Source: Bacillota bacterium
GTDB taxonomy: Bacteria > Bacillota > Sulfobacillia > JAJZYS01 > JAJYTV01
Assembly (NCBI GenBank): GCA_021799275.1
Contig: JAJZAT010000022.1
Coordinates: forward strand, 1-58,470
DNA: 58,470 nucleotides
Reading direction: 5' to 3'
Shown here: piece after piece, positions 1-58,470 of the stretch
How positions within the stretch are numbered: position 1 is the first letter of the stretch
How the letters are laid out: the number at the start of each line of letters is the position of its first letter
Made by a program: the position numbers and the translations under genes
Notes under the pieces: model-generated
What the model saw: the letters and a program-made list of their open reading frames with translations, nothing else
The model's database searches: none
Told to the model about the DNA's origin: nothing

Positions 1-34
1 TGCAGGTAACTCCTCCTCAAAGAACTTGCGTGGT

Positions 35-208
35 TCAGATGACTCCCGGGTCGCCGGGGCTGGCGGCAGAATCAGGCCGGATAAGGGAGGAAGCGAGGTA
101 GTGGTGGCTGGTGGTGGTGGCGACGGAAGCGGCGGGAGCCTGGGCGACGGCGAGGGCGGGGATGACCACGATTGCCGCGGCTACGAGGACGTCAACGATG
201 CGCTTCAT
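35..208 (-). CDS. Small exported peptide, tandem copy 2 (57 aa)
   Basis: The ATG at 208 follows an AAGGAG ribosome binding site (217-222, spacer 8 nt). The protein begins MKRIVDVLVAAAIVVIPALA: a basic start, a hydrophobic core of about 18 residues and an AVAQA signal-peptidase-like site around residue 24. The remaining 33 residues are polar, rich in Ser, Ala and Thr, contain SHHYLASSLIRPDS and end in DPGVI. No known domain is recognisable. An exported pro-peptide next to an HTH-TPR regulator recalls Phr/PapR/NprX pheromone precursors. A bacteriocin-like or structural secreted peptide is the alternative. The function is inferred; the gene itself is well supported by the SD, the signal peptide and conservation between copies. 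Confidence 0.75.
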   Translation of the reverse strand: MKRIVDVLVAAAIVVIPALAVAQAPAASVATTTSHHYLASSLIRPDSAASPGDPGVI

Positions 209-241
209 GCAGGTAACTCCTTTTCAAAGAACTTGCGTGGT

Positions 242-418
242 TCAGATGACTCCCGGGTCGCCGGGGCTGGCGGCAGAATCAGGCCGGATAAGGGAGGAAG
301 CGAGGTAGTGGTGGCTGGTGGTGGTGGCGGCGACGGAAGCGGCGGGAGCCCGGGCGACGGCGAGGGCGGGGATGACCACGATGGCCGCGGCCACGAGGAT
401 GTCGACGATGCGCTGCAT
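242..418 (-). CDS. Small exported peptide, tandem copy 1 (58 aa)
   Basis: First copy in the direction of transcription, from the ATG at 418 to the TGA at 242-244, 33 nt before the next copy starts. It begins MQRIVDILVAAAIVVIPALA, has an AVARA cleavage-like site, and carries one extra Ala in the Ala-Thr-rich linker compared with copy 2. The last 27 or so residues, from the TTTSHHY stretch to the C-terminus, are identical to copy 2. The SD (AAGGCGG, 9 nt upstream) is weaker than those of the following copies, so coupling or higher initiation on later copies is possible. It is most likely a duplicated secreted signal or effector peptide. The reading frame on the opposite strand is a low-complexity shadow. 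Confidence 0.7.
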   Translation of the reverse strand: MQRIVDILVAAAIVVIPALAVARAPAASVAATTTSHHYLASSLIRPDSAASPGDPGVI

Positions 419-696
419 GCGAGTCTACCGCCTTGATCGAGTCTCAAATGGGTGCCATTAGTGCGTGCAGCTATAGGTCTAGCCAAGGGTGAGCTCGGCG
501 AGGGCGCCTGGACAATCATTGAGATTAGTAGAGGGGTCTGCGTGCACCAGATGAAATCGCACCGTCGGCACACGTGCCAAGTCGTAGTACGGCTTGCCCA
601 AATTCAAAGCCAAGACTATGCGCAATTGGCCTGGGTCAGAGGGAATCGAATCCGTGGCTTGTTTCATGCCGTACTTGCCTTGGGACGGTACGCACA
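419..696. other. Intergenic stretch between the peptide array and the 29-aa peptide gene
   Basis: About 280 bp with base composition clearly more AT-rich than most of the window. Overlapping ORFs on both strands have no ribosome binding site and no recognisable protein signature. The promoter of the peptide array is expected just right of 418; a possible minus-strand pair TTGGCT/CACTAA near 450-485 is weak. No convincing terminator was seen. Confidence 0.4.
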
Positions 697-786
697 TCAG
701 TCCCAGACAGGATAAGACAGGCAACACGACCTCTGCAGTTTGGCTGAGGCAGTCGCAACGACACCAACGATGAGACCGATCTGCAT
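697..786 (-). CDS. Candidate 29-aa exported signalling peptide
   Basis: A perfect AGGAGG (792-797) lies 5 nt before the ATG at 786, one of the best ribosome binding sites in the window. The product starts MQIGLIVGVVATASAKLQRS and ends in a short Cys-Cys and SYPVWD tail. A hydrophobic N-terminal half followed by ASA-K resembles a minimal signal peptide with a cleavage site, leaving a peptide of about 14 residues. It is divergent from the HTH-TPR regulator gene, 83 bp away, with a palindrome between them. Size, export signal and neighbour match RRNPP pheromone precursors. Too short for homology, so the call rests on SD and context. Confidence 0.55.
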   Translation of the reverse strand: MQIGLIVGVVATASAKLQRSCCLSYPVWD

Positions 787-818
787 AAACACCTCCTGAA
801 TCGGAGTGTGCGCCAAGC

Positions 819-844
819 GGTACAACTTTGGTATATCCTGTACC
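819..844. promoter_or_regulatory. Inverted repeat GGTACA-N14-TGTACC, candidate operator
   Basis: A perfect 6-bp inverted repeat sits in the 83-bp divergent spacer between the 29-aa peptide gene and the HTH-TPR regulator gene. The spacer of 14 bp places the half sites two helical turns apart, suiting a dimeric XRE-type HTH. TATATC (832-837) between the arms could be part of a -10 element. It is a candidate autoregulatory and peptide-gene operator. Confidence 0.5.
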
Positions 845-869
845 CACAAGGTAGTTACGGGGTCATGTA

Positions 870-2045
870 ATGGGTGTAGCCGAAGTTCTGCAGCACCAGC
901 GGAAGATACTGGGCTTGACCATAAGTGAAGCGGCGCGTCTCGGCGACATGCCTCGCGCCTACCTGTCTATGATTGAGGCCGGTAAGCGTGCTCCCAGTCC
1001 ACAGACCGTGTTGCGCCTGACGGCGGCACTTCAGATTCCCATAACCACTTGGCTGCCCGCTTACCTGGGCGAAGAAACGCGTTGCCAGCAGTTGATGCGG
1101 CTGGCCAACTTGCTGTTTGACGAGCGGTCCTACGGTGCGGCACGGACGGTACTCTCTCGAGCCTATTTTGTGAGCCGGAACGAACAAGACGGACGATACA
1201 ACACGGAGATCTACCACCTTCTGGGCAAGGTGTACTACGCCCGAGGGCAATATTCACGGGCTCTGAGATGGTTTCGTCTGCTAGACCGCGCCACGCGGCA
1301 TTTTCAGGAGCCGCAAATGCAGGCTATCGCAACTTACAATCTTGCTCAGGTGCTGGCAAAAGTCGGGCAGCGTGTGGACGCGTTGCGAAAGTTTGAGGAA
1401 GCCGATGAAAGTTTTGTCAGGCTACGGCAATGGTTCTACGTTGGGCGTTCGGCGTTGGGCAAGGCCAACGTCCTTTTGGCGATGCACACCTATCCCGAAG
1501 CGTACGAAGCATATCGCAGAGCTGCGTACTTCCTGCGCCGTAAGGACTTCCATGGTGATGCGCGGCTTGGAGAGGCAATCACTCTGGCGGCCTTACAGGG
1601 TGCGGAGCCGTCGTTGCCCTTGTTTCGGGCTATCGTTCAAACCGACAACGTTGGGTCGCTAGTTCGGACCAAGGCTAGAACTAACCTGGCAGCCAAGCTT
1701 AGGCAACTGGGACGTTTCGAGGACGCTCTTAGGGAAGTCAAAGAGGGCCTACAAGACGTTGATCAATTGCCATCGCCCTTGTTGGCGGGCCTGCTGGCCG
1801 AGGCGACGATCTGTCACATGCTGCTCAAAGACGTGGATGCAGCCATGCAGACCTTCCAGGCCTACAAGGACATTGACGGGCCAAAGGACGGTGAAGACAT
1901 AGCGGCGATGCACATCGTTGCCGGTGTCCTCGGCGTCGCCCCGGCCGATGAAGCCATTCCGTCAGTGATCGAAGATGATCACGAGCAGCGCCTTAAGGCG
2001 GCCCTGCAGATCCTTCAGAGCGGCATACGGGCCGGTGGAGCGTAA
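870..2045 (+). CDS. HTH-XRE regulator with TPR domain (RRNPP-like peptide receptor), 391 aa
   Basis: Residues about 6-60 form an XRE/Cro-type helix-turn-helix (ISEAARLGDMPRAYLSMIEA). Residues about 75-345 are a run of TPR-like helical hairpins, visible as repeated pairs such as YHLLGKVYYARGQYSRALRW, ATYNLAQVLAKVGQRVDALR and TNLAAKLRQLGRFEDALREV. This HTH plus C-terminal TPR layout is that of RRNPP receptors (PlcR, NprR, AimR type), in which a re-imported peptide binds the TPR groove and changes DNA binding. Divergent and nearby small exported peptide genes strengthen the analogy. The start is ATG at 870 with only a weak ACGGGG upstream. GC content is lower than in the genes that follow, suggesting transfer. 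Homology is only to the general architecture; the ligand is unknown. Confidence 0.8.
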   Translation: MGVAEVLQHQRKILGLTISEAARLGDMPRAYLSMIEAGKRAPSPQTVLRLTAALQIPITTWLPAYLGEETRCQQLMRLANLLFDERSYGAARTVLSRAYFVSRNEQDGRYNTEIYHLLGKVYYARGQYSRALRWFRLLDRATRHFQEPQMQAIATYNLAQVLAKVGQRVDALRKFEEADESFVRLRQWFYVGRSALGKANVLLAMHTYPEAYEAYRRAAYFLRRKDFHGDARLGEAITLAALQGAEPSLPLFRAIVQTDNVGSLVRTKARTNLAAKLRQLGRFEDALREVKEGLQDVDQLPSPLLAGLLAEATICHMLLKDVDAAMQTFQAYKDIDGPKDGEDIAAMHIVAGVLGVAPADEAIPSVIEDDHEQRLKAALQILQSGIRAGGA

Positions 2046-2106
2046 CTGGTTTGTACCTTGAGCGCCGCTCCGATATGGTGGGCGTCGCTGAGCCTCCGAC
2101 AGCGCT

Positions 2107-3048
2107 GTGCTACGATCATGGCATCCGGGAACCACCGGGAGAACGGAGTGGACCATTATCCATCCGCAGATCGAAGCCATCGCGACAGCCCTGCGTCAAG
2201 AGGGCTATGTCGCTGACCGCGCCCTAGCCACCGCTCTCCACCTCATGATCGCCCTCGATCAACCGCTGTTGGTCGAGGGACCTGCTGGCGTCGGCAAGAC
2301 CGAGCTTGCCAAGGTGCTGGCGCAGCATCTCAACACGCGCCTCATTCGCCTGCAGTGCTACGAGGGACTCGACGCCGCTGCGGCGCTGTACGAGTGGGAC
2401 TACCCGCGCCAACTTCTTCGGATCCGCTTGGCCGAGGCCGCAAAGGGCGACCTTGGCGGTTTGGCCCATGACCTCTTCACGAGAGAGTTCCTGCTCGAAC
2501 GGCCGCTCCTGCAGGCCATCACCGCGCCCGCCCCCGCGCCCGTTCTGCTGATCGACGAGGTGGACAGGGCCGACGAGGAGTTCGAGGCATTCCTGCTCGA
2601 GCTGCTCGGCGAGTTCCAGGTGACTGTCCCGGAGCTGGGCACCCTGCGGGCCGCCGCCAAACCGAAGGTCGTGCTGACGTCGAACCGTACGCGCGAACTG
2701 TCGGATGCGCTGCGCCGCCGCTGCCTCTACCATTGGATCGACTACCCCGATCCCGACCGCGAGGCGGAGATCCTTCGCGCCCGGCTGCCGCACCTCGACG
2801 GGCACCTCGCCGGCGAGATCGCCAGATTCATGCAGCGACTGCGTCAACTGCCGCTTGGTAGGGCGCCTGGCGTGGCGGAGAGCGTGGACTGGGCGCAGGC
2901 GCTTCTGGCGCTCGGACACCAAGGACTCGACGCGGAGGCGTGCCGAGAGAGTTTCTCCGCAGTCCTCAAGGATCGCGAGGATTTGGCCCTGGCCGTCGCG
3001 GAACTGCCTAGCCTGCTCCCCTCCGGAGAGGACGGGCACCCGGCGTGA
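2107..3048 (+). CDS. MoxR-family AAA+ ATPase (CoxD-like)
   Basis: An AAA+ ATPase of 313 residues with Walker A GPAGVGKTE near residue 58, Walker B LLIDEVDRADEE near 148 and a sensor-like VLTSNRTRELSDALRRRC segment. MoxR ATPases paired with VWA proteins act as metal-insertion or maturation chaperones. In CO dehydrogenase clusters CoxD and CoxE help build the Mo/Cu active site. The ORF overlaps the VWA gene by GTGA, and the next genes are XdhC-like and MobA-like, giving a molybdenum-hydroxylase maturation operon. The start is uncertain: GTG at 2107 has no good SD, whereas GGGAGAACGGAG at 2138-2149 would suit a non-standard ATT codon at 2155. Confidence 0.88.
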   Translation: MLRSWHPGTTGRTEWTIIHPQIEAIATALRQEGYVADRALATALHLMIALDQPLLVEGPAGVGKTELAKVLAQHLNTRLIRLQCYEGLDAAAALYEWDYPRQLLRIRLAEAAKGDLGGLAHDLFTREFLLERPLLQAITAPAPAPVLLIDEVDRADEEFEAFLLELLGEFQVTVPELGTLRAAAKPKVVLTSNRTRELSDALRRRCLYHWIDYPDPDREAEILRARLPHLDGHLAGEIARFMQRLRQLPLGRAPGVAESVDWAQALLALGHQGLDAEACRESFSAVLKDREDLALAVAELPSLLPSGEDGHPA

Positions 3049-4184
3049 CCTGGCAGGGTGCAGCCCTGCGGCGGCGCGTCACCGAACTCGGCGCGGTCTT
3101 GCGTGCCTTCGGGCTGCCGATCGGTATCGACGCCCAGGCGCTTGCCCTGCAGAGCCTCACGGCCGTCGGAATCGAGGACGCGGAGGACGTCAGGCTCAGC
3201 CTGCGGGCGGTTTACGCGCGGACTCGTCCCGCCCAGGACATCTTCGATCAGGTCTATCCCCGCTGGCTGCGTGGCGAGCGTGTGAAGCCGGAACCCGAGT
3301 CGTCGGGCGCCAGCGACGACGGCGTGGAGACGGATGTGGCCGGCACCTCCTCGTCGCCTCGCGCTGCGAGCCCCAGCCAGGGAGCGCAGGAAGGCGAGCC
3401 CATGGCTGCGCCCTCCGCGAGCTACAGTCCCGCCGCAGCGCACGGCCGCAGTCCTGGCGAGGGGCGTGGACAGCCGGGTATGGCGGAAGCCCTGCGTGAT
3501 GCGGCTGCCTTTCTGGCCGCTCTGCGAGCAGGGGAGGGGAGGCGCCGGCGGCCTGGTCGCCGGGGCGACATTGACCTCAGGCGCAGCCTGCGTGCGGCCC
3601 GCGCCACGGCTGGCGAGATCGTCCGGTTTCACAGGCGCCGCAGGCGGCCTCGGGCGCCGCGCGTCGTTCTGCTCTGCGACTTCAGTCGTTCGATGGCCGG
3701 CGAGGATCCCGTGGTGCTCCGCCTGGCACAGGCTCTCGTTCGCCGGTCGCGCCGCACCGAGGTTTTCGCCTTCTCCACCGACATACGACGCATTACCGGC
3801 CGGCTCCGCCAGCGGGATGGCACGGTGGCGCTGCAGGATCTCGGGCACGCCTACGGCGGCGGCACGCGCATCGGATTTTCCCTGCAGCGCTTCGTGCGCC
3901 GCTGGGGCGCGAGGCTGCTGTCCGGGGACGTCGTGGTGCTGATCGTGTCGGACGGCCTGGACACTGGGGAGATCGCGCTGCTGAGACGAGCCATGCAGGA
4001 CATCCGCGCGGCGGCCGCCCGGGTCTTCTGGCTGAGCCCGCTGGCGGGCACGCCCGGCTACCAGCCGGTGCAGGGCGGTGTGCGTGCGGCGTTGCCCTAC
4101 TGCGACGCGTTCGGCGACGCTCTCGATCCGCGGGCGCTCACGAAGCTTGTCCATCCTTCGCGGCAAGGGAGACTTCGGGCATGA
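3045..4184 (+). CDS. VWA-domain protein, CoxE-like
   Basis: A 379-residue protein whose GTG start overlaps the stop of the ATPase gene (GTGA). The C-terminal half holds a von Willebrand A fold with MIDAS motif DFSRSM around residue 210 and LIVSDGLDTGE further on. The N-terminal part is helical, and residues about 90-150 are a Ser/Pro/Ala-rich, probably disordered linker. The CoxE family works with MoxR/CoxD ATPases in maturation of molybdenum hydroxylases. Followed with a 4-bp overlap by the XdhC-like gene, so the three are translationally coupled. Typical CoxE is about 400 aa, so the length fits. Confidence 0.87.
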   Translation: MTWQGAALRRRVTELGAVLRAFGLPIGIDAQALALQSLTAVGIEDAEDVRLSLRAVYARTRPAQDIFDQVYPRWLRGERVKPEPESSGASDDGVETDVAGTSSSPRAASPSQGAQEGEPMAAPSASYSPAAAHGRSPGEGRGQPGMAEALRDAAAFLAALRAGEGRRRRPGRRGDIDLRRSLRAARATAGEIVRFHRRRRRPRAPRVVLLCDFSRSMAGEDPVVLRLAQALVRRSRRTEVFAFSTDIRRITGRLRQRDGTVALQDLGHAYGGGTRIGFSLQRFVRRWGARLLSGDVVVLIVSDGLDTGEIALLRRAMQDIRAAAARVFWLSPLAGTPGYQPVQGGVRAALPYCDAFGDALDPRALTKLVHPSRQGRLRA

Positions 4185-5236
4185 TGCAGCAGCAGGTGAT
4201 CCGGGCAGCCTTGGCGGCGTGGCGGCGGGGCGAAGCAGGGGCCCTCGGCACGATCGTCGCGGTGGAGGGTTCTGCCTACCAGCGCGAGGGGGCGAGCGTC
4301 TTTGTCGCCCCTGACGGCGGTGTACAGGGCCTGATCTCCGGCGGTTGCCTGGAATCGGAAGTGGCAGGCGCGGCGCAAGGGCTGCCCGCGGTCACGCCAC
4401 GCGTCCTCACCTACGACACGAGCGACGAGAGCATCTTCGGATACGGAATGGGCTGCCCCGGCGTCGTTGATGTGCTGCTGGAGAGGCTGCCGCCTGGCGA
4501 CACACCCCTCGGTCGCTTTCTGGAGCGCGTCGCCGAGGGAGTGCCGGCTGCGCGCGGCGTCCGCCTGGACCACGCCCGACAGGGCAGGTTGACCGACATC
4601 TGCTACATCCCGGGCAGGCCCCTCAGCGGCAGCCTCGGGGATCAGGAGCTCAACCGGGCGTTCGTCCGCTTTGCGCAGGCTAGGCTCGACGCGTGCCGTG
4701 TGCCGGAGGCCGGGCGCATGGAGGGACTGGAGTCGGCCGACGTCTTCGCCTGGGTCGTGCCAGCCGAGGCGGAGTGCGTCATCTTCGGCGCGACGGACGA
4801 CGCGCAGCCGCTCGCGCAGATGGCCGCCCAGATCGGCCTCAAGGTGCAGGTGGTCGATCCTCGGCCGCACCTTGCGACCAGTGAGCGCTTCCCTGCGGCG
4901 CAAGTGCGCCAGGTCGCGCTGCGAGATTACGCGAGTGCCGTCGAACTCGGCCGACAGAGCTATGTCGTCGTGATGGGCCACCAGGTCGAGCGGGACCTGG
5001 CCGCGCTGAAGCTTGCCTTCCGGGCCAAAGTGCCCTATATCGGGCTCCTGAGCTCGCAGGGCAGGCGCGAGAGCATGCTCGGCCACTTGCGGCAGGACGG
5101 GGTGCTCGATGCCGGAGGTGACCTGCCGACGCTCCATTCTCCGGCGGGGCTCTGGATCGGCGCGCGCACACCGGAGGAGATCGCCCTCAGCATCGTCGCC
5201 GAGATCTGCAGCGTGCGTCGCGGGACCGGCAGTTGA
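4181..5236 (+). CDS. XdhC/CoxI-family molybdenum-cofactor insertion protein
   Basis: 351 residues. The N-terminal XdhC/CoxI domain shows GTIVAVEGSAYQREGASVFV, SGGCLE and YGMGCPGVVDVLLE; the last holds a conserved Cys. The C-terminal Rossmann-like domain has IFGATDDAQPLAQMAAQIG and VVDPRPH, as in XdhC. XdhC binds sulfurated Mo cofactor and delivers it to xanthine-dehydrogenase-family enzymes. ATGA overlap with the VWA gene upstream and TTGA overlap with the MobA-like gene downstream give a single operon. No hydroxylase subunit gene is present in the window, so the client is unknown. Confidence 0.92.
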   Translation: MMQQQVIRAALAAWRRGEAGALGTIVAVEGSAYQREGASVFVAPDGGVQGLISGGCLESEVAGAAQGLPAVTPRVLTYDTSDESIFGYGMGCPGVVDVLLERLPPGDTPLGRFLERVAEGVPAARGVRLDHARQGRLTDICYIPGRPLSGSLGDQELNRAFVRFAQARLDACRVPEAGRMEGLESADVFAWVVPAEAECVIFGATDDAQPLAQMAAQIGLKVQVVDPRPHLATSERFPAAQVRQVALRDYASAVELGRQSYVVVMGHQVERDLAALKLAFRAKVPYIGLLSSQGRRESMLGHLRQDGVLDAGGDLPTLHSPAGLWIGARTPEEIALSIVAEICSVRRGTGS

Positions 5237-6090
5237 ACGTTATGGTCGCGGTCCTCGCGGCGGGCAGCGGGCGGCGATTCGGGGCACCGAAGCTGCTGAT
5301 GCCGGCCGGCGAGGGCGAGGTGCTCCTGACCCGCGCCGCGTCTCTCGGGCTTTCCGTCGGGGAGCGCGTCATCTGCGTTCTGCCCCCGGACGCCGATCTG
5401 CACGTCGCGGCGCTCGAGGGGCTCCCTGGCGACCGGCTTCTGCTGCTGAGCAACCCCGACGCCGCGCAGGGCATGGGCACGTCGGTCGCGATGGCCGCGA
5501 CCGCCTGCCTGAGCCAGGGGCTGCATAGCGAAGGACTGCTGATCATGCCCGCCGATGTTCCCACTCTCGACCGGCGCCTTCTCCTGCGGCTGATCGAGGC
5601 CTTCGCGGCCAGCGACGGCTGCGACGCGGCGGCAGCGCTCGATCCGCAAGGGCGCCTGCTCGCACCCGCCATCCTCCGACCTGGGCTCCTGCCCGAGATC
5701 GCACGGCTGCGCCGGGATGCGGGCGCGCGGGACATTCTGCGCCGACCGGGTAGCCGGGTGGTGCCGGTGGCCATCCAGGACATGTCGGACATCGACGACT
5801 TCGACGGCTACCGGCGCTGGGCGCGCCGGCTCGGCTGGGATCGGGAGCGGCTGCCCGAGATCGCCTGGCAGGCGGATTCCGGGGCCCTGCCACCGCCAGA
5901 CGGCCAATGGCGCGTCGGCGCAACGCTTGCCGTGAGCTACGCAGGTCATGGGCCGGGCGTATCCGGCGTGCGCATGGCGACGATGTCCCGGGGCGTGAGA
6001 CGGGTACTCTTCGCAGGGGAAGGCACTCGCGACCGACTGGGGCTCCTGCGGGCCGCGGCGCTCCTGTCGCTCGGCGACGAAAATTGCTGA
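5233..6090 (+). CDS. MobA/MocA-like molybdopterin nucleotidyltransferase with C-terminal extension
   Basis: The first 195 or so residues are an NTP-transferase fold: VAVLAAGSGRRFGAPKLL at the start (Gly-rich nucleotide loop and Lys), then GLLIMPADVPTLDRR, the metal-binding Asp region. This resembles MocA/MobA, which makes the CTP- or GTP-derived dinucleotide form of the molybdenum cofactor. The last 90 residues are an extension not recognised here, containing a DGQWRVGATLAVSYAG stretch. The TTG at 5233 overlaps the upstream stop; ATG at 5242 is an alternative start. It is the last gene of the maturation operon. Confidence 0.85.
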   Translation: MNVMVAVLAAGSGRRFGAPKLLMPAGEGEVLLTRAASLGLSVGERVICVLPPDADLHVAALEGLPGDRLLLLSNPDAAQGMGTSVAMAATACLSQGLHSEGLLIMPADVPTLDRRLLLRLIEAFAASDGCDAAAALDPQGRLLAPAILRPGLLPEIARLRRDAGARDILRRPGSRVVPVAIQDMSDIDDFDGYRRWARRLGWDRERLPEIAWQADSGALPPPDGQWRVGATLAVSYAGHGPGVSGVRMATMSRGVRRVLFAGEGTRDRLGLLRAAALLSLGDENC

Positions 6091-6204
6091 ATTGCCTCCT
6101 GCCGCATCTTTTCAGCCCCTGCGTCGGCTGATACGCTGCAGGAAAGGGACTTGCCGCCCGGTGGCAGGGGCTCTCGTGTTTTTGTTTTTCATTCGAAAGG
6201 AGTG

Positions 6205-6777
6205 ATGGGCCGATCCGGGACTCCCGGTGCGGCGAGCATGGACGAAGTAGAGCGGGTTCTGCTGCGGCGTGAGGCGATCGCGAAGCGGGTGCAGGAACTG
6301 GGCGCGGAGATCTCCGAGAGCCTGGGCGGCGACCAGCCGCTGCTTGCCGTCTCGATCCTCCGAGGTGCCGTAATCTTCGCGGCCGACCTGGTGCGCGAGA
6401 TCCAGGGCATGGTGGAGATGGACTTCATGGCTGTCTCGTCCTACGGCGACAGTTCGGTCTCGTCCGGGGCCGTCAGGGTTCTGAAGGACCTCGACGAGTC
6501 GATCGAGGGGCGCGACGTGCTGATCGTCGAGGACATCATCGATACGGGACGGACGCTCAATTTCCTCTTGCAGAATCTCCAGGCGCGCAAGCCGCGCTCC
6601 ATCCAGATCTGCACCCTGCTCGACAAGGTCGACCGCCGCGAGGTCGAGGTGCCGGTGGATTACGTCGGGTTCCGGATTCCCGATGCTTTTGTCGTGGGGT
6701 ATGGTCTCGATTACGCGGGCAGATACCGCAATCATCCTGAACTTCTCGTCCTGCGCGCCGAGGCCGTCACCTCATGA
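6205..6777 (+). CDS. hpt: Hypoxanthine phosphoribosyltransferase
   Basis: The product shows the PRPP-binding signature [14 protein letters not shown], an early [16 protein letters not shown] loop and [18 protein letters not shown] near the end, all typical of bacterial Hpt, which salvages hypoxanthine and guanine with PRPP. From ATG 6205 it is 190 aa, slightly above the usual 175-185. The SD AAAGGAG ends only 2 nt before this ATG, so ATG 6238 (no SD) or TTG 6151 are alternatives. ATGA overlap with guaA indicates co-translation and a purine role. Confidence 0.93.
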
Positions 6778-8303
6778 CCGAACGCGTCCTGGTCCTCGAT
6801 TTCGGCGCGCAGTACGCGCAGCTGATCGCGCGCAGGGTACGGGAACTCGGCGTCTACGCGGAGATCGTGCCTGCGACGGCCCGTTTCGAGGACATCATGG
6901 CGAAGCAGCCCGCCGCCATCATCCTGAGCGGAGGACCCGACAGCGTCTACCGTCCAGGTGCGCCGAAGCTTGACGATCGCCTTCTCGCGTCGGGCGTCCC
7001 CCAGCTCGGCATCTGTTACGGCATGCAGTACCTGGCGCACGCTCTTGGCGGGAGGGTCGATCCGGGCACGCCGGAATACGGTCCGGCCGAGGTACGCAGA
7101 ACGGACGTGGAGGACCCCCTCATCTCCGGGCTGCCTGAGCATATGCGGGTCTGGATGAGCCACGGGGATCGCGTCGAGAGTCTCCCCAGCGGCTTCTCGC
7201 TGCTGCTCGCGAGCGACGGTGCCCCGTGTGCCGCCATGGGCGACCCCGAGCGCCGCATCTACGCCGTGCAGTTCCATCCGGAGGTTGTGCACACCGAACA
7301 CGGCATGGACATCCTGCGCAATTTTCTCTACTCCGTCGCCGGACTCAAGGGCGGCTGGGACATGGGCTCGTTTGTCGAGCGCGAGGTGCCGCGCATCCAG
7401 GCGGAGGTTGGGGACGGCTCCGCGCTCGTCGCGCTCTCGGGCGGCGTCGACTCGGCCGTCGCGGCCGCCATCGTACACCGCGCCCTCGGTGACCGCCTCA
7501 CCGCGGTCTTCGTCGATCACGGTTTCCTGCGCGCCGGTGAAGCCGAAGAGGTGGAGCGCGCCTTCACCGAGCGGGTACCGCTGCGCTTTGTCCACGTTCG
7601 GGCCCAGGAGCGGTTCATCAAGGCGCTCGAAGGCGTCGTCGATCCGGAGGAGAAGCGCAAGCGTATCGGCAACCTCTTCATCCGCGTGTTCGAGGAAGAG
7701 GCCCAGAAGCTCGGTCCGATCGATTTTCTCGTCCAGGGCACGCTCTATCCCGACGTGATCGAGAGCGGCCCGGGACAGGCGGCGGTGATCAAGAGCCACC
7801 ACAACGTCGGGGGATTGCCCGAGGACCTGAAGTTCAAGCTGCTCGAGCCCTTGCGGGAACTCTTCAAGGACGAGGTGCGGCAGCTCGGCCGGGAACTTGG
7901 GCTGCCAAGGAGTCTCGTGGAGCGCCAGCCCTTCCCGGGTCCGGGTCTCGCTATCCGCATGGTCGGCGAGGTGCAGCGGGATCGTCTCGACCTCCTGCGC
8001 CGGGCGGATCTGGTCGTACGCCGGGAAGTCGAGGCGGCGGGCGTCGCCAAGGACCTCTGGCAATGGTTCGCGGTCCTGCCCGGCGTGCGCACGGTTGGCG
8101 TGATGGGCGACCATCGTACCTATGGCGAGGCTGTGGTCGTGCGCGCCGTCACATCTGACGACGGCATGACCGCGGACTGGGCCAAGTTCGAGCCGCAGAT
8201 TCTGCAGCGCATCGCGTCCGCCATCGTCAGCGAGGTGGACGGCGTGAACCGCGTCCTCTACGACATCACATCCAAGCCGCCTGGCACGATCGAGTGGGAA
8301 TGA
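6774..8303 (+). CDS. guaA: GMP synthase (glutamine-hydrolysing)
   Basis: 509 residues, the normal GuaA length. The N-terminal class I amidotransferase has the nucleophile in GICYGMQ and the His/Glu of [13 protein letters not shown]. The ATP pyrophosphatase domain follows with the PP-loop [11 protein letters not shown], and the C-terminal dimerisation domain ends KPPGTIEWE as in canonical GuaA. It converts XMP to GMP. It overlaps hpt by 4 bp. Confidence 0.97.
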
Positions 8304-8417
8304 ACCGAAGCTTCCGCCAGCCACGGGAGCTTCACCCTAAGGAACGCGGTACCGCGTAGCCTGCCAAGGGCCGCGTCCGTGTGATGTGCGAAGACATGGC
8401 CTTGCGAGGAGCCGCCC

Positions 8418-9317
8418 GTGAAGATCAAGGACATGGCGATGCTCGGAGGGCTCGCCGCCATCTGGGGCAGTTCGTTTCTCTTTATCAAGATCGGCGCGCT
8501 TGCGCTGAGCCCCGCGCTGCTGATCGAGCTGCGGGTGCTGATCGCAGCGTTCGCGTTGCTGCTCTTCGCGCGCCTCGGCCGCCACGGGGTCAGGATCTGG
8601 CACAAGTGGTGGCAGTACCTTGTGCTCGGCGCGACCAACGCGGCGATCCCCTTCACCTTGATCGCGGTGGCGGAGTTGCGCCTGGACTCCGGCCTGGCAG
8701 CGATTCTCAACGCCACGACGCCGCTCTTCACGGCCATCGTAGCCTGGCTCTGGGCCAAGGACGCCTTCACCCCCGGCAAGCTCATGGGGGTCATCCTGGG
8801 CATCGTGGGCGTCGGCATCCTCATGGGGGGTGCGAGCAGCGGGATCGCAGCCGTCTGGCTACCGGTCGGCTGCTCCTTGCTCGCGGCCCTCGCCTACGGC
8901 GTGGCCGGAGTCTTCTCGAGCCGCTATTTCAAAGGCGAGAAGCCCCTCGACATGGCCATCGGCCAGCAGCTCGGGGCGACGCTTGTCCTCCTGCCGCTAA
9001 GCCTCTTCTTCCTGCCTCAGCGGGCACCGTCGGGAACGGTCGTGTTCGCGCTTGCGATGCTAGCGATCGTCTGCACGGCGGCGGCCTATCTCCTTTACTT
9101 CGCGTTGATCCACAGCGTGGGGGCCGTGCGCACGCTGACGGTGACCTTTCTCGTTCCACCGTTCGCTGTCGTGTGGGGCGCCCTCTTTCTGCACGAGGCG
9201 GTTTCTTGGCGCATGTTGATCGGCCTTGTCGTGATCCTCTCGAGTGTCGCCCTGGTGGTGCGAGGGGGCGGGGACCAACGCCCAAGAGTGGCGGACAAGC
9301 TGGACGCGAGCTTATAA
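8418..9317 (+). CDS. EamA/DMT-superfamily transporter
   Basis: 299 residues with about ten hydrophobic segments arranged as two EamA repeats. The first opens with AMLGGLAAIWGSSFLFIKIG; the second, after a GGASSGIAAVWLPVG linker, contains LLYFALIHSVGAVRTLTVTF. EamA proteins export metabolites or amino acids; the substrate cannot be told. The GTG start lies 7 nt after GAGGAG. It is monocistronic, with a 114-bp gap after guaA. Confidence 0.9.
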   Translation: MKIKDMAMLGGLAAIWGSSFLFIKIGALALSPALLIELRVLIAAFALLLFARLGRHGVRIWHKWWQYLVLGATNAAIPFTLIAVAELRLDSGLAAILNATTPLFTAIVAWLWAKDAFTPGKLMGVILGIVGVGILMGGASSGIAAVWLPVGCSLLAALAYGVAGVFSSRYFKGEKPLDMAIGQQLGATLVLLPLSLFFLPQRAPSGTVVFALAMLAIVCTAAAYLLYFALIHSVGAVRTLTVTFLVPPFAVVWGALFLHEAVSWRMLIGLVVILSSVALVVRGGGDQRPRVADKLDASL

Positions 9318-9380
9318 CTCTCGCAGGCGGAGCCAACGGTCAGCTCGCCGCTGAACCCTGCCGTGCCCGTGCGCCAACGG

Positions 9381-10148
9381 TCACCTGGACGCCTCCCGAA
9401 AGCTGACGCGCAGGACTAGGGCAACAGCCAGTCCGATGACCGGCAAGACTGCGGGCCACGCAACTTCTGGCAGCGTGCCCGACGGGAGCGACGTCACCAT
9501 CCCGTCGGACGAAAAGGCGGCAAAGGAGATCGGGGTGCTGTCGTATCCTGGCGGGGCGGGGAAATTGCAGATCGTCATGCCGGCACTGGGTGGGTTCGGC
9601 ACGCAGTCGCTTGGTGGAATGTAAGCCGCGACATGCGGGCTTCCGGACTGTGCGGGCAGCAGCCCGAGCAGATAGACCTCGGTCCCGGCGGGTACATGCT
9701 TGAGGATGGCGGCGAGCGGCGTCCCAGCGGGTCTTGGGCCCTGCGGCGCAATCTGCAGGTCCATCGGATGTGTTCGTCCTACCAGCGTCAGAGCGATCCA
9801 GTACTCGGGATTCGCGGTCGAACCGGGTACGACGCCGCCAACCGCGCCCGAATCCAGTTCGCTAGCCGAAGGAGTCAGGGTCCCTTCTGCCACGATGCTG
9901 CCACCGTAGCGGACCCCCAGGAGAACAACGCGCGTCCCCTGAGGCAGCGAGGCAGGCGGAAAGGTGATCTCGAGGCGGCTGGCGGCCCTTAGCTTCCCGT
10001 CGTAAGGGATGCCTACGACCAGGGTTGGCACGGCTGAGGCGGGTGCGGCCCGGCCGGGTCGGCTAAGCAGGAAGAGCGCGGCCCCTGTCGCGACAACAGC
10101 GGTCACCGTCGCAACCCACAATAGACGCCCCATCACTGGGTGGCGCAA
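9381..10148 (-). CDS. Secreted protein with C-terminal LPEV-type sorting signal
   Basis: 255 residues from TTG 10148, which has GAGGAGG 10 nt upstream; ATG 10133 is the alternative. The N-terminus has a signal-anchor-like segment (LLWVATVTAVVATGAALFLL), then a beta-rich, Pro/Gly/Ser-rich body of about 170 residues with no recognised family. The C-terminus is tripartite: the motif LPEV at about residue 226, a hydrophobic segment (LPVIGLAVALVLRV) and a short basic tail. LPEV-x5-LPVI is spaced exactly as in the secreted protein at 17467-18105, which lies next to an exosortase gene. It is a probable surface protein processed by that enzyme. The body suggests an extracellular matrix or envelope role, but that is speculative. 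Confidence 0.7.
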   Translation of the reverse strand: MRHPVMGRLLWVATVTAVVATGAALFLLSRPGRAAPASAVPTLVVGIPYDGKLRAASRLEITFPPASLPQGTRVVLLGVRYGGSIVAEGTLTPSASELDSGAVGGVVPGSTANPEYWIALTLVGRTHPMDLQIAPQGPRPAGTPLAAILKHVPAGTEVYLLGLLPAQSGSPHVAAYIPPSDCVPNPPSAGMTICNFPAPPGYDSTPISFAAFSSDGMVTSLPSGTLPEVAWPAVLPVIGLAVALVLRVSFREASR

Positions 10149-10379
10149 AGGATCGTTGCCTCCTCGTGTGGCGCGAGTGTAGCAAAGCGCGCTTGCGCGT
10201 TCAGTACAGCGGACAGTGTCAGCCACGGTTTCAGCCGCACCCACCGGCAGAGCGCCCCGAATCCTGGCGAGCGTGAGGGAAGGCCCAAGAAGTGTGGCGT
10301 ATGCCCTTCGACGTCCTTCACCGAAGCATTGCCGCGGTCAAGGCTATCCTGCGGTAAGAGGGGATACCGGGGGTACGCC

Positions 10380-12284
10380 ATGTCCATCGAAGAGGCGCTC
10401 CTTGAAATCGAGGCGCAGCAGTTCATCGGCCGACGGGACGAACTGGCCCGTATCGAGCGGTTGCTGGAGCGGGCCCGCACCGAGGCGAGCGTCGCGTACG
10501 TCTACGGGCAGCGTGGGATCGGCAAGACCGCCCTGCTGCGGGCGGCGCAGCGAGCCTCCGAACGGCGAGGCATCGAGACCGTCGCCGTCACCGTGGAACG
10601 CGACGCAGCGGCGGACCAAGTGATAGGACGAATCGCCACATCGATGCACCTGGACCCGGCCAGGACGACCCGGGATGAGGTGTTGGCCGCGATCTCGGCT
10701 TTGGGGACGTACGGCCTTCTCCTCATTCTTGACGATTACGACCTGCTCGGGCCTGGCGAGGCCGTCTTGCGCACCCGGTTCCTGTACCGGCTGCCGCCAG
10801 GCGTGGCGGCGGTGCTGTCGGGGCGTATGCACCCATCGACGCTCTGGCCGCTCGAACGGGCATGGCGCAGCTTTGTGGAACGCCTCCCACTTTCCGACCT
10901 GTCCATGGTCGATGCTGAAAGGTTCCTGCAACTGCACGGCGTCGAGGACCCGGTGGTGCAGCGCGAGGCGAACCGCCTAACGGGCGGCAGACCAGCCCTG
11001 CTGGCGCAAGTGGCCGACGTGCTCGGCAGCGAGACCGAGGTGGCGGCGACCGGCGACATCGGGATCCTCAGCCTTCGACCCTCCGGCGGCACGCAGACGC
11101 TCATTCTCGAGCAGCTCCTGCACCCTGGATCGCGTCGCGCGGCCTGGCGTGCGGAGGACGCGACGGAAGCATACGATCTCGTTCTCCAGGCCGCCTCGCT
11201 CCTGCCCTACTTCAGCCGGAGCCTCTTGGCTGCCATGCTTGGTGACGAGACGGTGGCGGCAGGTTGGGAGGTTCTTGAGCGCCTTCCCTCCAGCCTCGAA
11301 CCCGGCGGTTGGCACCGTCTGGGCGAAAGCCTTCGCCGGCCGGTGGCGGCCATCGTCGCCAGGGAGCGGCCATGGCTCCGGCAGGTGTGGCTACGGCGCG
11401 CCGTCCGCCGTCTGCTCACCGAAGATGAGCGGGTTGGGCAGCAGGAGCATGCACTTGCCCTCTGGCTTTTGCTTGAACTGGACGATCCGTCCGCGGTGGA
11501 AGTTCCGTCCGCACCAGTGGTCGGCTTAGCGGCGCTTCGCGAGGCGCTAGACCTCTTTGCCCTGCCTTGGTTGACGGCGGCCAGCGCCGACGGCGTCGCA
11601 GGGGTGCTCGTGGTGCCGGCCGACGACGGGTTGGCCCGCGGGGCGGCTCTTCTGGCCCCAGCCTCACTGGTCCCTGGCGACGCGTTGCCGGGGCCGCTGC
11701 CCGAAGGCTCGATGTTCCTGGCCATTGCGGCGAAGGATCCGGTGGCCGTCGGTCCGCTGCTTGGTCTGCTCGCGGCCGCCATGGAGGCCCGACAGAATGT
11801 GGCGGTGCTTGGAGTCGGAGCCGCGGCGCAGGTCCTTGAACGCCTCGGCCTGCAGCCTATCGCGAGGCACCTCTTTTTGCTTGGCGTGGGCGAGGGCGGG
11901 GCCAGGGCATCGCTGCAACTGTTGGCGGGCCGCCGCCTCAGTGCGGTGCCCGTGGCGGATTGCGCGGCGCTCGCCAAGGAGGCGCTGCAGGCCTACGCTG
12001 CCGGTGGGCGTCTCGGAGACACCCGACTCGGGGACGTCTACAGGGCACAGGCGGGACAGGGTGGGGAGCCGGAGCTTCGGCGCTGGCTGCTCGATGCGCT
12101 CGCCAGCGCCCAGCTCGGAGAGACCCCCTGCTCCCGCAGCCTTCTCCTACGGCTCTATTACGTTGACAAGGCCGGGTCGCACGAGGACATCGCCGAGCGG
12201 CTGGACTTGCCGCGCGCCTCGTACTTCCGGGCCTATCGTGAGGCGCTAGCCGCGTTCGGGAGCGCTCTCTGCGGCGCGTACTAA
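10380..12284 (+). CDS. Large AAA+/STAND-like ATPase with C-terminal HTH
   Basis: 634 residues from ATG 10380, preceded by a GGGGG-rich SD. An AAA_16-type ATPase fills residues about 15-250: FIGRRDELARIERLLERA, Walker A YGQRGIGKTALL, Walker B LLILDDYDLLGPG. The middle is helical and unassigned. The last 40 residues contain a helix-turn-helix-like HEDIAERLDLPRASYFRAYR. This is the plan of STAND or AAA transcriptional regulators that sense a ligand and bind DNA. It is divergent from the LPEV protein gene with a 231-bp spacer, so it may regulate surface-protein genes. It ends in a 4-bp convergent overlap with the glycosyltransferase gene. Confidence 0.7.
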   Translation: MSIEEALLEIEAQQFIGRRDELARIERLLERARTEASVAYVYGQRGIGKTALLRAAQRASERRGIETVAVTVERDAAADQVIGRIATSMHLDPARTTRDEVLAAISALGTYGLLLILDDYDLLGPGEAVLRTRFLYRLPPGVAAVLSGRMHPSTLWPLERAWRSFVERLPLSDLSMVDAERFLQLHGVEDPVVQREANRLTGGRPALLAQVADVLGSETEVAATGDIGILSLRPSGGTQTLILEQLLHPGSRRAAWRAEDATEAYDLVLQAASLLPYFSRSLLAAMLGDETVAAGWEVLERLPSSLEPGGWHRLGESLRRPVAAIVARERPWLRQVWLRRAVRRLLTEDERVGQQEHALALWLLLELDDPSAVEVPSAPVVGLAALREALDLFALPWLTAASADGVAGVLVVPADDGLARGAALLAPASLVPGDALPGPLPEGSMFLAIAAKDPVAVGPLLGLLAAAMEARQNVAVLGVGAAAQVLERLGLQPIARHLFLLGVGEGGARASLQLLAGRRLSAVPVADCAALAKEALQAYAAGGRLGDTRLGDVYRAQAGQGGEPELRRWLLDALASAQLGETPCSRSLLLRLYYVDKAGSHEDIAERLDLPRASYFRAYREALAAFGSALCGAY

Positions 12285-13018
12285 GCCGGAGGCGACTCTC
12301 GCGACGCGGCTATCTCAAGGTTGGCTCGGCTTCTGGCCACCAGCCGCACGAGTATCGCGGCCGAGCGGAGGTAATCGCTCGCGCTGGCTCGACGTGGCCG
12401 CAGACGTAGCTGTCGTAGCGGGAACGGGAGGATCTCGAGATGTCTGCGTCTCGCAAGCAGCAGAGCCTCGACGTCGAACAGCCACCCCGGCTCCGTCAGT
12501 TGGGTCGAGATGTCACGGGCAAACCAGCCGGGAAACATCTTGATCCCCGCCTGCGTGTCCCGGACCGGCAGATGTGCGACGTAGTGGATGACGCCGCGCG
12601 CGAGCCGTGAGGTGAGACGTTCGAGACGGCTGCGCTCGTCGGCTTGCCGGACGCCCACGGCGCAGGTCTGCTGCGGTGCCAAGCCACTTTCCACGGTGCG
12701 CAGCATCCGCACCAGAAGCGCGGGAGGAAATTCGAGGTCCGCGTCGATGAATGCGCACTGATCACCCGTGCTGGCCGAGAATCCCGTCGCGATGGCCGCG
12801 CCTTTGCCGAGGGGCTGCGCGTGGCTCAGGACCCGCAAGGGAAAGTTCCGGCAGAGATCCGCGGCCTCCGAACGGGTTTCATCGCTCGACGCGTCGTCGA
12901 CCACGACGATCTCATGCCCGATTTGCGCCTGCTCCAGCACCTCGTGGACCGTTCGCACCGCCCTGCCAATGCGCCCCGCTTCGTTGCGTGCTGGGATCAC
13001 CACAGTGAGCTGCGGCAT
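12281..13018 (-). CDS. Glycosyltransferase family 2, polyprenyl-phosphate sugar transferase type
   Basis: 245 residues from ATG 13018 with SD GAGAGGGGA. The GT2 domain is complete: LTVVIPARNEAGRIGRAV at the N-terminus, IVVVDDASSDET nucleotide site and CAFIDADLEFPP as the DxD-like motif; GTQAGIK-like DTQAGIKMF and a GWLFDVE segment follow, as in dolichol-phosphate mannose synthase and DPG synthase-like enzymes. These load a sugar from a nucleotide donor onto a lipid carrier for use outside the membrane. The GT39-like membrane protein at 21291-22913 could use such a donor. No transmembrane anchor is seen. Confidence 0.88.
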   Translation of the reverse strand: MPQLTVVIPARNEAGRIGRAVRTVHEVLEQAQIGHEIVVVDDASSDETRSEAADLCRNFPLRVLSHAQPLGKGAAIATGFSASTGDQCAFIDADLEFPPALLVRMLRTVESGLAPQQTCAVGVRQADERSRLERLTSRLARGVIHYVAHLPVRDTQAGIKMFPGWFARDISTQLTEPGWLFDVEALLLARRRHLEILPFPLRQLRLRPRRASASDYLRSAAILVRLVARSRANLEIAASRESPPA

Positions 13019-13333
13019 CCGCGTCCCCTCTCCGGCATCGACGAACTCGCTTAGCACGTACCACCCGTGACTTGGGAAGACAGTAGCGAAGGTTCTGCAA
13101 GGCCCGGTCCCGAGGGAGGTATCAGCGGCCTTTGGACTACAGGCCCGTTGCGGACCCGCGGCGCTGGATGCGCCTTCGGGCCCAGAGGACCGGCATCTGG
13201 CGATCTCGTGGAACGTGTGCGCGCGCCCCCGTGTCGGCACGGACGCGACACGGGCCCCGATACCAGGGTCGAGACTGCGCCGAGCGCCCGCTTGCGTTAC
13301 GTTTCGAACACGAAGTGAGCCGCCGGAGGGAAC
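13019..13333. other. Intergenic region, divergent promoters of the glycosyltransferase loci
   Basis: 315 bp between divergent genes. No credible ORF with a ribosome binding site was seen. It contains short GC-rich inverted repeats (for example around 13200-13260) but no structure matched to a known RNA family. Promoters for both flanking genes must lie here. Confidence 0.4.
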
Positions 13334-13909
13334 ATGGGCGAGATGGATGAGACCTGGATGTCGTCGCGCCTGGCCGCGCACAGACGCAGGCACACGCCGC
13401 GACATGCCGCAAGGAGCGGTGTCGGGGAGGGCGTGCGCCGCCGGCGGGCAATGGCGAAGGAGCCACACGTGGACGCCCTGTCGAACGCGCCGTCTCGCGT
13501 GCGGGACGTCATGGACCAGCTGACCCAGGAGGATCTACGTTTCCTGGCGCGGTTTGCGGCCTTCCTGGCGGAGCAGCACCTCGGTGCTCCGCTTGTGGAA
13601 GCCAATTGGTCCCAGGGAGCGGTTCAGGCGGCGGCCACGAGCGAGAGCGCCGTCATCCGGGAGGCGGTCGCGATCGTGATCGGGCCCTGCGAGGGGCCCG
13701 AGCAGTCGTCTCATATCGCCCGGAACATCGCTGATGCCCCGGGATTCGAACTGCTGATCCACTCCTTCCGGGACGGCTACCACCACCTCGACGGACGCAC
13801 GGACGACCCCAACGCCTTGGCGGCATGGGCCGCCTGCCAGCCCGACGTCGACAGCGTGGAACTCGATCTGGACGTTCTGCGGGTCGTCCCGAGGGTAGAG
13901 ACGCCATGA
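13334..13909 (+). CDS. Conserved-context hypothetical protein, first gene of a glycosyltransferase operon
   Basis: 191 residues from ATG 13334 with GGAGGG 3 nt upstream. The first 40 residues are very basic with a His/Arg cluster (HRRRHTPRHAAR). Residues about 50-75 are a helical acidic stretch (VMDQLTQEDLRFLARF). The remainder is mixed alpha/beta with a WAACQPDVDSVELDLDV C-terminal part. No known family was recognised. Its stop overlaps the ATG of the tiny membrane protein, which in turn overlaps the large glycosyltransferase, so the three are translationally coupled and likely work together. Confidence 0.6.
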   Translation: MGEMDETWMSSRLAAHRRRHTPRHAARSGVGEGVRRRRAMAKEPHVDALSNAPSRVRDVMDQLTQEDLRFLARFAAFLAEQHLGAPLVEANWSQGAVQAAATSESAVIREAVAIVIGPCEGPEQSSHIARNIADAPGFELLIHSFRDGYHHLDGRTDDPNALAAWAACQPDVDSVELDLDVLRVVPRVETP

Positions 13910-14073
13910 AGGGGCTGGGTGCCGTGCTGGCCGTTGTTCTGGCCGGCGTGTGGCTCGGCTGGATGGTGGGCATGCACTGGTACACGGAGGTCTTGCCCGT
14001 CGCCGCGCTGCTCGCCCTGGTTGGCTACTACGGCTTGGTCTCGTCGCGAGCGGACAGAGGGTCACGCCCATGA
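13906..14073 (+). CDS. Tiny two-helix membrane protein (55 aa), partner of the glycosyltransferase
   Basis: ATG 13906 overlaps the previous stop (ATGA) and its own TGA overlaps the next ATG at 14070. Two hydrophobic helices (VLAVVLAGVWLGWMVGM and VLPVAALLALVGYYG) are joined by HWYTE. It is clearly related to the C-terminal part of the protein at 20430-21071: both carry WL-(x2)-MVGMxW-(x3)-VLP and then a (Y)YY helix end, and both precede a glycosyltransferase. It is probably a small accessory subunit of membrane glycosyltransferases. Too small for the usual gene finders, but the double overlap and the paralogue support it. Confidence 0.75.
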   Translation: MKGLGAVLAVVLAGVWLGWMVGMHWYTEVLPVAALLALVGYYGLVSSRADRGSRP

Positions 14074-16244
14074 ACCAACTGGTGGCGGAGCGGGATCCGC
14101 TCCCCTGGATCCGTCTGGAGCCCCGGCGTCGCTTCGGTCGGACGGTGGACCCGGTCCGGCCGGAAGCGGCAGCCCTTGTCGCCCTGCAGGATGCCTTGCG
14201 GCTGGGCGTTCTGCCGTTCGCCGTCTCGACGCGGGGTCTCCTCGTGGCAAGCGTGGACGAGCCGGGCGACGAGCAACTGGAACTCCTGGCGGACGTCGCC
14301 ATGCCCCTTGTCTGGGCACGCGCCACGCGGGACGAACTGGAGGCGGCGGTGTCGAGAACGTTGGGCCGCCCGCTGCGTTTCGGGCAGTGGGCGGTGCGCC
14401 TTCGCTGCGCGTCCCTGCCGGCGGTGCTATCGGCCCTCGAGACCCAGGCGCGGTCCGGGGGGAGAATCGGAGAACTCCTGGTGGGTGCGGGTACGATCAC
14501 GAGCCGGGACGTGGCAGAAATCCTGGGCAGGCAGCAGGCGGTACCGTTTGTGGATCTGCTGGCAGGGGGACTGAGCCCTCGCCCGGATCTCCTTTCCCTG
14601 ATGCCCGAGGGCTTCTGGCGCCGCGAACAGGCGGTACCGTTTGCCCAGAGCGGGGACCGCCTCTACGTCGCCGCGGAAGATCCGGCCCGCTTCAAGCGTG
14701 TGTTGAAGCGCCTGGAGCTACGGACCGGGAAGGAGGTGCGACTCTTCGCCTGCGGGCGTCGTGACGTGGAGCGCACCTTGGAGCGGCACTATCGCGGCGA
14801 GTACCTGAGACAGAGCCGTGAGGCGCTGCTCGAGGCGAGTCCGCAGGACTCCGCCATCCACCTGCTCACGCGGCGCCAGGCCGTCTTCTTAGGCTCTGCC
14901 CTGGCGCTGTTGGCGCTTGGCCTCTGGGGCGCGACGTCCCAGGTCCTGCTCGCGTTGAGCATCGTGGTGCAGGCCGCCTACGTGGCGCTCGTGACCTTCA
15001 AGCTGTGGCTTGTGCGCCGGCCGACAAGGGAACTCGTCGAGCGGTATGTGACACAGGCGGAACTGGCGGCGCTCGACGCCCGTCGTTTGCCCACGTATAC
15101 AATCCTTGTGCCGTTGCGCGACGAGGCAGAGGTGCTCATGCAACTGGCTCAGGCGCTCGACCGCCTGGATTATCCGCATGACCGCCTTGACATCAAGCTC
15201 CTGCTGGAGGAGGACGACCGCAGAACGCTGGCCGCGTCCAGGGCACTGAAGCTTCCGGCCTGCTTCGAGATCGTCGTCTTGCCGGACGCGGAGCCGCGTA
15301 CGAAGCCCAAAGCCTGCAACTACGGGCTCCTGCACGCGAGAGGCGAGTATGTCGTGATCTACGACGCCGAGGACATGCCTGAGCCGGACCAGCTTAAGAA
15401 GGCCGTGGCCGCGTTCCGGATGGCGGATCCCAGGGTGGCGTGCGTGCAGGCGAAGCTTTCGTATTACAACCGCCTGCAGAACTCCCTGACGCGTTGGTTC
15501 ACGGCCGAGTACGCGATGTGGTTCGACCTGCTGCTTCCGGGACTGCAGGCGGCACGCATGCCGATCCCTCTCGGCGGTACCTCGAACCATCTGCGGGTCG
15601 CCGCGCTGCGGCAGGTGGGAGGTTGGGATCCCTACAATGTCACCGAGGACGCGGATCTCGGCATCCGTCTGCACAAGGCCGGTTACCGCACTCTCCTGAT
15701 CAATTCCGACACGTACGAGGAGGCGAACGCCGAATTCGTCAACTGGGTGCGGCAGCGCTCACGCTGGGTGAAGGGGTATGTGCAGACCTGGCTCGTCCAT
15801 ATGCGCCACCCAGGCAGTCTCCTGCGGGAGCTGGGCTGGCGCGGCTTTATCGGCTTCCAGGCGATGATCCTCGGTACGCCGCTGACATTTCTCCTCAACC
15901 CTGTGCTCTGGCTCGTGACGACGGCCTGGTTCCTGACGGCGGCCGGCGCCATCGAGGCCATGTTCCCGACCTGGGTCTATTACGTCGGCATGTTGACGAT
16001 GCTGTCCGGCAACTTCACGTTCGCCTATCTCAACATGATCGCCTTGGCCCGGCGAGGGGAATGGGATCTGATGGAAAGTGCGGCCACGTCACCGCTCTAC
16101 TGGATGTTGATGTCGTTGGCTGCCTGGAAGGGCATGCTGCAGCTCCTGACGCGTCCCTCCCACTGGGAGAAGACGGTGCACGGACTTTGGCGGCCCCAGG
16201 CGACAAGGATGCCCGGTGCCGTTGGGCAAGGTGCGGCCGACTGA
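14070..16244 (+). CDS. Membrane processive glycosyltransferase 2 with N-terminal MshEN/GspE-N domain
   Basis: 724 residues from ATG 14070. Residues about 130-260 match a type II secretion GspE N-terminal (MshEN) domain: GRIGELLVGAGTITSRDVAE and later FWRREQAVPFAQSGDRLYVA. A GT2 catalytic domain follows: YTILVPLRDEAEVLMQL, YDAEDMPEPDQ (DxD), EDADLG and the processive QRSRWVKG motif. Hydrophobic segments lie before and after the catalytic domain. Cellulose-synthase-like proteins with this fusion (NfrB-like) synthesise or export surface polysaccharides and in NfrB are gated by an MshEN domain binding cyclic di-GMP. Here a cyclic di-GMP switch is an inference. It is in an overlapping operon with two smaller genes. 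Confidence 0.88.
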   Translation: MNQLVAERDPLPWIRLEPRRRFGRTVDPVRPEAAALVALQDALRLGVLPFAVSTRGLLVASVDEPGDEQLELLADVAMPLVWARATRDELEAAVSRTLGRPLRFGQWAVRLRCASLPAVLSALETQARSGGRIGELLVGAGTITSRDVAEILGRQQAVPFVDLLAGGLSPRPDLLSLMPEGFWRREQAVPFAQSGDRLYVAAEDPARFKRVLKRLELRTGKEVRLFACGRRDVERTLERHYRGEYLRQSREALLEASPQDSAIHLLTRRQAVFLGSALALLALGLWGATSQVLLALSIVVQAAYVALVTFKLWLVRRPTRELVERYVTQAELAALDARRLPTYTILVPLRDEAEVLMQLAQALDRLDYPHDRLDIKLLLEEDDRRTLAASRALKLPACFEIVVLPDAEPRTKPKACNYGLLHARGEYVVIYDAEDMPEPDQLKKAVAAFRMADPRVACVQAKLSYYNRLQNSLTRWFTAEYAMWFDLLLPGLQAARMPIPLGGTSNHLRVAALRQVGGWDPYNVTEDADLGIRLHKAGYRTLLINSDTYEEANAEFVNWVRQRSRWVKGYVQTWLVHMRHPGSLLRELGWRGFIGFQAMILGTPLTFLLNPVLWLVTTAWFLTAAGAIEAMFPTWVYYVGMLTMLSGNFTFAYLNMIALARRGEWDLMESAATSPLYWMLMSLAAWKGMLQLLTRPSHWEKTVHGLWRPQATRMPGAVGQGAAD

Positions 16245-16353
16245 CGTGGCGCACCATGCCCACTGGCCGCGTACGGAGCCTTGGACGGCGCTCAGGGCCC
16301 AGGGCGAGCGGCTTGTTTCGAGAGTCCCATGAAATTGGGCGAGAGGGTGACGA

Positions 16354-17055
16354 ATGGAACAGACGTGCGTTGCCTTTCATCTGGAGCAGAGTGGAGGACA
16401 CTTCTGGTTCGGATCGAGGCGTAGCTTTTTGCAGTCGCGCCTGCTTTCCTTGTTCAAGAGAGACGACGTACTGCTGGACATCGGCTGTGGGGACGGCAGG
16501 GAACTCGACTGGATGCTTCGTCATGTGGGTCGGGCCTACGGCATTGAACCCGATGCGCGCCTTGGAGCGGCGGCTCGGGCACGTGGGCTGAGAGTCCAAA
16601 GCATGCGGTTTTCCACCGTGGACAGCGTCGAATGCACCCCTACGTTCGTTACGATGTTCGACGTGCTCGAGCATCTACCCGACGATCGGGAGGCGATGCG
16701 TCAGATCCATCGCCTTCTCCCGGCGGGCGGCGTCTTTGCCGTCACGGTGCCTGCGCACCAGTGGCTGTGGACTGGTCACGACGTCGCCAACCACCACTAC
16801 CGGCGCTATTCGAAACCCGCGCTTCTGACCGCTCTGCGAGGAGCCGGGTTCAAGATCGATCGGGTGGAGTGGTTCGGTGCGGCAGCGCTGTTGACGGCGG
16901 TCACGTTGAAGTGGCTTGGGCGCGATCAAGGTGCGCTTATCCAATCCAAGCACGGGTTCGTGACGAAGATCGCGACTTGGATGTACACGATGGAACGTTA
17001 CACCCGGGTCCCTTTTGGTCTAAGTCTCTTTGTTGTTGCCATCAAGCCTGATTAG
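16354..17055 (+). CDS. Class I SAM-dependent methyltransferase
   Basis: 233 residues. Motif I DVLLDIGCGDGRELDW, then MFDVLEHLPDDREAM and the LLPAGGVFAVTVPAHQWLW stretch typical of methyltransferase_11/23-type sugar or lipid-carrier methylases found in polysaccharide clusters. The C-terminal part has a hydrophobic patch (AAALLTAVTLKWLG) that may touch the membrane. It lies 109 bp after the large glycosyltransferase and is followed by a strong hairpin, so it may be the last gene of that operon. Target unknown. Confidence 0.82.
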   Translation: MEQTCVAFHLEQSGGHFWFGSRRSFLQSRLLSLFKRDDVLLDIGCGDGRELDWMLRHVGRAYGIEPDARLGAAARARGLRVQSMRFSTVDSVECTPTFVTMFDVLEHLPDDREAMRQIHRLLPAGGVFAVTVPAHQWLWTGHDVANHHYRRYSKPALLTALRGAGFKIDRVEWFGAAALLTAVTLKWLGRDQGALIQSKHGFVTKIATWMYTMERYTRVPFGLSLFVVAIKPD

Positions 17056-17392
17056 GACATCGCCCGGACCTACCCGACGTCTGCAAGCAGCGATCAAGCC
17101 GCGCCAGAGGCCTTCACACCAGGGAGCCATTGCCCTTGAGGCGAGCGATTCGCAGAGACGGGCGGCGAGCTTAGGCGGTTCGCCAGGTGTCTGCATGCCT
17201 TGTCGAGTCACCCGAAGATGTCGCCCTTGCGGTTGCCGCGGCTTGGGCTCCCGCGCGAGCTGTCGCACCGCGTGCAACGGTCTCGACCCCAGCGCCGACT
17301 CGGGGAGCGACATGGTCAACGGGGAGGGTTCAAGTAGCGGTTCGACTGGGCTCGAGATTGACTGCAGACTATCCGCGAGGCGGCTGGCGCAC
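17056..17392. other. Non-coding region between convergent genes
   Basis: About 340 bp. ORFs on both strands lack ribosome binding sites and recognisable protein features. It ends in the strong hairpin described next; otherwise nothing identified. Confidence 0.4.
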
Positions 17393-17437
17393 GGCATGAA
17401 GCGGGCGGCGAGCAATGCTCGCCGCCCGCTTCATGCC
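17393..17437. terminator. Long perfect hairpin between convergent genes, bidirectional terminator-like
   Basis: Arms of 22 bp (17393-17414 and 17416-17437) pair perfectly around a single central base. The stem is GC-rich, built on GGCATGAAGCGGGCGGCGAG. It lies between the ends of the methyltransferase gene (+) and the LPEV surface protein gene (-). There is no long T run, so termination may be of the hairpin-only type, or it may be a DNA-level palindrome. Confidence 0.65.
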
Positions 17438-17466
17438 GCTTTGCATCGGTCAAGCCAGGCTTCAAC

Positions 17467-18105
17467 TCAGCCTTGCTGCCGCCGCCTGCGACCAAGGACT
17501 ACGGCCCCACCGATCCCGGCGATCAGGATGACTGGCAACCCGAAAGTGTAAGGTACCTCCGGGAGGGAGTTGGGCGGGATGTCGATAAGACCCATAACGT
17601 CGCTCATCGTGCTCCAGCCCTTTCCGCCGTTGCCGACCTCCGCCGCGAAGATCTCCAACACGCCGGGGCTGTTTTCAACATACCACTGGTGCACGGTCGT
17701 GCCGGACTCATACTCTTGGGTGCTGTTGTACCAAGCGGCTCCCGTCTTCCAGTCCACCGTGAACTGGCAGTGCCAACTCGTGGGATCTGTGACGTCGTCC
17801 GGCACGCAGGACTGTTGGGCAATTTCCAGAGGCTCATAGCCCGCGTGGTCGGAAGGACCCGGCTCAGGGGCGAAGTACAAGTTTACGCCTGTCGCGATGT
17901 CAGTCTTCACCTTCGTCACCGTGACCGTGTACACCGTGGACGACGCGTCGATGCCAGACACGGCCTTGAGGTCGGACAGCGTGAGACCCGTCCCTGACGT
18001 CGTCGCGGCACTGGCAGGCACCGCGACCGCGGCGATTGCCAAGAATGCAGCGGCGCCCGCCAGTGTCCGCAGCCAAGTGCGGGGCTTCGTCATCATCCGG
18101 AACAT
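17467..18105 (-). CDS. Secreted surface protein with C-terminal LPEV-type sorting signal, exosortase partner
   Basis: 212 residues from ATG 18105 with a strong GGAGGGAGA SD. A classical signal peptide ends AAVAVPASA-ATTSG near residue 33. The body is about 145 residues, beta-rich and rich in Thr, Ser and Val, with paired Cys (QQSC and WHCQF). The C-terminus is LPEV at residue 181, spacer PYTFG, hydrophobic LPVILIAGIGGAVVL, then four Arg: the motif-helix-basic plan of PEP-CTERM or LPXTG substrates. It lies 195 bp downstream of the exosortase gene on the same strand, so it is very probably a dedicated substrate. No known domain was recognised in the body. Confidence 0.8.
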   Translation of the reverse strand: MFRMMTKPRTWLRTLAGAAAFLAIAAVAVPASAATTSGTGLTLSDLKAVSGIDASSTVYTVTVTKVKTDIATGVNLYFAPEPGPSDHAGYEPLEIAQQSCVPDDVTDPTSWHCQFTVDWKTGAAWYNSTQEYESGTTVHQWYVENSPGVLEIFAAEVGNGGKGWSTMSDVMGLIDIPPNSLPEVPYTFGLPVILIAGIGGAVVLGRRRRQQG

Positions 18106-18299
18106 CAGGTTCTCCCTCCTCCGCAGAACGCTGGGCGCAGGAAGCAACTGCCTGTGGCCGATGTTACCGGCGTTGGCAGGCTCGCGCACGCCCAAAGTAG
18201 GTATCACTTGCGGTCGCACTTCTTGTGTTCCCTCCTGGACTTCGCGGGTTTGGCCCTTAGAGCAGACGCCGAGGGGGTACCCTCCCGTCCTCTTGAGGC

Positions 18300-19973
18300 T
18301 CAGGGGATTCCAGCGGCCTCAAGGGGCTGCGGTACACCTTCCTGCTTGGCAACGGTCCGGGCCAGCTCGGTCGCGAAGCGCTCGAGATGTCCCTGGGTCT
18401 GGTGGAGAACTTGTGGCCACGATCCGAACGCCGGAGGCATCGCGACGGCAGACATACCTGTTGCGGGTGCAGGTGACCGGATGGCAGATAGGCTTTTCGG
18501 CCACTCCGCCGTACTTTGGGGCAGGGCGGCGACGGCGTAGCGCAGGTAGCGCACGCTCCCGTCCGGGATCCGCACCGCGCTCTCCCATTCGATGTCCTCG
18601 TAGCTGGCCCACGCGGCTCCGACCTCCACAGGAGGAAGTTGCAGCGCGTAGTCTGCCGCAGCGGTCGCGGGGGCTACGTCGAACACTCGCATCGCGTTCG
18701 TCCGCTCGCCGTGGAAGGCGAGGCAGTCCCGGAAGCCGTAGCTTTCGAGGTTTCCGAGGTCCGGTGTTGACCAGACCTCCGCGAGCACCTGGGCGCCACC
18801 CCGGGAGACGTAGGTGTCGGCGAAGCTTACCGCCCCCGGACCGAGAATGCTCGAATCGTCGAAACGTTGGACCTTTGTCACGCGGAAACCAGGAAGCCGG
18901 GGCAAGAGCGCGGCGACGCCCGCGGTACGCACCTGCAGGGGCTTGCCCGGGGCACCGTACGGGGTGGTGAAGAGCGGCCAGAGGCTGACGAACAGCGCCG
19001 CGCCCATAAGCCAGGAGCCACCTTTCCGACCCCAACCCACCGGAGGCAGGCGCAGCGTGCTCGGCGGCTGCGGGACCAGCCCCAACTGCCTTGCCGCGGC
19101 CAGGAGGAGTAGGGCCAGTAGCGCGAACAGGACGAAGCCGAGCATGGGGTGCAGTAAGCCAAACGTGAAGGCGCTGCCCGCAAAGTGTATCGACGCCATG
19201 ATCGCCGCCAGGCGCAGCAGGTTGAACAGGATCGCTCCCGCTAGCGCGCCGACGATGAGCAATCCCTTGCGCCAAGCCACCCCGACGTACTGGGTGAGCA
19301 GGACAGGAAGGATGATCGCCACGCCAAGTGCGCTGTCGGCTCCGCTGCAGGCCTGCGAGATGACCACCGGCACAAGCGAGCCATGGCCCGCGACGAGGAA
19401 CGCGCCAGGTTGTCCTTGGGCCGTGATCCAAGGGATGAATCGGCTGAGGTGGGCTATGGAGGTGATCGCGACCTGCACGAGTACACCCTGTGTCACCGTG
19501 GCCACCGCGCCGAGCAGCGGTGGCCAGCTGAATAGAAGGTAGGCCAGCGGCCCCACCAACGCGGGTGTCACCCCGACACCGAACAGGAGCCAGGCCATTC
19601 CGAGCGTCCAGAGCGGCCAGAGCAGGAGGCCCGCGCTTTGCATCACAAAGAGGTAAGGCCAGCGGGCAGGCCCGATCACGAGCGCAGCGCCGACAACGAG
19701 CAGGAGCCCACCGCCCAGGATGGCGTCAAGTTCGGAATCGTCGTTCACCGGTGTGCAGCGTTGGATCCCGGATGCCCCCCAGAGGACGGCGAGAAGAGGA
19801 ATCCATATTAGGTAGGCAGTCGGCGTGTCGGCCAACACGTTCTGCCAAAGGGGCAGGGCATACGCTGCGAGCGGGACGAGCGAGAGAAGTCCCCATGCCG
19901 CGAGGCGAGCCGCCTGGCCGGTGGATCCGTGCGCCCGGGCCGCGGTGATCAACGAGCCACCCCCGCTCGGCAC
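18300..19973 (-). CDS. Exosortase-family transpeptidase with C-terminal extracytoplasmic domain
   Basis: 557 residues. Residues 20-315 form about eight to ten membrane helices. They contain the exosortase/archaeosortase triad signature: Cys209 in ISQACSGADS, Arg254 in FNLLRL and His275 in LLHPMLGF, in the usual order. Exosortases cleave C-terminal sorting signals on secreted proteins at the outer face of the membrane. After one more helix (about 330-345) a soluble domain of about 210 residues follows, with NLESYGFRDCLAFHGE, somewhat reminiscent of EpsI/DUF3485 domains fused to or encoded beside exosortases. The start is GTG 19973, weakly supported; TTG 19952 is an alternative. Known exosortase subfamilies cannot be assigned by eye. 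Confidence 0.82.
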   Translation of the reverse strand: MPSGGGSLITAARAHGSTGQAARLAAWGLLSLVPLAAYALPLWQNVLADTPTAYLIWIPLLAVLWGASGIQRCTPVNDDSELDAILGGGLLLVVGAALVIGPARWPYLFVMQSAGLLLWPLWTLGMAWLLFGVGVTPALVGPLAYLLFSWPPLLGAVATVTQGVLVQVAITSIAHLSRFIPWITAQGQPGAFLVAGHGSLVPVVISQACSGADSALGVAIILPVLLTQYVGVAWRKGLLIVGALAGAILFNLLRLAAIMASIHFAGSAFTFGLLHPMLGFVLFALLALLLLAAARQLGLVPQPPSTLRLPPVGWGRKGGSWLMGAALFVSLWPLFTTPYGAPGKPLQVRTAGVAALLPRLPGFRVTKVQRFDDSSILGPGAVSFADTYVSRGGAQVLAEVWSTPDLGNLESYGFRDCLAFHGERTNAMRVFDVAPATAAADYALQLPPVEVGAAWASYEDIEWESAVRIPDGSVRYLRYAVAALPQSTAEWPKSLSAIRSPAPATGMSAVAMPPAFGSWPQVLHQTQGHLERFATELARTVAKQEGVPQPLEAAGIP

Positions 19974-20429
19974 AGAGAAAGGAACCTTGTCGCAGTCCCA
20001 AGACGGGAACGGGCAGTTGGCAGGCCGCCAAGCGGTCTGAGGCCAGCGTCACGGAGCTCTTGTCCCGTGTTCGCCTGGCGGTTGATGCGTTGGTACGGTG
20101 GGCTGGGGCGTGTCCTTCGCTTCCGGGAGACTACCAGACACGGTGCTGCCGACGCAGTGCCGAGCGTCGTATCACTCGTGGTCTCGAAGGGGTGGTTGCG
20201 TGGCGTGATCGCTGAGAAGGAACCGCGGCCTGAAGGGACCCTTTCACCGGCGAACCGCTTACACGCTCTTGCGTTCGAACGCTGGAGAGGGTGCCGGGAA
20301 CACCCGCCTTTGTCGTGACACGGCGGGGAGCCGTGAGACGTTGCGTGATACGGTTCGCGACACTGCGTGTCGGAGGGTGTCTTTGCTAGCATCCATCCAC
20401 ACAACAGCCGACCCTTGGAGGCTTGTCGC
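19974..20429. other. Divergent intergenic region upstream of the exosortase and second glycosyltransferase locus
   Basis: 456 bp without a convincing gene. It contains several imperfect inverted repeats between about 20190 and 20350 (for example GCGTGG near 20197 with CCACGC-like partners, and paired CGTGA/TCACG elements). This suggests structured leader RNA or protein sites, but none could be matched to a known riboswitch. Promoters for both directions must lie here. Confidence 0.4.
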
Positions 20430-21071
20430 GTGGATGAAAGCGAGATGCAGCCCAACGTATATCCGCCCCGTGGCGACCGGCACCGCCGCCATGAAGCGGG
20501 CGACCGCCGCGCATGGGGAGTTCGACAGGTCAACATGCTGGTGCCGCCTTTTATGCCTGTCGTGCACCATGTGGTGCGTACCCACGAAGAGCCGGCGGGA
20601 TGCCTAGAACAGCTGACAAAAGGGGTTGAAGAGTTCCTGGCGTGGAGACGACCGCCGCTGGTCGATGGCGTGAGCGCGGACCTCGGCGCTCAGGGTTCAC
20701 GCCCGGGCCAGCTGTCCGCTTCGAAGGCTCCGGGGGTCTTTGCCCAGGTGGCGGCCGGCGGCGACACGGCTGCCCCAAAGGAACAGCCGGTCTTGCAGCG
20801 TCGCGGTCCTCTGCTTCCGGCCGTCGATCGGCTGGCCGTTGGCGAAAGGAAGGTCGGCACGGGCGTCGGCGGCTCAGGGGTGAACATCCGCACGCTGCTT
20901 TGGAGCGTCATCGCAGTCGGCTTGTGGCTTGTCGTGATGGTTGGGATGTACTGGGTGTTCGATGTTCTGCCCCTCGTTCTGCTCTTCGGGGTGGCCATCT
21001 ACTACGCTGTGCAGTCGTCTGGCCAATCTCGGAACCAGGGCACCCATCGGCGGGAGGGCTTACGCCGATGA
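20430..21071 (+). CDS. Hypothetical protein with C-terminal MVGM-W membrane segment
   Basis: 213 residues from GTG 20430, 8 nt after GGAGG. The N-terminal 150 residues are polar, with a His/Arg-rich stretch (DRHRRHEAGDRRA) and a helical CLEQLTKGVEEFLAW; no family was recognised. The last 63 residues are a two-helix membrane segment (LLWSVIAVGLWLVVMVGM, then VLPLVLLFGVAIYYAV) homologous to the separate 55-aa protein at 13906-14073. A GTG at 20880 would allow the membrane part to be made as a separate small protein, matching the first locus. The stop overlaps the next ATG. Confidence 0.6.
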   Translation: MDESEMQPNVYPPRGDRHRRHEAGDRRAWGVRQVNMLVPPFMPVVHHVVRTHEEPAGCLEQLTKGVEEFLAWRRPPLVDGVSADLGAQGSRPGQLSASKAPGVFAQVAAGGDTAAPKEQPVLQRRGPLLPAVDRLAVGERKVGTGVGGSGVNIRTLLWSVIAVGLWLVVMVGMYWVFDVLPLVLLFGVAIYYAVQSSGQSRNQGTHRREGLRR

Positions 21072-21145
21072 GCGTCGTCGCAAAGCGCACAAGGCCAAGA
21101 CTGTGGCGCGGCAGAGACGTCCGGGCCGGTGGGATCGCCCCATGA
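21068..21145 (+). CDS. Putative 25-aa micro-protein in a stop/start-coupled chain
   Basis: A basic peptide (MSVVAKRTRPRLWRGRDVRA) whose ATG overlaps the stop of the upstream gene and whose stop overlaps the next ATG. It has no SD of its own, so translation would depend on coupling. It may be only a relay that carries ribosomes to the glycosyltransferase gene. Confidence 0.35.
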   Translation: MSVVAKRTRPRLWRGRDVRAGGIAP

Positions 21146-21294
21146 CGATGCTCGCCCATCGGTTATTGGTGGCTCCTCTTGAAGCTACCTTGCCGACCTT
21201 CGTGCCTCCATGCCGGGGGGCCAGCGCACTGAAAGAACTTGCGGATGTCACGCGGCTGGGACGATCGGATGCGCTGTGCGCGGGGCCATCATGA
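21142..21294 (+). CDS. Putative 50-aa protein in a stop/start-coupled chain
   Basis: The ATG overlaps the stop of the 25-aa ORF and the TGA overlaps ATG 21291 of the GT39-like gene. The peptide has no recognisable domain; it is mildly hydrophobic at the start (MLAHRLLVAPLEATLPTF) and has two Cys. It is supported only by the unbroken chain of ATGA junctions. Confidence 0.35.
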   Translation: MTMLAHRLLVAPLEATLPTFVPPCRGASALKELADVTRLGRSDALCAGPS

Positions 21295-22913
21295 GCGCTG
21301 CTGCTAGGCCGACGGCCCAAGCCGTCAGCCGCCCGCTTGTGGGGGGAGGCACTCAGGTCCATGGGCGACCGGCGGGCGCGTTGCCGCTTGCACTCGGGAT
21401 CGGAGCGCTCGACCTGGTGCTCGGCCTGTACATCAACGTGCAGTTGCACTACCTCAACGGCGACGCCTTTTCACGTGTCGCGAACGCATACTACGTACTC
21501 TACGGCCGCAATCCCCACCTGGCGGCCATCGGCTTCATCTGGAACCCACTTCCCTCGGTCATGGAACTACCGTTCCTATTTCTGCGAAGCGTTTGGCCGG
21601 CACTGGCGGCGGATGCTGTCGCGAGCCTGTTCGTGAGTGCGGCCTTCGCCGGTATCGCTGTCTACTACTTGAGCGACACGCTGCGTCTCTTTGGGCTTGG
21701 CACGGTTTGGCGCATCACGTTTGCCCTGCTCTTCGCATGCAATCCGATGATCGCGTTCTACTCCGCCAATGGCATGAGCGATATCATGCTGGTCGGCGCG
21801 ATGGCGGCGGCGGTGCGCGGGACGGTAGGCTACGTGCTGCAGAGTTCTCTGGCGGACCTCATCGCAGCGGGCGTATGGCTTGCGGTGGCGTTCGGCATCC
21901 GTTACGAAGGCGCGCCTCTCGGGGTTTTCCTTGCCCTTGGCCTTGGCATCGCGCTGTGGTGGCTGCAGCGGGGGGCAAGAGAGATCCGCGGAGGCATGCT
22001 GCTCCTGCTCGCTCCGCTCCTCTACGTGTCGGGCCTGTGGGTGTACCTGAACTGGCTGATCATGAAGCAGCCGCTCTACTTTCTCGATTCGGCCTATGGC
22101 AACGTGGCGCAGACGTCGATGGGCCTGGCCACGACCCTGGCGGGGGCCCAGCACCACATCATCGGCTCCCTTCTGTTCGTCGCGCATATGGGCCTGCTGT
22201 TCTGGCCCGTGGCCGTAGGGTTGGTCGCCGCGGTCGCGCTGTCGGTCGGCAAATGGCGCGACCCCATCGCACCGGTGTTGATCGGCGCGACCGTAGGCAT
22301 GCCGCTATTGCAGGTTGCTCTGGTATTCGAGGGGCACAGCGGCGGGTGGGCAAGGTACTTCATCTACTACATCCCGAACGGCATTCTGCTCCTGGCCTTC
22401 GCGGCGAGTCGCGTGCGGCGCACCCTCGCGCGCAACGCCGCGTTGATCGTGGCGGCTCTCCTCTGCATTGGCGGTAATGCGGTGAACCTCTATGAGGAAA
22501 CGAACTCCCCGGTGGTTGGATACGGCGACACCGAGCCATTCACCGGCATCCTGGTCGGCAAACGCTTCGTCACGTACCGGACGGACGACCAGATCGCCAC
22601 CTACCTCGACCGCCATCCGAAGCTCACCGTGCTTCTGGATTCGTTTGACGGGTACCCGATCGTACTCCGTGTGCGCAACCCAAGACAGCTCATCATCACG
22701 TCAGACACCGACTTCCAGAGCGTTCTGGAGAATCCGGCCGGGCGTGTCGACGCGCTGCTCGTGCCCCAACCAGATGGTGACGCGACACTGGATGCGGTCA
22801 ACCGCTCATTTCCGAAACTCTGGGCGGGCGGGGTACCTTGGGCGCATCTCATGGCCAGCTTCCCAGGAGGTACTGCTTGGCGCCTCTATGGGGTCGGCGC
22901 GGGCGCACCGTAA
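21291..22913 (+). CDS. Multi-pass membrane glycosyltransferase, GT39/ArnT-like
   Basis: 540 residues from ATG 21291. About eleven to twelve hydrophobic helices run between residues 30 and 420. An early extracytoplasmic loop has LNGDAFSRVANAYYVLYG, the position and kind of acidic motif seen in GT-C enzymes, followed by GFIWNPLPSVMELPFL. The soluble C-terminal part of about 120 residues follows. GT-C proteins of this type move a sugar from a polyprenyl-phosphate donor to a protein or glycan outside the cell, which fits the GT2 carrier-loading enzyme at 12281-13018. Acceptor unknown; the LPEV surface proteins are natural candidates. Confidence 0.72.
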   Translation: MSAAARPTAQAVSRPLVGGGTQVHGRPAGALPLALGIGALDLVLGLYINVQLHYLNGDAFSRVANAYYVLYGRNPHLAAIGFIWNPLPSVMELPFLFLRSVWPALAADAVASLFVSAAFAGIAVYYLSDTLRLFGLGTVWRITFALLFACNPMIAFYSANGMSDIMLVGAMAAAVRGTVGYVLQSSLADLIAAGVWLAVAFGIRYEGAPLGVFLALGLGIALWWLQRGAREIRGGMLLLLAPLLYVSGLWVYLNWLIMKQPLYFLDSAYGNVAQTSMGLATTLAGAQHHIIGSLLFVAHMGLLFWPVAVGLVAAVALSVGKWRDPIAPVLIGATVGMPLLQVALVFEGHSGGWARYFIYYIPNGILLLAFAASRVRRTLARNAALIVAALLCIGGNAVNLYEETNSPVVGYGDTEPFTGILVGKRFVTYRTDDQIATYLDRHPKLTVLLDSFDGYPIVLRVRNPRQLIITSDTDFQSVLENPAGRVDALLVPQPDGDATLDAVNRSFPKLWAGGVPWAHLMASFPGGTAWRLYGVGAGAP

Positions 22914-23021
22914 AGAACGTACACCCACGGTGATCCCAGAGGCCAAGCCCGGGGCCCGGGATGCCCGTGCTGCGGCGGAAATGGACGGCGCCGCCGCCAC
23001 GAAAGCGGGCTACGTCGCTCG

Positions 23022-23615
23022 TTAGGCCGAACGCCGCGCCAACACCCGATAGGTCGAGCCCGGGCCGTGCTCGATCCGCTCCACCTTGAATCTTCCGGCG
23101 GCAAGAATTGCCTTGAGCTCTTCCGACCCGATTCGAATCTCTTGCGGCGGTCCCAGCGGTGTGTCGTCCTTCTCCCACTCGACGAGGAAGAAGACGCCTC
23201 CTGGCTTTAGAACACGGTAGACCTCGGCCCGCATGGCGTCCCGCTCCGGAATGTCGTGGAACACGTTGGCCATCAAGACGGCGTCCAGCTCTCCGTCGGT
23301 GAAGGGCAGCCTTGTCGCGTCGGCCCGCACGGTCTCGACGTTGGTGAGTCCGGCGTCGCGGATCCGGGACGCGACGAAGTCCAGCATGTCCTGTTGGCGG
23401 TCGACGGCAAAGATACGGGCATCCGGCAACAGTTGCGCAGCGGCGACGGTGAAAAAGCCGCTGCCGCAGCCGATGTCGGCGAACGTGCGCATGTCCGGCC
23501 TGACGAACTCCTTGAGGACGTCTTCCGGCGGCATCTCCGCCCGGCGTCTCTCTTCCATGGCGTGCAGGCGATGGGGGTCGAAGTGACCGGGACCGTGTTC
23601 GTGGTGCTCGTGCAT
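23022..23615 (-). CDS. SAM-dependent methyltransferase with His-rich N-terminus
   Basis: 197 residues. It opens MHEHHEHGPGHFDPHRLH, with seven His in the first 18 residues, a probable metal-binding tail or unstructured tag. Methyltransferase_11/31 domain: FADIGCGSGFFTVAAAQLLP, IFAVDRQQDML, ANVFHDIPERDAM and YRVLKPGGVFFLVEW. The fold resembles UbiE-type and small-molecule or metalloid methylases; the substrate is not clear. It shares the strand with the DHA2 exporter 34 bp upstream and may be in its operon, which would suit modification plus efflux of a toxic compound. Confidence 0.8.
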   Translation of the reverse strand: MHEHHEHGPGHFDPHRLHAMEERRRAEMPPEDVLKEFVRPDMRTFADIGCGSGFFTVAAAQLLPDARIFAVDRQQDMLDFVASRIRDAGLTNVETVRADATRLPFTDGELDAVLMANVFHDIPERDAMRAEVYRVLKPGGVFFLVEWEKDDTPLGPPQEIRIGSEELKAILAAGRFKVERIEHGPGSTYRVLARRSA

Positions 23616-23649
23616 AAGTGTCTCCCCCTTGGGGCCGATTGCCTCGATT

Positions 23650-25122
23650 CTAGCGCGACTTGCCCGCCGCCGCCTCAGACTCGGCGACGCCTGGGTTGAC
23701 GGGCGAGGTGACGGTTAAGATGCCGAGGACGGCGAAGAGCGGCATCACGAGGAATACGGCGCGGAATGCCGCCAGGAAGAGATGCGGGTAGGCAGGTGAC
23801 GTGTGGGACGGATTCAGAATGCCCAGGGCGAGTAGCCAGTATAGGGAAAGCCCCATAGCCGCTGCCGCGACGCCAAGAATGCGGCCCAGGTTGCGTTGCG
23901 TGGCCAGGATTCCCGATGCGGTCCCGGTGTCTGCCGTCCGAACCGAGTTCAGAACAGCGGTGTTGTTCGGGGCATTGAACAGGCCCGCTCCAGCGCCGAT
24001 CAGACCGGTCAGCAGCCATACGCCCCAGAGTGGCGGGCCGCCCGGCCAGAGAGCGAAGAGCAGGTCCGCCGCAGCGAAGGTTCCGAGGCCGAGCCTACCT
24101 GGCAGCATGACGCCGATGCGGTCGGCAATGCGTCCACCGATCGGCGCAAGCAGGATCATGACGAGGGCTTGCGGCGCGATGCTGATGCCGACGATGGCCA
24201 TCGGCTCGCGCAGGACGACGCGCAGATAGAAGGGCAGGAGGAAAGACGGGGCCATCATCAGCACCCAGTAGGCAAGGCCGCTTACGAGGTTGCGCCAGAA
24301 CGGCGGTATCCGAAAGAGCCGCAACGGCATGACCGGCCGCTGCGCCGTCGCCTCGCGCCGCACGAAGACGTAGCCGAGCAGGGCCGTGACGGAGAGCAGC
24401 AGGAGGGAAGACGGGCTGGGCAGAGCCGCTAGGCCGAATTCTAGGCTGGTCGCGCCGGCGAAGAAGAGCAGGGAGCCCGACCAGTCGAAGCTGGCGGGCC
24501 GCAGCGACACGTCCCGCGCGAAGCGGGGCAGGTAGCGCCACGAGGCCCACACGCCCCACGCGCCCACCGGCACGTTGACCCAGAAGATGCTCCGCCAGCC
24601 GAAGAAGGCCGTCAGGACCCCGCCGAGCGGCGGCCCGAGCAGGTTGCCCGCCGCCACCACCGCGGCGATCAGGCCAAGACCGCGCCCGCGCTGCTCCTGC
24701 GGGAAGGTGAGCGCGACGATGGCCATGACGTTGGCCTGGATGACGGCGCCGCCAAGACCCTGTAGCACGCGCGCCGCGAGCAGGGCGGGGAGGCTGGGCG
24801 CCAGCGCAGCTGCGACGGAACCGAGGGCAAAGCCCAGGAGCCCCAGGGTGAAGAGCCGGCTGCGTCCGAGCCAGTCCGCGACCTGGGCCGTGAGCGGTAG
24901 GACGCCCGTGATGACCAGCAGGTAGGCTGTAACGACCCACTGCAGCAGGGAGACCGGAAGGCCGAATTCGTGCTGCATCACCGGCAGGGCCACGTTGACG
25001 ACGGTGGCGTCGAGGTTGACCATCAGTGTCCCCGTGGTGGCAGCCGCGAAACTGAGCCAGAGTGCCTGTCCCTGAAGCACGTATGAGACACCCGACGACA
25101 TGGCGCCGCTGGGTTTGGACAT
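23650..25122 (-). CDS. MFS drug exporter, DHA2 (14-TM) family
   Basis: 490 residues from ATG 25122. Motif D1 LDATVVNVALPVMQHEF, motif A region VADWLGRSRLFTLG and motif C GNLLGPPLGGVL place it in the EmrB/QacA DHA2 family of proton-coupled exporters. Fourteen hydrophobic segments are visible. It is divergent from a PadR-like regulator gene with a compact operator region between, so substrate-induced expression is likely. ATG 25101 is an alternative start. Confidence 0.92.
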   Translation of the reverse strand: MSKPSGAMSSGVSYVLQGQALWLSFAAATTGTLMVNLDATVVNVALPVMQHEFGLPVSLLQWVVTAYLLVITGVLPLTAQVADWLGRSRLFTLGLLGFALGSVAAALAPSLPALLAARVLQGLGGAVIQANVMAIVALTFPQEQRGRGLGLIAAVVAAGNLLGPPLGGVLTAFFGWRSIFWVNVPVGAWGVWASWRYLPRFARDVSLRPASFDWSGSLLFFAGATSLEFGLAALPSPSSLLLLSVTALLGYVFVRREATAQRPVMPLRLFRIPPFWRNLVSGLAYWVLMMAPSFLLPFYLRVVLREPMAIVGISIAPQALVMILLAPIGGRIADRIGVMLPGRLGLGTFAAADLLFALWPGGPPLWGVWLLTGLIGAGAGLFNAPNNTAVLNSVRTADTGTASGILATQRNLGRILGVAAAAMGLSLYWLLALGILNPSHTSPAYPHLFLAAFRAVFLVMPLFAVLGILTVTSPVNPGVAESEAAAGKSR

Positions 25123-25165
25123 GCGAGGACCCCATTTCGAGCTTGTCCGGGCACACACTACTACG

Positions 25166-25195
25166 AAATGCACTATAATGCAATGTGCACTATGG
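25166..25195. promoter_or_regulatory. Divergent promoter/operator between DHA2 exporter and PadR-like gene
   Basis: TGCACTAT is repeated at 25169-25176 and 25186-25193, and TGCA-type palindromes overlap it. A plus-strand TATAAT lies at 25174-25179. On the minus strand TTGCAT (25185-25180) and TAGTGT, 17 bp further, form a plausible promoter for the exporter. The repeats would let a PadR dimer block both. Confidence 0.55.
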
Positions 25196-25576
25196 CTGGA
25201 GGAGGGGATCGGCCTGCCGCACGCGGAAGCTTCGCCACGCCGGTACCAGACGGGACGGCACCTGGCAGCCTTCCTGCTGCTGCTCATCGCGCAGCGGCCA
25301 GATCATGGCGGATCGCTGATCGAGCGGCTGCAGAGTCTCCAGCCGCCAGGCTGGACAGTGGACAGTGGCCGGGTCTACCGGCTCCTGCGCACGATGGAGG
25401 AGCAGGGCGCACTGCGCTCGAACTGGGAGATCGTGGCCGCCGGCCCGCAGGTGCGTGTCTATCGGATCACGGAGTCCGGTCAAGTTTGGTTGCGCAAAGA
25501 GGCGGAGCAGATCGAGGCCCGGCGCGATGCCTTGAGCCGCTTTCTGCGGATCTGGCAGACCGAGGCTCAGACCTGA
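25178..25576 (+). CDS. PadR-family transcriptional regulator
   Basis: About 132 residues from ATG 25178; the true start may be further right, because this ATG overlaps a TATAAT box and GGAGGAGGGG at 25196-25205 would suit a non-ATG codon near 25214. The winged-helix core is typical of PadR: LLLLIAQRPDHGGSLIERLQ, then SGRVYRLLRTMEEQGALRS and VYRITESGQVWLR. PadR proteins repress divergent exporter genes and release on ligand binding. The neighbouring DHA2 gene is the obvious target. Confidence 0.85.
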   Translation: MQCALWLEEGIGLPHAEASPRRYQTGRHLAAFLLLLIAQRPDHGGSLIERLQSLQPPGWTVDSGRVYRLLRTMEEQGALRSNWEIVAAGPQVRVYRITESGQVWLRKEAEQIEARRDALSRFLRIWQTEAQT

Positions 25577-25625
25577 GTCTGCCCATGTCCCGGGATGCTA
25601 CGGCATGGAATGGAGGTCCTACGGG

Positions 25626-26660
25626 TTGAAGGCGGTGCGCATGTACGAGCACGGTGGACCGGAGGTCCTGCGCCTTGAGGAGGCGCCGCGTCCCGAGCCG
25701 GGGCCTGGCGAGGTGCTGGTGCGGGTGCGCGCGGCCGCCCTCAGCCACCTCGATCTCTGGAGCCGGGCGGGTCTGCCTGGGCACACGACGCCGAAGATGC
25801 CGCACATCCTCGGCAACGACGCCGCCGGCGAGGTGGCCAAGGTGGGGGCGGGCGTCCCCGAGGACCTCCTCGGCCAGCGGGTCCTGCTCAACCCGGGCTA
25901 CGGCTGCGGACGCTGCGCGGAATGCCTTGCGGGCCGTGAGACGTTCTGCCGCAAATACCGCATTCTCGGCTACGAGATTCCCGGTACGCACGCCGAGTAT
26001 GTCAAGCTGCCCTCGGCAAACCTGGTGCCGATTCCGGAGGGCATGGAATACGTCGGGGCCAGCGCCCTCGGACTTGTCTTTCTGACGGCGTGGCACATGC
26101 TGGTGACCCTTGCCGGCGTAGCCCCTGGCCACACCGTGCTGGTGCTCGGGGCCAGCTCCGGCATCGGCAGCGCCGCGATCCAGATCGCCAAGCTGTACGG
26201 CGCTCGCGTGATCGCGACCGCGTCCGGCGACGACAAGCTGCGCAAGGCGCGCGAGCTGGGAGCCGACGAGACGATCGACCACGGACGGCGCCCGATTCAT
26301 CTCGACGTGCGCCGGATGACGGGCAGGCGCGGGGTGGATATCGTCGTCGAGCACGTCGGGCAGGTCACGTGGCCCGAAAGCCTGCGCAGCCTGGCGCCCG
26401 GCGGCAGGTTGGTCACATGCGGCGCGACGACTGGCCCCTTCGGGGAGACCGATATTCGCTACATCTTCAGCAGGCAGCTGCAGATCCTCGGATCCTACAT
26501 GGGCTCGCGGGCGGAACTTTTGGCCCTCATGCCGCATGTGGCCTCAGGCGCCCTCAGACCGGTCGTCGACCGGGTGTTCGGCCTGGCTGAGGCCGCCGAG
26601 GCGCACCGGCGCCTTGAGAGTCGTGAGCAGTTTGGCAAGGTTGTGCTGACGGTCGAGTGA
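25626..26660 (+). CDS. Zinc-binding alcohol dehydrogenase-like oxidoreductase (MDR superfamily)
   Basis: 344 residues from TTG 25626, which has GGAGG 9 nt upstream; ATG 25605 would add seven residues but lacks a SD. The GroES-like domain has the structural-zinc Cys set GCGRCAECLAGRETFC. The Rossmann domain has VLGASSGIGSAAIQIAKLYG for NAD(P)H. The usual catalytic Cys is not apparent: the equivalent segment reads AALSHLDLWSRAG. The reaction is therefore uncertain and could be quinone or enone reduction. It stands alone, after the PadR gene. Confidence 0.88.
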   Translation: MKAVRMYEHGGPEVLRLEEAPRPEPGPGEVLVRVRAAALSHLDLWSRAGLPGHTTPKMPHILGNDAAGEVAKVGAGVPEDLLGQRVLLNPGYGCGRCAECLAGRETFCRKYRILGYEIPGTHAEYVKLPSANLVPIPEGMEYVGASALGLVFLTAWHMLVTLAGVAPGHTVLVLGASSGIGSAAIQIAKLYGARVIATASGDDKLRKARELGADETIDHGRRPIHLDVRRMTGRRGVDIVVEHVGQVTWPESLRSLAPGGRLVTCGATTGPFGETDIRYIFSRQLQILGSYMGSRAELLALMPHVASGALRPVVDRVFGLAEAAEAHRRLESREQFGKVVLTVE

Positions 26661-26670
26661 GCGGCGACGC

Positions 26671-27048
26671 TCAGCCGCTCGACCCTGGGCCGGCGCGCGT
26701 ACCGCCTTGCAGTCCGCGCGACGACGGGGCCTGACCGTTGCGTCCGGCCCTGGGCAGCCCGGCGACCCAGTTCGCCAGGAAGCGTCCACCCTGGCCGACG
26801 ATCAGTCCGGTCAGGAGCACGCCGATGATCGCGGGCTCGAACGGCAGGCCGAGGTCCCCTAGGATGTCGGCGTCCGCCGCGAACGTTAGGCCGACGCCGG
26901 CAGCCGTGGAGATCCACTCGCCGAGATTTTCGCGGGCGCGCTGGCTCATGACGCCGGGCGGCACCAGACGCTCGCCGATCTGGGAGACGGTCTGGGACAT
27001 GTACGCCAGAACGAAGAGGCGGGTCAGGCTTGTGGCTAGGTCGGCCAA
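26671..27048 (-). CDS. Small membrane protein of unknown function
   Basis: 125 residues from TTG 27048 with AGGAGGG 7 nt upstream. Two or three hydrophobic segments: LTRLFVLAYMSQTVSQIG, a middle AAGVGLTFAADAD stretch, and AIIGVLLTGLIVGQGG. The C-terminal 30 residues are Gly/Arg/Ser-rich and probably disordered. No family was recognised. Its end is 11 bp from the convergent alcohol dehydrogenase-like gene. Confidence 0.65.
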   Translation of the reverse strand: MADLATSLTRLFVLAYMSQTVSQIGERLVPPGVMSQRARENLGEWISTAAGVGLTFAADADILGDLGLPFEPAIIGVLLTGLIVGQGGRFLANWVAGLPRAGRNGQAPSSRGLQGGTRAGPGSSG

Positions 27049-27330
27049 GGTCGATCCCTCCTCAAGAACCTGTCGTCACATTCTTATGTCACCGAAGGGC
27101 ATTTGGTCCCAGTCGATGGTTGGCCACATGGCATCGTGGCACTGTAGCAAATCGGGCACAGACTGGCCATGCGTCGGATTGGCGTCTGCGCTATACTGAC
27201 GTTGTTGGCCCAAAGGCTGGGTAACTGTCTACCCGAGGGCCTGAAGCGGCGAGGCGCGGCGGTTCCTTGCGTTTGCGCACCTCGTCGGCGCACGGTATGG
27301 AGCAACCTTTCCGAGCGAGGAGGACGATCG

Positions 27331-28074
27331 GTGGCGCAAACTGCGGAGTCGCTGCAGCCAACCAAGCGCAAGTCCCACGCTCTGCCCTACTGGGTGGAGC
27401 CGACCTTTACGGTCGTAGCCCTGGGGCTGTTCGGCCTGTACACCCTATGGCTTGTCTTCTTCCAGTCGAGCGGCCAGTTCCACAATTATCTTTCGCCATT
27501 TTTCTCCCCCACCGAGTCGTGGGGAATCAAGGTCCTGCCGGCCATTTGGGTGCTATGGTCGCCGCTTCTGTTCCGTGCGACATGCTATTACTACCGCAAG
27601 GAGATCTACCGCGGCTTCTTCCACGATCCGGTCTCCTGCGCCGTACCTGAGTCGCGCAAGTACTACTTCGGCGAGACCCGCTTCCCGTTCAGCTGGACGA
27701 ACCTGCACCGCTGGTTCTGGTACGTGGCGGTCATCGTGCTCGTATTCCTCTGGATCGACGCAGTCCAGGCCTTCATCTTCAACGGCCACTTCGGCATCGG
27801 ACTCGGCTCGATCATCATGCTGATCAACGTCGGCCTCTTGACGGCATACACCTTCTCGTGCCACGCCTTCAGGCACCTGATCGGCGGTGGCTCGCAGAAG
27901 TTCTCCTGCTCGGACGGCCGTCCGACGACGCGTTACAAGTGGTGGAACCGCGTTTCGGCCTGGAACGAGCACCACGGCACCTACGCCTGGATCTCGATGT
28001 TCTTCGTCTGGTTCACGGACGTGTACATCCGGCTCCTGATGAACGGCGTAATCCACGATGTGAGGTTTTTCTGA
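27331..28074 (+). CDS. sdhC: Succinate dehydrogenase membrane anchor, cytochrome b-type subunit
   Basis: 247 residues from GTG 27331, after GAGGAGG. Five to six hydrophobic segments; His residues suitable as haem ligands lie in NLHRWFWY, FSCHAFRHLIGGG and NEHHGTYAWI. It is directly followed by sdhA with a 1-nt overlap, and no separate SdhD is present, as in single-anchor complexes of some Gram-positive bacteria. It carries electrons from the Fe-S subunit to quinone. Upstream in-frame extension to 27169 has no SD. Confidence 0.85.
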   Translation: MAQTAESLQPTKRKSHALPYWVEPTFTVVALGLFGLYTLWLVFFQSSGQFHNYLSPFFSPTESWGIKVLPAIWVLWSPLLFRATCYYYRKEIYRGFFHDPVSCAVPESRKYYFGETRFPFSWTNLHRWFWYVAVIVLVFLWIDAVQAFIFNGHFGIGLGSIIMLINVGLLTAYTFSCHAFRHLIGGGSQKFSCSDGRPTTRYKWWNRVSAWNEHHGTYAWISMFFVWFTDVYIRLLMNGVIHDVRFF

Positions 28075-29825
28075 TGAGTGAGGACATCGCGTACCACGAG
28101 TACGACGTACTGGTGATCGGCGCAGGCGGGGCGGGCCTCAGGGCCGCGATCGAGGCCGCCGAGAACGGGCTCAAGACGGCGGTCCTCGGCAAGTCCCTGC
28201 TCGGCAAGGCACACACGGTGATGGCGGAGGGCGGCGTCGCGGCCGCGCTCGGCAACGTCGACCCGCAGGACGGCTGGGAGACACACTTCTACGACACCTG
28301 CCGCTCCGCGCACTTCATCAACGACTACCGCATGGCGGAGATCCACGCCAAGGAAGCGCCGGACCGCGTCCTCGAACTGGAGTACTGGGGCGCCGTCTTC
28401 GACCGCACGCCGGAAGGCAAGATCATGCAGCGCCCATTCGGCGCCCACAGCTTCCGCCGCCTGGCGCACGTCGGGGACCGCACAGGCAAGGAAATCATCC
28501 GCACACTCGAGCAGAAGATCATGACGCTCAACGTGGACGTCTACCAGGAGATTACCGCAACCAAGCTGTTCAAGGACCAGGAGCGCATCGCCGGCTGCAT
28601 CGCGTACTACCGGGAAGACGGGCGCTTTGCCGTGTTCACCGCCAAGGCGGTCGTCATCGCCACCGGCGGCTGGGGCAAGGCCTACAAGGTCACCTCGAAC
28701 TCCTGGGAGAGCACCGGCGACGGCGCCGCGCTCGCGTTCCGCGCCGGCGCGGAGCTCGCCGACATGGAGATGGTTCAGTTCCACCCGACCGGCATGACCT
28801 GGCCGCCGGGTGCCCGCGGCATCCTCGTCACCGAGGGTGTGCGCGGTGAAGGCGGTTTCCTCTGCAACTCCGAAGGCGAGCGCTTCATGGAGAAGTACGA
28901 CCCGGTGCGCAAGGATCTCTCCTCGCGCGACGTGGTGGCGCGTGGCATCTACAAGGAGGTCAAGGCGGGTCGCGGCACACCGCACGGCGGTGCCTGGCTC
29001 GACATCACCCACAAGGGTGCTGCGTTCATCAAGCACAAGCTGCCGGGCATGTATGAGCAACTGCTCTCCCTCGCGGACGTGGACATCACGAAGTCCCGCT
29101 TCGAGGTGGCGCCCACGATCCACTACACGATGGGCGGCCTGCGCGTCGACCCGTACACCGGCGCCACAAGCGTGCCCGGCCTCTTCGCCGCTGGCGAGTG
29201 CGCTGCCGGACTGCATGGTGCGAACCGGCTCGGCGGCAACTCCCTCTCGGACATCCTCGTGTTCGGCCGTCGCGCCGGCGCCGGGGCCATGGAGTACGCC
29301 AAGGACACCAAGATGCCGAAGATCGACGACACTGAGGTGCAGGCTGAGGTGGAGCGCGTGCTTGCGCCGCTCTCGCGCACCGAGGGAGAGAACCCGTACA
29401 AGCTGCACGAGGATCTCCAAGAGATCATGGCCGCCCACGCGGGCATCGAGCGCAACGGCCAGAGCCTCGAGGAGGGTCTCGGGAGGATCCAGGAGCTGCG
29501 CGAGCGTACGGAGCACCAGATGGCCAAGGGATCGCGCCAGTTCAACCCAGGTTGGCACGGCGTATTCGACGTGCAGAACATGGTGCTCCTTGGCGAGGCG
29601 ATCATCCGTGGCGCCATCGAGCGCAAGGAGAGTCGCGGCGCCCAGTGGCGCACGGACTTCCCCGACGAGCTCGAGAATCAGGGCAAGGTCAATTACGTGC
29701 AGCGTCTTACCGACCACGGCATCGAGTTGCACCCGGAGCCGGTGCCCGAGATGCCCGAGGAGCTTGCAAGGCTCTTTAAGCTCGGCATGGCTCCCGGCCT
29801 CGCGAATTCGGCCAGGAAGGAGTAG
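28074..29825 (+). CDS. sdhA: Succinate dehydrogenase/fumarate reductase flavoprotein subunit
   Basis: 583 residues. FAD-binding VLVIGAGGAGLRAAIEAAEN at the N-terminus, the conserved HTVMAEGGVAAALGN region, active-site QFHPTG, then GLFAAGECAAGLHGANRLGG, and catalytic Arg/His elements as in SdhA/FrdA. It oxidises succinate and passes electrons to SdhB. ATG 28074 overlaps the sdhC stop; a 6-nt gap separates it from sdhB. Confidence 0.95.
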   Translation: MSEDIAYHEYDVLVIGAGGAGLRAAIEAAENGLKTAVLGKSLLGKAHTVMAEGGVAAALGNVDPQDGWETHFYDTCRSAHFINDYRMAEIHAKEAPDRVLELEYWGAVFDRTPEGKIMQRPFGAHSFRRLAHVGDRTGKEIIRTLEQKIMTLNVDVYQEITATKLFKDQERIAGCIAYYREDGRFAVFTAKAVVIATGGWGKAYKVTSNSWESTGDGAALAFRAGAELADMEMVQFHPTGMTWPPGARGILVTEGVRGEGGFLCNSEGERFMEKYDPVRKDLSSRDVVARGIYKEVKAGRGTPHGGAWLDITHKGAAFIKHKLPGMYEQLLSLADVDITKSRFEVAPTIHYTMGGLRVDPYTGATSVPGLFAAGECAAGLHGANRLGGNSLSDILVFGRRAGAGAMEYAKDTKMPKIDDTEVQAEVERVLAPLSRTEGENPYKLHEDLQEIMAAHAGIERNGQSLEEGLGRIQELRERTEHQMAKGSRQFNPGWHGVFDVQNMVLLGEAIIRGAIERKESRGAQWRTDFPDELENQGKVNYVQRLTDHGIELHPEPVPEMPEELARLFKLGMAPGLANSARKE

Positions 29826-29831
29826 TCGGCC

Positions 29832-30560
29832 ATGCCTGACGAGATCACCCTCAGCGTATACCGCGGCGACAAGAGCGGCGGCCAGGAAGTCGAGTACAAG
29901 GTGCCGATACAGACCGGCATGGTCGTGCTCGATGCACTGCACTTCATCCAGGCTCACGACGCGCCGGATCTCGCCGTTCGCTGGAACTGCAAGGCCGCGC
30001 ACTGCGGCTCGTGCAGCGCCGAGATCAACGGCTCGCCGAAGCTTCTCTGCAAGACCCGCGTCGACGACTACGTCGGCGAGGTCATCCACATCCGTCCGAT
30101 GCACAGCTTCCCTGTGATCAAGGACCTTGTCACGGACGTGTCGTGGAACTATGAAAAGCTCAGGCAGGTACCTGCCTTCCAGCCTGCGATCAAGGCGCCG
30201 TTCACGTTGCAGCAGCGGGACGTCGACCGCATCCAGGAGTTCCGCAACTGCATCGAGTGCTTCCTGTGCCAGAACATCTGCCACGTCCTGCGCGACCACG
30301 ACGCCAAGGACCGCTATTGGGGCCCGCGCCTCATGATCCGCATCGCCGAGCTCGAGATGCACCCGCTCGACACCGGCGACCGGCTGGACCTCCTGAAGGG
30401 GGCCGCAGGCGTCGGCATGTGCAACATCACGAAGTGCTGCACGGTCGTCTGCCCGCAGGGGATCGACATTACCGACAACGGTATCATCCCGCTCAAGGAG
30501 CGCGTCGCGGACGTCTACTGGGATCCGCTCGGCGGACTCGTGCGCAAGCTGCACAAGTAG
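29832..30560 (+). CDS. sdhB: Succinate dehydrogenase iron-sulfur subunit
   Basis: 242 residues with the three-cluster Cys pattern: CKAAHCGSCSAEINGSPKLLC for [2Fe-2S], CIECFLCQNICHV for [4Fe-4S] and CNITKCCTVVCPQGI for [3Fe-4S] with its partners. Last gene of sdhCAB; followed 16 bp later by a clear intrinsic terminator. Confidence 0.95.
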   Translation: MPDEITLSVYRGDKSGGQEVEYKVPIQTGMVVLDALHFIQAHDAPDLAVRWNCKAAHCGSCSAEINGSPKLLCKTRVDDYVGEVIHIRPMHSFPVIKDLVTDVSWNYEKLRQVPAFQPAIKAPFTLQQRDVDRIQEFRNCIECFLCQNICHVLRDHDAKDRYWGPRLMIRIAELEMHPLDTGDRLDLLKGAAGVGMCNITKCCTVVCPQGIDITDNGIIPLKERVADVYWDPLGGLVRKLHK

Positions 30561-30576
30561 ACCCCACGCAGGAGGA

Positions 30577-30605
30577 CGCCCCGGGCGGGAAGCCCGGGGC
30601 GTTTT
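30577..30605 (+). terminator. Intrinsic terminator of the sdhCAB operon
   Basis: A 10-bp perfect stem (30577-30586 with 30592-30601; CGCCCCGGGC) with a 5-nt loop is followed by TTTT at 30602-30605. Confidence 0.92.
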
Positions 30606-30631
30606 CGTGCGACTAGGGGGAGGCGGATTTC

Positions 30632-31897
30632 ATGTCCGGGGAGATTCCTCGCGTCGTCGTGGTCGGTGGCGGCTTCGGCGGCCTCGAGGCGGCCAAGGCT
30701 CTGCGTCACGCGTCAGCTGATGTCACACTTTGTGATCGCAATAACTACCATCTGTTTCAGCCGCTCCTTTACCAGGTGGCGACCGGCGGCCTCGCGCCCG
30801 GCGAGATCGCGGCGCCGATCCGGCGGGTGGTACGCGGCCAGGCCAATACCTCCGTGCTGCTCGAGAACGTCGACGATATCGACATCGAGCGCAGGGAGGT
30901 GGTGCACCGCGATGGTCGCATCCCGTACGACTACCTGATCGTGGCGACCGGTGCGCGGCACACCTACTTCGGTCACGAAGGCTGGGAGGCGGCAGCACCA
31001 GGGCTCAAAACGATCGAGGACGCCCTCGACATCCGCCGGCGCATCTACCTGGCGTACGAGGAAGCCGAGCGTTGCCCGGATCCCGACCGTCCGCCCGGTC
31101 TTCTGGACTTTGTCGTGATTGGTGGCGGGCCCACAGGAGTCGAACTCGCCGGGGCGATCGCGGAGATCGCCCGCCGCACCTTGCGCCGGGACTTTCGCCG
31201 CATCGACCCCACCGCGTCGCGCGTGATCCTGATCGAGGCCGGATCAAGCGTGCTGCCAAGCTTTCCGCCCGACCTCAGCCGAAGGGCCCGGGCTACGCTC
31301 GAGGCCATGGGCGTCGAAGTGCGTGTCGGCACGGCGGTGTCGGACGTGTCGCCCGAGGGAGTACGTCTCGGCGACGAGTGGATCGACAGTCGAACGGTCA
31401 TCTGGGCGGCGGGAGTCGAGGCGTCGCCGCCGGGGCGCTCGCTGGGTCAGCCGGCAGACAGGGCAGGGCGCATCGAAGTCCTGCCAGACCTTTCGCTCCC
31501 GGGTCACCCGGAGGTGTTCATCGTGGGGGACCTTGCCTTGGCGCGCGGCGCGAACGGTGGGGTCATGCCGGGCCTCGCTCCCGTCGCGATGCAGGAAGGC
31601 CGGCTGGCCGCCCGGAACGTCATCCGGCGCATCGCAGGCCAGCCGACCCAGCCGTTCGTCTACCACGATCGCGGCGCGCTCGCGACGATCGGCCGCCGGG
31701 CGGCCGTCGCCGAGATCCGCGGCCTGCGTCTCACAGGCGTTCTCGCCTGGCTGACGTGGCTCTTTGTGCACATCCTCTACCTGATCGGCTTCGACAGCCG
31801 CATCGCTGTCCTCTGGCACTGGGCTTACGCCTACGTGACGTTCGAGCGCGCCGATCGCCTGATCACGGAACCGAGGCGCCAAGGGGCCTTCCGCTAG
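30632..31897 (+). CDS. ndh: Type II NADH:quinone oxidoreductase (NDH-2)
   Basis: 421 residues with two Rossmann motifs: VVVVGGGFGGLEAAKAL for FAD and FVVIGGGPTGVELAGAI for NADH. NYHLFQPLLYQVATGGL and VFIVGDLALA are NDH-2 hallmarks. The C-terminal 60 residues contain an amphipathic or membrane segment (LTWLFVHILYLIGF) that binds the bilayer. It oxidises NADH and reduces menaquinone without pumping protons. The SD GGGGGAGG precedes ATG 30632. Its position after sdhCAB forms a respiratory block. Confidence 0.93.
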   Translation: MSGEIPRVVVVGGGFGGLEAAKALRHASADVTLCDRNNYHLFQPLLYQVATGGLAPGEIAAPIRRVVRGQANTSVLLENVDDIDIERREVVHRDGRIPYDYLIVATGARHTYFGHEGWEAAAPGLKTIEDALDIRRRIYLAYEEAERCPDPDRPPGLLDFVVIGGGPTGVELAGAIAEIARRTLRRDFRRIDPTASRVILIEAGSSVLPSFPPDLSRRARATLEAMGVEVRVGTAVSDVSPEGVRLGDEWIDSRTVIWAAGVEASPPGRSLGQPADRAGRIEVLPDLSLPGHPEVFIVGDLALARGANGGVMPGLAPVAMQEGRLAARNVIRRIAGQPTQPFVYHDRGALATIGRRAAVAEIRGLRLTGVLAWLTWLFVHILYLIGFDSRIAVLWHWAYAYVTFERADRLITEPRRQGAFR

Positions 31898-33078
31898 CCG
31901 AGCGGAACCTTGCCCTTCAGCTCGGCGGGGGTGGCGCATGCCGAACCGAGCAAGGACCTCGCCGCCGGGACCTGGTCCCAGACGTTCCAGTTCAGGACCC
32001 CCTGCAGCCGGCCTTCCCCGACGTAGTAGACGACGCCGCGACGGTAGGGCTCGGCCCAGTCGGCGTACGTCTCGAGGCGGCTGTCCAGCACGCCTACGGC
32101 CTCGAAACCGAGATCGAAGAGATCCGAGTAGAAGAGCGGGGCGTCTACGGCCTCCTCGCCCGCACCCGCCATGTTGGCCCCCGCGACGCGGCCGCGGCTG
32201 ACGGCGTTGTCCTCGTGCTCGACGCGCAGCGTCGTCCCGAGGGCCGGCACCGGGATGCGGGCGATGTCGCCGGCGGCATAGATGTCCTGGTCGCTCGTGC
32301 GCCCGAACCTGTCCACCACGACCCCGTCCTGGACATAGAGGCCGGCCGCCTCCGCGAGTTCGGTGCGCGGCAGGACGCCGAGCCCGGCGACGACGGCGTC
32401 CACCGCCAGCTCTTCGCCATTGCTTAGGCGCAGGGATACCTGGCCATCTGCCGTGCGTGCTTCCTGGACGCCAAGGCCCGCCGAGACATGGATGCCCTTG
32501 TCCTGGTAGTAGCCGGAGACCGCGCGTGCGAGGTCGGCGGGCAGGATGCTCTCCAGGATGGCGGATTCAGGGAAGACCATGTGCACGTCCTTACCCTGAT
32601 CGCGTAGCGCCGATGCCATCTCGGCGCCGATGAAGCCCCCGCCGATCACGGCGAAGCGCTTGCCCCGGGCGAGGCGGAAGAGGTTCAGGTAGTCGTCGAG
32701 GCCGCGGAGATATTGCACGCCCGCAGGGTCGCCGGGTAGGTGCCGGGGATCTGCGCCTGTCGCCAGAAGAAGGCGATCGTAGGTGAAGGATCGGCCGTCG
32801 GCCAGATGGATGCGGTGCTCCTGCGGTGCGATGGCCGTCACCGTCGCGTTCAGGTACTCCGTGACGCCGAGCGCCACGGGATCCTTGTAACGCCAAATCG
32901 TCTCGAGCCGCTTGCCCCGCCAGAGTCCCTTCGAGAGCGGCGGGCGGCTGTACGGCGGGTAGCGGTCCTGGCTGAAGAGGCCGATGCTGCCATGGGGATC
33001 GTGGCGGCGTATACCTTCCACGGCGGCTGCCGCGGCCATGCCGCCACCCACCAGGATGTAGCGGAACGCGTACATCAT
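31894..33078 (-). CDS. FAD-dependent pyridine nucleotide oxidoreductase, ferredoxin/rubredoxin reductase-like
   Basis: 394 residues from ATG 33078 with AAGGAGG 5 nt upstream. FAD site YILVGGGMAAAAAVEGI, NAD site FAVIGGGFIGAEMASAL, the connecting LLLATGADPRHLPG and DIYAAGDIARIP segment. The C-terminal about 85 residues are a reductase_C-like domain. The family includes AIF-like NADH:ferredoxin reductases of ring-hydroxylating dioxygenases and rubredoxin reductases; no ferredoxin gene is near. It converges on ndh with a 4-bp overlap. Confidence 0.88.
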   Translation of the reverse strand: MMYAFRYILVGGGMAAAAAVEGIRRHDPHGSIGLFSQDRYPPYSRPPLSKGLWRGKRLETIWRYKDPVALGVTEYLNATVTAIAPQEHRIHLADGRSFTYDRLLLATGADPRHLPGDPAGVQYLRGLDDYLNLFRLARGKRFAVIGGGFIGAEMASALRDQGKDVHMVFPESAILESILPADLARAVSGYYQDKGIHVSAGLGVQEARTADGQVSLRLSNGEELAVDAVVAGLGVLPRTELAEAAGLYVQDGVVVDRFGRTSDQDIYAAGDIARIPVPALGTTLRVEHEDNAVSRGRVAGANMAGAGEEAVDAPLFYSDLFDLGFEAVGVLDSRLETYADWAEPYRRGVVYYVGEGRLQGVLNWNVWDQVPAARSLLGSACATPAELKGKVPLG

Positions 33079-33300
33079 CGCTGCCTCCTTGTGTGCGGAT
33101 GCTTAAATTGGAACCCAGCTTTGGGCCATGTGGCAAGGAGATTTGGCCAAGTGGACGGAGAGACAGGTGACCGTACGCTCGGAGGGACGATCACGCCAAG
33201 GAAAGTCTGCCCACCTGCAGCCGCAACCTCGCCACGAGGAGTCCGCCGCGGACGTGCAGAATGCCGCATCGCACAGGGATGGCGAACGGAGGCGTCACAG

Positions 33301-33621
33301 ATGGCCATGGTCGTCACGACGGCGTTCGAGGTTGCGGGACGGGAGATCGGCGAGACCTTGGGCACGGTGTTCGGGGTCGTGGTGCGCAGCCAGGGGCTCG
33401 GCGGGAACATCCTCGCCAGCTTGCGCAGCCTTGGCGGCGGCGAGATCCACGAGTACACGAGACTTCTCGAGGACACGCGCCGCCAAGCGGTCGACCGCAT
33501 GTTGGAGAACGCCGGTAAGATGGGTGCCGACGCTGTGGTGGCGATGCGCTTCGACTCGTCGGAGATCGGACAGACGATGACTGAGGTCGTCGCTTACGGC
33601 ACGGCGGTCAAGCTGCGCTAA
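33301..33621 (+). CDS. YbjQ/UPF0145 family protein
   Basis: 106 residues, the family's normal size: TTAFEVAGREIGETLGTVFG at the N-terminus, and GADAVVAMRFDSSEIG and VVAYGTAVKL at the end, as in YbjQ, a pentamer-forming heavy-metal-binding-like fold of unknown role. ATG 33301 follows GGAGGCG. The 220 bp upstream show nothing else. Confidence 0.88.
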   Translation: MAMVVTTAFEVAGREIGETLGTVFGVVVRSQGLGGNILASLRSLGGGEIHEYTRLLEDTRRQAVDRMLENAGKMGADAVVAMRFDSSEIGQTMTEVVAYGTAVKLR

Positions 33622-33646
33622 TCTGCCCCGCCCCGAGGCCGGGCGG

Positions 33647-34612
33647 TCAGTGCGGCAATCCCTCGGGAATCGCGTCGCGCTGACCCCAGACCACGGGAGA
33701 GATCAACTTGTAGCCCTCCCGTTGCCAAAGGTGTCCCTCTACCTTGGCCAACGCGAAGCGGGCAAAGCTGTCGCCTGCCGCCGCGCCCTTGCCCTTGAGA
33801 ACCGTCAGAGCGAGCAGCGAGAGCTGACCGTGGACGGTCCCCACCTTCGGGATGGCCATCGCGACGGACCTGTAGAGCGGCAGGTCTTTCGGGTTCGCGA
33901 AGTCGAGTTGCGGCGGCAGCGCGATATAGTGCAGGTGGAGTTGGTGCGCCTGCGGCAGAAACGCCGACGCGGCGTCGAGACCACCCGCCTGGAGCTGGGT
34001 CGGCAGCCCCTCCTCGGAGAACACCTGCTGAGGATTGTCCCAGGCACCCAGGATACGCCTAGCTGTGCCGGCGGGCAGGTGATAGATCTTCTGCGCGAGC
34101 TGCACCATGAGGTAGAAGGTCTGGCCCTGGGGATCGGTGGCAGGGTTCGTGCGGCCGAGCCGCAGCCCCGGCGTCGAGAGCAGGGTGAAGAGGTCCGCTA
34201 GCGGTCTTTTGCCCTGGGCAATGGCCGCGAACTCGGGTGCGTAGACGCTCTTCGGGTTGTACGCCACCACGAGAGGGCTCGTCGCGAAGCCAATGGCCCA
34301 GGTTGCGCGCGATGATCCGAGTGCGGCGATCGGCCCCGTACCCATGCTCTCGAACACGTCGGCCTGGATCACGCCGCCGGTAAGCTCGTGGGCAAGGGCC
34401 CAGGCGCCGCCACCGCGCCCCTCGTAGGCGACGCCGGTCGCCTTGGTGAACGCAGGGCCGAGGATCTGGTCATTCATGTAGGCGAGCGAGCCCGCATAGG
34501 CGACAGAAACCTGGCTAGGCCTGGACGCCTGCTTCGCTGGGTTCTGGCCGCAGCCGGCGAGGGTCAGGGCAAGGAGGCCAAGAAGGGCGGGGAGCGCAGG
34601 CCGCTTATACAA
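33647..34612 (-). CDS. Substrate-binding lipoprotein, WtpA/ModA-like (tungstate/molybdate)
   Basis: 321 residues with lipobox LALTLAGC at residues 14-21. The mature part starts VSVAYAGSLAYMNDQILGPA and continues TGVAYEGRGGGAWALAHELT and IQADVFESM, the pattern of WtpA/ModA-type extracellular binding proteins (oxyanion held between the AGS and later Ser/Asp residues). No permease or ATPase gene follows, so the transporter is incomplete here. It is divergent from an HTH-PBP regulator that could sense the same oxyanion; the Mo-hydroxylase maturation operon in this window fits that. Specificity is inferred. Confidence 0.78.
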   Translation of the reverse strand: MYKRPALPALLGLLALTLAGCGQNPAKQASRPSQVSVAYAGSLAYMNDQILGPAFTKATGVAYEGRGGGAWALAHELTGGVIQADVFESMGTGPIAALGSSRATWAIGFATSPLVVAYNPKSVYAPEFAAIAQGKRPLADLFTLLSTPGLRLGRTNPATDPQGQTFYLMVQLAQKIYHLPAGTARRILGAWDNPQQVFSEEGLPTQLQAGGLDAASAFLPQAHQLHLHYIALPPQLDFANPKDLPLYRSVAMAIPKVGTVHGQLSLLALTVLKGKGAAAGDSFARFALAKVEGHLWQREGYKLISPVVWGQRDAIPEGLPH

Positions 34613-34689
34613 GGGGGGACCTCCAACAGAGGAGATGTCTCTACCTTAGCCCCGCACCGCGCATCAGGCAAGAATCCTTTACAGCTACG

Positions 34690-34707
34690 TATGCTACACT
34701 TTGCATA
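34690..34707. promoter_or_regulatory. Inverted repeat TATGC-N8-GCATA, candidate operator of the HTH-PBP regulator
   Basis: A 5-bp perfect inverted repeat lies in the 116-bp spacer of the divergent WtpA-like and HTH-PBP genes, 22 bp before the regulator's GTG. It overlaps a possible plus-strand -10 element (TACACT, 34695-34700). Position and symmetry suit a dimeric autoregulator. Confidence 0.45.
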
Positions 34708-34728
34708 AGGGACCGGGAGGGATGAGGT

Positions 34729-35808
34729 GTGGCGCAACTCCGTAATCGCCTGCGCGACGTACGCATGGCCCGTGGCCTGACACAGCAGGCCCTCGCGCAG
34801 AGTGCGGGTCTCACGCGCCAGACCGTAGGAGCCATCGAGGCTGGGGACTACGGTCCGAGCCTCGAGGTCGGCCTTCGCCTGGCCAGAGCCCTCGACGTGC
34901 CCATCGACGACATCTTTTCATTGCGCATCAAGGACACGCCCGACGCGGGACTCTTGCCGCGGGCGGGGACGACGCGCGTGCTGTCGGCCGTGATCGGCGG
35001 CCGGGAGGTGCTGCGGGGGATCGGACAGCTTGGCGCCTACCGCTGGCCGGCCGCCGCGGCGGACGGCCTGGCCGAGGTGGACGCCGAAGGCGCTGTCTCC
35101 TTTGAGCGCTTTGGCGAGGAGCTTCGCCGCGATACCGTCTTCATCGCGGGCTGTGATCCCGCCCTTGGGCTGGTCGCGGACCACTTGCAGCGCCAGGGGA
35201 TGCGCGCCTTCTGGTTCACGGCGGGCAGCGGCGCGGCGGGCGAACAGCTGCGCTCAGGGCGCGCGCATTTCGCGGCCGTGCATTGGACCGAAGGCGAGGA
35301 GCCGCCCGAGCCTCCCCCAGAGGTTGCGCGGGTCGTGCTTTCGCGCTGGCAGATGGGCCTGGTCGCGCGCAAGGGAACAGAACTTTCAGGGGACGCAGGG
35401 AACCTCGCGAGGCCGGGGCTGCGAATCGCCAACAGGGAGCGGGGAGCAGGGGCGCGGCGCCTGCTGGACCGCCTGATCGGGGAGGCGTCTTTGTCGCCCG
35501 CACGCGTCTCGGGCTATGACAGGGAACTCCCGGGTCACTGGGAGGTCGTCGAAGCGATTGCGCGCGGGGAGGCGGACATGGGTATCGCGAGTGCCGCCGC
35601 CGCTGCGGCATGCTCGCTTGCGTTCCGCCCGCTCACGGTGGAGACGTGCGAGGTGTGGTGGCGAGTGGAGACCGTGGGCAACGAGACCGTGGAGCGGCTC
35701 CTGGGCACGCTCAGGAGCGCAGCCTTCGGCCACGACCTCACGGCGTTCGGGCCGTTCGACACCAGCCGGACCGGGTTTGCTCCGGACGATCAGCGGGGCA
35801 GGGGATAG
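34729..35808 (+). CDS. HTH-XRE regulator with C-terminal PBP-like ligand domain
   Basis: 359 residues from GTG 34729. Residues 1-65 form an XRE HTH (RLRDVRMARGLTQQALAQ, TRQTVGAIEAG). The rest is a periplasmic-binding-protein-like domain of the type found in molybdate-dependent regulators and MoeA-associated proteins (PBP_like): FIAGCDPALGLVADHLQRQG, IANRERGAGARRLLD and AIARGEADMGIAS. It is divergent from the WtpA-like lipoprotein gene, so sensing molybdate or tungstate and controlling uptake is the simplest role. Confidence 0.82.
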   Translation: MAQLRNRLRDVRMARGLTQQALAQSAGLTRQTVGAIEAGDYGPSLEVGLRLARALDVPIDDIFSLRIKDTPDAGLLPRAGTTRVLSAVIGGREVLRGIGQLGAYRWPAAAADGLAEVDAEGAVSFERFGEELRRDTVFIAGCDPALGLVADHLQRQGMRAFWFTAGSGAAGEQLRSGRAHFAAVHWTEGEEPPEPPPEVARVVLSRWQMGLVARKGTELSGDAGNLARPGLRIANRERGAGARRLLDRLIGEASLSPARVSGYDRELPGHWEVVEAIARGEADMGIASAAAAAACSLAFRPLTVETCEVWWRVETVGNETVERLLGTLRSAAFGHDLTAFGPFDTSRTGFAPDDQRGRG

Positions 35809-36944
35809 CGCCCAAGGATATCCCGGGCGAGGCTGGCCTGCGCTTTCGGCAGCGTGACGACGACCTCCTCGAATCCGCTCTGCCCGGGCCGCGGTGCGAT
35901 GGCGATGCCCCAGACGGGGTAGGGGTAGCCTTTGACCGTGCCGTGGTAGGAGATGACGTAATCGGACAACCAACGCTCGGAGACGTCGGGTGCCGCCGTG
36001 GCGTCTGGCAGCACCACCTGCGGCGCGGGCACGGCCCCGTCCGTCAGGCTGACGACGCTGCAGCCGATGCATGGGGCCGTTTCGACTTCAACAAAGGCGG
36101 CAGGATCGCTGGGGTCTGTGAGTCGCCAGATCGTGAAGCCGCCGCCCAGGCCCTTGTTCGTCTCCTGCCAGGCCGGCGGGCCGTACAGGGTGATGCTGCC
36201 GGCCGCGTAGGGAACGACGCCCGGCTCTGTCGGATCCGGCACGGCCGACTGGCCGATCGGCAGTCCGTACGCGAGATCCAGCCAGAGATCGGATCCGGCG
36301 GCCACGGGATACGTTTGCAGGCTGCCCGTTCCAGGGTCCATGACGTACGTGGCGTTCGGGGCCAGGATGCCCATGCGCTCGCCGGCCACGACGACGCCCG
36401 CATCGGACGTCAGGTAATCGGGAGCCATGGTGATCTGTCCCGTGCGCAGGTCGAGCATTCCGGCGCCGATGGTCGTCGCCGTGCCGGCGAGGTCGAGCGT
36501 GAAGCCCAGGTAGGGGCCGGACATGCCGACGAAGTGCAGATCGGTCGACTGCAGGCCAGCGCTGGCCGGGATCTCCGCGACAAGTCTGCCGCTGCCCGCG
36601 AGGGGGCCGCTTCCTGGCGTCGGCGAGACCTCGACGGCGAACGGATGGGGCATGAGAAACGTGCCGCCCGCGTCCCGGGCGTCGGCATAGGAGCTCCATA
36701 CAAGGCCATACGGCGTCAGGGCGACGTCCAGGCCGGGTGTGTTGGCGAGTACGTCCTGTGGCAGATAGGCCGTATATCCGTCGACCGCGACGGGGGCCCC
36801 GGACGGGACAATCGCTGCCTTGGCCGCGGTCTTGTGCGACACGGTCTTTTTATGTGCAGGCGCCGCACCATGCCCGCCGCAGCCGCCGAGCAGGGCCAAT
36901 AGCAACGTCACGCCAGCGACTCGCCACATTTGTCGACCCGTCAT
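35790..36944 (-). CDS. Lipoprotein of unknown function
   Basis: 384 residues from ATG 36944 with AGAGAGGC upstream. Lipobox LLLALLGGC near residue 22, followed by a Lys/Thr/His-rich linker, then a beta-rich body with repeated Gly/Thr/Pro turns (MLDLRTGQITMAPDY and YVMDPGTGSLQTYPV resemble beta-propeller blades). The ETAPCIGCSVVSL segment holds a CxxC pair. No enzymatic family was recognised. It converges on the HTH-PBP gene with a 19-bp overlap. Confidence 0.72.
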   Translation of the reverse strand: MTGRQMWRVAGVTLLLALLGGCGGHGAAPAHKKTVSHKTAAKAAIVPSGAPVAVDGYTAYLPQDVLANTPGLDVALTPYGLVWSSYADARDAGGTFLMPHPFAVEVSPTPGSGPLAGSGRLVAEIPASAGLQSTDLHFVGMSGPYLGFTLDLAGTATTIGAGMLDLRTGQITMAPDYLTSDAGVVVAGERMGILAPNATYVMDPGTGSLQTYPVAAGSDLWLDLAYGLPIGQSAVPDPTEPGVVPYAAGSITLYGPPAWQETNKGLGGGFTIWRLTDPSDPAAFVEVETAPCIGCSVVSLTDGAVPAPQVVLPDATAAPDVSERWLSDYVISYHGTVKGYPYPVWGIAIAPRPGQSGFEEVVVTLPKAQASLARDILGRYPLPR

Positions 36945-37103
36945 GGAATGCCTCTCTGCCTTTGAATGCCAAAACGCCAATTTAGGCGATGGGCCCAATA
37001 TAACGCACGCCCCAGCACTTGGCGAGTGGTGCGACCAACGCGCGGACCGAACCTGTGCTAAACTGTGCAAGGAGTCGTCGGGTGCCGCTGGAGGCATCTT
37101 GTC

Positions 37104-37415
37104 ATGCGCAATCGCTGGTTTCTGACGTTCGGCGGCATCGGCCTCGTGGCAGGCGTCATCCTCTTTCTGATCACAGGATCGATAGCCGCCGTCTATCTCG
37201 CGTTGATTGGCATTGTGTTGCTCCTGGCAGGTTTCCTGGTCGGCCCGCGCTACCGCGCGGAGCTCTCGGAGCCGCCCCCCGGCTACGTGTTCACCGGTGA
37301 GCGCTTCGTCGACCCGACGAGCAATCGTACGGTGGATGTTTGGCAGCATCCCGCTTCCGGTCAGCGCGCCTATGTGCTGGCCAAGGATGCGAACGATCCT
37401 GAGCGGGGAAGTTGA
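37104..37415 (+). CDS. Small membrane protein preceding menG
   Basis: 103 residues from ATG 37104 with GGAGGC upstream. Two close hydrophobic segments (FLTFGGIGLVAGVILFLI and AVYLALIGIVLLLAGFLV) are followed by a 45-residue cytoplasmic-type tail with YVFTGERFVDP. No family was recognised. Only 3 nt separate it from menG, so it is the first gene of the menG-hem operon. Confidence 0.65.
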   Translation: MRNRWFLTFGGIGLVAGVILFLITGSIAAVYLALIGIVLLLAGFLVGPRYRAELSEPPPGYVFTGERFVDPTSNRTVDVWQHPASGQRAYVLAKDANDPERGS

Positions 37416-37418
37416 AGC

Positions 37419-38147
37419 ATGGGAGGATCCCTTTTGGCCCGCCACGATTCGCATGACGCCAAGATCCGCCGCATCTTCGGCGACATCGCGCAGGTCTACG
37501 ATCCGATGAACCGCGTCATCACCCTTGGCCAATGGGGCAGGTGGCAGCGTCGGTTCCTCGAGCTGGTCCAGCCTGGGCCCGGTGAGCGTTGCCTCGATCT
37601 GGCCACCGGCACGGGCGACCTCGCGATCCTCCTCGCCGGCATGCAGCCCGAGATGCACGTGACAGGCCTCGATCTCAGCCGCGACATGCTCGCCGTGGCC
37701 GAGCGCAAGGTCTCGGAGCGCGGACTTGCGTCACGCATCGACCTCGTGGAGGGCAACGCGCTCGCCTTGCCTTTTCCGGACGCCAGCTTCGACCTCGTCA
37801 CCTGCGGTTTCGGACTGCGCAACTTTCCGGACCTGCAGGCGGCACTCGGGGAGATGCGCCGCGTCCTGCGACCGGGTGGCCGGGCGCTGTCGCTCGAGGT
37901 GTCGCGGCCGACCAGCCGTCTCGTCTTCTTCGGTTTCAAGCTCTTCTTCTACGGCGTCGTGCCGGTGCTTGGCCGCCTAGCGGGCAGCCGCGGCGCGGCA
38001 TACGCTTGGCTGCCGGAATCGCATCGCAAGTTTCCCGGCCGCGCCATCCTTGCGGAGATGTACCGCAAGGCGGGCTTCGCGGAGGTCAAGGCGTGGCCGT
38101 TGACGCTTGGATCGGTCGCAATTCACCGGGGGGTGGCAGCGCCGTGA
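37419..38147 (+). CDS. menG: Demethylmenaquinone methyltransferase
   Basis: 242 residues of the UbiE/MenG family: IFGDIAQVYDPMNRVITLGQ at the start, SAM site CLDLATGTGDLAI, then LPFPDASFDLVTCGFGLRN and a C-terminal GSVAIHRG. It makes the last step of menaquinone (or ubiquinone) synthesis; NDH-2 and SDH in this window feed the quinone pool. GTGA overlap with hemA couples quinone and haem synthesis. Confidence 0.92.
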   Translation: MGGSLLARHDSHDAKIRRIFGDIAQVYDPMNRVITLGQWGRWQRRFLELVQPGPGERCLDLATGTGDLAILLAGMQPEMHVTGLDLSRDMLAVAERKVSERGLASRIDLVEGNALALPFPDASFDLVTCGFGLRNFPDLQAALGEMRRVLRPGGRALSLEVSRPTSRLVFFGFKLFFYGVVPVLGRLAGSRGAAYAWLPESHRKFPGRAILAEMYRKAGFAEVKAWPLTLGSVAIHRGVAAP

Positions 38148-39424
38148 GGACAGGCTGGACATTCCTCGGCATCAGCCATCAGGGCACGGACCTCGACACC
38201 CGTGGACGACTGACCCTGGAACCGCATGTCGACGAGGTCTACCGCCGGGTGCTCGCGATCGCGGACGAGGCGTTCGTGCTGCATACCTGCAACCGTAGCG
38301 AGATCTACGCCTTTGGCGCCGTCGAGGAGGTGGCTCCCTGCCTGCGAACGACCTTCGCCGAGCTGACGGACACGCCGCCCGCCGTGCTGGCCCGCTACGC
38401 CTTCCGACTCGACGGGCAGGACGTGGTGCGCCACCTCTTTCTGGTGGCGGCGGGCCTTGAGGCCCAGATCGTCGGCGAGACGCAGATCCTCGGCCAGATC
38501 AAGCAGGCCTTCAACCGGGCCGCAGCGGCCGAGGCGGTGGGCAAGGAAGTCAGCATGCTCGTGCAAGGGGCCCTGGCCGCGGCGCGGCGCGCCCACCGCG
38601 AGACGGGCATGGACCTGCATCCCGTGTCGGTCGGCAGTGCCGCCGTCGCCCTCGCGAAGCGCTCACTTGGCAGCCTCTCCGGCCGCAGCGTCCTGCTGAT
38701 CGGCGCGGGCGAGGTTGCGGAGCTCTGCTGCCAACATCTGCGGGAGGCGGCGGACATCGAGATCGTGATCGCGAACCGCACGCGTCAGCGCGCGTCGAGG
38801 CTCGCGAAGGAGTTTGGCGGAACGTCCGTCGGCTGGGCCCAGATCGACGAGTGTCTCGAAAAGGCCGATATCGTGCTGAGCTCGACCGGCGCCCCGCACG
38901 AGGTGCTCTACGCGCGTGACATCAAGGAGGCTATGCGCCGCCGGGGAGGTCGGCGGATGGTCCTCGTCGACCTCTCGCTGCCACGCGATATCGAGCCTAG
39001 CTGCGCGGCGCTGCCAGGGGTCGAGGTGAGCAACCTCGACGATCTCGCGGCCATCAGCCAGGCCCAGCGCCAGGAACGCCTGCGGGAGGCCGAGGCCGCG
39101 GAGGCCATCGTTCTGGCGGCCGCCGCGGACTTTGAACGCCGTCGCTGCGAGCGCCAGGCACTGCCGCTGATCCGCTCCCTGCGCGGCAAGGCGGAGGAAG
39201 TACGGGATAAGGAAGTAAGGCGCGCCCTGCACCGACTGGGCGCCCTGCCGGAGACGGAGCGGCAGGTGATCGAGCAGTTGGCGTCCCGCATCGTCAACAA
39301 GCTTTTGAACGAGCCTACCCTGGCCCTCAAGGAGTGCGCCTTGCGCGAGGATGGCGAGAGTTGCCTGCGCCTCGCGGCCGATATTTTCCACCTGGACGGC
39401 CCGGACTGGCCGCAGGAAGCCTGA
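38144..39424 (+). CDS. hemA: Glutamyl-tRNA reductase
   Basis: 426 residues from GTG 38144. Active-site Cys in VLHTCNRSEIY, GETQILGQIKQAF, NADPH-site VLLIGAGEVAELCCQHL and a C-terminal dimerisation helix region. First enzyme of the C5 tetrapyrrole pathway. Followed by hemC, hemD and hemB; hemL is not in the window. Confidence 0.95.
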   Translation: MRTGWTFLGISHQGTDLDTRGRLTLEPHVDEVYRRVLAIADEAFVLHTCNRSEIYAFGAVEEVAPCLRTTFAELTDTPPAVLARYAFRLDGQDVVRHLFLVAAGLEAQIVGETQILGQIKQAFNRAAAAEAVGKEVSMLVQGALAAARRAHRETGMDLHPVSVGSAAVALAKRSLGSLSGRSVLLIGAGEVAELCCQHLREAADIEIVIANRTRQRASRLAKEFGGTSVGWAQIDECLEKADIVLSSTGAPHEVLYARDIKEAMRRRGGRRMVLVDLSLPRDIEPSCAALPGVEVSNLDDLAAISQAQRQERLREAEAAEAIVLAAAADFERRRCERQALPLIRSLRGKAEEVRDKEVRRALHRLGALPETERQVIEQLASRIVNKLLNEPTLALKECALREDGESCLRLAADIFHLDGPDWPQEA

Positions 39425-39431
39425 GGAAAGG

Positions 39432-39462
39432 GCCGGGAAGTCCCAGCGCGGGGCTTCCCGGC
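39432..39462 (+). terminator. GC-rich hairpin between hemA and hemC
   Basis: GCCGGGAAG (39432-39440) pairs with CTTCCCGGC (39454-39462), with further CCC/GGG pairing inside. No T run follows, so it may attenuate, process or stabilise the hem message and need not end it. Confidence 0.45.
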
Positions 39463-39488
39463 TGAGCCTGTCACCTAGGGGTGATTGA

Positions 39489-40409
39489 GTGGAGATTCGC
39501 ATCGCCTCGCGGCGGAGCCCCCTGGCCAGGAGGCAGGCGGAGCTCTTTGCGGCCGCGCTCAGCGAGACGCGGCCGGATGTCTTTGTGCGTTACGTGACCG
39601 TAGAGACCGAAGGTGACATCCGCCAGGACGAGGCATTGGCCCGCATCGGCGGCAAGGGTGTCTTCACCCAGGAGATCGAGGCCATGCTGCGGCGTGGCGA
39701 GGTGGACGTCGCGGTGCACAGTCTCAAGGACCTGCCCACGGCGCTGGCGCCCGGCCTCGTCCTCGCGTCGCTTCTGCGCCGCGAGGACCCGCGCGACGTC
39801 CTGGTCGGCCCGCAGGGTCTCACGTTCGGCGCCTTGCCCTACGGCGCGCGGGTGGGAACGTCGAGCCCGCGACGGCGGGCCCAACTCCTGCATCAGCGCC
39901 CGGACCTCCAGGTGCTCGAGCTGCGCGGCAACGTCGGCACCCGCCTGCGCAAGCTGGCGGAGGGGCAGTACGATGCGCTGGTCATGGCCGCGGCGGGCCT
40001 GCTGCGGGATGACCGCGAAGCGTCGATCGCCCAGTACCTGCAGCCCGAGCAGATGCTTGGCGCGCCGGCGCAGGGCATCATCGCCGTGGAGGCCGCGGCC
40101 GACCGCAAGGATCTTCTCTCGCTGCTGCGCCGCCTGAGCCACCCCCCGACCGAGCGCAGGGCGCTCTGCGAGCGCACGCTGCTGATGGAACTGGGCAGTG
40201 GCTGCAGCGTCCCTGTAGGGGCACTGGCGACGGCGCATGGGCGTGATCTGCGACTGACGGCGGGTGTGTTCGCCCCCGACGGCAGCACGGCCATCCGCGT
40301 CACCCTCGAGGGTGGCCATGCGGCGGATCTCGGCCGGGCGGCGGCCAAGGAGCTTCTCCTGGGCGGGGCGGGGCGCATCCTCCAGGAGGTGGCAGGCGAT
40401 GCCCGCTGA
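39489..40409 (+). CDS. hemC: Porphobilinogen deaminase (hydroxymethylbilane synthase)
   Basis: 306 residues from GTG 39489. IASRRSPLARRQAELFAAAL at the N-terminus, HSLKDLPT and the dipyrromethane-cofactor Cys in ELGSGCSVPVGA. Makes hydroxymethylbilane from four porphobilinogens. Overlaps hemD by 11 bp. Confidence 0.95.
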   Translation: MEIRIASRRSPLARRQAELFAAALSETRPDVFVRYVTVETEGDIRQDEALARIGGKGVFTQEIEAMLRRGEVDVAVHSLKDLPTALAPGLVLASLLRREDPRDVLVGPQGLTFGALPYGARVGTSSPRRRAQLLHQRPDLQVLELRGNVGTRLRKLAEGQYDALVMAAAGLLRDDREASIAQYLQPEQMLGAPAQGIIAVEAAADRKDLLSLLRRLSHPPTERRALCERTLLMELGSGCSVPVGALATAHGRDLRLTAGVFAPDGSTAIRVTLEGGHAADLGRAAAKELLLGGAGRILQEVAGDAR

Positions 40410-41466
40410 GATCTTCTACGCCTACTGGGATCCTGCCGCGACGCCGCTATTGACGGAGCTGCTCGATGCGGCGCCGGTGGTGGCGGCGGCCGGGCCACTG
40501 CCGGCGGAACTCGAGCTCTACCGGCACCCTCAGGCGCAGAGGGTTTCGCCGCGGGTCGCCATGCTGCGGCAGGAAGGAATGGTCGCGCGGCTGTATGGCG
40601 ACGGCGAGGAGCTGGCGGACGAAGCCGCCGAGTACCGGGCCCGGGGCCACGAGGCGACCACCTTGCCCACGCTCGGCCCGCCCGGACCCGAGCTTGGGGC
40701 GCCGGCCCTCTACGGCCGCCGCGTGCTCGTGACGCGGGCGGCGGCGCAGTCCGGGGCGCTCTTGGGAGCCTTGCGCCTGCGCGGGGCTGAGCCCGTGCTG
40801 CTGCCCTCGCTGCGCATAGCCCCCGCGCTCGATCAACGGCCACTCGATGCGGCCCTGCAACGCGTCGGGACATACCGCTACATCCTCTTCACCAGCCAGA
40901 ACGCCGTGCAGAACTTTTTTGCGGCCCTGGATGCCAAGGCGGTCGACGTGCGGCGGCTGGGCGACGCGCGCCTGCTCGCCGTCGGCGCCGCGACCGCCCT
41001 CGCCCTGCGGGCGCGCGGCCTCGTGGCAGAGATCGCCCGCGTCGGCACCGCCATGGGACTCGCGTCGCAACTCCAGGGCAGGGTGCGCGTAGGGGACCGT
41101 GCCCTGCTGCTGGGGCCGGAGCCGCCGGACACGGCGCTCGTACAGGCGCTCTGGGACCAGGGCCTGCAGGTCGACACGGTCCCGATCTACCGCACGCTGC
41201 GCGGGGTGCCGGAGGACGCGGCGGCATCGCTGACGCGTGCGGGCGCTCCGGACGCGGTGCTTTTCTACAGCCCGTCCGCGGTCCAGGCGACGGTTGCCGC
41301 CCTGCCGGAGAGGTTTCTCGCCAAGGTGCCCGCTGTGGCGATTGGTCCCACGACGGGCGCCGCGTGCCTAGAACTTGGGCTGAAGGTGGCCGCGCAGTCC
41401 GAGACGCCAGGGCTGGCCGGGATTCTTGCGGCCCTGCGCCTGGTCCTGAACGATGCCAAGGAATGA
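40399..41466 (+). CDS. hemD: Uroporphyrinogen-III synthase with degenerate SUMT-like N-terminal segment
   Basis: 355 residues from ATG 40399, about 100 longer than usual HemD. The HemD domain starts near residue 108 ([18 protein letters not shown]) and includes [11 protein letters not shown] and [11 protein letters not shown]. The first 100 residues look like the remnant of a uroporphyrinogen-III methyltransferase: [29 protein letters not shown] aligns in pattern with the VVRLKGGDP...GEEAEALAAAG stretch of SUMT, but the GGDP motif and the rest of that enzyme are gone. CobA-HemD fusions occur in Gram-positive bacteria. The extension is probably not catalytic. Confidence 0.88.
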
Positions 41467-41485
41467 TCGTCGAGGAGGAAGTCTC

Positions 41486-42463
41486 GTGGAACTGATCGAT
41501 AGGCCGAGGCGGCTGCGTCGGAGCCAGACGATGCGCGACCTGGTGGCCGAGACGGACCTGCGCGCAAGGGACCTCGTCCAGCCGCTCTTTGTCGTTCCGG
41601 GCGCAGGGGTGCGCAGGCCGATCTCCGCCCTGCCGGGCCAGGAGCATCTCTCGCCGGACGAAGCCGCGCGCGAAGCCGAGAAGATCTACCGCGCCGGCGT
41701 GCCGGCGATCCTCCTGTTCGGGATCCCGCCGGAGAAGGACGCGCTGGGCAGCTGGGCTGCGCGGCTCGATGCGCCGGTTCAGGATGCGACGCGCCGGATC
41801 AAGCAGGCGGTGCCGGAGCTTTTGGTGATCGCGGACACCTGCCTTTGCGAGTACACGGACCACGGGCACTGCGGCGTACTTCGCCCGGACGGCATGGTCG
41901 ACAACGACGAGACGCTGCCGCTTCTGGCGGCCGCGGCCGTGAGCCAGGCGGAGGCGGGCGCCGACGTGATTGCGCCGAGCGACATGATGGACGGCCGCGT
42001 GGCTGCGTTGCGCGAGGGACTGGACGCGGCCGGCTTCACGCAGACGGCCATCCTCTCCTACGCCGTGAAGTATAGGTCGGCCTTCTACGGGCCGTTCCGC
42101 GAGGCGGCCGGTTCCGCGCCGCAGCATGGCGACCGCTCGGGCTACCAGATGGACTACCGCAACGGCCGCGAAGCCTTGCGCGAGGCGAGCCTGGACGTCT
42201 CGGAAGGCGCCGACATGCTGCTTGTCAAGCCGGGCATGCCATACCTCGATGTGCTCGCGTCGGTCGCCCGGAGCGTCGGCGTGCCGGTCGGGGCTTACCA
42301 AGTCTCCGGCGAATATGCCATGCTTGAGGCAGCCGCCGAGCGCGGCTGGCTCGACCGTGACCAGGTCGTGCAGGAGTCGCTCATCGCCTTGAAGCGCGCC
42401 GGAGCCCGCTTCATCGTCACCTATTACGCGCACGAGTGGGCTAGGCGCGCTCTGGCACGTTGA
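41486..42463 (+). CDS. hemB: Delta-aminolevulinic acid dehydratase (porphobilinogen synthase)
   Basis: 325 residues from GTG 41486 after GAGGAGG. Active-site Lys segments [12 protein letters not shown] and [12 protein letters not shown]; the metal-site Cys in [14 protein letters not shown] indicates a zinc-type enzyme. It condenses two ALA molecules. 19 nt after hemD and 17 nt before ispH. Confidence 0.96.
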
Positions 42464-42480
42464 CGAAGGGGAGATCGCCC

Positions 42481-43377
42481 GTGCAGGTCGTGAGGATCAC
42501 GCCACGCGGCTACTGCTACGGCGTCGTCGACGCCATGAAGCTGGTTCGGCAGGTGGCCGAGGACCCGAAGACGCGCAAGCCGATCTTCGTGCTCGGCCTC
42601 ATCGTCCATAACCGCCACGCTGTCGAGGAACTGGATCGCTACGGCGTCGTTTCGCTCGACGGCGAGAACCGACTCGAGCTGATCGAGCAGGTCCATGAGG
42701 GAACCGTCGTGTTCACCGCCCACGGCGTGTCGGAGGCGCTGCGCCGCCGTGCCGCGGAGAAGGGGCTCGACGTCGTCGACGCCACCTGTCCCGACGTGAC
42801 CAAGACGCACGACCTGATCCGGAACCTGGCCCAGGATGGCTACACCATCCTCTACATCGGGCGGCGCGGCCACCCGGAACCGGAAGGAGCCATGGGCGAG
42901 GCGCCGGAACATGTGCACCTCATCGAGACCGCGGAGGACGCGCAGGATCTCGACCTCGACGGCAAGAAGCTCGCGGTCGTGACCCAGACCACCTTGTCGC
43001 GCTGGGATACCGACGCCACGATCCAGGAACTTAAGCGCCGCTACCCCCGGATCGAGGTCTTCAACGAGATCTGCCTGGCGACGCAGCTCCGGCAGGAGGC
43101 CGCGGTGCATCAGGCCGAGAACTGCGATCTGGTCATCGTGGTCGGCGACACGCGCTCCAACAATTCGAACCGCCTCGTGCAGGTGGTGCGCGAGCAGGCC
43201 GGACGGCCGGCCTATCTCGTCGATGGCGTGCACGAGATCGATCCGGCCTGGCTCGAAGGCAAAAAGACCGTCGGCGTGACGGCCGGCTCCTCGACGCCAA
43301 GCCCGATCACCCGCGAGGTGATCCACTACCTCGAACAGTACCCGGCTGGCCCGAGCGCCGATCCGGTGCAGGCCTGA
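42481..43377 (+). CDS. ispH: 4-hydroxy-3-methylbut-2-enyl diphosphate reductase
   Basis: 298 residues from GTG 42481, with AAGGGGAG 9 nt upstream (TTG 42460 has no SD). The three [4Fe-4S] Cys lie in GYCYGVVDA, VDATCPDV and NEICLATQ; the catalytic HGV (TAHGVSEA) and SSTPS segment are present. Last step of the non-mevalonate isoprenoid pathway, supplying the menaquinone side chain. In the hem operon by spacing. Confidence 0.95.
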   Translation: MQVVRITPRGYCYGVVDAMKLVRQVAEDPKTRKPIFVLGLIVHNRHAVEELDRYGVVSLDGENRLELIEQVHEGTVVFTAHGVSEALRRRAAEKGLDVVDATCPDVTKTHDLIRNLAQDGYTILYIGRRGHPEPEGAMGEAPEHVHLIETAEDAQDLDLDGKKLAVVTQTTLSRWDTDATIQELKRRYPRIEVFNEICLATQLRQEAAVHQAENCDLVIVVGDTRSNNSNRLVQVVREQAGRPAYLVDGVHEIDPAWLEGKKTVGVTAGSSTPSPITREVIHYLEQYPAGPSADPVQA

Positions 43378-43385
43378 GGCCGGCC

Positions 43386-44222
43386 ATGTATACGGCGCAG
43401 GCGCTCTCCACGATCACGCCGCCGCGTCCGGGCCTGTGGTGGCTGCTGCCGCGGGAGTATGGCGCCTGGTCCATGCTGCTCACAGGCTACATCACCGCCG
43501 TGGCCGTGGCGGACGCTCTGACGCCGGCGGCGCTCTGGCTGCTGCCGGCGATGATCCTGCTCCTGATGGCGAAGGAGCCGCTTGAGCGGCTCCTTCGCGC
43601 TAAGGCGGGCGAGGGCCGCCAGCGCCTGCGCTGCCTCGGCGTTCTACTGGCCGAGCTCGTGCTGTCGGGAGTCTTCGGCAGCCTGGCGGCGAGCAGCGCC
43701 CATAGCGCCGCGATCTACATCATGCCGCTCATCGCGGCGCCGTTCTACGCCGTCGCGATGCTGCTCGGCTTCTGGGGCGAGCGCTGGCGCACCTTGCGGG
43801 AACTGGTGGCCACGTGGGGTCTCCTGCTCGCCGTTCCCGGCACCTGGATCGCCCTCGGGCTGCCCACGGACATGGCGATGTGGATCGTGTACCTCGGCCT
43901 TGTCCTGCACTTCCTCTACGGCGTAGGCTTCCTCCGCCTGCAGATCGTGGCCGCCCGCACGAACATGGAGGCGGCCGAGGTGCGGCAGGGCACGATCCTG
44001 CTTGCGGGATCAGCCTCGCTGATCACGGTCGGCGTCGTGGTCGTCAGCCTCTTCGGCTACCTGCCGATCTGGGCGGCCGTACCGCTCCTGCCGCAAATGG
44101 TGCGCGCGTATCTCTGGCTCGGCAGCGGCCGCCCCTGGCTCGAGATGAACCGCATGGGACGCCAGGAGGTGGCCCTCGCGACGGCGATCATAGTTCTCTT
44201 TACCATGGTCGCGCACGCCTGA
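43386..44222 (+). CDS. YwiC-like integral membrane protein
   Basis: 278 residues with about eight hydrophobic segments. The family signature PREYGAWSMLLTGY (PREhGAWam in relatives) is near residue 23. YwiC-like proteins occur next to respiratory or menaquinone genes; the function is unknown, although the fold has been compared with UbiA-type enzymes. It starts 8 nt after ispH. Confidence 0.85.
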   Translation: MYTAQALSTITPPRPGLWWLLPREYGAWSMLLTGYITAVAVADALTPAALWLLPAMILLLMAKEPLERLLRAKAGEGRQRLRCLGVLLAELVLSGVFGSLAASSAHSAAIYIMPLIAAPFYAVAMLLGFWGERWRTLRELVATWGLLLAVPGTWIALGLPTDMAMWIVYLGLVLHFLYGVGFLRLQIVAARTNMEAAEVRQGTILLAGSASLITVGVVVVSLFGYLPIWAAVPLLPQMVRAYLWLGSGRPWLEMNRMGRQEVALATAIIVLFTMVAHA

Positions 44223-44248
44223 GCCGCACCACTCGGGGGAAAAGACGA

Positions 44249-45673
44249 TCAGTCCGGCAGGAAGGGCATGTCGTGGCCCGCGTTGCCGGTGTCCTTTGGC
44301 ATGAACCACTGCAGCACGAGCGCGACCAGAGCGATCACGAGCACCAGGATGGCGCTGGCGCGGAAGCCCTGATAGTAGCCGCCCTTCAGGGATTCGATCT
44401 CGAAGACGGCGGCGACGAGCGCCTGGCCGAGGCTCATGCCGATCGAGCGGCCCATGTTCAGGAGGCCGCCCGTCACGCCAAGGTGCTCGGGCGGGGCGCT
44501 GCCCATGACCGAACTGTTGTTGGGCGGCGTGAAGACGCCTGCGCCGGCACCAACCAGCGCCATGGCGGGTACGGTCAAGCCGAAGGCGATGAGGGGCGTC
44601 CAGAGGTAGATGGCGACCGCTCCGGCCGCCAGGATGACCAGGCCGCCGACGGCCACCCTGCGGTTGCCGAACCGGTCCGCGAGCGTGCCCGCGAGGGGAG
44701 CCACCGCCGTCATGGCAACTGCGAGAGCCATGACGAGGAGGCCAACGTTGGCCGTGGACTGGTGGCGGACCCACTCGAAGTAGTAGGGCGCGAGCAGCAT
44801 GATGCCGTAGAGCACGCTGAACGAGAGAACGCCCAGGACGACCCCGCCGGTGACGTTGAGGATCTTGACGAGTTCCGGCTCGACGAGCGGCGTCGGCACG
44901 AGACCCTGGCGGCGGGCAAAGATGTACGCGAGCACGATGGCTACCGCCAGTTCGACATACCAGAACTGATGCCCGGGCAGCGACGGATTCAGGGTGAGAA
45001 GCGCCAGCACGAGGACGACAGCCATCAAGACGGAGGAAAGCACGTCGACGCGCGGCATCACGCGCCCTGCCGGGTCCTTGGGCAGCGTGTAGGGCGCGAC
45101 GATCAGGGCGATCGCGGCGATGGGCAGGTTGACGAGGAAGATGGCGCGCCAGGTGAACGCGGCGATGAGGAAGCCACCCAGGACGGGGCCGATCGCCAGC
45201 CCTACGGCTTGCGCGGCGCCCTGGACGCCGATCGCGCGACCGCGCATCGACGCCGGTACGCTGGACGTTACGATGGCGACCGAATTGGCCTGCAGCATGG
45301 CGGCCCCGACGCCCTGGACGAGGCGGGACACGAGCAGCACGCCGAGGCTTGGCGCGAACCCGCAGCCTGCGGACGCAACGCCGAACACGATAAAGCCGAA
45401 GCGGTACATGCGCGAGCGCCCGATGCCGTCGGCCAGGCGCCCCGCGAGCACGACGACGGTGGTGAGGACGAGGAGGTAGGTGAGGGAGACCCAGGCGATG
45501 TTGCTGGTCGTTGTATGGAAGTAGTGCTGCATCGTCGGGTTTGCCACGCTGACGATACTGGCATCGATTGCGGCCATCGCGGCACCGAGGCAGACGGTCG
45601 CGACGGCGAGCCACGGGCGTTCGGCAAGACCTGTCTCGATTTGAGCCGCGTTGCTTTGCATGTCAAAGAGCAT
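44249..45673 (-). CDS. MFS exporter, DHA2 (14-TM) family
   Basis: 474 residues. AAIDASIVSVANPTMQHYF (motif D1), GRLADGIGRSRMYRFG (motif A) and GLAIGPVLGGFLIAAF (motif C) are those of DHA2 drug exporters. It is divergent from a LysR-type regulator gene, with an inverted repeat between. It converges on the YwiC-like gene (26 bp). Confidence 0.92.
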   Translation of the reverse strand: MLFDMQSNAAQIETGLAERPWLAVATVCLGAAMAAIDASIVSVANPTMQHYFHTTTSNIAWVSLTYLLVLTTVVVLAGRLADGIGRSRMYRFGFIVFGVASAGCGFAPSLGVLLVSRLVQGVGAAMLQANSVAIVTSSVPASMRGRAIGVQGAAQAVGLAIGPVLGGFLIAAFTWRAIFLVNLPIAAIALIVAPYTLPKDPAGRVMPRVDVLSSVLMAVVLVLALLTLNPSLPGHQFWYVELAVAIVLAYIFARRQGLVPTPLVEPELVKILNVTGGVVLGVLSFSVLYGIMLLAPYYFEWVRHQSTANVGLLVMALAVAMTAVAPLAGTLADRFGNRRVAVGGLVILAAGAVAIYLWTPLIAFGLTVPAMALVGAGAGVFTPPNNSSVMGSAPPEHLGVTGGLLNMGRSIGMSLGQALVAAVFEIESLKGGYYQGFRASAILVLVIALVALVLQWFMPKDTGNAGHDMPFLPD

Positions 45674-45696
45674 AGTGCATCCGAGGGGAAAGAAAA

Positions 45697-45722
45697 ATGC
45701 TATAGTATCTTCGCCTTAGCAT
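45697..45722. promoter_or_regulatory. Inverted repeat ATGCTA-N14-TAGCAT, candidate LysR-type operator
   Basis: A perfect 6-bp inverted repeat in the 66-bp divergent spacer between the DHA2 exporter and LysR genes. It overlaps a TATAGT element (45701-45706). Size and place fit a LysR binding site controlling both genes. Confidence 0.55.
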
Positions 45723-45739
45723 AAGAGCGCTTTATCGGA

Positions 45740-46633
45740 GTGAGGGACTTGCAGCTCGGGCAGTTGCGCGTGTTCCAGGTGGTGGCAAGGAGCCATACGT
45801 TCACTGCGGCGGCGGAGATCCTGGGGCGCAGCCAGCCGGCGATCAGCATGCAGGTGCGGGCGCTCGAGCGGGAGCTGGGTGTTTCGCTCGTCGAGGTTTC
45901 CCACCGGCGCATCCGGCTCACGGTCGCGGGGGAGGAACTCCTGCGGCACGCCGATCGGGTGCTTGCGGGCGTGGACGGACTCGACCGCGCGATGGCGCGC
46001 ATGCGCGGCGGCGGCGGTCCCGTGCGGATCGGTGCCAGCGCGACACCTTCAAGCTATCTTCTGCCCTACCGACTGGCGCCGTTCGTGCGGCAACATCCTG
46101 ACGTGCAGATCCGCCTCAGCGTGGAGAACCCCGGCGCCTTGCACGAACTGCTCGACAGCGGGGCGATCGATGTCGCCGTCGCCATGGGCGCGCACGATCT
46201 GCCGCCCTGGCAGGGCGACTTCGAGATCGGCACCCTGGGTCGAGACGAGATGCGCGTCGTGCTGCCCGCCGGCGATCCACGGGCGGGACGGGACTGGAGC
46301 ATCGCGGAACTGCGCGAGGTGCCGCTCGTGTTGCGCGAGAGCGAATCCCACACACGGACCGTTCTGCAGCGTGCCCTTGGCTACGAGCCGCAGCCCGTGA
46401 TGGAGATGGCGTCCAACGAGGCGGTCAAGCGGGCCGTCGCCGCGGGGGTCGGCGTTGGGGTCCTGTCGGAACTGTCGGTTGCGTGGGAGGTGGACGCGGG
46501 ACGCCTCAGCGCCGCCACCTGTCCGGACCTCGGCGGGCCTCGCCGCGTGTACTCCTTCCGACGGGTGCTGCAGCGGCGGTTGCCGGCGGAAGAAGCCCTC
46601 TGGCAGGCCCTGCATGACGCATCACGAGCCTGA
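45740..46633 (+). CDS. LysR-family transcriptional regulator
   Basis: 297 residues. N-terminal winged HTH LRVFQVVARSHTFTAAAE and GRSQPAISMQVRALERELG, then a LysR substrate-binding domain with RIGASATPSSYLLPYRLA and PLVLRESESHTRTVL. Start GTG 45740; TTG 45749 is an alternative. Divergent exporter is the probable target. Confidence 0.93.
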   Translation: MRDLQLGQLRVFQVVARSHTFTAAAEILGRSQPAISMQVRALERELGVSLVEVSHRRIRLTVAGEELLRHADRVLAGVDGLDRAMARMRGGGGPVRIGASATPSSYLLPYRLAPFVRQHPDVQIRLSVENPGALHELLDSGAIDVAVAMGAHDLPPWQGDFEIGTLGRDEMRVVLPAGDPRAGRDWSIAELREVPLVLRESESHTRTVLQRALGYEPQPVMEMASNEAVKRAVAAGVGVGVLSELSVAWEVDAGRLSAATCPDLGGPRRVYSFRRVLQRRLPAEEALWQALHDASRA

Positions 46634-46661
46634 GGCACGTGCCCAGGTACCCGGGCAAAAT

Positions 46662-46692
46662 ATCGCGGCGGCGGGGGACCCGCCGCCGCGAT
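46662..46692. terminator. Perfect 14-bp hairpin between convergent genes
   Basis: ATCGCGGCGGCGGG (46662-46675) pairs with 46679-46692 around a 3-nt loop. It is 29 bp after the LysR stop and 17 bp beyond the end of the 66-aa gene on the other strand, so it could serve both. No T run. Confidence 0.6.
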
Positions 46693-46708
46693 CGACAGGG
46701 CATCACGT

Positions 46709-46909
46709 TCAGCGCAGGCCGTGCAGGAACCCGGCCACGATCAGTGCGGCCATCAGGACGACGTAGATGCGCAGTCCCCACCAGACGACCGCCACGGGGC
46801 CGCGCACCTCGATGCGGTGGTACACGGGCGGCTCCTGCAGGAGAGACTCCTCGCGGACGATGTTCCAGATGGCCTCGTTGTCGTAGGTCAGCGTGCGGGC
46901 CATGATCAT
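46709..46909 (-). CDS. Small single-helix membrane protein, partner gene of the NRAMP-like transporter
   Basis: 66 residues from ATG 46909 with AAAGGAG upstream; ATG 46903 is an alternative. A polar, acidic N-terminal half (AIWNIVREESLLQEPPVY) is followed by one helix (VVWWGLRIYVVLMAALIVAG). It starts 18 nt after the NRAMP-like gene ends and so should share the M-box-controlled message. Function unknown; a small transporter-associated subunit is possible. Confidence 0.65.
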   Translation of the reverse strand: MIMARTLTYDNEAIWNIVREESLLQEPPVYHRIEVRGPVAVVWWGLRIYVVLMAALIVAGFLHGLR

Positions 46910-46927
46910 CCGCTCCTTTCGTTCAGA

Positions 46928-48283
46928 TCAGTGCGGGAATAGCGAGGGCAGCACGACCGATGTGCCGTAGAGCCCGTTCATGATGACCAGCATGGCCACG
47001 ATGCCAATGGCCACGACGTTCTGCAGGCGGGTGTTGACGTGGTGCCCCATCACTTCCCGGTCGTTGACGAGAAGCAGAAGGAAGAGCAGCGCGGCCGGCA
47101 TGAACACGGTCGCCAGCACCTGCACGAGCACGTTGAGGTACCCGAGCGGCGCCCCGGGGATCAGCACCACCGAGGCGGCGAGCGTCACGGCGATCAGCCC
47201 GGGCAGGTAGAAGGGCAGGGCCTGGCGGACACCCGCGTTCAGGCTGCGCACCTTGAGGCCGAGCGCCTCGCCAGCGGCCCAGGACGTGCTGGCGGTGATC
47301 GCCATGGCGGCGATGAGTCCGGACTCGATCAGGCCCAAGGCGAAGAGCGACTCCGCCCAGCGGCCCACGCGCTGGCCGACCGATTGCAGGATGAAATGGA
47401 TGTCGAGGCCGGACGAGCCCGGCGCCGCGTGCAGCACGGTGGCGGAGAGGATCACGAGGGCGATCGCCACGATGCCCATCACGATGCTCCCGATCAGGGT
47501 GTCCATCCGCCCGAAGCGCACGTCGCGCGGCGTAAGGCCCTTGTCGACGACCGCGGACTGCTGGAAGAAGAGCATCCAAGGCGCGATCGTGGTGCCGAGG
47601 TTGGCCAGGAGAAGCATCAGGAACGGCCCCGAGGCGCCGCCGGGGATGTGCCACGTAAGGAAGCTGCGGGCCACGGCACCAAAGTCGGGGTGGGCGGCGA
47701 GCGCCAGCGGCACGAAGACAACGTTCAGGAGGGCCACCCAGAGGGAGATGCGCTCCCAAACGCGGTAGCGGCCGATCAAGGTGACCGCCCAGACGGCGGC
47801 CAGGCCGAGCAGCACCGAAAGCACGATAGGCACCCGGAAGATGGCGAGACCGGCCGCGATGCCGATGAATTCCGTGACCAGCGTGAGGGCGTTCGCGATC
47901 ACGAGGTCGATGGCGGAGAAGGTGCCCCAGAAGCGGCCGTAGCGCATGAAGATGAGTTCCGCGTGCCCGCGCCGTGTCACCGCGCCGAGCCGCACCGTCA
48001 TCTCCTGCACGACGAAGGCGACCGGGATCATCAGGACGAGGAACGGGATGAAAAAGCCGAGACCATAGCTGGCACCGGTCTGGGCGTAGGTGATGACTCC
48101 GCCGGCGTCGTTGTCGGCGATCATGACAAGGATACCGGGGCCGATCAGCAGCAGGAGGAGACGGAGCCGCGCCCAGAGGCCGCCGCGCTGACGCGCGTAC
48201 TGCAGTTGCAGCCGGTCCTCGGCGCGTTGACGCACCTCCCGCGGCAACTCGCGGATCTCCTTCTCCGTCTTGGCCGAAGACAT
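46928..48283 (-). CDS. NRAMP-related divalent metal transporter, probably Mg2+ (NRMT-like)
   Basis: 451 residues with eleven or so helices and an NRAMP fold. Helix 1 reads GPGILVMIADNDAGGVITYA; classical NRAMP has DPGN where this has DNDAGG (residues 57-62). Helix 6 reads NLGTTIAPWMLFFQQS, without the MPH motif whose Met binds Mn or Fe. NRAMP-related Mg2+ transporters are known to deviate at these metal-site positions. An M-box magnesium riboswitch with an intrinsic terminator precedes the gene, which strongly supports Mg2+ as substrate. ATG 48283 has the SD AGGGAGG. A 66-aa membrane protein gene follows. Confidence 0.85.
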   Translation of the reverse strand: MSSAKTEKEIRELPREVRQRAEDRLQLQYARQRGGLWARLRLLLLLIGPGILVMIADNDAGGVITYAQTGASYGLGFFIPFLVLMIPVAFVVQEMTVRLGAVTRRGHAELIFMRYGRFWGTFSAIDLVIANALTLVTEFIGIAAGLAIFRVPIVLSVLLGLAAVWAVTLIGRYRVWERISLWVALLNVVFVPLALAAHPDFGAVARSFLTWHIPGGASGPFLMLLLANLGTTIAPWMLFFQQSAVVDKGLTPRDVRFGRMDTLIGSIVMGIVAIALVILSATVLHAAPGSSGLDIHFILQSVGQRVGRWAESLFALGLIESGLIAAMAITASTSWAAGEALGLKVRSLNAGVRQALPFYLPGLIAVTLAASVVLIPGAPLGYLNVLVQVLATVFMPAALLFLLLLVNDREVMGHHVNTRLQNVVAIGIVAMLVIMNGLYGTSVVLPSLFPH

Positions 48284-48477
48284 GCGTCACGCCTCCCTTC
48301 AGAGCCGGTTGCCGGCGCGTGTCGGGAGGCGTGCAAGGAAGAGGGGCACGCGCCGTCAGAAGGCGCGCAGCCCTGGACAGGCCGCGGTCGCTGCCCGTCC
48401 GTATTCCCCATCGCCATCCCGAAGTCTGGGTCTACTATGATCGTCTGCGGCCACGGCCTGATCCCCCCTTTCCGAAC
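48284..48477 (-). other. 5' leader between riboswitch terminator and transporter start
   Basis: About 195 nt of untranslated message with GC-rich self-complementary parts (GCACGCGCC and GGCGCG elements around 48345-48370). No ORF with SD was found apart from the transporter's own AGGGAGG at its start. Confidence 0.45.
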
Positions 48478-48482
48478 AAAAA

Positions 48483-48506
48483 CCTGGGCGTGAGAACACG
48501 CCCAGG
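48483..48506 (-). terminator. Intrinsic terminator of the M-box riboswitch
   Basis: On the minus strand CCTGGGCGTG pairs with CACGCCCAGG around a 4-nt loop (48483-48492 and 48497-48506), followed by five U encoded at 48482-48478. It lies just after the M-box core, so high Mg2+ would end transcription before the transporter gene. Confidence 0.9.
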
Positions 48507-48514
48507 AAAGACTG

Positions 48515-48675
48515 GCGTCTTCTCGTTGAGCTTCAGCACCGCACGGCATAGGAGCTTGCGCTCCAGCTCTCTGGTTCCGGCCTTGCTTCGACCGGAACTG
48601 TTTCACCCGTGGGCATCTCTCGATGTTTCCGGGCAAGAGCCTATCTCTCGCGGGTAGCCTCACCTAACAGACGTT
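48515..48675 (-). promoter_or_regulatory. M-box (ykoK-type) magnesium riboswitch
   Basis: Minus-strand RNA carries the M-box hallmarks in order: GTTAGGTGAGGCT near its 5' end (48672-48659), a GGCTCTTGCCCGG and GATGCCCACGGGTGAAACAG middle, then CTCCTATGCC (48553-48544) and GTGCTGAAGCTCAACGAG (48538-48521). These match the conserved blocks of ykoK/mgtE leaders in Bacillota and actinobacteria. It is followed by an intrinsic terminator and the NRAMP-related transporter gene. M-box RNAs sense Mg2+ and switch transporters off when it is plentiful. Confidence 0.92.
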
Positions 48676-48683
48676 CCTTACCC

Positions 48684-48711
48684 AATATAGCATCAAACGC
48701 GGCGAATGCAA
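48684..48711 (-). promoter_or_regulatory. Promoter of the M-box/transporter transcript
   Basis: Minus-strand TTGCAT (48711-48706), 16-bp spacer and TATATT (48689-48684). Transcription would start near 48677, a few bases before the M-box. Confidence 0.72.
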
Positions 48712-48837
48712 CAGTTTTAGGGCGATTTCAGGCAAGGAAGACCAAAGGCATCCACTAGATGCTCCAGAAGTCTCTCAATCTCCTCCGCGCGCGGGTGCAC
48801 GCAAGCTACGGTACGATCGCATTCCGAAAATGGTGCC
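48712..48837. other. Spacer between phosphohexomutase end and transporter promoter
   Basis: 126 bp with no gene. A short GCATC-N5-GATGC hairpin lies at about 48749-48763; nothing else recognised. Confidence 0.4.
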
Positions 48838-50214
48838 TCACCACTCGGGTAGGGAGACCTCCGGATGACCCTTTAGCGCGTGCTCCATTTCCGCCTTGGC
48901 GAAGGCCAGCGCCGCCTCGGTCTCGCCCTCGGCGCGCAGCACCAGGGCGGGTTCGGTGTTGGACGGACGCAAGAGGGCCCATGCCCGATCGAAGATCACC
49001 CGGACGCCGTCGACGGTTACGAGCGGGTAGCGGCCGGCGAACGCGGCCTGCACCGCTTCCGTGACGCGTGCCTTGGCGCTTTCGGGGCAGCCGACGCGGG
49101 TTTCCGGCGTCGCGTAGGCGGGCGGGAGGTCCGCAAGCAGATCCGCGAGGGACCTGCCGCTGCGGGCGCAGATCTCCGCAAGACGCAACGCCGCGTACAG
49201 CGCGTCGTCGTCCCCCGTGAAACGGTCCGCGAAGAAGATGTGACCGGAGAGTTCGCCCGCGAAGGCGGCCCCCACCTTGCGCATGGCGGCTTTGATCAGG
49301 GAGTGGCCGGTCGGGGTGAACTCCGGGTGCGCGCCCATGCGGCTCAGATCGTCGGCCAGACGCTGGGAGCACTTGACCTCTACGAGGGTCGGCTTGTCCG
49401 GGTAGCGCGGGTAGATGTCGCGCCAGTAGAGGATGAGAAGCTCGTCCACCGCACGGATGCGGCCGTGCTCGTCCACGGCGCCCAGACGGTCCATGTCGCC
49501 GTCGAACGCGAAGCCGAGCTGTGCGCCCAGGCGGACGACTTCGTCCTGAAGGGCCGCCATGTTCTTCGGCTGCAGCGGGTCGGGGTGGTGGTTCGGGAAG
49601 TGGCCGTCGGGCTCGCAGAATAGGGGGTGCACCTTGAGCCCGAGGTCCTCGAGCACGGTGGGTGCATAGGGGCCGCCGGCGCCGTTGCCGGCATCGGCCA
49701 CCACCTCGAGACCACCGAGTCCGTCCGGGAAGAGCTCACGCATCCGCCGCCGGTACGACGGGAAGATGTCGTACTGCTCGACCCGGCCCGTCCGGCCGCT
49801 CGGGCGGGCGTCGCGGCAGAGCTCCTGCACCTCCTGGATCTCGGTGCCGTAGAGCGTGCCCGGGCCGAGCGCCAGCTTGAAGCCGTTCATCTGCGGCGGG
49901 TTGTGCGAGCCGGTAATCATGACGGCCGGCCCGACGCCCAGGTAGTGGCGGGCGAAGTAAACGAACGGCGTCGGCACCATGCCGAGGTCGATGATGCGAT
50001 CGATGCCGGCGTCCAGCAGGCCCTCGACGAAGGCCTCCGCAAGTTCCGGGGAGGACAGGCGGCAGTCGCGGCCGACGATGGCGGCGCCCTGGCCGTGGCG
50101 GTGCCAGTACTCGGCCGTGCCGAGGGCGATCTGGTGGGCTACCGCCGGCGTCAGGTCGACGCCGACGTGGCCGCGGATGTCGTATTGACGAAAGAGCTCG
50201 GGCGACAGATCCAA
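48838..50214 (-). CDS. Phosphomannomutase/phosphoglucomutase
   Basis: 458 residues from TTG 50214, with GGAGTG upstream. Phosphoserine loop [16 protein letters not shown], metal loop [11 protein letters not shown], sugar loop GELSGHIFF and phosphate loop RPSNTEP: all four active-site elements of the alpha-D-phosphohexomutase family, AlgC-like. It interconverts hexose 6- and 1-phosphates, supplying nucleotide sugars for the glycosyltransferases in this window. Confidence 0.92.
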
Positions 50215-50311
50215 CGGTGATCACTCCATAGCGCGAAGTTCGAAATCCTTCTACAAGACGGGGTCCAGGGCCTGCCGTCTTGTCGCTTCTACCACCGTGC
50301 GCGTAAAATGG

Positions 50312-51572
50312 ATGCTGCCAGAAAGCGAGTGCTGTGCGGATTTCGAGCGCAGGGATCCGCCGCGACGACCAATCGGAGGTGGTTCGACGGCCAAGGAGCG
50401 CAGGACGCCGTCCGGGCTGGAAGTCAAGCCTGTCTACCGCGCTGAGGACGTGAAGGCCGACCCGGTGCGCGACATCGGGGAACCTGGCCAGCCTCCTTAT
50501 ACCCGCGGCATCCATCCCGGCATGTACCGCGACCGCCTTTGGACGATGCGCCAGTTCGCCGGTTTCGGCACGGCCAAGGAGACGAACGAGCGCTTCCACT
50601 ATCTTCTGCGTCAGGGCCAGACGGGCCTTTCCACCGCATTCGACATGCCGGCGCTGAAGGGCTACGACTCTGGCGGACGGGTTCGCCTACGTCGAGGCCG
50701 CCATGGAGCGGGGCATGGACGTTGACGAGTTCGCGCCCAGGCTCTCCTTCTTCTTCAACTCGCACCTCAGTTTCTTCGAGGAGATCGCGAAGTTCCGCGC
50801 CGCCCGCCGCATCGGGGCCCGCCATCTGCGCGACAAGTACGGCGCCAAGAACCCGCGTTCCTGGATGATGCGGTTTCACACCCAGACGGCCGGCTGCTCG
50901 CTCACCGCCCAGCAGCCTGAGGTGAACATCATCCGCACGGCCTACGAGGCCCTGGCGGGCGTCCTCGGCGGCACCCAGTCCCTGCACACCAACTCGATGG
51001 ACGAGGTGCTGTCGCTGCCGACCGAGAAGGCGGTCACGATCGCGCTGCGCACGCAGCAGGTGCTGGCGCACGAGATCGACGTCGTCGACACGGTCGACCC
51101 CTTGGCGGGCTCCTACTTCATCGAGGACCTCACCGACCCCATGGAGGCCGCCGCGGAGGAGTACTTCCACCGCATCGACGAGCTCGGAGGTGTGCTCCGT
51201 GGCAGCGAGCTCGGCTTCTTCCAGCGCGAGATTGCCGATGCGGCCTACCGTTACCAGCAGGAGATCGATCGCAAGGAGCGGCTGATCGTCGGCGTCAACC
51301 TTTTCATCGAAGAGGAGGAGGAGCGCATCCCCATCCTGAAGATCGACCCGGCGCTCGAGCGCAACCAGCGCGAAGCGGTGCGGGCCGTGCGGCAGGAGCG
51401 GGACCAGGCGGCCGTCGAAGCCGCTCTCGAGGGTGTGCGCGAGGCTGCGGTGTCCGGCCGCAATCTCATGCCGCCGATTCTCGACGCGGTGCGTGCCTAC
51501 GCGACGGAGGGGGAGATCGTCCGCGCGATGCGGGCGGTATTCGGGAGCTATCGGGAGGCAGCAGTGTTTTGA
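50312..51572 (+). pseudogene. Methylmalonyl-CoA mutase large subunit, broken by an internal frame-shifting deletion
   Basis: The N-terminal frame gives [20 protein letters not shown], then [12 protein letters not shown] up to about 50669, clear B12-dependent mutase sequence. At 50669-50671 the frame changes: [20 protein letters not shown] and everything to VF at 51572 lies in another frame. In intact mutases about 145 residues separate GYDS from [11 protein letters not shown], so roughly 430-440 bp are missing and both frames cannot join. The lost part includes substrate-binding strands, so no active mutase can result. A real mutation and a deletion in the assembly are both possible. The B12 subunit gene downstream is intact and overlaps the stop (TTGA). 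The start, ATG 50312 or GTG 50297, is uncertain. Confidence 0.9.
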
Positions 51573-51991
51573 CCGAGACAGAGCAGAGAGCGGGTACGAG
51601 GCCGATCCGCGTGCTGATCGGCAAGCCGGGACTCGACGGTCACGACCGGGGTGCGAAGATTGTGGCGAGGGCCCTGCGCGACGCAGGCATGGAAGTCATC
51701 TACACAGGACTCCACCAGACCCCTGAGGAGATTGTCGAGGCGGCGTTGCAAGAGGATGTCGACGTCGTCGGCCTGTCCATCCTGTCCGGCGCCCACCTGA
51801 CGCTGGTGCCGGCCGTCATTGACCTCCTGCAGGCGCAGAACATGGGCGACGTGGTCGTCGTGGTGGGCGGCATCATTCCTGAGGAGGACGCGGAGGAGCT
51901 GAAGAAGCTCGGCGTCAAGGCCGTCTTCGGCCCAGGTACGGAAACCGACGAGATCGTGCGCTTCACCCGTGCGAGCGTGGGCCGCGCATGA
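51569..51991 (+). CDS. Methylmalonyl-CoA mutase small (cobalamin-binding) subunit
   Basis: 140 residues from TTG 51569. The B12-binding signature is complete: [18 protein letters not shown] (DxHxxG), then [16 protein letters not shown] and [13 protein letters not shown]. It is the separate cobalamin subunit used with a large mutase subunit in many bacteria and archaea. ATGA overlap with the MeaB-like gene. Confidence 0.93.
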
Positions 51992-52914
51992 GCCTTGGCC
52001 AGGAGATCCTGCGTGGTGATCGGCGCGCCCTGGCGCGCGCCCTGACCCTGGTCGAGAGTGACCCGCACGCGGCCGACGACATCATTGCGGAAGTCTACCC
52101 GCACACCGGTCACGGCATCGTCGTGGGCGTCACCGGCGCACCGGGCGTCGGCAAGTCCACGCTGGTGGACCGGCTGGCGGGCCAGTTCCTCGCGCGCGGG
52201 CGCAAGGTGGGCATCCTGGCGGTGGACCCCTCGTCTCCCTTCACCGGCGGGGCCCTCTTGGGCGATCGGGTGCGGATGGAGGGCCGTGGTAGCGACGTCT
52301 TCATGCGGTCCCTCGCCACCCGTGGCCACCTGGGTGGCCTGGCGCGGGCGACGCCGCGCGCAATCCAGCTGCTGCAGGCCTTCGGCAAGGACCTGATCCT
52401 GCTCGAGACAGTCGGGGCCGGGCAGAGCGAAGTCGACATCATGGGCTTCGCGGACACGACGATCGTGGTCGTCGTCCCTGGCCTGGGCGACGATGTCCAG
52501 GCCTTCAAGGCCGGCATTCTCGAGATCGGTGACATCTTCGTCGTCAACAAGTCGGACCGGCCCGGGGCGGACCAGACGATGCGCGAACTGCGCCAGATGC
52601 TGCACCTCGGCCCGCAGCGCACCTGGCTGCCGCCGGTGCTCTCCGCCCAGGCGCAGCAGGAGATCGGCGTGGCGGAGATCGCGGACGCGATCCTCCGCCA
52701 TTCCGAGGTGCGCCTCACGGATCCCGAGCAGCGGCAGCGCCGCATGCAGGAGGCCGAGCGCCTGGTGCGCGACGCCCTCGCGGACCAGCTCGTGCGTGGC
52801 GTCGTGAGCCGCAGCCAGGCCGACGGCCGCTGGAACGAAGTGCTCGCGGAAGTCGCCGAGCGGCGCCTGGACCCCGCCGGTGCCGCAAGGGCCTTGCATC
52901 TGGAGCAGGACTAG
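51988..52914 (+). CDS. meaB: MeaB/ArgK-family GTPase, mutase chaperone
   Basis: 308 residues. G1 [37 protein letters not shown] and G4 [11 protein letters not shown] are typical of MeaB. It loads and protects B12-dependent mutases. It overlaps the B12 subunit gene, so the module is mutase plus chaperone, although the large subunit is broken. Confidence 0.94.
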
Positions 52915-53000
52915 ATCGCGGCGCAACGCCGTGGGATGGGAAGGAGGTGGCGGCGCCTCCGCCGTCGGCCTCAGACCGACGACGGAGCGCCGCGCTGGCT

Positions 53001-54161
53001 ATGGACTTTGCACTGACGCCGGAGCAGGAAGCCATCCGCGCGCGGGCGCGCGCACTCGGACAGCGGGAGTTCGCTCCCCACGCGGCGGAGTATGACAAGA
53101 GCCACGAGTTTCCCTGGCGCAACTTTCACCTGCTGGCCGAAGAGGGATTCCTATGCATGACACTGCCCGAGCGCTACGGCGGCAAGGGCGCGGACTACCT
53201 CTCCTACGCGCTCTGCGTCGAGGAATTCTCGCGGGCCTGCCCGGTCACGGGCGTCATCTTCGAGGTGCACAATTCCCTGCACGCCGAGGCCGTGTACAAC
53301 CACGGCACGGAGGAACAGCGGATGCGCTTCCTGCCGCGCCTGGCGCGCGGCGAGGTGCTCGGCGCCTACTCCCTGACGGAGCCGAACGCGGGTTCCGACG
53401 CATCCGCCCTGCAGACCCAGGCGGTGCGGGTGGAGGGCGGCTGGCGTCTCAGCGGGCGCAAGATCTTCACCACGAACGGCGGACAGGCTGACGAGTACCT
53501 GCTCTACGCCGTGACGTCCCCTGAGAAGCGCAGCCACGGCATCACCTGCTTCATCGTGCCGAAGGAGGCCCCAGGGCTTTCCTTCGGACCGCCGCTGCAG
53601 AAGCTTGGTATCCGTGCCTCGGCGACCACGGACGTCATCCTGCAGGACGTCTTCGTGCCGGATGATCGCGTGCTCGGCGTCGTCGACGAGGGCTACAAGA
53701 TCGCGCTCAGGACCCTGCACGGCGGGCGCATCGGCATCGCGGCCCAGGCTGTCGGCATCCTCCAGGCAACCCTCGACAATGTCGCGCGGTACGCTCTCGA
53801 GCGCGAGACCTTCGGCCGGCGGCTCGCCGACCGCCAGCTCGTGCAGGCCCACCTCGCGGAGATGGCCACCGAGCTCGAGGCCGCGCGCCTCCTGCTCTAC
53901 CAAGCGGCCTGGAAGCACGGGCAGGGTCAGCGCGTGACGAAGGAGATCTCGATGGCGAAACTCTTCGCATCGAAGGTGGCCGTGGCGGGTACCATGCGTG
54001 CCGCCGAACTGATGGGTGGCGAGGGCTACCAGGCGGGGACCCTGCAGGAGCGCCTCGTGCGTGACAGCAAGATCACCGAGATCTACGAGGGCACGAGCGA
54101 AATCCAGCGCATGGTGATTGCCCGGGCGCTTCTCGCGGAATATCAGATGCAGGAGGTCTGA
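53001..54161 (+). CDS. Acyl-CoA dehydrogenase
   Basis: 386 residues from ATG 53001 (GTG 52947 is less likely). FALTPEQEAIRARARAL at the start, FAD site AYSLTEPNAGSDASALQTQA and the catalytic Glu in ITEIYEGTSEIQRMVIAR. It oxidises a short or branched acyl-CoA; lying beside a methylmalonyl/isobutyryl-type mutase module suggests branched-chain or odd-chain fatty-acid or amino-acid breakdown. Substrate unknown. Confidence 0.93.
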   Translation: MDFALTPEQEAIRARARALGQREFAPHAAEYDKSHEFPWRNFHLLAEEGFLCMTLPERYGGKGADYLSYALCVEEFSRACPVTGVIFEVHNSLHAEAVYNHGTEEQRMRFLPRLARGEVLGAYSLTEPNAGSDASALQTQAVRVEGGWRLSGRKIFTTNGGQADEYLLYAVTSPEKRSHGITCFIVPKEAPGLSFGPPLQKLGIRASATTDVILQDVFVPDDRVLGVVDEGYKIALRTLHGGRIGIAAQAVGILQATLDNVARYALERETFGRRLADRQLVQAHLAEMATELEAARLLLYQAAWKHGQGQRVTKEISMAKLFASKVAVAGTMRAAELMGGEGYQAGTLQERLVRDSKITEIYEGTSEIQRMVIARALLAEYQMQEV

Positions 54162-54266
54162 CGCCGCGGTCTGGTGACAGGAATCCCCCGGTGCCTGACC
54201 GAACCCTGCGCAGGACAAGAGACGAGATCGGGAGGAGGCTTCCGCCGACCGAGGCGGGGATGCTGC

Positions 54267-54590
54267 ATGGATGGACACGAACTGCTCGAGGGCGTGATCG
54301 CCCGCATGAACGAGCACCAGGACAAGCTGAAAGGCATTTCGTCGGATTACGTGGTGGACCTTACCGGGGATGGCGGCGGGCGTTTCCGCCTGCGCGTCCA
54401 GGATGGGCAGGTCGGGATCGTGCCGGACGAGGGTGCCGAACCGAAGGCGGCCGTGACCTTGTCGACGTCGGATTTCGCCGATCTCCTGGCGGAGAAGGTC
54501 TCGGCGATGGGGCTCTTCATGCAGGGCCGGGTCAAGCTGCAGGGCGACATGAGCGAGGCGTTCCGCCTCGAGAGCCTGCTCAGAAGCTGA
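54267..54590 (+). CDS. SCP2-like lipid/acyl-binding protein
   Basis: 107 residues from ATG 54267. VVDLTGDGGGRFRLRVQDGQ, then PKAAVTLSTSDFADLLAEKV and FMQGRVKLQGDMSEAFRLES are typical of small SCP2/sterol-carrier domain proteins, which bind lipids or acyl-CoA. It lies after the acyl-CoA dehydrogenase and 1 nt before the DapB-like gene. Confidence 0.85.
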   Translation: MDGHELLEGVIARMNEHQDKLKGISSDYVVDLTGDGGGRFRLRVQDGQVGIVPDEGAEPKAAVTLSTSDFADLLAEKVSAMGLFMQGRVKLQGDMSEAFRLESLLRS

Positions 54591-54591
54591 C

Positions 54592-55341
54592 ATGACCGAA
54601 AGCGTGCGCGTGCTCTTCGCGGGGCCGTCCGGCCGCACCGGCCGGGCGACCGGCGCTGCGCTGGACCGCATGCCGGGCCTCGAGATCGTGGGTGCGGTCG
54701 GCCATCAGAGCGCCGGCCGCGACCTCGGCGAACTGTGGCACGGCGAGCGGGACGGGCGCGAGATCTACGCGGATGCGAGCCGGGCGATGGCCGGGCTGCG
54801 GCCGGACGTGCTCTGTGATTTCACCAAGGCGGAGGTGGCGGAGGCGCACCTCCGCCTTGCGCTTTGGGCGGGCGTGCGTCCGGTCATCGGGACGTCCGGG
54901 ATCTCGGACGCCGCCTTGCGGGAGGCCGAGGCTCTCTGCCGGGATCGCGGGATCCCAGGCGCCGTGATCGCAAACTTCTCGATCGTCGCCTGGCTCCTCG
55001 AGCGGGTGGCGCTGATGGCCCTGCCCTACTTCGAGGGTGCCGAGCTCATCGAACTTCACGCCGCCAGCAAGCGGGACAAGCCGAGCGGGACGGCGAGGCG
55101 CCTCAAGGGTCTCCTCGAGGCGCAAGGCGAGCAGGAAGTTCCGGTGCACAGCGTCCGGCTGCCTGGACTCGTGGCGCACCAGGAGGTGCTGCTCGGCAGC
55201 CAGGGCGAGGTGCTGACCCTGCGCCACGACGCCCTGGACCGCAGCTGCTACGCGGCGGGTCTGCGCCTTTGCATCCTGGGCCTCGGGCGGGCGGAGGGTC
55301 TTGTGACGGACCTTGGCCGGTTCCTGCCTCCGCTATCCTGA
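54592..55341 (+). CDS. DapB-family reductase (4-hydroxy-tetrahydrodipicolinate reductase-like)
   Basis: 249 residues. NAD(P) site VRVLFAGPSGRTGRATGAAL, DFTKAEVAEAHLRLAL and the substrate region ELHAASKRDKPSGTARRLKG. DapB normally has E-x-HHRHK-x-DxPSGTA; here the first His (156) and the Lys (160) remain, but the middle residues are Ala-Ala-Ser. It could be a true DapB of unusual sequence or a relative with another substrate. No other lysine gene is near. ATG 54592 follows the SCP2 stop closely; overlap with the methyltransferase gene by 1 nt. Confidence 0.8.
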   Translation: MTESVRVLFAGPSGRTGRATGAALDRMPGLEIVGAVGHQSAGRDLGELWHGERDGREIYADASRAMAGLRPDVLCDFTKAEVAEAHLRLALWAGVRPVIGTSGISDAALREAEALCRDRGIPGAVIANFSIVAWLLERVALMALPYFEGAELIELHAASKRDKPSGTARRLKGLLEAQGEQEVPVHSVRLPGLVAHQEVLLGSQGEVLTLRHDALDRSCYAAGLRLCILGLGRAEGLVTDLGRFLPPLS

Positions 55342-55994
55342 TGGGCGGTGGCCGACCGATCGGCAACCTGAGAGCCACGGAGCGCGCACGGCGACGCTAC
55401 GAAATGGCGGCGCGCCTCTACGGCTTCGCCGACGAGCACATTCGCCGCGAGTGGCGCGAGCGGGCGGTGGCCGAGGCCAGAGGACAGGTGCTCGAACTGG
55501 GTGTGGGAACCGGCAGCAACCTGCCGCTTTACGATCCGCGCAAGGTGGAGTCGGTCACCGGGGTCGACTTCAGCTCGGCGATGCTCGCGCAGGCGAAAGG
55601 CCGGCCCTGCAGGGTGCCATGCCGGCTCGAACGGATGGATGTCCAGGAGCTTGCCTTTGCCGACTCGTCGTTCGACACGGTGCTCGCGACGCTCGTCTTC
55701 TGCACCGTTCCGGATCCCGTGCTCGGCCTGCGCGAGGCGCGGCGCGTCGTCCGCCCGGACGGCCAGGTCGTGCTGCTCGAACACGTCCGCGTTGCCGGCG
55801 CCCTTGGCATGTTGCAGGACGTGTTCAATCCTTTGACCGTCTGGCTGATCGGCGACCACATCAATCGGCGGACGGAGCAGAACGTCTCTATGGCGGGCCT
55901 TGCACCCATACGCGTCGACCATGTGGCCGGCGAGCTTCTCAAGCTCATGGTGGCCGTCCCGATTGCGGAGAATGGACCTGATCTCGTGCTATAA
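55341..55994 (+). CDS. Class I SAM-dependent methyltransferase
   Basis: 217 residues. SAM site VLELGVGTGSNLPLYD, VTGVDFSSAMLAQAKG and LATLVFCTVPDP, followed by VVRPDGQVVLLEHVRV, similar to UbiE-like/phospholipid N-methyltransferase-type proteins. The ATG overlaps the DapB-like stop (TGATG). Substrate unknown. Confidence 0.85.
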   Translation: MGGGRPIGNLRATERARRRYEMAARLYGFADEHIRREWRERAVAEARGQVLELGVGTGSNLPLYDPRKVESVTGVDFSSAMLAQAKGRPCRVPCRLERMDVQELAFADSSFDTVLATLVFCTVPDPVLGLREARRVVRPDGQVVLLEHVRVAGALGMLQDVFNPLTVWLIGDHINRRTEQNVSMAGLAPIRVDHVAGELLKLMVAVPIAENGPDLVL

Positions 55995-55995
55995 T
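55987..55995 (+). promoter_or_regulatory. Extended -10 promoter for the Fe-S carrier gene
   Basis: TGCTATAAT at 55987-55995 is a perfect TATAAT with the extended TG. It overlaps the end of the methyltransferase gene, 52 bp before ATG 56048. The -35 element is poor. Confidence 0.65.
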
Positions 55996-56047
55996 GTTGC
56001 CATACGACCGTCGTCGGCTCGGCGGCGGGTGCAGGGGAGGCGAGAAC

Positions 56048-56401
56048 ATGGTCGAGATTACGGCAACTGCTGCCCAGAAGGTGCAGGAGTTGATGGTTCA
56101 GGAGGGCAATGGCCCGTACAGCCTGCGCCTGTTCGTGTCGGGCGGCGGTTGCGCCGGCTACAGCTACGGCATGGCCTTCGACAATGAGGAGCGCGAGGGC
56201 GACACGATCGCCGAGGTCCAGGGTGTCCGCCTCTTGATCGACGAGAATTCGGCTCCGCTGCTCAAGGGCGCGGAGATCGACTACATCAACACGATCGAAG
56301 GCGCGGGCTTTACGATCCACAACCCGAACGCCGTGCACCAGTGCTCCTGCGGGCACTCCTTCACGACGGAAGACGGCGAGGCGTGCCACTCGCACTGCTA
56401 A
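56048..56401 (+). CDS. A-type iron-sulfur cluster carrier (IscA/ErpA/HesB family)
   Basis: 117 residues from ATG 56048 with GGGGAGG upstream. The three cluster Cys lie in SGGGCAGYSYGM and QCSCGHSF, as in all A-type carriers. It is a little longer at the C-terminus than usual, ending in EACHSHC, with two extra Cys and two His. It passes Fe-S clusters to apo-enzymes such as IspH and SdhB. Followed by a terminator. Confidence 0.94.
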   Translation: MVEITATAAQKVQELMVQEGNGPYSLRLFVSGGGCAGYSYGMAFDNEEREGDTIAEVQGVRLLIDENSAPLLKGAEIDYINTIEGAGFTIHNPNAVHQCSCGHSFTTEDGEACHSHC

Positions 56402-56416
56402 GCTCGGGACGCGCCG

Positions 56417-56446
56417 CAGGGCGCACGGCTCAGGCCGTGCGCCCTG
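56417..56446 (+). terminator. Intrinsic-like terminator after the Fe-S carrier gene
   Basis: CAGGGCGCACGGC (56417-56429) pairs perfectly with 56434-56446 around TCAG, followed by TTGTCAT. Confidence 0.8.
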
Positions 56447-56793
56447 TTGTCATCTGCGGGTGATGGGGCAGGATCTCGGGGCCGCGAAGACAACTGGTCG
56501 GCAGTCTGCGCTATTGGGTTGGCTCAGTTCAAAAAGCGTGTGGGAATGCCCGCTCAAGCGACAAGAGTCGCCCGATGCCACTAGACCTCGACGGGCTCGA
56601 CATCCAAATCGAAGTAATGGTGTCGCACTATTCCATCCGCCAACCAGTGTTCCAGTGGAAGCAGGCGCGGCCGAAACTTGAGATACCTACCTGAGTTTCG
56701 CCAGCCAAGGGCCGAGATTCGCTCTGGGAGCGGGTTAGATGGCGAGAATAGTGTTGTGGCACGGCGGCATCGCCGTGCTCATTTTGGCTTCAG
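56447..56793. other. Non-coding region before the transposase gene
   Basis: About 350 bp. A 73-codon ORF at 56460-56681 has no SD and no recognisable sequence. GCACGGCG (56759-56766) and CGCCGTGC (56771-56778) form a hairpin just beyond the transposase stop. The left end of the insertion sequence should lie here, but its inverted repeat cannot be defined without the other end. Confidence 0.45.
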
Positions 56794-58470
56794 TCAGTCC
56801 GTGGGTAGGTAACGCTGAAGGCCGAAGATGTCGAGAAGTCGCCGCTGGATGGTAGAGCACTCCGAGATGGTCCGGCGAGCGCGGCTGACGCTGTAGATCA
56901 GGACGATCTCCTGGATGTCCTTGAGCTCGGTGACGAGGGCTTCCGCGGAGAGCCCCAGCTCGCGGGTGCGGAACTGCAGGAGCTTGAAGACCATGAGCGC
57001 GATGACGCAGATGAAACCGTAGATGCGGATCTTGGTGTCGGTGAAGTGGCGGATCGGCGAGAAGCGCAGGATGTCAGGCGACTTGATCAGGCGGAAGTCG
57101 TCTTCGATCTGGGTCTTGTCCTTGTTGTAGAGCGTCACGATCTCCTCGGTGGAAAGGCTCTTCTCGGTGGAGAAGAGCAGCCGCTTGCCGAACTCCCACT
57201 GCTTCTCCTGCCACGCCTGCGCGTTGCGGCGCAGGCTGAGCGTGCCATCGGGCCGGAAGTCCCAGTCGAGATAGGCGCGCAGTCGGCTGTGCTCGTGCGT
57301 GCGCTGCAGCAGCTTGATCAGATCCTCGGACTCGTCGTCGCGGTGGGCCTGATAGGTCCGACGCAGTTGCGTCTTGAGCCGACGCAAGGCCCGATCGAAC
57401 ATCATGTGCTGCTTCCTGGCGAGTTTCTCGCTGTAGAGGATCACCACCGCCGCGTCGTGGCCACCATAGACCTTCTTCTCCGTGCGCAGCACCCGCAGGT
57501 CCCCGATCAGCGCAGGCGACTCGGTCACCGGCAGCTTCAGGAGATCGCGGTGGTGGCTTGGCACGAGCCCGCCGATAGCCTTGATCTGGGCCGCGGCGAG
57601 GCGGCGCAGGTTCTCCGCAGAGTTCTGGCCGCGGTCGAAGGCGAGCTTGAACTTGGTCTCACCCGCCTGGAGCTCGCTCGGCATGGCCACCGCCTCCAGC
57701 CGCTGCACCAAGCGTACCAGCACCTCGGGAAAGGCCTGATGATCGTTCCAGTTGCCTGGGTAGGTCAGGTGCAGGAGCGGCAGAGCCATCTGGCGCGTCG
57801 CCACGAGTGCTAGGCTCACCTGACGCTTCTCGTGCCGGCCGGCCTTGTTGTGGCCGGCACGGAGCAGGCGGGAGGGGTTCTCCGCCGCGGCGTAGGTGAA
57901 GAAGTTGGTGTAGTCCAGGAGCAGCGTCGAGAGGTCGAGCGGGTACTTCGCGAGCATCCGCTGCACGATCCGCTCTTCCATCTTGAGCACGATCTCGTCG
58001 TCCAGGGCCGGTGTCTCCCGTCCCGCCTGGCTCTGGCGATACGCGGCTTCGGGCAGGATGCGATCGAAAGCGTCCCAGAAGTTCTGACTGTCCAGCAGGG
58101 ACTTGGGCAGTGCGAGGACGCGCATCAGCGTCGTCTTCTCCACCCAGGCGCCGAAGCTGCGCCAGCTGGTGCCGGCCGCCACTTTAGCGACGATCGCCAG
58201 CGCAACGTAGGTGCCGACGCTGAGACCGGATCCCTTGCGGGGGATCATCTCGTCGACGATCTCGCGCACGCCGAGCTCCTCTACGATCGTGTAGGCGGCC
58301 ATCACCAGGCCGAAGGCGCGCGGCGCCACCTTCTTCGGTCCTTCGCGGACTGCTTTGAGCACCGCCTCGGCGGTGCCGAGATAGACGTCCTCGCTGACCA
58401 CCCTGCTGCGCCCCGAACCAGGGCCCTTGCCGCCCTGGTCCGACGGCGAGACTTTGACGCGATGGCCGGC
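56794..58470 (-). CDS. IS1634-like (IS4 superfamily) transposase, N-terminus beyond the window
   Basis: The last 535 codons run from a GTG at 58401, but the frame stays open to the window edge; relatives have an upstream N-terminal part ending in a segment like xxVVSEDVYLGTAEAVLKAV. It is therefore probably cut by the edge. DDE elements: LDYTNFFTYAAAEN (first Asp), KLAFDRGQNSAENLR (second Asp), and a C-terminal YNKDKTQIEDDFRLIK with the Glu, then the ILRFSPIRHFTDTKIRIYGF segment typical of IS1634/IS4 transposases. No frameshift is visible, so it may be active. Confidence 0.9.
   Translation of the reverse strand, partial: AGHRVKVSPSDQGGKGPGSGRSRVVSEDVYLGTAEAVLKAVREGPKKVAPRAFGLVMAAYTIVEELGVREIVDEMIPRKGSGLSVGTYVALAIVAKVAAGTSWRSFGAWVEKTTLMRVLALPKSLLDSQNFWDAFDRILPEAAYRQSQAGRETPALDDEIVLKMEERIVQRMLAKYPLDLSTLLLDYTNFFTYAAAENPSRLLRAGHNKAGRHEKRQVSLALVATRQMALPLLHLTYPGNWNDHQAFPEVLVRLVQRLEAVAMPSELQAGETKFKLAFDRGQNSAENLRRLAAAQIKAIGGLVPSHHRDLLKLPVTESPALIGDLRVLRTEKKVYGGHDAAVVILYSEKLARKQHMMFDRALRRLKTQLRRTYQAHRDDESEDLIKLLQRTHEHSRLRAYLDWDFRPDGTLSLRRNAQAWQEKQWEFGKRLLFSTEKSLSTEEIVTLYNKDKTQIEDDFRLIKSPDILRFSPIRHFTDTKIRIYGFICVIALMVFKLLQFRTRELGLSAEALVTELKDIQEIVLIYSVSRARRTISECSTIQRRLLDIFGLQRYLPTD

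Follow-up and report, generated by a model that had tools for sequence, protein, structure and literature searches.

Does a contig from a member of the Sulfobacillia encode an exosortase together with a C-terminal sorting signal of its own? Exosortases were first tied to outer-membrane bacteria, and what they attach proteins to is, to our knowledge, still an open matter in general. The class is described as a group of Gram-positive, acid-mine bacteria, and Sulfobacillus thermotolerans Kr1, for example, has been treated as Gram-positive (PMC6803676). The window analysed here is the entire contig C26 (58,470 bases) of a 3.14-Mb draft genome in 61 contigs. An earlier note on its sequence described two secreted proteins ending in a common pattern (LPEV-x5-LPVI, a hydrophobic helix, and a basic end), one of them right after an exosortase-like gene, and proposed a dedicated sorting system in a Gram-positive setting. 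We examined this proposal in the window, in a class sample of 151 Sulfobacillia genomes, and in a phylum sample of 398 genomes.

An exosortase with a second set of invariant residues

The exosortase gene (18300–19973, minus strand) codes for a 557-residue protein with an N-terminal multi-helix membrane domain (residues ~17–335) and a C-terminal extracytoplasmic domain (~345–545). It scores 42.7 bits against Pfam PF09721 (Exosortase_EpsH; cut-off 25.7) and 32.2 bits against the NCBIfam exosortase/archaeosortase signature TIGR04178 (cut-off 23), and these family models, together with the Cys/Arg/His motifs and a cognate tripartite tail signal in the same genomes, place it in the exosortase/archaeosortase superfamily. 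The catalytic signature of the earlier note is numbered exactly: Cys209, the predicted nucleophile (CSGAD, 19347–19349), Arg254 (NLLR, 19212–19214), and His275 (HPMLG, 19149–19151) are all encoded on the minus strand and are invariant in 22 homologues, and C-S-G, N-L-L-R, and H-P-M-L-G correspond to the three motifs described for EpsH (PMC1569441). On this protein the NCBIfam models for the named subtypes XrtV, XrtA, XrtW, and XrtG stay well short of their cut-offs, and no NCBIfam model covers either this subtype or the LPEVP signal described below. Its nearest named relatives are recorded simply as Bacillota MAGs, and neither sequence searches nor Foldseek found a solved relative.

A second invariant set, Cys417-x3-His421 (18711–18725, minus strand), is evident in the C-terminal domain from the alignment of homologues, and Arg478 is likewise invariant; the long-type relatives share this arrangement of a membrane domain followed by an outer domain of ~200 residues in which a separate Cys, His, and Arg are invariant. 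The C-terminal domain matches no Pfam or NCBIfam model, and searches of this domain in 22 members with the EpsI models (DUF3485, PF11984 / EpsI models) gave no match at E up to 10, a result still compatible with a distant fold relation. The AlphaFold2 model of the full-length protein has a mean pLDDT of 83.5, and the C-terminal domain modelled alone reaches 90. The predicted fold of this domain aligns with Mog1 (Z 8.3, rmsd 4.5 over 148 residues) and with the EagR chaperone SciW, DcrB, LpqN, and PsbP (Z 7–8; unrelated rows below 5), values near the level reachable by a common arrangement, and Foldseek returned no E below 0.001 with it. The modelled domain may resemble the Mog1/PsbP group. It could either be catalytic or hold the substrate helix.

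Two secreted proteins with a common tail

Both substrate genes lie on the minus strand, as does the exosortase gene; all three coordinates were given correctly in the earlier note, which did not state the strand. Substrate 2 (17467–18105, 212 aa) has a signal peptide (MFRMMTK...VPASA-ATT) and a good ribosome-binding site, and its C-terminus is ...NSLPEVPYTFGLPVILIAGIGGAVVLGRRRRQQG; pattern and profile searches place the tail signal, LPEVPYTFGLPVI-helix-GRRRRQQG plus stop, at 17467–17565 (minus strand). Its orthologue adjoins the exosortase in locus L068. Substrate 1 (9381–10148, 255 aa) is also secreted, starts at a TTG codon after GAGGAGG, and ends in ...GTLPEVAWPAVLPVIGLAVALVLRVSFREASR, with a tail signal, LPEVAWPAVLPVI-helix-basic end plus stop, located by the same searches at 9381–9473 (minus strand); it has A-W in the tail where others have P-W. 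In the window, 8 kb separate it from the exosortase; in L069 and L070, tail-bearing orthologues with 41–50% body identity directly adjoin the exosortase gene. Apart from their tails the two window proteins are dissimilar, as the earlier note had remarked, and neither body has a Pfam or PHROGs match; among eight other representative substrate bodies a domain was recognized in only one (a GLUG motif).

Searching the complete 3.14-Mb genome for LPEV-x4..7-LP[VI] returned the two substrate tails and one further match, which falls within an enoyl-CoA-hydratase-like protein and was discarded as a chance occurrence. A signal profile whose building sequences included both window tails matched the substrate tails at 7e-13 and 2.5e-8, with the next match in the genome at 0.12. 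When the profile was built without any member of the window families, substrate 2 was recovered with a genome-scaled E of 2e-5 and substrate 1 was not, and support for substrate 1 is therefore taken from its body homology.

A conserved tag on unrelated proteins

Genes adjoining homologous exosortases in the class repeatedly share the same ending (e.g. QLPEVPWAAGLPLLSLIPLGISIKRRSIRA), and substrates adjoin the exosortase in most loci. Alignment of 29 tails gives the consensus LPEVPxAAxLP-helix-RR, in which P-E and the second P are invariant. The two window tails share LPEV-x5-LP, the helix, and the basic end; the terminal 'VI' of the originally described pattern is not conserved, and LPEVP[WY]AA[GA]LP describes the tag better. 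A tail profile (E ~1e-4 or better) finds the signal in 30 of the 151 class genomes, with up to six copies per genome. Approximately 85 distinct tail-bearing proteins were retrieved. Every one of them has two or more Arg/Lys among its final 14 residues, and an N-terminal hydrophobic segment is detectable in at least 72; the tag lies a median of 31 residues from the end, and of 71 core motifs found in the fetched loci 70 are tail motifs. The further signal-bearing proteins that the earlier note anticipated are therefore plentiful in relatives, but the window genome itself has only two.

With the tails removed, the bodies form ~30 clusters whose mutual similarity is undetectable, and one common tail on ~30 unrelated bodies is a hallmark of a sorting signal. 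A helix followed by basic residues is also a stop-transfer anchor, and cleavage of LPEVP proteins is only predicted; our search of the open literature for a link between LPEV/LPEVP and exosortases or sorting yielded nothing pertinent, and no report of processing. The tail might accordingly be a mere C-terminal membrane anchor on proteins that stay uncut, with a motif derived from shared ancestry or from the general insertion machinery. A plain anchor would require neither a kept motif nor an exosortase, however, and the pre-helix motif is constant over the ~30 unrelated bodies while the helix sequence itself is not kept, and the presence of the motif tracks that of the exosortase. We regard an anchor without sorting as very unlikely.

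Co-occurrence of tail and exosortase

In the class sample, 26 genomes have both the signal and the exosortase, four have only the signal, five only the exosortase, and 116 neither (Fisher p = 3e-20, a value that overstates independence because these genomes are related). In the phylum sample the signal is present in four of four genomes with this exosortase versus none of the 394 others, and five other genomes of that sample have remote exosortases and no LPEVP signal. In the window's genus, both occur in four genomes and neither in two, of which one is 99% complete. The signal is thus not equally frequent where the exosortase is missing, and its distribution over ~85 proteins and its co-occurrence with the enzyme support the interpretation as a dedicated sorting system.

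In two of the four signal-only genomes the contig breaks inside the exosortase locus: in G129 it ends 363 bases past the substrate that normally precedes the exosortase, and in G110 the signal-bearing contig spans just 4.8 kb and represents a piece of the same locus. In the other two, G062 (97% complete) and G139, the signal is present and the exosortase was not found. Among the exosortase-only genomes, G017 and G146 have a related PETPY tail instead, G105 and G121 have a full two-domain exosortase with no LPEVP protein detected, and G038 is incomplete.

The window genome also encodes one sortase (G000:C43:34694), and LPXTG signals have the same three-part layout beginning with LP and serve an enzyme with the same cysteine transpeptidase logic, such that the LPEV tail might be an LPXTG-like variant served by that sortase with the exosortase nearby by coincidence. 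The enzyme families are nonetheless unrelated, and the signal does not follow sortase: it is absent from 47 sortase-bearing genomes, and seven signal-bearing genomes in which no sortase was found all have the exosortase (7/7). Among exosortase genomes sortase is unrelated to the signal (p = 1.0), whereas among sortase genomes the exosortase still predicts it (p = 9e-10). The tag itself (LPEVP, or LPEVA) has no T-G, V-P standing in its place, with the second proline invariant, and none of the LPXTG models reached cut-off, either on the two window tails or on nine substrates of relatives. A sortase variant is the least credible of the explanations we considered.

Our preferred reading is that the LPEVP tail signal and this exosortase constitute an enzyme-signal pair in which the exosortase reads the tag, and we assign this a probability of roughly 0.85. 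Enzyme, tag, and pairing are each supported by sequence and by distribution across genomes.

Relationship to known exosortase systems

The closest parallel is the PEP-CTERM/EpsH system (TIGR02595 / TIGR02602, PF09721), which likewise combines an EpsH-type enzyme carrying C-x-G, N-x-x-R, and H-x3-G motifs with many unrelated substrates ending in tag, helix, and basic end, and with polysaccharide genes nearby. The window system could be a divergent form of it with PEV for PEP, as the enzyme family and triad are common to both, the tail layout is the same, a PE pair is followed closely by proline, and glycosyltransferases are adjacent. However, the tag here is LPEVP[WY]AAxLP rather than VPEP, and the C-terminal domain is distinct and is matched by none of the EpsI models (E up to 10). 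With the PEP-CTERM models, neither window substrate matched at E up to 1 and none of nine substrates of relatives matched at E up to 10, and no CTERM model reached its cut-off on these sequences; the earlier note's view that the signal is neither LPXTG nor PEP-CTERM is upheld on the window tails, where neither kind of model reaches cut-off. The exosortase subtype models are also far from their cut-offs, with 32.8 bits for TIGR02602 (cut-off 105.55) and 25.7 bits for TIGR03109 (cut-off 208). Finally, the best-known members of the host class are described as Gram-positive, whereas PEP-CTERM was tied to an outer membrane (PMC1569441). A divergent PEP-CTERM system is therefore improbable in our estimation. 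In a 2017 comparison of bioleaching bacteria, Leptospirillum ferriphilum was the only one reported to have a PEP-CTERM exosortase system (PMC5418355).

The Gram-positive setting highlighted in the earlier note agrees with how the host class is described but is not a novelty, since XrtG with Firmicu-CTERM is an exosortase system already known in Gram-positive bacteria (PMC12854382). XrtG/Firmicu-CTERM of Bacillota (TIGR03110) resembles the window system in that a Gram-positive exosortase adjoins glycosyltransferases, but TIGR03110 gives the window exosortase only 17.9 bits against a cut-off of 102.75, and Firmicu-CTERM has no match in the tails tested (two from the window, nine from relatives). 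XrtG in Lactiplantibacillus has one Firmicu-CTERM partner (PMC12854382), in contrast to the up to six unrelated substrates here. XrtP and its associated glycosyltransferase (NF012139, NF053846) also pair an exosortase with a family 2 glycosyltransferase, but the neighbour in the window, which contains an MshEN domain, reaches 41.5 where the cut-off is 520, and the XrtP model has no match to the window exosortase. What is new is thus an exosortase/tail-signal pairing inside the known exosortase/CTERM kind.

Gene neighbourhood and a proposed mechanism

Near the exosortase, 20 of 25 loci have a polysaccharide-synthase-like gene combining an MshEN domain with a family 2 glycosyltransferase (13950–16244 in the window, plus strand); MshEN domains are cyclic-di-GMP binders. 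A putative multi-helix membrane glycosyltransferase (21210–22913, plus strand) belongs to a cluster found in 19 of 25 loci, with weak family matches that make its function tentative, and genes homologous to the family 2 glycosyltransferase at 12281–13468 (minus strand) are present in 13 of 25. The locus also includes an AAA/STAND-type ATPase and possible regulator (10140–12284, plus strand), with relatives in 8 of 25 loci, and a class I methyltransferase (16354–17055, plus strand) recognized by Pfam search. The glycosyltransferases beside the exosortase loci suggest polysaccharide as the most likely acceptor.

In the enzyme-signal pairing that we favour, substrates would be exported via their N-terminal signal peptides and retained in the membrane through the C-terminal helix, whose basic end would face inward, leaving LPEVP[WY]AAxLP at the outer face. 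The exosortase would bind the tag, and Cys209, with Arg254 and His275, would attack a peptide bond in or near it; we infer cleavage by Cys209 from what is known of exosortases and archaeosortases. The helix would then be released and the protein handed to a surface acceptor. From the gene neighbourhood, this acceptor may tentatively be a glycan or a glycolipid that the adjacent glycosyltransferases synthesize. A fuller picture, which we consider rather doubtful, is a single-membrane multi-substrate system: a two-domain exosortase whose outer domain holds another conserved Cys/His/Arg site would cleave LPEVP tails and attach the proteins to a polysaccharide, with c-di-GMP switching the polysaccharide synthase through MshEN. 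A Gram-positive, culturable Sulfobacillus with a many-substrate system would offer a less complex envelope for direct measurement of cleavage and acceptor, and the signal names a set of surface proteins in bioleaching organisms, where mineral attachment matters.

Other exosortases and tails in the class

A tree of the class exosortases, in which named exosortases were not included, served only to split long from short types. Genome G109 has two long copies on separate contigs (L074 and L075), each with its own adjacent LPEVP substrate. Full two-domain exosortases at L071:470–2191 and L072:10154–11773 are in genomes where no LPEVP tail was detected even at E = 5, and these likely use a different cognate signal. 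At L143:2185–2484 an LPEVPWAAGLP tag precedes an unusual tail of 50 residues that lacks the helix, perhaps reflecting a frameshifted substrate gene.

The second, shorter exosortase type (~330 aa) is without the C-terminal domain and is represented by L094:9405–10412, L096:9385–10389, L097:9512–10492, and L098:9601–10569. Each adjoins or overlaps a gene for a 93–144 aa protein ending in P[EQ]TPYAxxFP-helix-YR[RK], apparently an enzyme and its dedicated substrate, distinct from the LPEVP system. In L095 (8071–9573 and 9676–12234) a 500-aa exosortase is followed by two proteins ending in TPETPYTAIFA-helix-RRRRNAG, another tail variant of related form.
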